From the IMG/VR virus record IMGVR_UViG_3300025108_000219, positions 1 through 32,726 of that record: 32,726 nt of DNA. One strand, given 5' to 3'. Every line of letters starts with the position of its first letter. Within the stretch, counting starts at the first letter, position 1. The notes beneath the pieces are model-generated. The model was not told the origin of the DNA. It saw nothing but the letters and a program-made list of their open reading frames with translations, and did not search any database. Made by a program: the position numbers and the translations under genes. The DNA comes from a virus. Below, piece by piece: positions 1 to 32,726 of the stretch.

Positions 1-1045
1 CTCCACTGAACTCACGGTGGAATACAGTGCAGTATATGCCCTCAGACCCATCTTCCCTGTCAATCAGACGCTGGTAACCGTAAACGATCTCTATTAGTTC
101 TTCAGCTTCGTAAGAGTTGCTGTTAAGTAAACGTCTACCTTCCTGCTCAACCTCTACCGTATCTATGTTTACTCCACGGTATCTGTCAATAATCAGGTCT
201 ACAAAAGACTCGTCCCATCCCTCAGTAGCTATTTTGTTTTCTAGCTCTTGAGGAGTTACGTAAGTTTTCCAGAAACAATAAGGAGATCTTTGTGGATCAG
301 TAACATACGGGGGAAATATAAAGTCTCCATCTGGAGCTAATGTTTTTACTTCTGGAGCATTTACTTGACGGCGAACAATTGGCAACTCAGCAGATCCCAC
401 ACTTGCTAGTTCAGCTAATGCTTTTTTTGCTCGCTTTACCGTAACACCATTAAAACTTTTTTGAAGCAAAGAAATTACTTGGTCTTCATTTTGACCATCA
501 ATAATTAATTGAGCTAGCTGTGGATTAACTTGCCCTATTTGGTTAATATCTAGCCTTTGAAGAAACTTTCTGTCCTCTGAGTGCCACCCTACGTAGCTAA
601 TAAGCAATCCACGCTCAAGCAAGTAGTTCGCCCCTAATTCCATCTCTTGGCTGAACCTAGAAATGTACCCAGATGTAACCATCCACTTAAGGAAGTTAGA
701 TACGATCTTCGACTTGGGCACGTCCTGAACCTCTACAGGGAAAGCCCTGATGTTCGCCCTGTTAAGAGAAGCCATAAACAAAGAAACCAGTCGAGTGATT
801 CTTTCGTCAATAACGTGAGCCTCCATGTCTGAAGCTCCTTCCCACGGGAACGCATCAGCTCCGTGCTTTCTTAGGTCTGAACTTTTCCCTGGCCAGTAAT
901 TTCTACGATCATCGTAGCTATCTCTGCACAAATCAAAGTATGATTCAAGCTCAAGTACTGATTGGTCGTAAGCGTAACGAAGGGAGTTAATGTCTGGTTC
1001 GTCACTAACGTACGTTAGCGAATCTGAAATTGAATCACTTTGCAT
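1..1045 (-). CDS. portal (head-tail connector) protein, C-terminus cut by window edge
   Basis: Reading leftward from ATG at 1045 the frame stays open for 348 codons to the window edge. Portals form the dodecameric ring at the capsid vertex through which DNA is packaged and to which the tail attaches. Support is the N-terminal region with aromatic and acidic residues around FPWEGASDM, a common portal signature, followed by a helical region and an insertion domain, plus the position just after the terminase and before the scaffold and capsid genes. The start overlaps the preceding 77-aa gene by 11 bases, so translation is probably coupled. The C-terminal part is outside the window. The portal assignment is by eye; the exact family is not determined. 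Confidence 0.8.
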   Translation of the reverse strand, partial: MQSDSISDSLTYVSDEPDINSLRYAYDQSVLELESYFDLCRDSYDDRRNYWPGKSSDLRKHGADAFPWEGASDMEAHVIDERITRLVSLFMASLNRANIRAFPVEVQDVPKSKIVSNFLKWMVTSGYISRFSQEMELGANYLLERGLLISYVGWHSEDRKFLQRLDINQIGQVNPQLAQLIIDGQNEDQVISLLQKSFNGVTVKRAKKALAELASVGSAELPIVRRQVNAPEVKTLAPDGDFIFPPYVTDPQRSPYCFWKTYVTPQELENKIATEGWDESFVDLIIDRYRGVNIDTVEVEQEGRRLLNSNSYEAEELIEIVYGYQRLIDREDGSEGIYCTVFHREFSG

Positions 1046-1268
1046 AAAACTGAGGTCTTTTTTTAATATCTTCTAGAAGATGGTTTATGTATAATATACT
1101 TACCCCTATTCTATCACATAATTCTAATGGTAACATTTCTTCTTGATCCCTTCCTCTTACCCGCCGAACAAATATTTCCCAGGCCAGTAATCTGTCTATT
1201 TGTTCCTCTATAAAACTATGGTCTAAAACCAGTTTATTTAACATATCTGTAGCTTCGTCCTCGTACAT
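1035..1268 (-). CDS. hypothetical 77-aa protein between terminase and portal
   Basis: A short acidic-to-neutral, mostly helical protein with no motif I recognise. It overlaps the preceding 123-aa gene by 35 bases and the portal gene by 11 bases. That tight packing supports a real coupled gene in the late operon. Its position between terminase and portal is typical of small accessory packaging or head proteins, but no function can be assigned. Confidence 0.6.
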   Translation of the reverse strand: MYEDEATDMLNKLVLDHSFIEEQIDRLLAWEIFVRRVRGRDQEEMLPLELCDRIGVSILYINHLLEDIKKRPQFYAK

Positions 1269-1605
1269 CTTCTATCATTTCTATGGTTATTGTTTTCCCC
1301 TTCATTGTGTTTCTGTATTTCCTGGGAACAACAACTGGAACTTTCATACTAAGTTCTTTTATGTAAGCAAAAACATAACTAGGATTTGGAGCGTGTGAAA
1401 CAACCCTTCCCCTGTAGTGCTTGGGGACAATTTCATTAATGTACATTGACTCCATTAGTATTGATTGACCCTCCTCATCTACCCAAGTGTTTCTGCCTCG
1501 ACCTGTAAGCATTTCTTCAGAAAGTTTGCTCTTAGCCATTTGGAGTACTTCATCAAATTGTAAATCAAAATCAGAAGCTACTTTTGTTAATCTTACTTTA
1601 GCCAT
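1234..1605 (-). CDS. small late protein with IF2_N-like N-terminus
   Basis: This 123-aa protein opens with MAKVRLTKVASDFDL, then a short helix and a basic GRGRNTW stretch. The pattern recalls the N-terminal IF2_N domain of bacterial translation initiation factor 2, a small helical nucleic-acid-binding fold. The C-terminal half is beta-rich and basic (KGKTITIEMI, then RGRSYRYVK) and is not recognised. The start lies two bases after the terminase stop. The IF2_N link is by eye only, and the role could be DNA or RNA binding during packaging. No GTPase domain is present, so it is not an initiation factor. Confidence 0.6.
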   Translation of the reverse strand: MAKVRLTKVASDFDLQFDEVLQMAKSKLSEEMLTGRGRNTWVDEEGQSILMESMYINEIVPKHYRGRVVSHAPNPSYVFAYIKELSMKVPVVVPRKYRNTMKGKTITIEMIEDVRGRSYRYVK

Positions 1606-1607
1606 AA

Positions 1608-3254
1608 TTAGTATCCTGCGCCCACTCGTGTAGTCATCATGCTCCTAGACAGAACGTGATCTGGGCCATCTCCTCCGTTCGCCATTCGCAAATAACGAAT
1701 GATGTCGAAGAAATCCTTTAGTGGTTCATCAGATTTACCTGATGCGTTGTAGTTTATTAAAGAGTCTATTAGGTTTCCGCAATCTTGGTGGACGTAGCAC
1801 CTTGGGCGATTAGCGGAATCAATAGGAACATTCGGGTTATAACTGAACCATTCGTCTATTGCACTAATCCCCATTTCTTCCATTCTTCCGTCTGATGGAA
1901 TAAAGTTCATACCGCAGTCGTCGAACTCGGTGAACAGATCATCGTTGTCAGAGTTTTCCTTAGCGAAGTACCGACTATCACCTATACGCTCGAATACCTT
2001 TATGCCGATGTCCTCTTCTATTTCTTCGAACAAATCTACGTACCCTTGTACGTTGTACCCTATCTTCTTAGATGCTGGGCCGTATCTCCACTTAGGATCT
2101 CCGAACAACGCCCACTCTCCGTAGTAATCCCTATCGGGCCATTCCTTACGGATGTACACATCACCCATATCGTTTACTCCTGCCCATAGTGCTACGTAGT
2201 TCCTAGCTCCTGCTGGGTCAACTACCTGGTAACAGGTGAACTGTTCCTTATTGGAAATGTCTGGGAATGTCATCCCGTACTTGTTCTCCTCCTCGTTCAG
2301 CACGTTTACCTCAGTGTTAAACAAAGGCAGAAGGGATGTCATGCTTCTAACTGGGATGCCGTAAGCACGTACAAGTATCTCGTCCTCTGGTCTTCCCCTG
2401 AGGTCTTTAGCAATACGCTCGTACCCACCGAACGGGTTTTCGTCTGAGTGCAGGTACACCACTGAGGCATCCCTAGATGGGCTGTACTGCTTGATAGGGA
2501 CTTGTTTGTCTAATAGCTCCCCATTTCTAGTCTGAAGGGTTTCTACGTCCTTTAGGTACTCTGCCACAAAGGGAGTGTAACCATCAATAGGAGTAAAGCC
2601 TATACCCATCTTAGAGTCTCTAGTAGCTAATCGAAACCTAAGGGTATTTACTAATGCAGCATCTCCCAGGTACTCATCTAACCAGGCCCCTATGTTAAGA
2701 CCCACTGGATCAGGAAATCCGAACTCGAAGCCCTCAAGGATTGTTTGGTTGTTACTGAACTGGGTGTACGTCTTGAAGTCTACTCTAGTACGGGTATCTG
2801 GAAAGATGAAGCTCTTAGCCGTGAACCCGTTCTGCATACTGTAATTGATGTACCCTTCGATGCTCTTGGTCTTCTTCTTGAATTCCTTAGGCATCATTTC
2901 CCAGATAGCTGCTTGCTGTACCTTAATGGAAGTGTCTTCGTTCTGGGAGAAGCATACTACATGACCGTCTGTGCTTTCCGTTACGGCCTCCATTATAATC
3001 TTAGCAAATCCAGTAGTCTTGCCTGATCTATTGCCACCAAGGGCAAGGCATTCGTTGTACTCTTGCAGTCCTTCCTTTATGCGTTCCCAGCCAGGAAGAT
3101 TAAACCCATGACGAATAGGGTCTTCTATAGATGCCTTTATCCTGCTCTCGTGAGCCTTGTGTAGCTCCTTAAGAAGATTAAGGTCGTTCTCGTACAGCCA
3201 GACAACTTCTTCGTCTGTAGGAGGGAACAGTAAAGGATGCTCAGTAAAGTTAAT
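1608..3254 (-). CDS. terL: terminase large subunit (packaging ATPase and nuclease)
   Basis: This is the motor that pumps DNA through the portal and cuts concatemers. With the start proposed here it is 548 aa. Walker A GGNRSGKT is at about residues 73-80, Walker B-like IGAWLDE ends near residue 194, and the coupling motif is GFTPIDG. The RNase H-like nuclease starts near DPAGARN (about residue 346) and includes FDDCG and the late acidic pair in KDFFDII. The first ATG in frame (2993) lies after Walker A, and no ATG, GTG or TTG occurs upstream in the open frame. The best start is ATT at 3254-3252, five bases after GGAG and overlapping the TAA of the preceding gene. The ATT start is an inference; the coding frame itself is clear. 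Confidence 0.9.
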   Translation of the reverse strand: MNFTEHPLLFPPTDEEVVWLYENDLNLLKELHKAHESRIKASIEDPIRHGFNLPGWERIKEGLQEYNECLALGGNRSGKTTGFAKIIMEAVTESTDGHVVCFSQNEDTSIKVQQAAIWEMMPKEFKKKTKSIEGYINYSMQNGFTAKSFIFPDTRTRVDFKTYTQFSNNQTILEGFEFGFPDPVGLNIGAWLDEYLGDAALVNTLRFRLATRDSKMGIGFTPIDGYTPFVAEYLKDVETLQTRNGELLDKQVPIKQYSPSRDASVVYLHSDENPFGGYERIAKDLRGRPEDEILVRAYGIPVRSMTSLLPLFNTEVNVLNEEENKYGMTFPDISNKEQFTCYQVVDPAGARNYVALWAGVNDMGDVYIRKEWPDRDYYGEWALFGDPKWRYGPASKKIGYNVQGYVDLFEEIEEDIGIKVFERIGDSRYFAKENSDNDDLFTEFDDCGMNFIPSDGRMEEMGISAIDEWFSYNPNVPIDSANRPRCYVHQDCGNLIDSLINYNASGKSDEPLKDFFDIIRYLRMANGGDGPDHVLSRSMMTTRVGAGY

Positions 3255-3468
3255 TCTCGCTCCAATCTATTTGCTCTAACTCTTGTTGGGACATCTTGGC
3301 AACTAATGCCAGTAGCACAGCAAGGTTCTCTTGAGAGTGTTCTTCGTCAATCTTGTTGAACACATCGTACTCAAAGCCATGATCGGTTACGGTAGCAACT
3401 AGAACAGTTTCCCAACCAGGGGATATTGTGTCTAAGGACTTCTGCACTAACTGAGTATTTTTATTCAT
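3250..3468 (-). CDS. hypothetical 72-aa protein upstream of terL
   Basis: A small acidic protein (MNKNTQLVQKSLDTI at its start, LEQIDWSEN at its end) of unknown function. Its stop codon overlaps the proposed ATT start of the large terminase subunit, and its last codons supply the GGAG ribosome-binding site for that gene, so the two look translationally coupled. It begins four bases downstream of the preceding small gene, behind a weak AAGGT. Confidence 0.6.
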   Translation of the reverse strand: MNKNTQLVQKSLDTISPGWETVLVATVTDHGFEYDVFNKIDEEHSQENLAVLLALVAKMSQQELEQIDWSEN

Positions 3469-3471
3469 ACC

Positions 3472-3729
3472 TTAAGAAATTATACGTCTTATATCGTGAC
3501 GGATAGGAGCGCTTTTAAATGGTTTTGTTTCAATGGTGGAGGAAGTGGGATTCGCACCCACGTCTTCAGAAGTATCCTCCTGAATCGAATCTGAATTACC
3601 CCCAATAAAAGCACTTTCGTACTTCTTGATGTCGCTGTAAAAAGGCTCCTTTGGCTTAAATACGTTGTTGTACCCGCTGTGGTACGCATCCCAATTAGAC
3701 ACCCTGTTCCTGTCTCCTTTACCGTTCAT
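3472..3729 (-). CDS. small phage protein of the MNGKGD type, with a tRNA-like element in its 3' half
   Basis: The N-terminus MNGKGDRNRVSNWDAYHSGY matches a small protein type often seen in tailed phages, which starts with M-G/N-GKGD and has paired aromatic residues. It is usually only about 40-50 aa long. Here the frame continues to 85 aa because it reads straight through the tmRNA-like sequence at 3534-3603, which becomes the low-complexity stretch GGNSDSIQEDTSEDVGANPT. The start overlaps the small terminase gene by 11 bases. The first 40 residues look conserved; the tail may simply be RNA-gene sequence translated in passing. Function unknown. Confidence 0.6.
   Translation of the reverse strand: MNGKGDRNRVSNWDAYHSGYNNVFKPKEPFYSDIKKYESAFIGGNSDSIQEDTSEDVGANPTSSTIETKPFKSAPIRHDIRRIIS
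3534..3603 (-). ncRNA. tmRNA-like tRNA domain without a messenger domain (mini-tmRNA candidate)
   Basis: On the minus strand these 70 bases fold in the order of a tmRNA tRNA-like domain. The acceptor 5' strand GGGGGTA pairs with TTCCTCC (G3:U70 wobble, one U:U mismatch at pair 6), followed by discriminator A and encoded CCA. A stemless D-loop ATTCAGATTCGA resembles the tmRNA D-loop (E. coli ATTCTGGATTCGAC). An 8-bp stem TTCAGGAG/CTTCTGAA closed by GATA stands where helix 2 would be, then GAC and a T-arm GTGGG-TGCGAAT-CCCAC. G3:U70 plus A73 is the classical alanine identity set. The T-loop has G where U55 is expected, and the D-loop has AG rather than GG. There is no room for an anticodon arm or a tag reading frame. 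Function is unknown, and an integration-site remnant of ssrA is the main alternative. Confidence 0.6.
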
Positions 3730-4291
3730 CTTCTAAATCTATTACCTGGGCTTCCTTCATCTTGCTTTTAGCCTTTTCCATAAGCTCCCTGTAGTCCTCG
3801 TCAGTGTAAACCTTTTCCTCCCTGTTTATACTTGTAGCCTCACCCCTAGCTAGTAAAGCCTCTCTAGCAGAGTTAGCCTTAGCTATGCTGATGTCCTTGA
3901 TATCCTTGAATGTAGGCTTAAGCTCACCTGACTCCATACTAGAGCGTACCTCCTGTACCATGTCCTCCTCTAAAGAACTAATGTTCAGGTAAGAATAAGA
4001 AGCTAACTGACCACCGAGGTCTTTCCACTTCCCTAGGTGGTCTGCGTAAGTACTAAGTACACGTACAATAGTATCCCGCTTGAATCCGTACTTACGTACT
4101 AATTGAGTCTGAGTCTTACCACTAGAACTTAAGAACAGTATCTTAGCAGCCTTCTCAGGATTGTACTTCTCTAAGGACTTCACACCATCAAGCTCAGAAC
4201 TCTTAGCGAATTCACGCACCTTTAAATCAATGTCAGAGATTAACTCCCTCTTGATTAAATCCTTAGTACTATCTGTGTCTGAATCTTGCAA
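3719..4291 (-). CDS. terminase small subunit-like protein
   Basis: A 190-aa protein with a helix-turn-helix-like segment at about residues 57-82 (SGKTQTQLVRKYGFKRDTI), a long central helical region and an acidic C-terminus. Small terminase subunits bind the packaging site through an N-terminal HTH and oligomerise through helices, then hand DNA to the large subunit. Position as first gene of the late leftward arm, three genes before terL, fits. The only early start is TTG at 4291, with no ribosome-binding site in front. If the promoter at 4298-4326 is used, the mRNA would be almost leaderless. Family assignment is by architecture and context. Confidence 0.65.
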   Translation of the reverse strand: MQDSDTDSTKDLIKRELISDIDLKVREFAKSSELDGVKSLEKYNPEKAAKILFLSSSGKTQTQLVRKYGFKRDTIVRVLSTYADHLGKWKDLGGQLASYSYLNISSLEEDMVQEVRSSMESGELKPTFKDIKDISIAKANSAREALLARGEATSINREEKVYTDEDYRELMEKAKSKMKEAQVIDLEDER

Positions 4292-4297
4292 GCATAT

Positions 4298-4326
4298 GTT
4301 GTACTAAATTGAAGTACTAATGTCAA
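4298..4326 (-). promoter_or_regulatory. candidate leftward promoter with GTACTAA direct repeats
   Basis: On the minus strand a perfect -35 TTGACA (4321-4326) is followed after 17 bases by TACAAC (4298-4303). Two plus-strand copies of GTACTAA (4301-4307 and 4314-4320), 13 bases apart, sit in the spacer and against the -10, where a repressor would block polymerase. The predicted transcript starts within a few bases of the TTG start of the small terminase gene. Confidence 0.4.
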
Positions 4327-4424
4327 GTTTAAAAACCCCCTTGAGTACCACATTTTTTAAAGGGTGAGTTTATGATAATACACGCGCGACGCTGACTCGA
4401 AATCCGATCCCCTCCCCCCTATCT

Positions 4425-4453
4425 AGTATATCGCATTAGAAAATCGTTGTCAA
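4425..4453 (-). promoter_or_regulatory. sigma70-type promoter for the leftward late arm
   Basis: On the minus strand TTGACA (4448-4453) and TATACT (4425-4430) are separated by exactly 17 bases. This is one mismatch from consensus and points at the terminase-portal genes. It suggests transcription by host RNA polymerase, in keeping with the lack of a phage RNA polymerase gene here. Confidence 0.65.
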
Positions 4454-4690
4454 GTCTTTTTTCAACTTTTTTTTCGCTCTTGCGCATATACTCTTTACCG
4501 TATCGAGTCAATCTTTCTTTTCAGCTTATGGGATATATTCTCTTGCTTATTACTGGTTCCCTTTGAATCCCCTTTTGAGCTTACGAGATGTGCCTTAAAT
4601 CCATTTGGCCTTACTGCCCTTGTCTTGCTACCTAAACCCTTTGAAAACGATTTTTAGACTTTTTTCTCTTTTTCTCTTGACTTCGCTTTC

Positions 4691-4719
4691 ATTATAACTT
4701 TGTTGCGCGCGGCTGTCAA
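4691..4719 (-). promoter_or_regulatory. perfect-consensus sigma70 promoter, leftward
   Basis: On the minus strand TTGACA (4714-4719) and TATAAT (4691-4696) are separated by 17 bases, a full match to the bacterial housekeeping consensus. It fires into the gene-free purine-rich tract 4690-4460 and on toward the small terminase gene. It is probably a strong promoter recognised early by host polymerase, which is unexpected for packaging genes unless another factor holds it off. Confidence 0.7.
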
Positions 4720-4864
4720 GTCGGTAAACCAAACTTGCTGAAAGTTTTTTAAAAAAAAGCTTGTTTTTCTTTTTTCGATATGCTTTTCTTTTTTCGTCTT
4801 AAGCGGATATGCCTCGAAAGGGGAGTATCAATTAGCACGAATCGTAGGGACGGGTGCTTAAACT

Positions 4865-5005
4865 TAAGGCGGGTCTCATCCTTCGAAATAGCGTTGAGAT
4901 ACCGCGGAAGCGGAGCTTGTGGATTGACTGGAAATCCTCGAAACGCGGGAAAGATATATTCCGAAACGGTTCCATTAGCTTTATGAAGTCATAAGGTCGA
5001 ACCGT
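4865..5005 (+). ncRNA. candidate structured RNA or leader in the control region
   Basis: Four consecutive foldable elements occur in a tract richer in GC than its flanks. GGTCTCA near 4871 can pair with TGAG-AT-ACC near 4895-4903. CCGC-GGAA-GCGG (4902-4913) has a GNRA-type tetraloop and competes with the first element for 4902-4903. GGATT/AATCC spans 4921-4937. The outer stem ACGGTTC/GAACCGT (4966-4972 with 4999-5005) encloses TTATG/CATAA (4981-4985 with 4990-4994). It could be a 5' leader of the early genes, a small RNA, or structured origin DNA. Strand and boundaries are uncertain. Confidence 0.3.
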
Positions 5006-5267
5006 GGTTTTATTGCGATAAGTCTGACAAACTGAATTTGCAAGGGATTGTGGGGATTCGGTTTAAAGTAAGTGATGAGCTTACAAAGGATTTAAACTGG
5101 CGCCCATTCTCAATACTGAATCCGAGCTTTAAAGCGGATAGGTTGCGAGCGGTTTACATTTACAGTGTTTACTTTTTAGCATTAAGAGCAACCGAGCAAG
5201 GGATCACGCTTTGCTTAGGTTGCTTCTATATGCTTGAAATGACTTAAGCATTAACGAAAGGAAAAAA

Positions 5268-5465
5268 ATGACAGTAATACCAGCATATGGGCGCGACTAT
5301 AAAAGCGCCAAAGCAGTGAAAGCAGATTGGCAAGCGGGAAAGGATTTTATTATATCGGATATGTCCCATCCTTATGACATGAAGCCAGTAAGCAAAAGAG
5401 ATTTACAGCAAGAGCCTTACGTGTTAATCCGATACGACAAGCTTAGGAAGGTGACGCAAGCATGA
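5268..5465 (+). CDS. conserved small phage early protein, 65 aa
   Basis: The first gene of the rightward arm, with a good AAGGA ribosome-binding site a few bases before ATG. The pattern PAYGRDYKS near the start, KDFIISD in the middle and VLIRYDKLRKV near the end is one I associate with small conserved early proteins of unknown function in many tailed phages. Its stop overlaps the next start by ATGA. Function not known. Confidence 0.7.
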   Translation: MTVIPAYGRDYKSAKAVKADWQAGKDFIISDMSHPYDMKPVSKRDLQQEPYVLIRYDKLRKVTQA

Positions 5466-5701
5466 TTGAAGTAAGCGAAAGAGGCTTTCGATTAGCGTTT
5501 GAGAATGGCTACGGGATAAGCGTAATCAATCACGAGAGAGCGTATTGCGATGAAAGCACAGCAGAAATTGCAATACTGAAAGGAGAACACTTGACTGATC
5601 CGTCAGTAATAAAAGAAAAATGGGGAGATCAAGTCAAGGGATGGTTAACGGCAGATGAAATTGCTAGCTACATTAACAAAGTAAAAAGTATAGAAAGTTA
5701 A
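5462..5701 (+). CDS. hypothetical early protein, 79 aa
   Basis: Coupled to the gene before it by a 4-base ATGA overlap. It has a beta-rich N-terminus (RGFRLAFENGYGISVIN) and an acidic middle with a helical C-terminus (WLTADEIASYINKV). The N-terminal pattern is common in small phage proteins of unknown function. No catalytic residues are evident. Confidence 0.65.
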   Translation: MIEVSERGFRLAFENGYGISVINHERAYCDESTAEIAILKGEHLTDPSVIKEKWGDQVKGWLTADEIASYINKVKSIES

Positions 5702-5704
5702 AAT

Positions 5705-5905
5705 ATGGAAGTAGATAAAAATAGACGCAAGATCCTTGCGCTTCACGACATGACGGATGACTTCGAATCACGACTAAGCAGTTTCGTATCGGAAGAATTA
5801 ACTATTCTTCGAAGTCATATCGGAGAACTTCAGAAAACAATTGACGACTTCCAAGATATGGAAGACAAGGTAACCCTAGCAATACTAAATAGAGGAGATA
5901 AATAA
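5705..5905 (+). CDS. hypothetical early protein, 66 aa, coiled coil
   Basis: The sequence is almost entirely helical and charged, with heptad-like spacing of I, L and F through residues 15-60 (for example LTILRSHIGELQKTIDDF). It is probably a small oligomerising protein. It starts three bases after the preceding stop, with no strong ribosome-binding site, so translation probably relies on coupling. Function unknown. Confidence 0.6.
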   Translation: MEVDKNRRKILALHDMTDDFESRLSSFVSEELTILRSHIGELQKTIDDFQDMEDKVTLAILNRGDK

Positions 5906-5906
5906 A

Positions 5907-6245
5907 ATGAAAAAAACAATATCAAAGGACGATTTCAGGGAATCATTTAAAAGAGCTGGGAGACAATCCCAGTTCTCTTACGAAGCATTGGGAGCGATTT
6001 ACGATCACCTAACCGACGTGGAAGAGGATTGCGAATACGAATACGAAATAGAGATAGACCCTATCGCAATTTGTTGCGAGTTCAGCGAATACGATACGCC
6101 GTTAGAAGCGGCAAGACAATACACCGAACCGAACTCTTGGAAAGCAATGACTGATCGAGACGCGAACATATCCGCATTAAATTGGATATTAGATCGATCA
6201 ACAGCCTTAACCTTCGAAGGAGGTTTAGTGGTTCATGACTGGTAA
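5907..6245 (+). CDS. conserved phage early protein, 112 aa
   Basis: A GAGGAG ribosome-binding site precedes ATG. The protein has FSYEALGAIYDHLTDVEED near residues 23-41, then a run of acidic residues and IDPIAICCEFSEY near residues 50-62. This FSYE...IAICCEF combination recurs in small phage proteins of unknown function. The protein is strongly acidic overall, as DNA mimics and host-takeover proteins often are, but no function can be inferred. Confidence 0.65.
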   Translation: MKKTISKDDFRESFKRAGRQSQFSYEALGAIYDHLTDVEEDCEYEYEIEIDPIAICCEFSEYDTPLEAARQYTEPNSWKAMTDRDANISALNWILDRSTALTFEGGLVVHDW

Positions 6246-6260
6246 ACAAAGATAAATAAA

Positions 6261-6479
6261 ATGAAAGACAAAATAAAATCAATCGAAGTAGCGAAAGCTT
6301 TCTTCGACGCAAAGGAGTACAGTGGTAGCACTGATGCTCTTTTTCATTCTTCCCTAAAATACGGGAAAAGGATAAGCGATAGACTGAAATACCTTGAAAG
6401 ACGCAACAAGACGCTTCAAGGATTGTACGACGAAATATATAAGGAGGTAAAATGTATAGTAGAGATTGTAGAGAAATAG
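6261..6479 (+). CDS. hypothetical early protein, 72 aa
   Basis: A basic, helical protein with KYLERRNKTLQGLYDEIYKEV in its C-terminal half. Its last 28 bases overlap the next gene and contain that gene's AAGGAGGT ribosome-binding site, so the two are linked. There is only a weak ribosome-binding site of its own. No family recognised. Confidence 0.55.
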   Translation: MKDKIKSIEVAKAFFDAKEYSGSTDALFHSSLKYGKRISDRLKYLERRNKTLQGLYDEIYKEVKCIVEIVEK

Positions 6480-7057
6480 CAGATCATGCTCTCGCTAGTC
6501 CTGATGGATTGGTGGACGTGATCGAGTTCACGTTGTGTTCAATCCAAGCTGGATTGAGTACAATCAAATTGCAACGCAAAGACATTGCGAAGGTAGGATT
6601 CCCTTCGAGATTCCTTTGGGGAAAGAAGCGAGAGGGATTGCAGTACGCAATGAAGCACAGAGAGAGACTCTGGAGTAAGCTTGTAGCATTGCGAGAGACT
6701 TCATACGATGAAGTAGAAACGGTCTGTGATGCGGTAGATCTATTGGAGACAGTGCCAAATCTAGGACTAGCAAAAGCGTCATTCGTGGCACAGATGCTAG
6801 GGTTCAACGTAGCATGCCTTGACAGTCACAATCTTAAGAGGGCAGGAAAGACAGCAGCTTTCACCAGCTTGCCCAAGACCCTGAAACCTAAGACTAGGCG
6901 TAAGAAAATCGTGCGATACGTGACCTTCTGTCAAGAGAGGGGCAGTGAGTACTGGTGGAATAGCTGGTGCGATTACGTAGCTGGCAACAAAGCCAACAGA
7001 GATCTAGATACTGGTGACTTAGTGTCACGGTATCACGTGCAAGCAGTAAAAATGTAA
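6452..7057 (+). CDS. HhH-GPD (DNA glycosylase-like) protein
   Basis: A full AAGGAGGT ribosome-binding site precedes ATG. Residues 100-112 (TVPNLGLAKASFV) form a helix-hairpin-helix, followed by MLGFNVACLDSHNLKR, where D124 sits at the position of the catalytic Asp in the EndoIII/MutY/AlkA superfamily (VDTH in endonuclease III). The Lys that makes bifunctional glycosylase/lyases lies one residue later than usual (LAKAS against GRKTA), so AP-lyase activity is doubtful. There is no C-terminal iron-sulphur Cys cluster. At 201 aa it is about the size of a minimal domain. A role in removing modified or damaged bases, or in binding a host base modification, is possible; activity is not proven by sequence. 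Confidence 0.65.
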   Translation: MYSRDCREIADHALASPDGLVDVIEFTLCSIQAGLSTIKLQRKDIAKVGFPSRFLWGKKREGLQYAMKHRERLWSKLVALRETSYDEVETVCDAVDLLETVPNLGLAKASFVAQMLGFNVACLDSHNLKRAGKTAAFTSLPKTLKPKTRRKKIVRYVTFCQERGSEYWWNSWCDYVAGNKANRDLDTGDLVSRYHVQAVKM

Positions 7058-7078
7058 CCTAACAAAGGAGAAAACAAA

Positions 7079-7333
7079 ATGAGTAAATACAATACAATCG
7101 AGAACGCGAAATACGCTGAGGGATATTCGGTATACGAGATCGGAACTTACGGGAGATCTAGTGTACTGGCGGGACAGACTAAGAAAACATTAGTCGAGAT
7201 ATTCGACACGATAGAAGAGGCTAAGGAGTGTTATCCGAAAGCTGACTTTGGGTACTTCGATGCGAACAACACTTTCGGACACTTGCCTGGGTCTGATCAT
7301 CTTGATGGACAGGGGGGAGCATGGGGAGAATAG
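7079..7333 (+). CDS. hypothetical early protein, 84 aa
   Basis: A strong AAAGGAG ribosome-binding site lies eight bases before ATG. The protein has YSVYEIGTYGRSSVLAG early and a C-terminus rich in Gly and Asp (FGHLPGSDHLDGQGGAWGE). Acidic and soluble. The last 13 bases overlap the next small gene. Function unknown. Confidence 0.65.
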   Translation: MSKYNTIENAKYAEGYSVYEIGTYGRSSVLAGQTKKTLVEIFDTIEEAKECYPKADFGYFDANNTFGHLPGSDHLDGQGGAWGE

Positions 7334-7482
7334 AAACGACAAAAGAAGAAGCCGAGTGGGAGGAGGCTTGGCGTGACAAGAGAAGGGAGAAGCAACGCGA
7401 GGCAATGCAGACCCTTCGCGAGAGCATGAGGGATTGGGCAAAACAATCCTTGACAGAGACTAAAACCAATGAAAATAGATAG
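7321..7482 (+). CDS. hypothetical early micro-protein, 53 aa, charged helix
   Basis: A short gene starting MGRIETTKEEAEWEEAW, directly behind a GGGGGGAGC ribosome-binding site and overlapping the preceding gene. It is almost all charged residues with Trp at regular spacing and predicts a single long amphipathic helix (KRREKQREAMQTLRESM). The overlap at both ends (13 bases upstream, 14 downstream) fits the dense packing of the operon. Function unknown. Confidence 0.5.
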   Translation: MGRIETTKEEAEWEEAWRDKRREKQREAMQTLRESMRDWAKQSLTETKTNENR

Positions 7483-7741
7483 TATGGAAAGAGAAATAGA
7501 AATAACGAACGGAGAAGGGCAAACCTTCTACATCACGTACGAAATTGAGGCTTCCGAGCCTCGTACCTTGGAACATCCTGGCGTAGAGGGAAGCATCGAA
7601 ATACTCGGAGCTTCTAACGCGAAGGGCAGCGAGTGCCACCTGAGCAATGAAATCTTGGAAGAAATGGTAGAGCGAGAGCTTGAGAGCTACGCAGAAGATG
7701 CAGCAATCGACAACTGGGAGGACAATCAACATGAGAATTAA
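7469..7741 (+). CDS. hypothetical early protein, 90 aa, acidic
   Basis: A strongly acidic protein: a beta-rich first half (REIEITNGEGQTFYITYEIE) and an acidic helical tail (ILEEMVERELESYAEDAA). The beta part with a Gly turn recalls small phage proteins of unknown function. Its end overlaps the next gene by 11 bases. The acidity would fit a DNA mimic, but this is only a possibility. Confidence 0.6.
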   Translation: MKIDSMEREIEITNGEGQTFYITYEIEASEPRTLEHPGVEGSIEILGASNAKGSECHLSNEILEEMVERELESYAEDAAIDNWEDNQHEN

Positions 7742-7967
7742 AACAAAATCTTATCACTGGGAGTTTCATGCTCCCAAGAAAGAGAAAGACAGAGTGTTAA
7801 AAATCTTAGACGCAAGCTTGGATCGAGAGATTCAATGGGACACAGATATGGCAGCCGTTGGCTTAGAGAGTCGCAAGCTAGAGGCCAAGCGGAAATGCCA
7901 AGAGAGGCGCGAGAAACGCGAGAGAATGGCTAAAAGCCTTGAAGATAACGGGGGGAAAGAGAGATGA
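7731..7967 (+). CDS. hypothetical early protein, 78 aa, basic
   Basis: The start is set at ATG 7731 (MRIKTKSYHWEF) rather than an earlier in-frame ATG buried in the previous gene. The C-terminal half is a dense Lys/Arg/Glu helix (KRKCQERREKRERMAKSL), suggesting nucleic-acid or protein binding. The stop overlaps the start of the lysozyme-like gene by ATGA. Function unknown. Confidence 0.55.
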   Translation: MRIKTKSYHWEFHAPKKEKDRVLKILDASLDREIQWDTDMAAVGLESRKLEAKRKCQERREKRERMAKSLEDNGGKER

Positions 7968-8329
7968 CACTAAGCAAGCTTATAATTGCTCTCATCATGG
8001 TAGAGAGCGGGGGAGATCCAGATGCCATTGGAGACAACGGGCTAGCGTTCGGATGTTTGCAGCTTCATGCTGCTTACGTACAGGACGCAGGGGAGTACGC
8101 TGGGAAAGATTGGGTGCATGAGGACGCATTCGATACCGACACAGCAAAGCAAATCGTACAGGCTTACATGGCACGGTACGCTACAGAAAAAAGGCTAGGA
8201 CGGGCTCCGACTGTTGAGGACGTATCTAGGATTCACAACGGAGGCCCGAACGGACACAAGAAATCAGCTACGGATGGGTACTGGAAAAAAGTTAAAAAAA
8301 GTCTTGAAGAACTAAGAACTAACAGCTAA
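7964..8329 (+). CDS. lysozyme/transglycosylase-like protein (candidate endolysin)
   Basis: The N-terminus carries the soluble lytic transglycosylase/goose-lysozyme pattern: a helix ending in the catalytic Glu (MVESGG, E14), then DNGLAFGCLQL (about residues 24-34), matching the family's A-x-G-x-x-Q-I motif. RIHNGGPNG follows at residues 89-97. These enzymes cleave the MurNAc-GlcNAc bonds of peptidoglycan. Hydrophobic residues at 5-12 are too few for a signal peptide, so it would need a holin for export. It lies in the early arm rather than beside the holin-like genes at 28.8-29.3 kb. A role other than lysis cannot be excluded. Confidence 0.7.
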   Translation: MTLSKLIIALIMVESGGDPDAIGDNGLAFGCLQLHAAYVQDAGEYAGKDWVHEDAFDTDTAKQIVQAYMARYATEKRLGRAPTVEDVSRIHNGGPNGHKKSATDGYWKKVKKSLEELRTNS

Positions 8330-8339
8330 CAATAATAAT

Positions 8340-8708
8340 ATGAAATACAGAACACTACACGAAAAGGAGTACAAGTTTGAAAAATCACCCTCATTAGAGG
8401 GCTGGGATCTATATCCCGAAGAAGCCGCTGACATACACTCTGCCTTAGACGATTACGCTAAGAGCTTATTAAGAATTGCTATGAGGGAAATCACCGCAGA
8501 CTGGGGGCCGAGTGGCCTCACGATTTCATTTTCGAATGATTACTTCCAAGGTATTGAAATAAGTTACGAGGATTGCATAAGTGCTATAGCTGAGGCTGCC
8601 TACGAATACGATAAAGATGATACTTATGACCCTGGCCAATGTTCATTGAATTGTAAAATAACAGAACTAGAGGATACCCTAGAACTTCTTAAATCTTTCA
8701 AGAAATAA
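8340..8708 (+). CDS. hypothetical early protein, 122 aa
   Basis: An acidic protein with aromatic residues (SLEGWDLYPEEAADIHSAL), a middle part ISFSNDYFQGIEISYEDC and a C-terminal coiled-coil-like helix (CKITELEDTLELLKSFKK). There is no clear ribosome-binding site in the short AT-rich gap before it (aacaataataat). No family recognised. Confidence 0.6.
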   Translation: MKYRTLHEKEYKFEKSPSLEGWDLYPEEAADIHSALDDYAKSLLRIAMREITADWGPSGLTISFSNDYFQGIEISYEDCISAIAEAAYEYDKDDTYDPGQCSLNCKITELEDTLELLKSFKK

Positions 8709-8726
8709 AAGCTAACAATAATAAAT

Positions 8727-9026
8727 ATGGAAAACACACACACACACACACACATAGCACTCGATGGAGTGCTTGTAGATATAGCAGAGATCCGAAAGGA
8801 TGTCATGAACGGGCATCGAGAAGGTGCTGATCAGCAGCTCTGTAGCTTGGAGAGTACCATCAAGTCTATCCAACGGGAGCAGCTCCCAGTGGACGCAGGG
8901 GACGATTCTGACTCAGATGACGAGCAGTTTAAGAAAACAATGTCTAGCGCGCGAACCACAATCGGGACGTTCTTCGATGACCTCAGGGACATTTACGAGC
9001 CAAAGGAGTGCAATTTAAAGCCATAA
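8727..9026 (+). CDS. hypothetical early protein, 99 aa, starting with a His-Thr dinucleotide repeat
   Basis: The protein begins MENTHTHTHIALDG because a CA dinucleotide run lies at codons 3-10. The rest is helical and acidic (DAGDDSDSDDEQ). A two-base change in the run would shift the frame within the first ten codons, so the gene could be switched by slippage. It follows the previous gene after a short AT-rich gap similar to the one at 8330-8339. Function unknown. Confidence 0.55.
   Translation: MENTHTHTHIALDGVLVDIAEIRKDVMNGHREGADQQLCSLESTIKSIQREQLPVDAGDDSDSDDEQFKKTMSSARTTIGTFFDDLRDIYEPKECNLKP
8734..8754 (+). repeat. (AC)n microsatellite at the 5' end of a gene
   Basis: Twenty-one bases of uninterrupted AC dinucleotide start just seven bases after the start codon begins. 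Such runs are prone to polymerase slippage. Here slippage would frameshift the 99-aa gene. Confidence 0.9.
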
Positions 9027-9028
9027 AT

Positions 9029-9394
9029 ATGAGAAGAGCAAATGATACATGGGACGATCTTGGCAAGTACACCTCTGGCTACCGATGGGTGGTAGTTCAC
9101 GGAGACGAGCCACTATCTTTTTCGAAAACAACCGACAACGCACGAGTTCGTCTGTCGAAATCAAGAACGCAGAACCCAGAAATTAAGGATGATCTTGAGA
9201 TTATCGCTATTGAAACAGGGTTCACTATTCCCGATCACATCAGCGATGAAAAGGTTCTAGCGGAAATCAAACGCATAACGGATCTCCTCGTGCCAGTCAC
9301 AAAAGAGGAAGAGGATACGGTAAAGGAGGTTGCACTTAACAACGTAATGATGCAAGATCTTAAACACATAATCAAAAACGCCTCCACCGAATGA
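9029..9394 (+). CDS. hypothetical early protein, 121 aa
   Basis: ATG 9029 (MRRANDTWDDLGKY) was chosen over an in-frame GTG at 9008, because GTG has no ribosome-binding site and would overlap the previous gene. The protein has a beta-rich first half (SGYRWVVVHGDEPLSFS) and a helical acidic second half. The stop overlaps the next start by ATGA. No family recognised. Confidence 0.55.
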   Translation: MRRANDTWDDLGKYTSGYRWVVVHGDEPLSFSKTTDNARVRLSKSRTQNPEIKDDLEIIAIETGFTIPDHISDEKVLAEIKRITDLLVPVTKEEEDTVKEVALNNVMMQDLKHIIKNASTE

Positions 9395-9540
9395 TGATAG
9401 ACAAAGAAAGAGAGCGAATAATAATCGCTAAGAACCTCAGGAAAATTAAACAATCAAACGTACTGTTCGCCATTAGGTGCTGGACTACGTTGATTATGAT
9501 GCTAGCTATTATAGCCTTTACGACATGGATGATTCTTTAA
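9391..9540 (+). CDS. small single-TM membrane protein, 49 aa (possible holin)
   Basis: A charged N-terminus (MMIDKERERIIIAKNLRKIK) is followed by one hydrophobic segment at about residues 34-49 (LIMMLAIIAFTTWMIL) running to the C-terminus. The ATGA overlap with the preceding gene supports expression. Size and topology fit a small single-span holin or other membrane accessory of lysis, and a lysozyme-like gene lies 1.1 kb upstream in the same operon. It could equally be a host-takeover membrane protein. Confidence 0.5.
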   Translation: MMIDKERERIIIAKNLRKIKQSNVLFAIRCWTTLIMMLAIIAFTTWMIL

Positions 9541-9758
9541 AATCACTAGGACTCGACACGGATCAGTTGACTACCTGCTTAGGTTGTCACTGGGAGATGG
9601 AGAAGCTGGATTATTACCTTGATAGGCTCGTTCAGTGCCTCCTAGAGAACAGAGTTCCTAAGATCCTAGCCTTGGCCTTGATTGACGAAGCGGAGGACGG
9701 TAAGAAGGAACTCAGGAAAATCTTCGATGATCTGCACAGGAAGGAGAACAGGGCTTGA
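9525..9758 (+). CDS. hypothetical early protein, about 77 aa
   Basis: The frame is open from a GTG at 9477, but that would overlap the membrane-protein gene by 64 bases. ATG 9525 (MDDSLKSLGLDTDQL) gives a 16-base overlap and is preferred, though neither has a good ribosome-binding site. The protein contains C-x-x-C (TTCLGCHWEMEKLDYYL) and a helical C-terminus. A lone C-x-x-C is not enough to call a zinc site. Function unknown. Confidence 0.5.
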   Translation: MDDSLKSLGLDTDQLTTCLGCHWEMEKLDYYLDRLVQCLLENRVPKILALALIDEAEDGKKELRKIFDDLHRKENRA

Positions 9759-9764
9759 CACGTA

Positions 9765-9773
9765 TGTTATGAT
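9765..9773 (+). promoter_or_regulatory. possible extended -10 promoter before the helicase leader
   Basis: TGTTATGAT matches the extended -10 form TGnTATAAT with one mismatch. There is no -35 at the correct distance. It would start a transcript near 9780 leading into the structured tract and the helicase gene. Confidence 0.3.
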
Positions 9774-9903
9774 GCTCTCCGAAAGTTCAGTCGCGCCCTT
9801 AGCCTTGAGATCAGGCGTACCGAAATGGTACAAGGGACATCGGTTTCTAGGAGTAGCCAACCTAGATTGTAAAACGTATCGCATTGCGATGCTAACATCC
9901 TGA
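9769..9903 (+). CDS. possible micro-protein, 44 aa
   Basis: An ATG frame (MMLSESSVAPLALRSGVPKW at the start) stays open for 44 codons and has a natural-looking composition with W, Y, K and aliphatic residues in its middle (KGHRFLGVANLDCKTY). No ribosome-binding site is visible, and the proposed -10 overlaps its start. It may be real or may be chance within a structured non-coding tract (small hairpins at 9817-9831, 9846-9866 and 9878-9890). Confidence 0.25.
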   Translation: MMLSESSVAPLALRSGVPKWYKGHRFLGVANLDCKTYRIAMLTS

Positions 9904-10161
9904 CTCAAGAGAATCATAGTGACGTACCGAGTTCTCGCAGGAAACAGCTCTACCTTTTTGACTCATTACACGGATCAAGGATAGACGGTTAGTCCCTCTC
10001 GTGGGGCTAACTGTGTCCAGATACCTTCGATCTATTAACGGATTATAGGACAGGCAAGTTTACCGCCGATAAGACTACCCTCTTATGGGCGGTTCAAGAA
10101 AACAAAATACTTACTTCTTAAAAACTAAGCTTTTCAAGAAGTTTAAAAACAAAGGACTAAC
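9904..10161 (+). other. structured non-coding leader upstream of the helicase gene
   Basis: No gene is seen in 258 bases, but three strong hairpins are. At 9985-9996 with 10003-10014 there is a 12-bp stem (ACGGTTAGTCCC) with two G:U pairs and a 6-base loop. At 10062-10093 ACCGCC, ATAAGA and their complements pair around a single G:G mismatch and a 6-base loop. At 10113-10142 ACTTCTT pairs with AAGAAGT. None is followed by a T-run, so they are not simple terminators. TGACTCA occurs at 9901-9907 and 9959-9965. The tract ends at an AAGGA ribosome-binding site for the helicase. It could be a regulatory leader, a small RNA or a replication origin. Confidence 0.45.
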
Positions 10162-11517
10162 ATGGGATTAACAGCAGAACAACAGCACGTAATGCAATGT
10201 ATGCTTACAGGTAGACAAGGAGGAAGACTCATCTGCTTTGGATCAGCAGGTACAGGTAAGTCGTATCTGATAAGAGAAATCATGAACACATTCGGTAGTA
10301 CTATCCTGGCTGCACCTACAGGCAGAGCAGCTACGATCATTGGAGGCAGTACAATACATAAGTTGTTCGGGATACCATCAAATGATCCTATCAATCCTAA
10401 TTTCGAAGACAATCCAGTACACAGGCAGAGATTCAACGATCCAGCTTGCAGGTACTTCGGAGGCAGCAGGAAGGAAGTACTTCAGAAATGCTCATGGATT
10501 GTACTGGACGAGATCGGTATGGTACGATGTGATCACCTTGACTTCATCGAAGCAGCGTTACGTAAAGCTCGTGGATCGTTCGAGCCTTTCGGTGGAGCTA
10601 AGATACTTTGCGTCGGTGACATAGGACAGCTACCTCCAGTAGCTCAAGGTAAAGATGCAGTCATCTTGAAGGAGTACGGCTACGATGCTCCGTTCGGATT
10701 GATGCAGAGCAACTCGATCAATAAAGACTTCCACCACACGAGTCTTACTAAGGTTATTCGACAAGAGAATCCTATCGAGGCTAACATTCTGAATCGAGTT
10801 CGCGTAGGTGAACAGACTAAAATTGATATCGATTATTTGAATACACGTGTGCAATCTCCTGATAGTAAGGCAGTTATACTGACTCCCCTCAGAAGGATAC
10901 GTGACAAGATCAATAAATTAAAACTCAGTGAGATAAAAGGTACACTGCTTTGCTTCTCCGCTACACGCACTGGATCTTACAGGAAGAAGGAAGACAAGGA
11001 TCTACCCATCGAAGAGAACATACACCTGAAGGAGAACTGTAGGGTAGTGATCAAGGCGAACATGACGTACAAGATCAAGGGAGTGATGCAGCGTTTAGTG
11101 AACGGAGATACTGGGATCTTCTACGGTCTTGATAAGAAAGGTCGCATGATTATTCACAGGGATTCCGACAACAGTATAGTTTACCTGAAGCCTAAGAAGT
11201 ACGAAGACAGCAAGCCTAAGATCAAGGTGCAGGATGGAGAGGAAAAGGTTGTAGACGAGAGTAAGGGACAGTACATCCAGTACCCTATCCAGCTCGGTTA
11301 CAGCATGACGATCCACGCATCGCAAGGCAGTACCCTTAACAAGGTACACCTGCAAATGCCAAGGCAATCTTCAATGGCCCCTGGCCTAACTTACACAGCA
11401 CTCAGTAGAATTAAATCGTTTAACGACTTGACATTATCAAGGAAGTTAAGACACTACGATATATGGAGCGAGGTCACGGCCTCTATCCAGCAGCAACAGT
11501 ACGAGTTTAATTACTAG
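10162..11517 (+). CDS. Pif1/RecD2-like superfamily 1B DNA helicase
   Basis: A 451-aa helicase expected to unwind DNA 5'-to-3' with ATP. The motifs are in order: Q-motif-like LTAEQQ at the start, Walker A GSAGTGKS (27-34), motif Ia APTGRAA (51-57), Walker B VLDEIGM (114-120), motif III GDIGQLPPV (152-160), TIHASQGST (about 385, motif V region) and YTALSR (about 411-416, motif VI). This is the Pif1/Dda/RecD2 pattern. It is the largest replication gene in the arm. No DnaB-type helicase, primase or DNA polymerase accompanies it, so it probably works with host replication proteins, at an origin or in recombination-dependent replication. Confidence 0.9.
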   Translation: MGLTAEQQHVMQCMLTGRQGGRLICFGSAGTGKSYLIREIMNTFGSTILAAPTGRAATIIGGSTIHKLFGIPSNDPINPNFEDNPVHRQRFNDPACRYFGGSRKEVLQKCSWIVLDEIGMVRCDHLDFIEAALRKARGSFEPFGGAKILCVGDIGQLPPVAQGKDAVILKEYGYDAPFGLMQSNSINKDFHHTSLTKVIRQENPIEANILNRVRVGEQTKIDIDYLNTRVQSPDSKAVILTPLRRIRDKINKLKLSEIKGTLLCFSATRTGSYRKKEDKDLPIEENIHLKENCRVVIKANMTYKIKGVMQRLVNGDTGIFYGLDKKGRMIIHRDSDNSIVYLKPKKYEDSKPKIKVQDGEEKVVDESKGQYIQYPIQLGYSMTIHASQGSTLNKVHLQMPRQSSMAPGLTYTALSRIKSFNDLTLSRKLRHYDIWSEVTASIQQQQYEFNY

Positions 11518-11568
11518 TACACAAAAGACAGTTCACCATCACAACAAAAACAAGAAATCAATAAACAC

Positions 11569-12264
11569 ATGAGAAAAACACGATACTACAGTAAGAAATT
11601 TGACGGAGTTTTCTTCGCTAAATGCGCTAAAGATGATTCAGACCCTACGGTACAGGACGGTCGGATCGAACGCCCTTGGAAACGAGGCAAAGATGAAGGC
11701 ATCCACGTTGGCTGGGAGTCTAAGACTATCAGAGGATTCATCGAGTCTATGTACATACAGAAGTTCGATTCAGGAGATACCCAGCTCTGCGTAGGGGTAC
11801 AAACTGAAGACGGAGTTGACGTTCTTCAGATGCCACTGCTTAACAAGTGGAACTCGATGAACGATGACGTTGTTACAATTGCTATGCGGCATGACGCTAT
11901 CCAATTAGAGTTCCCTGTAGAGTTCTCTATCTACGTGGGTAACGCTAAGCCAACTGGTTACAGACCTTGCTACCTTAACATTAAGCAAGCTAACAAACCT
12001 GTATGGCAAACGTACAAGAAGACAGACAAGTTCAGCTACGAGGGAGTCCCTGATGTAGTTAAGGAAGAAGGCATTGCTGGAACTGAGTACAACTCTAAGG
12101 CTCGTGATAAGTTCCTGAAGGAAAAGCTTGATGAGCTTATCGCCAACGTGGACTCATTGAACAGAAAGGCTGAACGCCCTAGCACTCCAGCGGAAGAAGC
12201 TAAAAGCATTCCTGCTACAGCAAACGCCGCTGACTCTAACGACGAGGACGATTTCGAATGGTAG
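11569..12264 (+). CDS. candidate single-stranded DNA-binding protein
   Basis: A 231-aa protein with a beta-rich body (VGWESKTIRGFIESMYIQKF, then VEFSIYVG) and a low-complexity linker rich in Ala, Pro and Ser. It ends in an acidic tail with an aromatic terminus, SNDEDDFEW. Acidic tails ending in F or W are the hallmark of SSB and of T7 gp2.5, where they recruit replication partners. It lies directly after the helicase. The OB-fold itself is not evident by eye, so the call rests on tail, size and neighbours. Confidence 0.55.
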   Translation: MRKTRYYSKKFDGVFFAKCAKDDSDPTVQDGRIERPWKRGKDEGIHVGWESKTIRGFIESMYIQKFDSGDTQLCVGVQTEDGVDVLQMPLLNKWNSMNDDVVTIAMRHDAIQLEFPVEFSIYVGNAKPTGYRPCYLNIKQANKPVWQTYKKTDKFSYEGVPDVVKEEGIAGTEYNSKARDKFLKEKLDELIANVDSLNRKAERPSTPAEEAKSIPATANAADSNDEDDFEW

Positions 12265-12686
12265 CCATGAGTACACCTAAATGGATTCAGGGCAAGGTTC
12301 TCGCTCAGATGTACAAAGATGGAGCGAACAAGTTCAAGCTTGAGCGTAAGGATGGCAGTACATTTGGTCTTAGGTACGTAGGTTCTCGCATGAGCGATTA
12401 CGAGGTAGGCACTGAGCTGTTCGCAACTAATGCTACCGTTTACAAGGACGGTAAGGTTAAGGTGTACAGCACAGAAGATCCTCCTAAGCTTAAGCTTAAA
12501 GAAGACACTCACACGTACGTAAACAGAGAGGGCGAAGTACAAAAAGCCCCAATGGTACGTGAGATTAGTACAGAGGAACTCATCCTATCTGGGATTGAGT
12601 TAATGCTGGTGAACACCTTAGACAAGGAGTTGCCAGAGGTAAGAATCTTAATGCAAGAGCTAGCATTCCAACGCATTTCTGGTTAG
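12258..12686 (+). CDS. hypothetical replication-region protein, 142 aa
   Basis: Overlaps the SSB-like gene by 7 bases; ATG 12258 and ATG 12267 are both possible starts, with no ribosome-binding site to decide. The first 60 residues are beta-rich (KWIQGKVLAQMYKDGANKFK, then DGSTFGLRYVG), perhaps a small OB-like or SH3-like fold. The C-terminus is helical. Coupling to the SSB-like gene suggests a role in DNA metabolism, but this is inference. Confidence 0.6.
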   Translation: MVAMSTPKWIQGKVLAQMYKDGANKFKLERKDGSTFGLRYVGSRMSDYEVGTELFATNATVYKDGKVKVYSTEDPPKLKLKEDTHTYVNREGEVQKAPMVREISTEELILSGIELMLVNTLDKELPEVRILMQELAFQRISG

Positions 12687-12696
12687 TGTTATTGTT

Positions 12697-13344
12697 ATGT
12701 CTGTAGTTTTAGCCATCGGGGATTTGCATGAACCTTTCTGCTTAGATAAGTATCTAAGGTTCTGCAAGAACGTAGATCGTAAAGCTGGTTGCAACAAAGT
12801 TGTATTCATCGGTGATGTCATCGATAACCATTACAGCAGCTACCACGAGACCGACCCCGATGGCTATTCTGCTGGCGAGGAACTAGACAGGGCTATACAA
12901 AGGATAGGTAAGTGGTACAGGGCTTTCCCTGATGCTTACGTATGTATAGGTAATCACGATAGGCTGGTACACAGGAAGGCTTACACGGCAGGAATCTCTA
13001 AGCGGTGGGTACGGGAGTACAACGAAGTGCTTGAGGCTCCTGGCTGGAACTTTGTTGAGAGCGTAACTATTGACGGTGTAGTGTACTGTCATGGAGACGG
13101 CAAGAAAGCGATCCAAAGGGCGAAGCAAGATATGCAATCAGTTGTCCAAGGGCACTACCACTCTGAGTGCTACGTTCAGTGGCACACGGGAGCTAAGTGT
13201 AAGGTGTTCGGTATGCAGTTAGGATCTGGGATAGACAAAGACAGTTACGCTATGGCTTACGGGAAGTACGGGCCTCATCCAGCTATAGGATGTGGAGCTG
13301 TACAACACGGTAAGGTAGCTACAAGTTACTTAATGGATTTATGA
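12697..13344 (+). CDS. calcineurin-like metallophosphoesterase
   Basis: The metal-binding motifs of the family are all present: GDLH (8-11), GDVIDNH (39-45), GNHD (85-88), CHGD (131-134) and GHYHSE (152-157). These enzymes use two metal ions to hydrolyse phosphodiesters or phosphomonoesters. At 215 aa it is a compact single-domain form, as often found in phage early regions. The substrate is not predictable and could be a nucleotide or a nucleic-acid end. Its stop overlaps the next start by ATGA. Confidence 0.85.
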   Translation: MSVVLAIGDLHEPFCLDKYLRFCKNVDRKAGCNKVVFIGDVIDNHYSSYHETDPDGYSAGEELDRAIQRIGKWYRAFPDAYVCIGNHDRLVHRKAYTAGISKRWVREYNEVLEAPGWNFVESVTIDGVVYCHGDGKKAIQRAKQDMQSVVQGHYHSECYVQWHTGAKCKVFGMQLGSGIDKDSYAMAYGKYGPHPAIGCGAVQHGKVATSYLMDL

Positions 13345-13673
13345 ACAAAGAAACATTCCAAGAATTTACACAGGCTCTGTACGGAGACCTGATTCAAGTC
13401 CTTAAGGACAAGAACAACGATTACACAGCGGGAAGTTGTAGTGCGTTCGCTAACTTTGATGCCTCTAGGGATTACGGAGTACCTCCTCTGGTTGGCCTGT
13501 GTGTCCGTATGGGAGACAAGGTAAAGAGAGTTCAGACGTTCTGTAAGAACAAGACACTTGCAGTAGAGGGCGAGTACGTACAGGATGCGTTCAAAGATAT
13601 TATAGGTTACTGCACGATAGCATTAGCCATGATCGAAGATAAAAGAGAAGAAAACGAAATCAATTACCCTTAA
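13341..13673 (+). CDS. DUF1599/Nmad1-like nucleotide-metabolism protein
   Basis: The pattern NNDYTAGSCSAFANFDASRDYG at the front (shown here only as its key residues N, D, F and N), then CVRMGDKVKR, a Glu in GEYVQDAF and DIIGYCTIALAM, matches the phage DUF1599 (nucleotide modification associated domain 1) family. This family is distantly related to MazG-type all-alpha NTP pyrophosphohydrolases, with metal-binding acidic residues on two helices. It is coupled by ATGA to the metallophosphoesterase. A role in nucleotide pool control or modified-base metabolism is a family-level inference; no base-modifying enzyme is seen here. Confidence 0.65.
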   Translation: MNKETFQEFTQALYGDLIQVLKDKNNDYTAGSCSAFANFDASRDYGVPPLVGLCVRMGDKVKRVQTFCKNKTLAVEGEYVQDAFKDIIGYCTIALAMIEDKREENEINYP

Positions 13674-13678
13674 ATACA

Positions 13679-13906
13679 ATGAAAGAAACCTGCGAAATAT
13701 GTAATAACAATTACGTCTTAACATTTAAGACTCCTCATACAACCTGTACTGTATCATGTAACTCCAGCGATATGATGCTGCATGAAGTCTTACAAGAGCT
13801 TGTTCTTCCTGCTGTTCAGGGAGTTGGGTTCTCGGTAAGCCCAGGCTACCTAGACGTTTGCTACAACGAGGAAAATCCAGAGTTGAGGCGTTTACTGCCA
13901 CGCTAA
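13679..13906 (+). CDS. hypothetical small Cys-containing protein, 75 aa
   Basis: Begins MKETCEICNNNYVLTF with a C-x-x-C pair, then two further Cys residues (TTCTVSCNSS), which together could bind one zinc ion. The C-terminus is mixed. It starts five bases after the previous stop, and the surrounding sequence has no clear ribosome-binding site. Function unknown. Confidence 0.5.
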   Translation: MKETCEICNNNYVLTFKTPHTTCTVSCNSSDMMLHEVLQELVLPAVQGVGFSVSPGYLDVCYNEENPELRRLLPR

Positions 13907-13954
13907 CATCCTCAACTTTGGATCCAGCTTTTAGCAAACCAGCGATACACTTTA

Positions 13955-14299
13955 ATGATAGCAGAGGATTATACAGGTATAGCTTTACAGGTAAAGGAGA
14001 TGCTTTCTTCCGATTCTGGGTACGTAAAGGAGAGTGCAGCACCTATGATTGGTGGCGGTTTTACTGGCGATCTTATGCCAGTAGGATACGAGGTATTTCC
14101 AGTAAGACAAATTTGCAAAACTAATCTAGGAAAAACCTTAATGGATGAACGCACTTTCTTCGTAAAGAGGGTTATCGAAATAGATGAAGAGAACGATATG
14201 ATTGCTTACGTTGAGTCATCCCTTCAGCCTGTTGAGTACACTAGAGTTCTTGAGGCATGGGCATCAGGATTTATTGTACAGCAATTAGATGCTCTTTAA
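13955..14299 (+). CDS. hypothetical protein, 114 aa
   Basis: ATG 13955 starts a protein with a Gly-rich segment (APMIGGGFTGDLMPVGYEVF) and a beta-rich second half (FFVKRVIEIDEENDMIAYV). No family recognised. It lies in a less tightly packed part of the arm (48-base gap before it). Confidence 0.5.
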   Translation: MIAEDYTGIALQVKEMLSSDSGYVKESAAPMIGGGFTGDLMPVGYEVFPVRQICKTNLGKTLMDERTFFVKRVIEIDEENDMIAYVESSLQPVEYTRVLEAWASGFIVQQLDAL

Positions 14300-14328
14300 C
14301 ATCCCGTAAATATAGTTCACAGAAAATA

Positions 14329-14565
14329 ATGTCTATGAAGCACATAAGCGTAGAAGATTCTATTGTAATGGATATGCTGCTTGTTGATGCACAGTACGCA
14401 CAGAAGCAGGTGGATGCTAACGTACAGGCATTAGTTAAGGAGATCGGTGCAGATGCTAACGGATTTGAACACGAGGTGATAGATCAAGCTGTGTTGAACA
14501 AGGAAAGTTTAAATTGGATAATCACCCAGATCAAGGAGTGGGAAGAGTACCAATCAGGTTTTTAA
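14329..14565 (+). CDS. hypothetical protein, 78 aa
   Basis: ATG 14329 (MSMKHISVEDSIVMDML) is chosen over an earlier in-frame ATG inside the previous gene, because the upstream residues look random. The protein is acidic and helical (AQYAQKQVDANVQALVKEIG). No family recognised. Confidence 0.5.
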   Translation: MSMKHISVEDSIVMDMLLVDAQYAQKQVDANVQALVKEIGADANGFEHEVIDQAVLNKESLNWIITQIKEWEEYQSGF

Positions 14566-14568
14566 GTA

Positions 14569-14697
14569 ATGATCGAGCTAAGTGTAACAGAGTGCCAACG
14601 TGAAAAGGCCAAGAAATTAGCCAAAGAAATGGGTTCGCTTAAACACTCTATGCTTAGGGCATGTGGATTGAGAGTGTCATTATATTATTCACTATGA
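14569..14697 (+). pseudogene. truncated 5' end of a phage gene
   Basis: The frame starts MIELSVTECQREKAKKLAKE and keeps that clean helical pattern for about 29 residues, then degrades to unrelated sequence and stops at 42 aa. The N-terminus resembles that of longer phage proteins of unknown, possibly nuclease, function, recognised only loosely. I read it as the preserved 5' end of a gene whose body has been lost at this spot. Confidence 0.45.
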
Positions 14698-14760
14698 CTT
14701 ATCGATTATCTTTTTCTAATTGACTTACAGGTATTTAAACTATTCATAATTTAATTCATT

Positions 14761-14889
14761 TTGAGTCAAAAACACACAGTTTCCATTGAGCGACTGCTCT
14801 CCACCCAAGGCTCGATGTCAGCGACTGATATTGGCCGCCAGCTCGGAGTCAGCTATTCACTTTCCCCCAGGCACACCAGATCCAGATGA
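14761..14889 (+). pseudogene. isolated helix-turn-helix fragment
   Basis: A frame from TTG 14761 encodes VSIERLLSTQGSMSATDIGR and then QLGVSYS, a recognisable winged or tri-helical HTH of bacterial regulator or HipA-like type, but nothing that would complete such a protein. It stops shortly after. The piece 14785-14855 is more GC-rich than its AT-rich left flank. I read it as a stray fragment of a regulator gene, possibly host-derived. Confidence 0.4.
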
Positions 14890-14965
14890 CCCATCGTTCA
14901 GGAACAAGTTAGACAATCTTCAAATGAGGAATAAAGACCTCAGACAATTCAGTGAAAAAACTTAA
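14861..14965 (+). pseudogene. orphan C-terminal coding fragment
   Basis: A different frame from the HTH piece reads PPGTPDPDDPSFRNKLDNLQ and continues to KDLRQFSEKT and stop, overlapping the start of the endonuclease gene. It looks like the natural C-terminus of a protein whose front is missing. The 8-base word TATTCACT occurs at 14686-14693 and 14854-14861, bounding the AT-rich and HTH segment. This suggests a short-homology rearrangement. Confidence 0.35.
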
Positions 14966-15365
14966 GCAATCCGAGATCAAATCATTCAGGGAAAAGATGC
15001 TAAAAGCACAGGGAGGACAAGACCCAATCACTGGATTACAGATTACCGATGCAGTCCTTGATCACGATCATGCCTCAGGAGCCATCAGATGCGTTCTACA
15101 GCGTGAAGTCAATGCGTTTGAGGGCAAGGTATGGAATGCTTACAAACGATTTATACGGCCTCTGGGAGCCTCTTATGAGGACGTTATGATAGCCCTAATA
15201 GAGTACTGGAGTAAAGATTATTCAGAGAATCCTACTCATCCCAAGCACAGAACAGAGAAAGATAAGGTTATCAGAGAGTACAGGAAGAGGATCAAGAAAG
15301 CCAAGCTTCAGAAGACAAAGGATAAGTACAAAGCACTAATAAAGCAGTTGACAAATCAATCTTAG
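14952..15365 (+). CDS. endonuclease VII-like His-Me finger nuclease
   Basis: This 137-aa protein has DPITGLQITDAVLDHDHASG followed by AIRCVLQREVNAFEGKV, matching the T4 endonuclease VII (gp49) core: the D-H-D-H motif at 37-40, then a catalytic Asn (N54) and G-K. The Cys pairs that bind structural zinc in many members are absent (D24 and I31 at the expected positions). Such enzymes resolve branched DNA before packaging or act as HNH nickases. The start is GTG 14952. The C-terminus is a long basic helix likely to bind DNA. Confidence 0.8.
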   Translation: MKKLKQSEIKSFREKMLKAQGGQDPITGLQITDAVLDHDHASGAIRCVLQREVNAFEGKVWNAYKRFIRPLGASYEDVMIALIEYWSKDYSENPTHPKHRTEKDKVIREYRKRIKKAKLQKTKDKYKALIKQLTNQS

Positions 15366-15382
15366 TTAATACATTAATCATT

Positions 15383-15619
15383 ATGGAAAAAGAAAACATC
15401 AGTATCTCACTCCAGGATCTTGCACTTGCCGTCAATATTATTGACGTAGCCTCTAAGCGTGGAGCTTTTGAGGGCAAAGATCTTTCAACAGTAGGTCACG
15501 TTCGCGATAACATTCATGCGTTTTTAGTTGATAACGCAGAACGTTCTCAAGAAAGCTCAGAAATTTCTGAAGATAGCACTCCTTCCGATCCCGAAGATCC
15601 CACATCCGATACAGAGTAA
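15383..15619 (+). CDS. hypothetical protein, 78 aa, acidic tail
   Basis: The last gene of the rightward arm. The first 50 residues are helical (ISLQDLALAVNIIDVASKRG), with a Ser/Asp/Pro/Glu-rich disordered tail. No family recognised. It is followed directly by the arm's terminator. Confidence 0.55.
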   Translation: MEKENISISLQDLALAVNIIDVASKRGAFEGKDLSTVGHVRDNIHAFLVDNAERSQESSEISEDSTPSDPEDPTSDTE

Positions 15620-15640
15620 TTTAGGTTTTACTCTGGACTC

Positions 15641-15678
15641 AAGGGCAGTAGGTGTAAAAGCCTGCTGCCCTTTTTTTA
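15641..15678 (+). terminator. intrinsic terminator of the rightward arm
   Basis: A 12-bp stem (15641-15652 with 15661-15672, one G:U pair) with an 8-base loop is followed by a run of seven T (15671-15677). It works only for plus-strand transcripts, since the minus strand has no T-run after the hairpin. The T-run overlaps the end of the convergent minus-strand gene, so the two arms meet here. Confidence 0.85.
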
Positions 15679-18600
15679 ATCTTCTTCGGACTGCTTCATT
15701 GCCCAACTCAAATTCTTACCTATTATTGGTATAAATTGAGTTGTTTTAGATTCTTCAGTTCCTGGGAAATTGAATCCAGCAATGTCTTTACTAGCAGCAT
15801 CTACCAAAGAAACAGCAGGAGGAATCAACATACCAACAGTAGCAGAACCAACGCCCTCCCTTTCTGCAACCATGCCAGTGTATGAGTTCAAGCCAAAAAC
15901 CCTCCAAAGATTTTCAGTTGTGAGGTCTGAAAGATTAGGAAGAGATCCTTCCTTCAGAAAAGCATGAATAAATTCAACAGGAGCATTAGCAATCATAAGA
16001 GATATTAGCATTTGAAAAAGGTTCTGTAACCCCTCCTGAACTTCATCTTCATTTCCAGAAAAAATCTTTTTAAATACATTTCTTCTAGCGTAGTCTAACT
16101 GCTTCATTGTGTAGCTCTTTAAGGCAAATGCCATCCTAATGTTTGGCTTAGTCAGATAAGTGTAAGACATATCTAATTTACTGAGCGGAGCTATTTCTGA
16201 AAGCTTGTAAAATAAAAATTCAGAAACCAGATCAGTCTTACGCCCTGCTCGTATGTCGTTTACAACCTTTTGAGCATTTTCTGGCCCCATAAGATCCGAA
16301 ATTTCATCAAAAACTTTTGCAGATCTTTCGTTAGCAGACTTTCCTAGTTCGCTCTTGACTCTTACGTAAGTGCTGTTGATGAATTTTTCTTTCATCTTTT
16401 CGTCAAGTTTACGAAATCCAGTCAATGTAAAAACAGTATCAATGGCCTTTTGAAGCTTATCGGGAATGCTACCATCGGACGTAAACTCAAACCCGACGGA
16501 CTGACCAGCTAAATTAAGATCTTCTAAAGTAAAAGAAATATCTTTATCCTGCTGGAAAGCAGCTTGTTTATTTTCAAACAAGTTGTAAGCAAAGTCACCA
16601 AGCTGGGTAACTGTACTCATGGGATTGCTCATAAATGCTAAGGTAGTAAAGCTTTTAACACCCCTAGAAAAGTTAGCAAAATCTTTTCTTCCATAAGCAG
16701 CAGAAGATTCAGAAACAAAATTAGCGTTTGATTTGAAAGCCCCCCTTAAAAGTCTAACAATCTCATCGTAACCCCTTTGGTCTAATCTTCCTTCAAGAAG
16801 TTCGTCTCTAAGAACCTTTACCATTCTTCCGCTTCCTAAAGACTTAGATAAGTGGTCAGGAACCCCTCCCTTTTTCTTGAATTTTCTCTCAGCTTTCCCT
16901 ACGGCACTTACAACTTCTTTGCTTTTGCTTAGTATTTCTCTTGCTGACTTCTTTCCTTCTTCAAGGTCTAGTTGTCTGCGAAGATAGGTACGTAAACTTT
17001 GATCCTTTCTGGAGTCTTTGAACTTATTATAGGCGTACAAAGCTTTATCTACATTAGACTCAAACTTTAGCGGTATGCCCTTGACCTCAAAGGTAGACCC
17101 CAATACATAAGGAAGTTCATCGGAAGAAACTTTATCTCTTGTTCTGGTGGTGGCATCTCCTTGATCGACTGGAGTCGGCCCCATGCCCTTAGGAGATTTC
17201 TCATCGTTAATGCTTTGAACTACAATCCTGTCCTGTACTTCTTCAGCTTGAGTTTCTCTCTGCTCAATGTCTTTAAATTCAGACCTATCTACGGAATTAA
17301 AATCTCTAAGAAGATTAGAATCCACAATAGACTTAACCATTCTGTTTACGTAATAAACAGAAGCATTTTGAGGAGTATGGTAAAACTTTACGGCATCATC
17401 AGAAACATTATCAATTACCCTTTTCTTGAGTGGGTTTGTTCCAATGCCCTTATGCTTTGGATTTCCGCTATTTTTAAGATCTTCAATTATTATCCTTTCA
17501 AAGAATTCACCAACCTTATCAATGCTATAATCTTCATCAGACTCTGCCATTTTTTTCAGAGCCTTTTCAACTATATCATCATTTCCTTGAAGACCTAAAT
17601 GCTTTCTGAACCCATCGTAGTCCTTCATGTTCCTGGGCAAAAAATCTTCTATCTCTCCAACTAATACGCCAGAAGTCAATGCCTCTGATCGTAAGTCTTC
17701 AAGGGCTTTTAAGTATTCATCAAATTCTTTTTCAATCTCGTATTTTTCGTGCAAAGGTTTTAACAAGTTGCGATTATTAGTCTTGTGAAAAGCATTGTAA
17801 ATTAACCCATAATCTTCTGGATTACTTTTTTCTATATCATTTATTTTTGAAAGATAAGGAACAATCTTTTTTAAATAATCTGCTTGCTTGTTTTGGTTTT
17901 CAGACTTGTAGCTATTTAATGCTATAAAAGCATTTTTGTTTATTGATCTAATCCTAGAAGTTATTGGCGTAATAATATCCTCAACAACTGGAGTTGATTT
18001 CTTGAAAAAAGAACTATCTTTTATAGAATTAATAAGACCCTTAGTAACTGGAACTACTTTTTTAGAAATACTTTCAGTAATTTTGCTAACGTCTATTCCA
18101 TTTTTCATTAGCCCATCAAGGATCTTTGCCGTAATGGGAGCATTCTTTACCATATCCTTAGCCTTTAAAGTTCCTTTAGCTAAAGATTTACTTACACCAG
18201 ATACGGCTTTTGTCGCTTTGGTAATAGCCTTAAGTGGAACAGCAGCAGATTCTCTGGCTATTCTAGGTGAAGCACCAGCAGCACCAAAAGCACCACCACC
18301 AATAGATCCAAGAGCAAACGCCCTGCCAGTTCCTTCTAAAGTTTCTCTTTCAGGATCGTACCCAAATAAACTGTTAGCAAGAATATTTAAACCAGCTTCA
18401 TCAGCAGCTTCAGTAAAACCCTCGCCAAGTGCGGCCTTGCCTACATCCTTAGTAATTTCCTTAAAGGAATCCTTAGTAAGCTTTCCTTCTTGAGCTAATT
18501 TAAAAAGTTTTTTATTTAGTTCCCTATTCTTAAGAAATACTTTTTGTATTCCCTTCATACCAATTTTTTCAAGGGCATAAGTCTTTATGCCATTAATAGC

Positions 18601-19245
18601 CCCAACAGCTTCAGCAGTATCTCGCTCTTCAGGTGTAGCTGTAGATGGAGTTTTGTCTATGCTTCTGTAGTAATCATCTTTACCAGTCGTATAACCCAAC
18701 GGTATAGTACTACCAGCAAAAACAGCACCTGCACCAACTGGGCCAGCAGCTAAACCTCCAAGACCTGCTGCTGCAAGCTGAGTTCCTATTTGACCAATAG
18801 TGTCTACAACTTGATAAGCGAAATCTTCTTGTACACGTTGAGGAGTAGGAGCAGTTATCTCTTCTCTGGCTTCTCTTCTGGCTTGATTCAAAGAGTCTGA
18901 TATTTTATTTAAATCAGCCTGTCTTTCAAGTTCAGCAATCTTAGCTGCTTCTCTGTACTCAGGTTCAAGTTCGGCAATGACCTGTCTGGCTTGTGGTGTG
19001 GTATAGACTAATGGAGGCCCTTCAGATCCTCTACCTAAAGCAGAAAAATCTACTAAAGCCTCTCCCATGGAATACTTCATGTCACTGACATTAGCACGTT
19101 GACTGCGAAGAGTATCCCCAGGAGTCATGGAGATATCCTCAAAGAGCTGGTAACTTAACTCTTCTAATTGGTCTTGAGTAAGTTCTTTTTCAGAATATAC
19201 CCTTTCAGTTTGACCATCCCTAGATTTGAATACGTAGTCTGGCAT
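15676..19245 (-). CDS. very large internal virion (ejection) protein
   Basis: A 1189-aa protein at the end of the structural arm, where podoviruses place the internal core proteins that are ejected into the cell to form a DNA channel. It has a long charged N-terminus, a Gly/Ala-rich hydrophobic stretch at about residues 148-186 and a second near 318-335, both able to insert into membrane, then long helical basic regions. A late hydrophobic segment (LFQMLISLMIANAPVEFI) is also present. No lysozyme or peptidase motif is visible. The start overlaps the previous stop as TAATG. Assignment is by size, composition and position. Confidence 0.65.
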   Translation of the reverse strand: MPDYVFKSRDGQTERVYSEKELTQDQLEELSYQLFEDISMTPGDTLRSQRANVSDMKYSMGEALVDFSALGRGSEGPPLVYTTPQARQVIAELEPEYREAAKIAELERQADLNKISDSLNQARREAREEITAPTPQRVQEDFAYQVVDTIGQIGTQLAAAGLGGLAAGPVGAGAVFAGSTIPLGYTTGKDDYYRSIDKTPSTATPEERDTAEAVGAINGIKTYALEKIGMKGIQKVFLKNRELNKKLFKLAQEGKLTKDSFKEITKDVGKAALGEGFTEAADEAGLNILANSLFGYDPERETLEGTGRAFALGSIGGGAFGAAGASPRIARESAAVPLKAITKATKAVSGVSKSLAKGTLKAKDMVKNAPITAKILDGLMKNGIDVSKITESISKKVVPVTKGLINSIKDSSFFKKSTPVVEDIITPITSRIRSINKNAFIALNSYKSENQNKQADYLKKIVPYLSKINDIEKSNPEDYGLIYNAFHKTNNRNLLKPLHEKYEIEKEFDEYLKALEDLRSEALTSGVLVGEIEDFLPRNMKDYDGFRKHLGLQGNDDIVEKALKKMAESDEDYSIDKVGEFFERIIIEDLKNSGNPKHKGIGTNPLKKRVIDNVSDDAVKFYHTPQNASVYYVNRMVKSIVDSNLLRDFNSVDRSEFKDIEQRETQAEEVQDRIVVQSINDEKSPKGMGPTPVDQGDATTRTRDKVSSDELPYVLGSTFEVKGIPLKFESNVDKALYAYNKFKDSRKDQSLRTYLRRQLDLEEGKKSAREILSKSKEVVSAVGKAERKFKKKGGVPDHLSKSLGSGRMVKVLRDELLEGRLDQRGYDEIVRLLRGAFKSNANFVSESSAAYGRKDFANFSRGVKSFTTLAFMSNPMSTVTQLGDFAYNLFENKQAAFQQDKDISFTLEDLNLAGQSVGFEFTSDGSIPDKLQKAIDTVFTLTGFRKLDEKMKEKFINSTYVRVKSELGKSANERSAKVFDEISDLMGPENAQKVVNDIRAGRKTDLVSEFLFYKLSEIAPLSKLDMSYTYLTKPNIRMAFALKSYTMKQLDYARRNVFKKIFSGNEDEVQEGLQNLFQMLISLMIANAPVEFIHAFLKEGSLPNLSDLTTENLWRVFGLNSYTGMVAEREGVGSATVGMLIPPAVSLVDAASKDIAGFNFPGTEESKTTQFIPIIGKNLSWAMKQSEED

Positions 19246-20234
19246 TAGTACCCTAGTCGAATAGCCGCTTGCGGATTGCCGTAGACAGAAACACTAGTTC
19301 CATCAGGAAGGTTAATTTCTTTTTTTTCTTGAACTTCTTCTGACATTTTCCCAGATTTAATAAGATCATAAAGACGTTCTGGAAGACCTGCCGCTTGAGC
19401 AATTTCTGGATTTCTTCTAATGCGTTCATTATATTTTTCTATTGACTGAAGATCAATAAAGCCGTCTGTTTTAAATTCCTGTTTGCCTTGAAAGGCATTA
19501 CGTATTGCTTTGGCAATTGCAACTGGTGGAAATAAATCTATACCAGACTCAAAGTTAAATAAATCGCTTTGAAGTTTAGTGTCTTCTGGAAGCTTGCTCA
19601 ACGAAGTAAGGTACTCCTCAAACTGAGGATCGTCTTTAGAAAATCTTTGTATTAACTCTCTTCCACGAAGGTTATATTGTTCTGTAAGGCCAGCTCCTAT
19701 TGAAGCTACTTCTTTTGGCGTTAAAGTGCCTTTGTAATCTTCGGCAACACGACTTATTACTTCTGGAGTTGCTCTAAATGCTCCAGTTTCTGTTTGGGCT
19801 TGGCCCTTAAGATTAGTCTTAACATCTTCAAATATTGCTTCTTTTCTAGCTTTTAACTGTTCAGCCTGAAGCAAGGCCAACCTACGCTTTTCTTCTGATT
19901 GAGCAATCTCAGCATTTTGCATAGTAGATAAAAATTTAATAAGTTGTCCTTCTCCAGCCTTGCCCATAGAAGATAACACATCTTCAGCGCTAGGAAGATC
20001 TTGACCAAACACTCTTTCCCCTAAAGGAGACTTTAAGATACGCTCAATAACTCTAATATTTGCAGCCTTTTCGTCAGCATCTTTTATTTTTTGATTACGA
20101 TCATCTATGCCTTTTTTAATAGCATTAAATATTCCCTGATTAGCCTGTGCTTTAATAGCAGCTATCTTTGGGAGTGCTGAGTAATCTTGGCGAAGTGCAG
20201 AAAGATTAATGGGTGATGATGATTTAAGTGCCAT
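19245..20234 (-). CDS. internal virion protein, 329 aa
   Basis: A mostly helical protein with extended coiled-coil-like regions (EEKRRLALLQAEQLKARKEA) and few Cys or Trp, lying between the collagen-like gene and the giant internal protein. Podovirus internal core proteins typically form a set of three helical proteins in this place. It ends as TAATG with the next gene. No catalytic motif seen. Confidence 0.55.
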   Translation of the reverse strand: MALKSSSPINLSALRQDYSALPKIAAIKAQANQGIFNAIKKGIDDRNQKIKDADEKAANIRVIERILKSPLGERVFGQDLPSAEDVLSSMGKAGEGQLIKFLSTMQNAEIAQSEEKRRLALLQAEQLKARKEAIFEDVKTNLKGQAQTETGAFRATPEVISRVAEDYKGTLTPKEVASIGAGLTEQYNLRGRELIQRFSKDDPQFEEYLTSLSKLPEDTKLQSDLFNFESGIDLFPPVAIAKAIRNAFQGKQEFKTDGFIDLQSIEKYNERIRRNPEIAQAAGLPERLYDLIKSGKMSEEVQEKKEINLPDGTSVSVYGNPQAAIRLGY

Positions 20235-20239
20235 AGTAA

Positions 20240-22060
<1,821 letters not shown>

Positions 22061-22082
22061 ATCTATGCTTGTTTAGTAGTTG

Positions 22083-25000
22083 TTATTCTTCCTCTTCTTC
22101 TGGCTCTGGTGTTGGCTCTGGTATTAATGGCTCAACAATAACCTTACCGTTTTCATCAGTCCACTCGGTGTCATACATGTGTTGGTCTTGGCGTTCACCA
22201 ACAACCATCCAGCTAATAGAATCGGTGCAGGTGTTGTCCTGAGCTTCAATAGTAAGGATGTTCCCGTCAACACTAGAGCGTACAGCAGTCCACCCAGACT
22301 CGTTGGTGGTAAAGCTTTGCACATCACGACAAAGAACAACAAATGTTCCATCTGTCATATCTGAAGCTAGGTCTATGTTTACTGATGCAGCACCATCAAC
22401 CAAGTCTACACGCCCTCTGTAGATCAAATCGGCTTGCGGACTTTCCAAAAATGAATGAACAAGGTTGTGAGTATCTTTCTTAGACTCTAGTGGGTGAGGA
22501 ATTTTAAATGAACCCGATCCTTTTGATAAAGAACCTGCTATGGATACGCCTGAAGAAGTAGCAGTAAGCACATCTCCCGTTCCGTTAAGGTGTAAACTAT
22601 AACTCCCACTAGAAGCAACTCTGTTATACCATACAGTTCCGCTACTTATCTGAGTTATTTTACATTGGTAGTCTGGCCCTGTTAGGGACAAGTTATCAGC
22701 TGACTCATCCCAAAGCATAGACGCTCCAGAAGTTGCACCAAAGAATTTTACGTCTTTCCCAGTGTCATTTACACCTACAGTAAGAGTTGAATCAAATTGA
22801 GCAGCCCCATTTATTGTAGTAGCACCGTTAAAGTAGGCGTCGTTTTGATTATAAAAAGCAATGGAGGGATGTACCGCCGCTGAACCTACAGCAAACTTAC
22901 CCGTAACATTTCCTGAAGCCATTTCTACATTATCAGAAACATCTAGGCCAGTGTCGGTTAGTCGCATCCGTTCGGCAACAGTTCCATTCGCGGCTGTTGT
23001 GGCGAACGCCATGTAGCTCCGATAAACTCCTGCACCCGTAGCAATAAGGCGACCAGAAATGTTGCCCATTGGGTAACCTGTCAGCGAGGTAGTATTTGCT
23101 GTAAATCCCAGCGACCCGCCCAAATCGGCCCCAGCAGTGTTGGTACTGCCGATAGAAAATTGTCCTGCCGTATTTGAGGTTACTACATTTGCGCCGTTGA
23201 ACTGACCAAGGGTAGCACCAAATTGGGCAGCCTCTCCAGAAATTACTTTGCCATCTCCTCTTACTGAAAATTTATCAGCACTATTGGCATTAAATTTTAA
23301 CCAATAACCGCCTGTTAAAGCCCCACTTCCTGCGTGGGTTCCTTGTATAAGACCCGCATCGGACTCCAAGGCGGTTCCACTACTATTTATTACAAGCGCT
23401 TTACTGCTGTTTGAAGAACCAGCAACATTGATTTCTAGATCGGAATTTAAAACTGTGTCTCCAGCAACGGTCAAAGTAGACGCCATATCTACAGCTCCGT
23501 CTATATCTACAACATCTAGGTTAGCCGTTCCATCGACATCTAAATCGCCGTTAAAGTCAACATTACCAGCAACCGCCAGTGTTGTTGCCATGTCTACCGC
23601 CCCATCAATATCTACAACATCTAAATTAGTAGTTCCATCAACGTCTATATCTCCAGAAATATCTAGGCTTCCACCCGTCAACTTACCAACCTGCAAGTCA
23701 GCATAACTGTTGATTGTGACATTTCCTGCTGTTGTTCCGTCTTCTGTATTACAGGCTATTGCAGCAAACTCGTCAGCAGTCTCGTCCCATATAAATCCCT
23801 TGTTTGCGGTGTTACTAGAAGAGCCGTCGCCTCGCGTAACAATAAACCCTTCATCATACGCTGTTCCCGTGTACCCTTCACCAAATTTTACTAAGGGGTC
23901 AGCAACGGTAAGGTTGGTTGTATTTACTGTTGTGGTTGTACCGTTAACAGTAAGGTTGCCCGTAATAGTTACGTTGTCACCAAAAGTTGTTTCAGATGTA
24001 GAATGTCCTATTGCAATGGCTATACCAGAATTTTCTGTAGCAAGCTTTAGCTCTCCTGTAGAATTAGCGATGTATGAATTAGTACCATCGTGGTACACCT
24101 GCATATCAGAACCTGTACCAAATTTGAACTTGTCACTGTCTGGTACAAGCAGATCACCGTTTGAATCCACGGTTACAGCCTTTGATGCTTCGGATGTACC
24201 TAGTGTAGTAATGTCTAGGTAGTTTAATTCAGCAGCGGTTGTAGTTACCGCCGTGCCACCTATGAGCAGCTTGTCTTTTACTATGTCAACGGTGGCCCCG
24301 CCAGCGGTTAGCAACTTGTCTGCACTAGCATCAAATTGAATGTACGCCCCTGAAGTATCGCCAAAGAATTTAACATCATGCCCATTGCCATTTATACCAA
24401 CAGTAAGAGTCGAGTTTAATTGAGCAGTGCTATTTAGTGTAGTAACACCATCAATATCTGTATTTCCAGATATGTCTAAGGTCGCAGCATCTAGTTCACC
24501 CGTAAGAGTTATGTTTCGGAAACTAGATACGTCTTTGTTGCTATCTACCGTAACAGTTTTACTGGCAACAACAGTTCCTACAGCTGCTCCAGTATCATTG
24601 TAATTAAGTTCGGCAGCAGTCGCGGTAACAGCAGTGCTTGCTATAGAAAGAGCATCTGTTTCCAAAGTACCATCTACATCTACATTTCCAGATATGTCTA
24701 GTGAACCAAATGAACCAACTCCAGTGGTGGTTATTGCAGAAGATCCATTATCAATGGCTCCAAAACCAGAAGATATTGCTCCTGCTCCAAGTGTTCCAAC
24801 AGAAGTAATCTGGGTCTGAGAAGCATCTACAGAAAGAACACTGCTAGAAGCTGATAATCCCGTGCCAGCAAAAAGAGTAGCAATGTCTGCTATGGCTTCT
24901 TTTTTTGTCGTGCTATCGGTAGCATCTACAAAAGGAATGAAGTCCCCATCAGCTATAGCAGCATTACTAATTTCATTAAAATCTAAAGCTATTGTAAGAG

Positions 25001-25568
25001 TTTGACTGCTTGCTGAGGTGTCTAATCCAGCAGATCCAGCAATGGTAAATGTTTGACCATCCAGGTCTACAGAACCCGTTCCACTATCTCCAGCAAAGTC
25101 TAAGTCTTCAGCAGTTAGTTGAGTGTCAACATACGCTTTAATGCTCTGCTGAGTAGCAAGAGACGTGGCAGAGTTGGAAGACATATTATCCTCATCCAAT
25201 ATTGCCACTTCCGCAGGAGCAGCAGCCCCACCAGAAACATTACCAAGAACCTTGTAGTCTGCTAAGTTTTCTATCTTAGCCTTTGTAACATTACTGTCTG
25301 CAATAAGAGAGGTGGTAATGTTGGCAGCAGCAATTTTCGCGGTAGTTACGTTACTACCTGCAATTTTAGCAGTAGTCACTGCACTTGCTGCAATTTTACC
25401 AGTAGCAATCCCAAGATCCTTTACAATTATTTTGCCACTAGAAAGCTGGGTCGTTGAGTCATCGACAGCATCAGATGCAAATGTTGCGCTATCTACAAGT
25501 GCATTGAGATTGGTGGACGTTACTTGATCGCCGTCTGAGTATGTAGTACCTTTACTTAGTATAGCCAT
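22083..25568 (-). CDS. tail fibre protein with repetitive beta-rich shaft
   Basis: A 1161-aa adhesin. The N-terminus (AILSKGTTYSDGDQVTSTNL) leads into tandem TTAKIA repeats. A long shaft follows with recurring units of LDISGNVDVDG type and TATAAELNY repeats, typical of fibres in marine phages. One unit containing DVVDIDGAVDMA is present twice in tandem. The C-terminal part (about residues 1040-1161) is a distinct domain (ADLIYRGRVDLVDGAASVNI) with a proline/glutamate tail ending in EEEEE. It probably binds the host surface. No intramolecular chaperone motif is recognised. It is coupled to the nozzle-like gene as TAATG. Confidence 0.85.
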   Translation of the reverse strand: MAILSKGTTYSDGDQVTSTNLNALVDSATFASDAVDDSTTQLSSGKIIVKDLGIATGKIAASAVTTAKIAGSNVTTAKIAAANITTSLIADSNVTKAKIENLADYKVLGNVSGGAAAPAEVAILDEDNMSSNSATSLATQQSIKAYVDTQLTAEDLDFAGDSGTGSVDLDGQTFTIAGSAGLDTSASSQTLTIALDFNEISNAAIADGDFIPFVDATDSTTKKEAIADIATLFAGTGLSASSSVLSVDASQTQITSVGTLGAGAISSGFGAIDNGSSAITTTGVGSFGSLDISGNVDVDGTLETDALSIASTAVTATAAELNYNDTGAAVGTVVASKTVTVDSNKDVSSFRNITLTGELDAATLDISGNTDIDGVTTLNSTAQLNSTLTVGINGNGHDVKFFGDTSGAYIQFDASADKLLTAGGATVDIVKDKLLIGGTAVTTTAAELNYLDITTLGTSEASKAVTVDSNGDLLVPDSDKFKFGTGSDMQVYHDGTNSYIANSTGELKLATENSGIAIAIGHSTSETTFGDNVTITGNLTVNGTTTTVNTTNLTVADPLVKFGEGYTGTAYDEGFIVTRGDGSSSNTANKGFIWDETADEFAAIACNTEDGTTAGNVTINSYADLQVGKLTGGSLDISGDIDVDGTTNLDVVDIDGAVDMATTLAVAGNVDFNGDLDVDGTANLDVVDIDGAVDMASTLTVAGDTVLNSDLEINVAGSSNSSKALVINSSGTALESDAGLIQGTHAGSGALTGGYWLKFNANSADKFSVRGDGKVISGEAAQFGATLGQFNGANVVTSNTAGQFSIGSTNTAGADLGGSLGFTANTTSLTGYPMGNISGRLIATGAGVYRSYMAFATTAANGTVAERMRLTDTGLDVSDNVEMASGNVTGKFAVGSAAVHPSIAFYNQNDAYFNGATTINGAAQFDSTLTVGVNDTGKDVKFFGATSGASMLWDESADNLSLTGPDYQCKITQISSGTVWYNRVASSGSYSLHLNGTGDVLTATSSGVSIAGSLSKGSGSFKIPHPLESKKDTHNLVHSFLESPQADLIYRGRVDLVDGAASVNIDLASDMTDGTFVVLCRDVQSFTTNESGWTAVRSSVDGNILTIEAQDNTCTDSISWMVVGERQDQHMYDTEWTDENGKVIVEPLIPEPTPEPEEEEE

Positions 25569-27748
25569 TATTCTGCTTTTTGTAAATTTCTAAATGTAAT
25601 AGCTCCCGCTACTTTTAACGCCCTTAGTCTAGGTCTTCCTTTTGTTGTTGTTAATTTAAACTGTAAGCCGTAAGCTCTTTTATTCCCAAACCTACCCCTT
25701 AATGAAACATCTTCGTCTATTGCAAGTTCCTGCCCATTAAGTGAAGAAATACTTCCAAGCTCTATTATACCATCAATATTTTCTGTGATTGCTTCAAGAT
25801 TTGCATCAGATACATTATTTTCTGAAGATTGCAAATGAAGCTCAAAATTGTTCCATTTTTTACGATCTATAGATCTAACATTAAACATTCTAGTAATCGC
25901 AGATGCAGATACTAAAATACTGCTTGATGAAGCTCCAATAGCGCCAACGTACAAATCTATGTCATCTACTCTTGATTCGTATTTATGAACTCCACCATTT
26001 CGGTTAATAGCATAAACACCTCTTTGAGAACCAGATCCACCTGCTAGTAAATATGTGTACTCCCAATCTGAGTCATTTATGGAATCTAAAGACTCCCACT
26101 GTTGATTAAGAAAGTTGTAAACTAAAAGGGCGTTGTTTGTAACGGAATCATCCAGTGGAACAGCAATGTAATACCTATTATCAAAGTAAGCAGAAACAGC
26201 CTTGTCTGCATAATCCTTGTTTATTCTTGAAATAGTTCCTTGTATTGATGCGGATAAAGGAACATCTTGTCCTCTAAGATTATACAAATCAACAAAGTCT
26301 AGTGCATACACTCCATTGTCAGACAGGAACATTAGCTTGTTGCCTATCTGCTGTATGCTGTTTCTAGCTAAACACCCTATGTCGCTTGTAATAACTTGTG
26401 ATATGCTGCTTCCCAGATCCAAGCTGTTTTTTACTGTGTGAACACTGTTTCGGTTAAAAACTACTAGCTGGTCATCAGAGAAAGAATGAAAACCTACAAT
26501 GAAGTCAGACTCTCCAGCATTAAATCTAAACTGACCGTAGATTCTGTCATACGTGTTTTGATCTAGTATATCTGAAAACAAAGCCTCATCCAAAATATTT
26601 CTATCGGTAATTGTAGCAGATCCAGAAGACCCAGTTATATCAAACTGATATGGAACAACTAACCTACGTTGATGTGGTACACCAAACTCTGGAGCTGGCA
26701 TATGACTAAATCCTAGACCAATAGATGTTTTCTTTTCAACGGTAGCATTTTTATTTGTAGCATCAGCCTTGTCCGTAACAAAAGTAAATACAGTTGAGCT
26801 ACTTATAGACCTAACCCGAACAGCGTCACCAACAGAGTAACCAGAACTTCCTGCGGTAGTTACTGTAAGCTCATCTCCAACCAACAAAGAACTGGTACTA
26901 GACACTGTAGCAGTTGCTACACCTGATGCAAAATCAAGATCAGTAATTGCTAAAGGTGTAGGTTGAGTGTACGCTCCGTTAGAAACTAAAGCAAAGGTAG
27001 TGGTACTAGTGTCTCCATCCCACTGTAAAGCTATCTTGCCCTTGCGGAATATAAACAACTTATTAAATGCTTGAACAACATTACTTCCCCTTGGAACCGT
27101 TTCTCCAGAAGGATATGTAAGAGTAACTGTCGTTGCCCCACTGTCTGAGGTTTTTACCAATACTGTCTTGTTGGTTCCGACAACAGCAATGTATGATGTT
27201 GCATCATTATTAGGATCTGAAAATTCACAAGATGCTTCTATAAAGTTTGAAGCACTATCTAGCAGTCTCATCCCCTTAACCACCATAGTTCCACCTGGCG
27301 TTTCGGCTAAATCAGTAACAGTGTAAGTTATTGTGTCTGCGTCTACAACTGTAGCAATAAAGTTTCCGTTCGGGTCAACGCTTCCAGAAAACGTCAATCC
27401 GCTAATGTTTACTCCAGTGCTAGTTGTTATGTTGTGGGCTGAATTAAAATTAACTTGGATGGTTGAACTACTTCTTGTAAAGGAGGCAACTCCACCACCT
27501 ATGTTGGTAGAGTCATAAAGCTTAAATGGAAGAGCAAGAACCGCAGCAGAAAATGGAGCAGAAAATATTTCCATACCTTTGCGTGGTTGCCACTCTCCGT
27601 TTAAGTCCATTCGTCCATTATTGGACTCAGCAAGAATACCAGAAGTTAATTGATCTGGTCTAAACTTATTATTAAATCCAGAAAATCCTTGATCTAAATC
27701 TTCTGCAAGTCGATCATCCTGTGCTCCGTATATATCGTATCTAGCCAT
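25568..27748 (-). CDS. tail nozzle-like (tail tube B type) structural protein
   Basis: A 726-aa beta-rich protein. The N-terminus with SNNGRMDLNGEWQPRKGMEI matches the opening of large tail proteins in marine podoviruses that fill the role of T7 gp12 (tail nozzle). Inside are Thr/Ser/Val-rich beta repeats and a segment of beta-propeller-like character (FRKGKIALQWDGD, NRNSVHTVKNSLDLG). Its place between the adaptor and the tail fibre supports the assignment. It starts immediately after the stop of the small basic gene before it. Confidence 0.7.
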   Translation of the reverse strand: MARYDIYGAQDDRLAEDLDQGFSGFNNKFRPDQLTSGILAESNNGRMDLNGEWQPRKGMEIFSAPFSAAVLALPFKLYDSTNIGGGVASFTRSSSTIQVNFNSAHNITTSTGVNISGLTFSGSVDPNGNFIATVVDADTITYTVTDLAETPGGTMVVKGMRLLDSASNFIEASCEFSDPNNDATSYIAVVGTNKTVLVKTSDSGATTVTLTYPSGETVPRGSNVVQAFNKLFIFRKGKIALQWDGDTSTTTFALVSNGAYTQPTPLAITDLDFASGVATATVSSTSSLLVGDELTVTTAGSSGYSVGDAVRVRSISSSTVFTFVTDKADATNKNATVEKKTSIGLGFSHMPAPEFGVPHQRRLVVPYQFDITGSSGSATITDRNILDEALFSDILDQNTYDRIYGQFRFNAGESDFIVGFHSFSDDQLVVFNRNSVHTVKNSLDLGSSISQVITSDIGCLARNSIQQIGNKLMFLSDNGVYALDFVDLYNLRGQDVPLSASIQGTISRINKDYADKAVSAYFDNRYYIAVPLDDSVTNNALLVYNFLNQQWESLDSINDSDWEYTYLLAGGSGSQRGVYAINRNGGVHKYESRVDDIDLYVGAIGASSSSILVSASAITRMFNVRSIDRKKWNNFELHLQSSENNVSDANLEAITENIDGIIELGSISSLNGQELAIDEDVSLRGRFGNKRAYGLQFKLTTTKGRPRLRALKVAGAITFRNLQKAE

Positions 27749-27997
27749 TTAACAATCCCAAGCTCTTCTACTCCAGTAGTTTGCAGACAGTTTATTGTTT
27801 TTACCCTTGATTCCACCTGACCTAGCACAGTAACTTTTTTTCCGTGCTGGGTTACTTTTTTTAATGCTCATGTTTGCATCACCAAAGCGTACAATTTTTT
27901 CCTTACCACCCTGACAAGCTTTCACAACGAACTTCTTCCCACCAGAGACTTTTCTGCGCGGGACGTTACACTTCATGTTTTTTTTATTTACTGCCAC
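27749..27997 (-). CDS. small basic Cys-containing protein, 82 aa
   Basis: Highly basic, with GGKKFVVKACQGGKEKIVRF near the front, GDANMSIKKSNPARKKSYCA in the middle and YWSRRAW near the end. Similar small basic proteins with GD-x-N and ARxKS-x-x-AR motifs accompany virion genes in marine phages and some large eukaryotic viruses. Four Cys residues could bind a metal. It overlaps the preceding gene by 14 bases. A DNA-binding virion or packaging role is inferred from charge and location. Confidence 0.65.
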   Translation of the reverse strand: MAVNKKNMKCNVPRRKVSGGKKFVVKACQGGKEKIVRFGDANMSIKKSNPARKKSYCARSGGIKGKNNKLSANYWSRRAWDC

Positions 27998-28262
27998 GCT
28001 TTACCGCCTTTACTCTTCTTGGTTTACCCGCTGGTTGCCCTAGTCTTTTTTTCTGAGATATCCTTGATCGTTTCTGTGATGCAGTCATCTCGCTTGCTGT
28101 AACTGGTGTACGGCTACTTACACGCTTAGAGGGACGACAATAAGGTGTGCCACGAGATTCCCCCTTACGACGACCACAAGGCTTACCAGTGCGTACATCT
28201 ACCCACTTCTCCTTGAACCACCGCTTAAGATCAGCACCTTTCTTTGTCTTCCGTACGTTCAT
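27984..28262 (-). CDS. DUF5872-like basic protein, 92 aa
   Basis: The first half, LKRWFKEKWVDVRTGKPCGR followed by YCRPSKRVSSRTPVT, matches what I recall as the DUF5872 family of small basic proteins in marine viruses. Conserved Cys residues lie in GKPCG and PYCRP. The rest is Lys/Arg-rich. The start overlaps the previous stop as TAATG. Function unknown; DNA binding is likely from its charge. Confidence 0.65.
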   Translation of the reverse strand: MNVRKTKKGADLKRWFKEKWVDVRTGKPCGRRKGESRGTPYCRPSKRVSSRTPVTASEMTASQKRSRISQKKRLGQPAGKPRRVKAVKRGSK

Positions 28263-28396
28263 TACTTAGCCTTCTTACGCTTACCCCAATTAGCAGCACC
28301 TACCTTACGGCACTTGGCTATAGCCCCACTTGCGTACGCAGATGGGAACACCTTGTAACGGGCTTTAACTTTTTTGTAGCAAGCGTCTTTAGGCAT
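28262..28396 (-). CDS. conserved basic micro-protein, 44 aa
   Basis: MPKDACYKKVKARYKVFPSA, then YASGAIAKCRKVGAANWGKR and a short Lys-rich end. The CYxKVKxRYKVxPSAYASGAxxKCRKVGxxNWG pattern is, from memory, strongly conserved in marine phage genomes and in larger aquatic viruses, which supports this as a real gene despite its length. Two conserved Cys residues. Overlaps the next gene as TAATG. Function unknown. Confidence 0.7.
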   Translation of the reverse strand: MPKDACYKKVKARYKVFPSAYASGAIAKCRKVGAANWGKRKKAK

Positions 28397-28398
28397 TG

Positions 28399-28755
28399 TT
28401 ATTTTTTACCAAATGCCCTAAATAGTCCATGCCTTCCGCTGCTCATGGGAATAACCGAACGCTTTTTGGGTTTTCTTTCATCCCTAACCCTAGAAGCCTT
28501 GGGGGTTACCTTAGCCTTGGGAGCTTGAACTTTTACTTCTTCAACACTTCTTAGTGGCCCACGAGTTACTGCTGCTTTACGCTTGCGTCCAGTCTTAGGC
28601 CCAAAGGTATGCCCGTACCTATCGGTAACCCGATTAGGCAAAACAGATTTTAAAGTACCATCTTTGTTTTGTTTTCTAAAACGCTTAAGGGCTGCCTTAG
28701 GCTTTAATGGCTTAGTCTTTTTAAGTTTTAATATTTTTTTTAACCTTTTAAACAT
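28399..28755 (-). CDS. Lys/Arg-rich protein, 118 aa
   Basis: The N-terminus MFKRLKKILKLKKTKPLKPK is extremely basic, and basic stretches continue to the end (RVRDERKPKKRSVIPMSSGR). No fold or family recognised; it is probably disordered and nucleic-acid binding. It opens a run of four basic genes and follows the holin-like pair by 12 bases. Confidence 0.6.
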   Translation of the reverse strand: MFKRLKKILKLKKTKPLKPKAALKRFRKQNKDGTLKSVLPNRVTDRYGHTFGPKTGRKRKAAVTRGPLRSVEEVKVQAPKAKVTPKASRVRDERKPKKRSVIPMSSGRHGLFRAFGKK

Positions 28756-28767
28756 ATTCTTAATCTC

Positions 28768-29178
28768 TTATTTAACTTGTGAGCTTCCAAAATAAAAACC
28801 CAGCAAAGCTAGCATCCCTTGCCTTACTTCTGGCAACAATACGAACCCTTCTAAGTTCTTCCATTTATCTGATCCTATTCCTAAAAATTTAAATATACCC
28901 AGTTTGTTTGCCTCCACTGTTACTGGTATGTCAAAGAATGCCATGATGAAGGGAGCAAATACCACTGAAAACAAGATGCACATAGCGATGAGTTTTCTGA
29001 CCCACGCTCCCCCTTCGTCGGATCTTTGTGCTGCTCTGTCTGCTGAAGCATCTGAAGCATCTTGCTTTTGAATCATTGACTTGATGGCGTTGGCTTGGAT
29101 GTTCATTTGAGCCGAGATTAGTTTCATTACAAATCCCGTGACTCCACCTCCAAGCATTGCCACCAATTCACCACTCAT
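28768..29178 (-). CDS. holin-like membrane protein (GTA/3TM holin type)
   Basis: A 136-aa protein with an N-terminal amphipathic Gly-rich helix (about 5-22), a charged helical linker and a strong membrane segment at about 62-84 (KLIAMCILFSVVFAPFIMAF). A further hydrophobic stretch lies at 121-132, ending in FYFGSS. This layout resembles 3TM holins of phages and gene transfer agents, which permeabilise the inner membrane to let endolysin out. It is coupled by an ATGA overlap to another membrane protein. No endolysin is adjacent; the lysozyme-like gene is at 7964 in the other arm. Confidence 0.6.
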   Translation of the reverse strand: MSGELVAMLGGGVTGFVMKLISAQMNIQANAIKSMIQKQDASDASADRAAQRSDEGGAWVRKLIAMCILFSVVFAPFIMAFFDIPVTVEANKLGIFKFLGIGSDKWKNLEGFVLLPEVRQGMLALLGFYFGSSQVK

Positions 29179-29339
29179 CGTTTTCTTAATTCTATTACTG
29201 TTTTATATACCCAAAGACCCATGTACGCAATAGTACACACCGAAGCGACGATAGACATTATCTCGCTAACACCTTGAAAAGATACAGCAAGTATTGACCC
29301 TGCCGTCCCAATTCCAAGTTTGTTTATTTCGGGGTGCAT
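29175..29339 (-). CDS. small membrane protein, 54 aa (holin partner)
   Basis: MHPEINKLGIGTAGSILAVS and then a hydrophobic span at about 25-46 (IMSIVASVCTIAYMGLWVYK), ending in ELRKR. It has one or two membrane spans with a basic cytoplasmic end. It begins as TAATG with the preceding virion gene and ends by ATGA into the 136-aa holin-like gene. It may be a class II-type holin or an accessory or antiholin for its neighbour. Confidence 0.6.
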   Translation of the reverse strand: MHPEINKLGIGTAGSILAVSFQGVSEIMSIVASVCTIAYMGLWVYKTVIELRKR

Positions 29340-29647
29340 TACACAAATTGCGAAACGTGAATTATTGAAGCACCCGATACACCTAGAAATTTAGCAGCCT
29401 TAGCAGCTCTTGCGCTAAGGGTAATAAGTCCCTTCTCCTTTAGAAGAAGATGACCATTAGATGCGGTAGGGACGCTACCATCAAACGTCACGATAACATT
29501 GTTATCTTGAACGTCGATCATTACGTATTTGGTATCACTAGCAAACGCAGCAAATGAGACTCCAGATCCTGATGTTGCACAGGATAAGTTTTCTCCAGAT
29601 GTTGTTCCGTTTGGTCGTGGATATAGGTTTGTTACTAGACTATTCAT
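29339..29647 (-). CDS. hypothetical virion-region protein, 102 aa
   Basis: A beta-rich protein (FAAFASDTKYVMIDVQDNNV, then IVTFDGSVPT) with a small helical end. Its position directly after the adaptor-like gene suggests a minor tail or head-completion component. It resembles small beta-sandwich proteins found at this position in marine podoviruses, but no family is named. Coupled at both ends. Confidence 0.6.
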   Translation of the reverse strand: MNSLVTNLYPRPNGTTSGENLSCATSGSGVSFAAFASDTKYVMIDVQDNNVIVTFDGSVPTASNGHLLLKEKGLITLSARAAKAAKFLGVSGASIIHVSQFV

Positions 29648-30273
29648 TATCTTGATTGTTGACTGACATACGTTTTAATACGATGTCCTACGGTATTATT
29701 ATTATAAACTTGCTGGGGATTGTCTAAAACCTCAGCTAAATATTGATTGGCAATTTCTTCTTCAAAAGATGCCTTTGAATGTTGCCCATCCATACGCAAA
29801 AAATCGGCGTAAGTTGCATGGGTCATAAACAAAAAGTATTCGTTAGGAACTTCAGTTTCTCCACCAGTTCCACTGCTGTCTAGGGTTGTTAAAAGGGTAA
29901 GTGGTTTCCTATAAGTGACAAAAACGCTTGTAGCATCGGAAGTTGTAAGGTTAATTACGTGAGCACCGTCGCTTTCTACAAAGAACTCAAAATCAATAGT
30001 TGAGTTTCGCAGTAAAGGTTGTTCTCTATTTATTCTAAGGAACTCGCCTATATCGGTTTTGCTTGTTTGCGTAAATGGAACTACCGAGTTTGATATAGTT
30101 CTTTCTTCTCCAACAGTTAAATACCTAGCCCAGTATGGAGTGGTGTTGTAGGCTTGAGAAAACCTTCTATTGGCCAAAGCCAACAGCTGAGATATTTCCT
30201 GCGTAGTAAAATCTGAGTTACCAGAAAGTGCGGAAATTAAATCAAATAAATCTTTGTTGGCTCTGTCTTGCAT
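29647..30273 (-). CDS. tail tube adaptor-like protein
   Basis: A 208-aa protein with an N-terminal helical part (DLFDLISALSGNSDFTTQEI, then ANRRFSQAYN) and a beta-rich middle with a C-terminal helical part (ASFEEEIANQYLAEVLDNPQ). Size and layout fit the gp11/gp4-type adaptors that sit below the portal and bind the nozzle, and gene order (after capsid, before nozzle) agrees. No diagnostic motif exists, so context carries much of the weight. Confidence 0.55.
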   Translation of the reverse strand: MQDRANKDLFDLISALSGNSDFTTQEISQLLALANRRFSQAYNTTPYWARYLTVGEERTISNSVVPFTQTSKTDIGEFLRINREQPLLRNSTIDFEFFVESDGAHVINLTTSDATSVFVTYRKPLTLLTTLDSSGTGGETEVPNEYFLFMTHATYADFLRMDGQHSKASFEEEIANQYLAEVLDNPQQVYNNNTVGHRIKTYVSQQSR

Positions 30274-30578
30274 TATGCTTTATTAGGACTAAGTTCAGGG
30301 AACTTCTTATTATAATACTTTAAGAACTCTTTGCTGTGAACGTGATCAACTCCGTACTTCTTGACTAATCTAAAGTAGTCTCTAGCAGGAATATTTGCAA
30401 CACATTTACCTAATACTGGGTGAGTTTTACCTACATTTGTTTTTGCCTCTTTAGCAGTAGCATCAATGCGGTCTTGCTCCTTTGCTCGCTCCATCTTGAA
30501 GCCCGTTTCAATCTCACGCATAAAAGCTTTATTGACTTCTCCGCTATCGTACTTAGGTATTGATGTAATGATATTCAT
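30273..30578 (-). CDS. hypothetical virion-region protein, 101 aa
   Basis: ATG 30578 (MNIITSIPKYDSGEVNKAFM) is preferred over an in-frame TTG at 30584, which falls in the T-run of the upstream terminator. The protein is helical and basic, with a C-terminal PARDYFRLVKKYGVDHVHSK segment. No family recognised. It starts immediately after the terminator, so it probably depends on read-through or a promoter I cannot see. Confidence 0.6.
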   Translation of the reverse strand: MNIITSIPKYDSGEVNKAFMREIETGFKMERAKEQDRIDATAKEAKTNVGKTHPVLGKCVANIPARDYFRLVKKYGVDHVHSKEFLKYYNKKFPELSPNKA

Positions 30579-30582
30579 AAAC

Positions 30583-30618
30583 AAAAAAAGGGAGGCCAGG
30601 ATTGGCCCAACCTCCCTT
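30583..30618 (-). terminator. intrinsic terminator after the capsid genes
   Basis: On the minus strand AAGGGAGG (30611-30618) pairs with CCTCCCTT (30588-30595) around a loop that can itself pair (GGCCA/TGGCC), followed by seven T. It would end or reduce transcription after the major capsid and 153-aa head genes. This is a common way to make capsid protein in excess over the tail genes beyond it. Confidence 0.8.
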
Positions 30619-30639
30619 AATAAATAATTAATTAATTAA

Positions 30640-31101
30640 TTATGATGCGAACAGTTGTCCTGCGGTAGGGTAGTACTTCATAAGAAGACGAATCTTCCCA
30701 GCAGTAGCTACGTCTGGCCCTTCACCCGTGAAGTTGTAGGTGAGGTCAACAGCACTAGCAAGGTGAAAACCTGCAACAGCAAGCGCGCCAGTATTGGCGA
30801 ACATTTTGCCCAGGTTTCCGCTGTCACTGAAAACGTCAACTTCGTCAACGAAACCATCAGCGTCACCATCATCGCCAATAGCGATAGTGGCATCCGTGAT
30901 GCTGGTTCCAACGACAAGCTCGTCAACAATGATTGCAGCTCCGAAGATACCACCAGCCATCGCAGCTTCACCAACTTGAATGTCAACAGCAGTCGCTGAA
31001 CCAGCGGTTGTGCCGAGCGTAGACAAGTCAATAGAAGCTTCATAATTGAATCCCAATGCTAGGGTTTCAATGTTTTGTACTTTCTTTAGTTCAATAGCCA
31101 T
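30640..31101 (-). CDS. head protein next to the capsid gene (decoration-like)
   Basis: A 153-aa Gly/Ala/Asp-rich beta protein with little charge (TAVDIQVGEAAMAGGIFGAA). A perfect AGGAGGT ribosome-binding site (31110-31116) lies eight bases upstream, the best in the late arm, so high expression is likely. Placed between the capsid gene and a terminator, it shares the capsid transcript. A decoration or capsid-stabilising protein is the likely role. It contains IGDDGDADGFVDEVD, an Asp-rich loop that could bind calcium. Confidence 0.6.
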   Translation of the reverse strand: MAIELKKVQNIETLALGFNYEASIDLSTLGTTAGSATAVDIQVGEAAMAGGIFGAAIIVDELVVGTSITDATIAIGDDGDADGFVDEVDVFSDSGNLGKMFANTGALAVAGFHLASAVDLTYNFTGEGPDVATAGKIRLLMKYYPTAGQLFAS

Positions 31102-31121
31102 TTTAATGTACCTCCTATGGT

Positions 31122-32114
31122 TTAGCTAAGTGCGGTGATTTTACCGTGTGCGCCAGGGTGGAATACGTTTAGCGTAAGCGCGCAATCAACGTATCCACGC
31201 TCTCCGCCACCTTGATTAGGTAGACGAGAACTACCCATTGGGATCAACTCGGAAACACCGTAGTACTCTGGGTGAACCAGGTAACCAGTGTCCTTGTTGG
31301 CCGTGTCGGGCATACAGTCAGGATTTCCGTTAACGATAGCAACCGTGCCATGATCAGACTCATAAAGCTCAACAGAGAGCTTAATCTGAGCAACGTCACC
31401 GTTGTAATTTACGCTACGGACAGAAGTTCCAGCACCAGAACCATCTGGATCAAGGCGAGCAAAGTCGCTGATCTCACGACGGAGAGCGGTGTCAGCAACC
31501 AAAGTCAAACCATTGCTAGCTCCCGTAACACGGAAGATCGAGGTGATGAGGTTGTTGAATACCGTTTCCGTGAAAGCACCAGTTGAATGGATGCTGTCAG
31601 AGGGAGTGCGGAACGCAGCAGGAACGTCAGACGGCCCTGCGGAATCAATCCAGTCACCAAGTCCACGCAACTTGTAAACCGTTCCAGCTCCATCTTCCGC
31701 AGCGCGGTCGTTGTTAGAGCATAGAGTGGCTTCAATGTCGCGCTTTAGTTCGCGGATTGCCTTTGCTTCGGCTTGTGCTACTTTAGCAGGACCAACGGAG
31801 TCAACAGCTTCCTGTAAGTCGGAAACCATGTAATCGCGGCGGAACTTCTGAACGTAGTTGCCTAGACGAGCGCGGCCACTGAATTGGTCGGTGAACGTAG
31901 TAACGTCAGCGCCTTCTGCTATACCAGTAGTACTGGGAGAAGAAAGACTGTCTACAGTCCACTCAACAAACGTAGCGTTTGCTCGTGATTTAGATGCGGA
32001 TGAAAGTACGGGAGTTTCTTCGGGAGCCAAGATGGTCAAAACGTCCATCAAGTCTTCACGATTGGAAACAGCCGAACCAGGATTTGTTGTATCGAATGTA
32101 TCTGAGAATGCCAT
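31122..32114 (-). CDS. major capsid protein, HK97-fold, SU10/DUF5309-like
   Basis: A 330-aa protein whose start pattern (AVSNREDLMDVLTILAPEETPV, given here by its key residues NRED and PEETP) and following EW-x-V-D-x-L segment match what I know of DUF5309/SU10-type major capsid proteins, which build the icosahedral shell with the HK97 fold. The C-terminal part contains HPEYYGVSELIPMGSSRLPN, typical of the family's A-domain end. It follows the scaffold-like gene by five bases. There is only a weak ribosome-binding site, so it may rely on coupling. Confidence 0.8.
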   Translation of the reverse strand: MAFSDTFDTTNPGSAVSNREDLMDVLTILAPEETPVLSSASKSRANATFVEWTVDSLSSPSTTGIAEGADVTTFTDQFSGRARLGNYVQKFRRDYMVSDLQEAVDSVGPAKVAQAEAKAIRELKRDIEATLCSNNDRAAEDGAGTVYKLRGLGDWIDSAGPSDVPAAFRTPSDSIHSTGAFTETVFNNLITSIFRVTGASNGLTLVADTALRREISDFARLDPDGSGAGTSVRSVNYNGDVAQIKLSVELYESDHGTVAIVNGNPDCMPDTANKDTGYLVHPEYYGVSELIPMGSSRLPNQGGGERGYVDCALTLNVFHPGAHGKITALS

Positions 32115-32119
32115 TTTTT

Positions 32120-32726
32120 TTATTTTCTAGATAATTGTTTGGTTCTTAATGAAATGAAGTCATCTTTATTGCCGCTTTTTTTGAATCGTGAAGATAGGTC
32201 TTTTAGTACTTTAGATGATTTTCTTTGGCCTTGCTCTGGCATAGCAGAAGAAGGTGAAGAACTTTTAGGAGGATTAATCTTGGGTTTATTTCCTGATTTA
32301 ACAGGAGTACCAGGTATTGTTTTACGAGCGTATATATTATCTACTCCATGAGCAATAATATACGGAAGCTCTGCACCTAGCACAGGGTATTTCTTGTACA
32401 CGCTTTGCAAGTCTTTGCTTGCAGCGATACTAAAAAATGCCTTACGTGTTTCATCATCTTCTTTATTCAACCATTCAAATTCTTTAAGTGCCTTTGCACC
32501 AAGCTCTTTTTTAAGAGTATTAGCATTTTCAGCTTTTTGAAGTTGTTTAAGTTGATCGGGAAGATAAAGATCCCTAGATTTACGAGCGTTCTTTAAAGCA
32601 GACCTTACGTCCACTTTAGTCATTTTATTACCATCTAGCTCAGTAACTTCGTCGTGAGCAGAGTAATCGTCTGATTCAAATAAAACATCTTCAGCCCATT
32701 CGATAATATCGTTTATCTCCTTAGCT
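32120..32726 (-). CDS. scaffold-like protein, N-terminus outside the window
   Basis: The frame stays open to the right window edge, so the ATG at 32623 is probably internal and the gene is longer than the 201 codons seen. The visible part is helical and charged (YLPDQLKQLQKAENANTLKK), then Pro/Ser/Lys-rich and disordered, ending in a basic helix (LSSRFKKSGNKDDFISLRTK). A disordered middle and a basic capsid-binding C-terminus directly before the major capsid gene are the hallmarks of podovirus scaffolding proteins. The upstream visible residues are acidic (EINDIIEWAEDVLFESDDY), as is common there. Confidence 0.6.
   Translation of the reverse strand, partial: AKEINDIIEWAEDVLFESDDYSAHDEVTELDGNKMTKVDVRSALKNARKSRDLYLPDQLKQLQKAENANTLKKELGAKALKEFEWLNKEDDETRKAFFSIAASKDLQSVYKKYPVLGAELPYIIAHGVDNIYARKTIPGTPVKSGNKPKINPPKSSSPSSAMPEQGQRKSSKVLKDLSSRFKKSGNKDDFISLRTKQLSRK

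Follow-up and report, generated by a model that had tools for sequence, protein, structure and literature searches.

An invariant ATT codon as the probable start of the terminase large subunit gene in a clade of uncultured phages

Results

Organization of the terL locus

The window, that is, the whole stretch of viral DNA analysed (32,726 nucleotides; positions 1 to 32,726 of IMG/VR record IMGVR_UViG_3300025108_000219), carries a terminase large subunit gene, terL, on its minus strand, preceded by a small gene of 72 codons (Table 1). Read in the terL frame, the junction between the two is TAG ATT GGA GCG AGA ATT AAC TTT ACT GAG CAT CCT, and base 3252 is common to the second ATT and to the stop of the 72-aa gene, which ends AAT TAA (3255-3250), so that the overlap reads ATTAA. 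From the TAG at 3269-3267 down to the ATG at 2993 the terL frame is open and holds no ATG, GTG or TTG; the other ATT of this open stretch, at 3266-3264, is not conserved. The ATG at 2993 lies downstream of the Walker A motif, and its methionine, M88, is invariant across all aligned relatives, including those with an upstream ATG of their own. A preliminary description of this DNA had claimed that Walker A is encoded upstream of the first ATG with no canonical start before it, and this is borne out, the coordinates included.

Table 1. Features around the start of terL in the window
Feature	Position	Strand	Basis
terL ATT start codon (probable)	3252..3254	-	sequence; invariant in 36 haplotypes; ATG/GTG at same codon in sister clade
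Terminase large subunit (terL), 548 aa from ATT	1608..3254	-	PHROG 2; Walker A; alignment of 22 relatives
TAA stop of 72-aa gene, 1-base overlap with ATT	3250..3252	-	sequence
GGAG, candidate Shine-Dalgarno, 5-base spacer to ATT	3260..3263	-	sequence; not conserved in clade
In-frame TAG, upstream bound of terL frame	3267..3269	-	sequence
Walker A GGNRSGKT, codons 73-80 from ATT	3015..3038	-	sequence and alignment
First canonical in-frame start, ATG, codon 88 (M88)	2991..2993	-	ORF list and alignment
72-aa gene, inserted upstream of terL, ends AAT TAA	3250..3468	-	ORF; substitution pattern 0.99/0.38/2.89 by codon position

The protein matches the terminase large subunit family PHROG 2 (E=7e-14), and its membership is further indicated by Walker A and by conserved acidic residues in VVDPA, GDSR and KDFFD, which by resemblance are taken as putative nuclease motifs. 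Codons 2-90 have accumulated 0.35, 0.08 and 2.33 changes per site at codon positions 1, 2 and 3, a pattern that also holds for the remainder of the gene, and just after the ATT the residues F3, H6 and P7 are shared without exception by 22 relatives of 68-92% identity, which together indicate that translation has begun by codon 3 at the latest. Before the ATT, substitutions follow the frame of the 72-aa gene, not that of terL. A search at E 0.01 returned no sequence relatives in the PDB, and a search of genome contigs for relatives of terL likewise returned none. An AlphaFold model of the ATT-started protein, built with 22 sequences, was poor (mean pLDDT 54, 29 at the N-terminus) and is uninformative on the start.

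Conservation of the ATT and start sites of relatives

IMG/VR was scanned with the TerL protein and two DNA patterns. Besides many relatives, this yielded 41 contigs other than the window that belong to its clade, from phages that are uncultured and apparently marine; haplotypes were told apart by the combination of the protein and the 30 nt upstream. The ATT is found at the probable start site of terL in 36/36 haplotypes from these contigs, without exception, and wherever the upstream gene is present the two overlap at its TAA. By parsimony the ATT has undergone no change, whilst each of the seven preceding positions has undergone 3 on average. The third base of the ATT is fixed by the stop, and some 15% of the two-fold sites in terL are likewise unchanged, so that conservation within the clade amounts to moderate evidence. 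In three haplotypes (L010, L014 and L017) an in-frame stop stands two codons before the conserved ATT, between it and the site of the ATT at 3266; no codon farther upstream can therefore start terL in these three, leaving, apart from the variable codon that precedes the ATT, only a start at the ATT itself or entry by frameshift.

Among the tree branches listed, the ATT sequences group together and adjoin a sister clade with 77-79% identity to the TerL of the window, and in this sister clade the same codon is ATG in 8 haplotypes and GTG in 4. In the outgroup on the next branch, L074, an ATG lies one codon upstream (ATG ATT GAG TTT); it was scored as ATT by script and was counted as canonical owing to this directly preceding ATG. 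In 40 deeper haplotypes, including phage C75C1, which at 75% identity is the only close annotated record, the ATG lies two codons upstream (M-E/P-I/L-x-F-T). These positions suggest that the start has moved downstream stepwise, the ATT occupying the position which the sister clade uses as its start. Isoleucine or leucine is common at the homologous codon in the outgroups, and the ATT could thus be partly ancestral: an old isoleucine codon that may have turned into a start once the upstream ATG was lost, with the ATG and GTG of the sister clade as improvements acquired afterwards.

The small genes before terL

The region just upstream of terL is a hot spot for the insertion of small genes, as L036, L017, L001 and L037 show. 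In L036 there is none, and the 85-aa gene which elsewhere lies farther upstream joins terL directly, terL having its own ATG in an ATGA overlap (GAATGAAC). The ATT clade carries the 72-aa gene, whose product matched nothing in phages, Pfam or PHROGs; the sister clade has a different, unrelated small gene between the 85-aa gene and terL, and L001 has both. In L017 a deletion has left 13 codons of the 72-aa gene in front of an intact terL, and this remnant still ends on the ATT; L017 is represented by one contig only, which could be defective or wrongly assembled.

The 85-aa ORF itself (3472-3729, minus strand) contains on the same strand a tRNA-like domain of the tmRNA type at 3603-3534, with no tag reading frame (GGGGG...GATTCGA...GTGGGTGCGAATCCCAC TTCCTCC ACCA). 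In the window it scores 36.1 bits against the Rfam tmRNA model (E=4e-13); the gathering score of 47 is not reached here but is exceeded in L009, L040 and L036 (50.0, 47.8 and 47.4 bits). The domain is conserved in the ATT clade and the sister clade: the T arm is retained throughout and the acceptor with few exceptions, and the P2 arm occurs in sequence-unrelated versions with compensatory changes, 5/8 pairs having changed on both sides. It also codes for part of the conserved 85-aa protein (..EDVGANPTSSTIE..). The only phage precedent for a form with the tRNA-like domain alone that was found in the literature is Mycobacterium phage DS6A, and a similar molecule inhibits tmRNA (PMC4131195, PMC11915505); the domain may possibly act as a decoy of host SmpB and trans-translation. 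Some sister-clade contigs have a complete tRNA-Thr (TGT) in frame right behind the domain (L042 2346-2421, L044 2586-2661, L035 2024-2099), through which the protein reads (..NGTVAQLEEHLICNQTVAGSIPV..), and in L003 (~2533-2750) the 85-aa gene has some 65 extra in-frame residues immediately after the domain (..NTDWMKVCFAMDVCEWD..CGLNYCDSPCPGP..). Elsewhere on the minus strand of the window are a 606-aa protein of the virion region containing a long tract of collagen-like repeats (GLQGLQGE...; 20240-22060) and a 1189-aa protein (15676-19245), residues 15-373 of which weakly match a virion RNA polymerase family (PHROG 2206, E=2e-9).

Shine-Dalgarno sequences and stop/start contacts

The preliminary description had placed the ATT five bases after a GGAG and on the TAA of the preceding gene. 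The position and the overlap stand, but the GGAG is not conserved as a guide, being confined to the window, L001, L002 and L125. The duplex with the anti-Shine-Dalgarno before the ATT has an energy of -5.6 kcal/mol in the window, -2.2 to -5.1 in most relatives and +0.5 in L017, against a background median of -1.4; the strong Shine-Dalgarno typical of AUU-start genes is thus lacking, the energies lying near background in most haplotypes. Coupling to the upstream stop is therefore the likelier guide. Stop/start contacts recur in the window, as TAATG at 19245, 25568, 28262, 29647 and 30273 and as ATGA at 5462, 7964, 13341 and 29178, often with a weak or absent Shine-Dalgarno.

Discussion

The start codon of terL

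TerL very probably begins with (f)Met at the AUU at 3254-3252, on which ribosomes coming from the upstream gene would re-initiate at AUUAA. As judged from the sequences, the main weight for this start is carried by the homology of the codon to the ATG and GTG of the sister clade and by there being no other available start. Four other explanations have to be weighed against it. The preliminary description had offered a +1 ribosomal frameshift as the alternative, in which the ribosome would read AAT at the NNT TAA, skip the T and continue with AAC TTT ACT, fusing the 72-aa protein to the terminase. The two frames are indeed adjacent and overlapping, terL has no canonical start and AAT precedes the stop of the small gene in nearly all haplotypes. 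However, that codon is not invariant, TAT TAA replacing AAT TAA in L001, and neither AAU nor UAU would re-pair with AUU after a +1 slip owing to the mismatch in the middle; no stimulator is conserved, the codons leading up to the stop varying freely, and a fused terminase was seen in none of the relatives. Moreover, the 72-aa gene is an insertion which relatives lack (L036), have replaced with an unrelated gene (the sister clade) or have reduced to 13 codons with terL left intact (L017), and a fused protein is therefore not needed. Comparison with related phages thus makes the frameshift unlikely and favours the ATT. It also disposes of a sequencing or assembly error: a single T/G difference would have turned the window's ATTAA into ATGAA, but 41 contigs that were assembled independently carry this ATT too, which excludes an error, and the chance of such an error is negligible.

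A near-cognate start beside the conserved ATT would be highly unlikely. Most haplotypes read ATA ATT, the ATA being one base from ATG, and the window has its second ATT at 3266; however, the codon before the conserved ATT is AGA in the window and GCA, ACA, AAA or AGT in other haplotypes, and the codon at 3266 is ACT in many and is cut off by the in-frame stops of L010, L014 and L017. The only constant codon is the ATT. Equally, a start farther downstream, giving a shorter true protein, is conceivable in that suitable codons exist, namely the ATG at 2993 or a TTG or CTG farther up, which automated gene finders would pick. The chance of this is very slight: the ATG lies past Walker A, TTG occurs at codons 52, 62 and 69 of various relatives, none of them constant and none shared by the window, and from F3 onwards the N-terminal residues are invariant or under amino-acid selection. 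A truncated start of TerL is ruled out by the conserved residues 3-50.

Comparison with known AUU starts

Translation table 11 lists AUU among its start codons. The analogy with infC, to which the preliminary description had appealed as a gene with an ATT start, holds, and the ATT of terL has turned out to be invariant throughout its clade. The infC gene of Escherichia coli closely follows the upstream gene of its operon and has a strong Shine-Dalgarno. As in infC, the AUU of terL stands close behind an upstream gene. In keeping with the class of AUU-start genes, terL has no ATG, GTG or TTG at the start of its conserved protein, and its AUU is homologous to the start of relatives. Unlike infC, for which an autoregulatory loop through IF3 is proven, terL encodes a phage packaging ATPase, its Shine-Dalgarno is weak or absent and its ATT overlaps a stop. 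The AUU start of infC, which encodes IF3, limits yield and is repressed by IF3, and gene finders misannotate such starts (PMC5472188). AUU starts are further given for pcnB of E. coli (Binns and Masters 2002, as cited in PMC13009471) and cvfC1 of Staphylococcus aureus (PMC13009471), and known AUU and AUA starts, including the S. aureus sites, have strong, extended Shine-Dalgarnos (PMC13009471). In pcnB and cvfC1, too, an AUU start codon limits the yield of a gene, but both are chromosomal genes of the host, and the extended Shine-Dalgarnos of the S. aureus sites have no counterpart in most terL haplotypes.

The overlap of start codon and upstream stop, present as ATTAA wherever the upstream gene is present, also invites comparison with re-initiation, which can proceed without a Shine-Dalgarno in dependence on IF2 and IF3, whilst IF3 reduces re-initiation and acts against non-canonical codons (PMC2268962). 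In coupled re-initiation at contacts such as TAATG and ATGA, a process established in bacteria and exemplified by M13 gene V/VII, the downstream start likewise lies on or beside the upstream stop, often with little Shine-Dalgarno, but such contacts have AUG starts and terL has AUU (PMC2268962). Searches of the open-licence literature turned up no phage terminase for which an AUU start is described. AUU starts are nonetheless a known class, to which terL adds the weak Shine-Dalgarno and the stop overlap as particular features, nothing being categorically new.

A possible mode of initiation

We propose that a ribosome which ends the 72-aa gene at UAA would be left on the AUUAA overlap, where it could place initiator tRNA on the AUU and re-initiate, the overlapping stop doing the positioning that is done elsewhere by AUG and a good Shine-Dalgarno. 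The outcome would be a modest, IF3-sensitive synthesis of terminase, as for infC and pcnB, and the ATT may in this way keep terminase under tight control. Against strict coupling, L017 retains the ATT without the full upstream gene, although its 13-codon ORF ends there. A wider suggestion, put forward tentatively and with considerable doubt, is that the clade has fixed AUU for its packaging ATPase with the stop overlap in place of a Shine-Dalgarno, such that the small inserted gene and host IF3 would together set the output and little of the motor would be present until late.

Only a handful of AUU starts are established, those of infC and pcnB among them, and here a whole phage clade would have fixed one in an essential gene. 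Together with its sister lineages it would supply natural ATG, GTG and ATT alleles at one codon, a series for the study of near-cognate initiation and of IF3 dependence at stop/start overlaps. Gene finders limited to ATG, GTG and TTG would begin the terminase of the window past Walker A and so lose its ATP-binding site, and a terL start misplaced in this way would harm the marker-gene trees and family assignments that are built on TerL.

Follow-up and report, generated by a model that had tools for sequence, protein, structure and literature searches.

The virus record IMGVR_UViG_3300025108_000219, analysed here over its full 32,726 bases (the window), carries an 85-aa ORF that lies between the large-terminase gene and an ORF presumed to encode the small terminase and that bears a 70-nt element, and sequence comparison confirms this element as a genuine head-only tmRNA. 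The original prediction, made from the letters of the window, had taken it for the tRNA-like domain of tmRNA lacking a messenger domain and not for a tRNA; this reading is supported by homologues in related phages, among which the variable stem covaries while the remainder of the head is kept.

Gene neighborhood and anatomy of the element

The window encodes an SU10-type major capsid protein, a large terminase and a Dda/PIF1-like helicase. The region of the element is organized as follows.

Positions 3534 to 3603, minus strand: mini-tmRNA, the complete tRNA-like domain of tmRNA, 70 nt, without messenger domain (full RF00023 model span with the middle deleted; 92.6 bits with R1, a model built from relatives; homologues)
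Positions 3472 to 3729, minus strand: 85-aa ORF, MNGKGDRNRV...PIRHDIRRIIS, whose frame passes through the element (element-free alleles keep its N- and C-terminal parts too)
Positions 3719 to 4291, minus strand: presumed small terminase subunit (by position)
Positions 3250 to 3468, minus strand: 72-aa ORF with the nested gene on one side and the large terminase on the other (position as CDS0029 of phage C75C1, 81 aa)
Positions 1608 to 3266, minus strand: large terminase subunit, open frame of 552 aa (PHROG phrog_2, E 7.3e-14)

The presumed small-terminase ORF has no family match and is 51% identical to the gene at the same position in phage C75C1, which is annotated as hypothetical. The longer large-terminase frame (1608-3266) has no ATG, GTG or TTG start listed, and a Walker-A-like motif lies in its extension upstream of the ATG at 2993 listed by the ORF finder. 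A promoter-like motif after the nested gene does not recur in the window at fewer than 6 mismatches. Elsewhere, positions 15676-19245 encode a 1189-aa protein with weak similarity to a PHROG 'virion RNA polymerase' (E 2.2e-9) and no Pfam match.

From its 5' to its 3' end, the element comprises the following parts.

Positions 3597 to 3603, minus strand: acceptor stem 5' strand GGGGGUA, with G3 paired to U70 (sequence and RF00023 alignment)
Positions 3585 to 3596, minus strand: stemless 12-nt D-loop AUUCAGAUUCGA, with the equivalents of E. coli tmRNA A15, U17 and G19, which are SmpB contacts (numbering from NC_000913; contacts from passages of PMC8363625)
Positions 3565 to 3584, minus strand: helix 2, 8 bp, UUCAGGAG/CUUCUGAA, with a GAUA tetraloop at 3573-3576 (8/8 pairs changed on both sides among relatives)
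Positions 3562 to 3564, minus strand: GAC between helix 2 and the T-stem, its A being the equivalent of the SmpB contact A334 of E. coli (A in 48/48 elements)
Positions 3545 to 3561, minus strand: T-arm with a 5-bp stem, loop UGCGAAU and G at tRNA position 55 (sequence, homologues)
Positions 3538 to 3544, minus strand: acceptor stem 3' strand UUCCUCC (pairs with GGGGGUA)
Positions 3534 to 3537, minus strand: discriminator A73 and encoded CCA (sequence)

Every feature named beforehand (the acceptor with G3:U70, A73, CCA, the stemless D-loop, the GATA helix, GAC and the T-stem) is thus present; what had gone unstated is that the element lies on the minus strand and that acceptor pair 6 is a U·U mismatch, the pairs reading in order G-C, G-C, G3·U70, G-C, G-C, U·U and A-U. 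In full tmRNA, helix 2 leads into the messenger domain. Here the tag reading frame and the pseudoknots are absent, a 20-nt hairpin alone stands between the D-loop and GAC, and 306 positions of RF00023 are skipped. As a tRNA the element fails, with 35 nt between the acceptor 5' strand and the T-arm and neither a D-stem nor an anticodon arm.

Single-sequence scores

Standard tools miss the element: ARAGORN detected no tRNA or tmRNA in the window, and Rfam ranks the window copy below threshold. In the Infernal check proposed with the original prediction, RF00023, the best model of the tRNA clan for this stretch, aligned both ends of the element at 27.6 or 36.1 bits (two scans) against a gathering score of 47. 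The tymovirus-type tRNA-like model RF00233 reached 14.3 bits, below its gathering score of 40. The Rfam score alone proves nothing and was rejected as evidence, because tRNA-Ala genes score within the same range: the RF00023 search responded in 14/14 control genomes, archaea included, with tRNA-sized loci in bacterial genomes of up to approximately 43 bits (maximum 42.9), and all eight high-scoring loci of this size given to ARAGORN were tRNA-Ala, which shares G3·U70. Folding energy was likewise discarded as proof, being unremarkable (z -1.57; 13/200 shuffles fold equally well). Across 17 loci scanned with RF00023, seven hold the element and three of these pass the gathering score (L012, 50.0 bits; L011, 47.6; L070, 47.4); further carriers score 64.4 (L156), 63.8 (L097), 49.8 (L112) and 64.5 bits (Streptomyces phage BRock).

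Conservation and covariation among relatives

The case for the element is carried by its relatives. We retrieved viral contigs by the large terminase alone, with no element pattern, and among the best 80 of at least 599 the element was found in 22 in addition to the window, using a model built from relatives that included some of these sequences. This model gave no further match at E<=1 in the 601 kb of terminase-selected contigs plus window, and at E<=10 it had no match (R1) in Venkman, C75C1 or the alleles of the gene that lack the element. All 22 terminase-selected contigs have GATTCGA and the GAC after it, and they also retain the equivalents of E. coli A15, U17, G19 and A334, mapped through E. 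coli ssrA. Pattern scans of viral contigs yielded at least 80 stretches with the main pattern and 16, 0 and 2 with others, the 0 being for a TGC T-arm with a different second T-stem letter; the conserved letters of contigs fetched in this way are partly imposed by the pattern, which is not so for the 22 selected by terminase. A pattern scan of genome contigs gave 31 stretches, nine of which passed the acceptor filter and then all failed the helix-2 filter.

Pooling all loci gave 93 candidates, 58 of them distinct once the duplicate window locus L001 was excluded. A filter blind to pair 3:70, requiring at least 6/7 paired acceptor positions and at least 5 net pairs in helix 2 (a minimum that is thereby imposed on the set), kept 48 of the 58, and the 10 removed look like tRNAs or chance matches. 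Several pattern matches, L087, L117, L134 and L150 being examples, have a tmRNA-like 3' end alone and no matching acceptor 5' strand.

Pair G3·U70 is present in 48/48 distinct elements, and the neighboring pairs 4-7 vary in compensation between G-C, C-G, A-U and U-A. The pattern in helix 2 is similarly clear: over 28 distinct 70-nt copies, each of its eight pairs shows compensatory changes on both sides, with 62 compensatory cells against a shuffle mean of 23 and a covariation score of 0.322 against 0.03-0.08 for slid versions of the helix. The count of eight doubly changed pairs was matched by 11/500 shuffles, which ignore relatedness. Unguided, RNAalifold returned the same three helices, the acceptor as 5/7 pairs, and the U·U mismatch at pair 6 recurs in 6/28 copies, the window included. 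The proposed search of related phage contigs for compensatory change has thus borne the prediction out, with 22/80 carriers and 8/8 helix-2 pairs. It also speaks against the outcome that would have made the element an attachment-site remnant matching ssrA in its 3' half alone, as the acceptor 5' strand, the D-loop and helix 2 are all kept.

Against named phages, blastn of the locus and three elements returned, Streptomyces phages aside, only short tRNA or tmRNA 3'-end matches or unrelated ones among the best 20 of 27, 40 of 718, 40 of 111 and 40 of 330 records; there was a match of 65% coverage in Synechococcus phage S-CAM3.

Nesting of the element in a small protein gene

Within this phage group the gene has a consistent layout, in which an N-terminus MxGKGDR is followed by the element, read as GGNxDSx...DVGAxPTSSTI, and by a C-terminus PI(R/K)H(D/G)xxRII. 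The 34 distinct in-gene copies are 70 nt (26), 73 nt (5) or 97 nt (3) long, and since these lengths differ by multiples of three, one frame is kept; the exception is L119, whose frame ends just past the element. We compared codon choice at conserved residues in 18 distinct element-bearing genes from the terminase-selected contigs and the window, a test with few columns. Inside the element 11/13 codon columns are invariant, with a mean commonest-codon share of 0.965, against 1/5 before it (0.69) and 0/4 after it (0.735). Synonymous sites are therefore frozen inside the element and free in the flanks, indicating that selection acts on the protein in the flanks and on the RNA in the element. Consistent with this, helix 2 encodes 20 kinds of peptide over the 34 distinct in-gene copies while its pairing is kept. 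The small gene is apparently translated, and the sequence argues for translation that proceeds through the element, because the C-terminal part, downstream in the same frame, is conserved in its residues while its codons vary freely. The locus offers a clear example of an RNA gene that sits in frame within a protein gene, so that the same nucleotides are under two opposed constraints.

Several copies of the gene carry additional modules. In L061 (1928-2099) the nested element has lost its CCA, and the small gene continues in frame past it into a gene for tRNA-Thr(TGT); L009 and L092 have an extra cysteine-containing module of approximately 60 codons in frame after the element, which in L092 ends in an apparent remnant of the 3' end of the tRNA-Thr of L061.

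Gain and loss

Seven terminase relatives (L017, L019, L020, L024, L025, L030 and L031) have the gene without the element, which is therefore dispensable. In the set of 82 loci, 21 do not hold the region and 31 hold it without the gene as defined by its motifs, several of the latter having a plain small ORF that begins MGKG. On a terminase tree of 61 loci, the element-bearing and empty genes together form one clade of 30 (support 100/99), within which the empty alleles need at least four changes. This distribution would fit one gain and about four losses, a history that recombination between the terminase and the element could mimic. A clear 5' scar is seen in the empty allele of L025 (16/19 letters; 0/1000 shuffles). 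L017, L019 and L024 match 13/19 letters at the same ORF offset, a value reached by 33-57/1000 shuffles, and no scar match was found in L020, L030 or L031.

Copies outside the gene

The nested gene is not the only location: L089, L094, L106, L113, L127, L139 and L143 carry elements of 69 or 70 nt elsewhere, the 69-nt form being that of L094, L106 and L143. By visual annotation most of them are upstream of HNH-like and terminase-like ORFs, contig L127 being too short to show this. The ORF that precedes the element extends into it and stops inside it (L089, L139), shortly after it (L113, L127) or later (L106, L143), so no conserved frame crosses these copies. L093 and L142 carry a variant whose acceptor stem differs and is paired throughout; in L093 it precedes putative scaffold and capsid ORFs.

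A different setting is that of the tRNA gene array. In an uncultured phage contig (L156, 806-887), a head-only tmRNA of 64.4 bits lies in an array of 20 tRNA genes, and four cultured Streptomyces phages carry head-only tmRNAs scored with RF00023 as follows.

BRock, L192 1191-1271: 64.5 bits
LuckySocke, L193 1201-1281: 57.1 bits
pSt2308, L194 1201-1281: 61.0 bits
Alone3, L202 1180-1259: 36.8 bits, below gathering

These four are approximately 80 nt long, lie among tRNA genes, are unannotated in their records and encode no CCA (0/4); an element in Streptomyces phage GiJojo was found by blastn only. The LuckySocke D-loop, GGUUUCGA, is as in the one actinobacterial tmRNA that we read. A position among phage tRNA genes, in the Streptomyces phages and in L156, is the place of an RNA gene, which supports reading the element as one.

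Other RNA elements were met in the phages compared. In Tunturiibacter phage Tunturi_4 (L203), a tmRNA in permuted form (418-1179, 79.2 bits) lies immediately downstream of one of the annotated genes, 'RF-1 domain peptide chain release factor', so that two parts of ribosome rescue adjoin. Caulobacter phage phiCbK (L195) has a permuted tmRNA match at 771-1089 (71.4 bits), unannotated in its record, and on the opposite strand at 1-262 a cut-off GOLLD RNA match below the gathering score. Gordonia phage GMA2 (L200) has an unannotated full tmRNA at 422-833 (94.6 bits) and, between phage tRNA genes, a Pistol ribozyme match at 1143-1199 (56.8 bits). In L042, a RAGATH-24 RNA match just above its gathering score lies at 2860-3060 on the strand opposite the terminase.

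The elbow signature and the likely host group

At the elbow, where the D-loop meets the T-loop, 41 of the 48 elements have A18/G55, as does the window, five have G18/U55 and two C18/U55. With bacterial class inferred from those centre genomes that are named (Roseibium for the Alphaproteobacteria, Pseudoalteromonas for the Gammaproteobacteria), A18/G55 occurs in 29/29 alphaproteobacterial tmRNAs read (30 loci fetched; 52/58 genomes with a match) and G18/U55 in 21/21 gammaproteobacterial tmRNAs read (23 loci fetched). The elbow bases had been predicted to have changed together. The paired change stands, but it looks inherited, A18/G55 being the normal alphaproteobacterial state and no invention of this phage. 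The T-loop of the phage type is UGCRA, while that of the 29 alphaproteobacterial tmRNAs read is GGCRGUA; by pattern, UGCRA-type loops were present in 5/289 genomes, all five loci being tmRNAs by Rfam, in 1/369 sampled gammaproteobacteria (chance-like) and in 0/296 Bacteroidota. As judged from these letters, the element mimics an alphaproteobacterial tmRNA head, and the signature A18/G55 together with the survey of UGCRA loops makes the host probably an alphaproteobacterium.

The alphaproteobacterial tmRNA genes read here are permuted, and they are described as two-piece in passages of PMC9004378. The phage element, by contrast, is contiguous and in natural order, an order that neither deletion of the messenger domain nor a simple fragment of such a gene would give.

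Relation to known tmRNA forms

The element is of a kind already known. Mycobacteriophage DS6A likewise encodes a tRNA-like domain of tmRNA without a messenger domain ('TLD only', 'no CDS'; Mao et al. 2009, as cited in excerpts of PMC4131195 and PMC11915505). The likeness to DS6A is one of description, and DS6A is a single phage, in contrast to a marine family with an alphaproteobacterial elbow, nesting in frame in a protein gene and an inferred host group whose tmRNA is permuted. The alphaproteobacterial tmRNA RF01849 shares G3·U70, A18/G55, the D-loop spacing UAG..UCGAC and GGAC before the T-arm, and differs in being permuted and two-piece, in having a messenger domain and in its T-loop. The design is that of an engineered construct, PDB 2CZJ, made for co-crystallization with SmpB, which takes 25 residues from the 5' end and 34 from the 3' end of T. 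thermophilus tmRNA and links them through a UUCG loop (as given in part of PMC3929946): helix 2 is closed by a tetraloop in the same way, and the L089 element even has a UUCG loop, but the phage element is natural, phage-borne and of other sequence. Mitochondrial tmRNAs (RF02544) and the approximately 65-bp plastid forms of Mallomonadaceae are also tRNA-like domains without a tag frame; they are organelle genes, and those of mitochondria are usually permuted (passages of PMC11915505). Marine phages such as Melnitz and Mosig also have a tmRNA of alphaproteobacterial type, but complete and two-piece (passages of PMC9004378), and ARAGORN, the tool of that survey, reports no mini form in the loci tested here.

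Among 97,179 tmRNAs, PMC11915505 counts nine as 'Standard, no CDS' and 72 as 'Permuted, no CDS', with DS6A and two plastid genes given as examples that lack a coding sequence. As far as our literature search shows, four things are new: a family in marine phages, nesting in frame together with repeated loss of the element, an alphaproteobacterial form that is not permuted, and the cases in Streptomyces phages. We found no report of such an RNA from phages of either group, marine or Streptomyces, in the literature searched, which lay outside preprints and most subscription journals and was in part represented by excerpts.

A proposed role and its rivals

The letters that are kept in the element include those by which tmRNA meets its partner. 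In cryo-EM structures, A15, U17 and A334 form the pocket for Trp122 of SmpB, and the substitution G19C abolishes trans-translation (both from passages of PMC8363625). We found no SmpB gene at E<=0.001 in 24/24 records (23 carriers, many of them fragments, and C75C1), so the partner would be that of the host. A head-only RNA similar to that of DS6A inhibits E. coli tmRNA, and the inhibition did not need charging, according to excerpts of PMC4131195 and PMC11915505. Of the roles suggested with the original prediction (alanylation, a decoy for AlaRS, SmpB or EF-Tu, a processing site), the decoy is the best supported, on the analogy of this precedent and this inhibition, and we consider it somewhat probable that a phage-encoded head-only tmRNA damps host trans-translation in this manner. 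We infer transcription, processing, charging, binding and inhibition, as well as the identity of the host, in the following scheme. A late packaging transcript of an alphaproteobacterial phage would fold here so as to reproduce the tRNA-like domain of the host tmRNA, and host tRNA-processing enzymes would release it, RNase P cutting at the 5' end with CCA already encoded at the other. Host AlaRS would charge the element with alanine through G3·U70, and the element would then bind host SmpB and EF-Tu as a real tmRNA does. With no messenger domain it could supply neither tag codons nor a stop codon, so that its occupancy of SmpB and of stalled ribosomes would be unproductive and trans-translation would be damped late in infection.

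As the reported inhibition did not depend on charging, conservation of G3·U70 and of CCA may speak for an active function over a blocking one. A charged head with SmpB could take the nascent chain onto alanine, after which the chain would drop off or be hydrolysed, possibly after several untemplated alanines, and the phage would rescue ribosomes while sparing its own proteins the degradation tag. Such an active mini-rescue is in our view unlikely, yet the invariance of G3·U70 despite charging-free inhibition is the best reason to keep it as a rival, 48/48 being in excess of what a mere trap for SmpB needs. It also has support in vitro, where SmpB and a fragment of the tRNA-like domain yield polyalanine without mRNA (Shimizu and Ueda 2006, in the portion of PMC3929946 that treats it), and mitochondrial tmRNAs without a tag frame are conserved together with SmpB (passages of PMC11915505). 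What the functional report on a head-only RNA of phage type describes, however, is inhibition (excerpts of PMC4131195 and PMC11915505).

The element might instead serve as a processing signal, with RNase P and tRNA 3' nucleases cutting the late mRNA between the terminase genes and the released RNA having no job. An acceptor-T minihelix with CCA is a minimal substrate of RNase P, the element does lie between the terminase genes in this phage group, and in L089, L094 and L093 it immediately precedes ORFs that resemble HNH, terminase or scaffold/capsid genes (by eye). A cut site, however, needs the acceptor and T-arm alone, whereas the D-loop, helix 2 and the SmpB-contact letters are also kept, and the same head recurs in the tRNA arrays of Streptomyces phages and L156, which leaves this reading distinctly improbable; a cut between the terminase genes may still occur and would be compatible with a decoy role. 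That the element is instead a decaying fragment of host ssrA, left by imprecise excision or integration, is very improbable. Phages do use ssrA as an attachment site (passages of PMC9004378), and several pattern matches, among them the four named above, have a tmRNA-like 3' end only; here the whole head is kept and compensated, the covariation largely refuting decay, a simple fragment of a permuted gene would not have this order, and no integrase was found among the window proteins scanned, a subset of the ORFs. Finally, the letters might be conserved for the peptide GGNxDSx..DVGAxPTSSTI and not for an RNA. The element is indeed in frame, and the in-gene lengths of 70, 73 and 97 nt respect that frame, but the freezing of synonymous sites is confined to the element and spares the N-terminal (1/5) and C-terminal (0/4) parts, the residues of helix 2 change freely while pairing stays, and the same element occurs outside the gene, also with 69 nt; we give protein constraint alone hardly any credence.

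A broader history can tentatively be proposed, one that is conceivable though we doubt it somewhat. Marine alphaproteobacterial phages would have rebuilt a one-piece head in natural order from the permuted, two-piece tmRNA of their hosts and stored it in frame within a gene that is translated, any one transcript then serving as mRNA or being cut to yield the RNA. The head would be a general device against rescue, or for alanine-only rescue, that arose more than once, each time with the elbow signature of its own host. Nearly all bacteria rescue ribosomes with tmRNA, and a conserved family in marine phages, together with cultured Streptomyces phages that carry an RNA of this kind, makes it directly testable whether phages attack this system.
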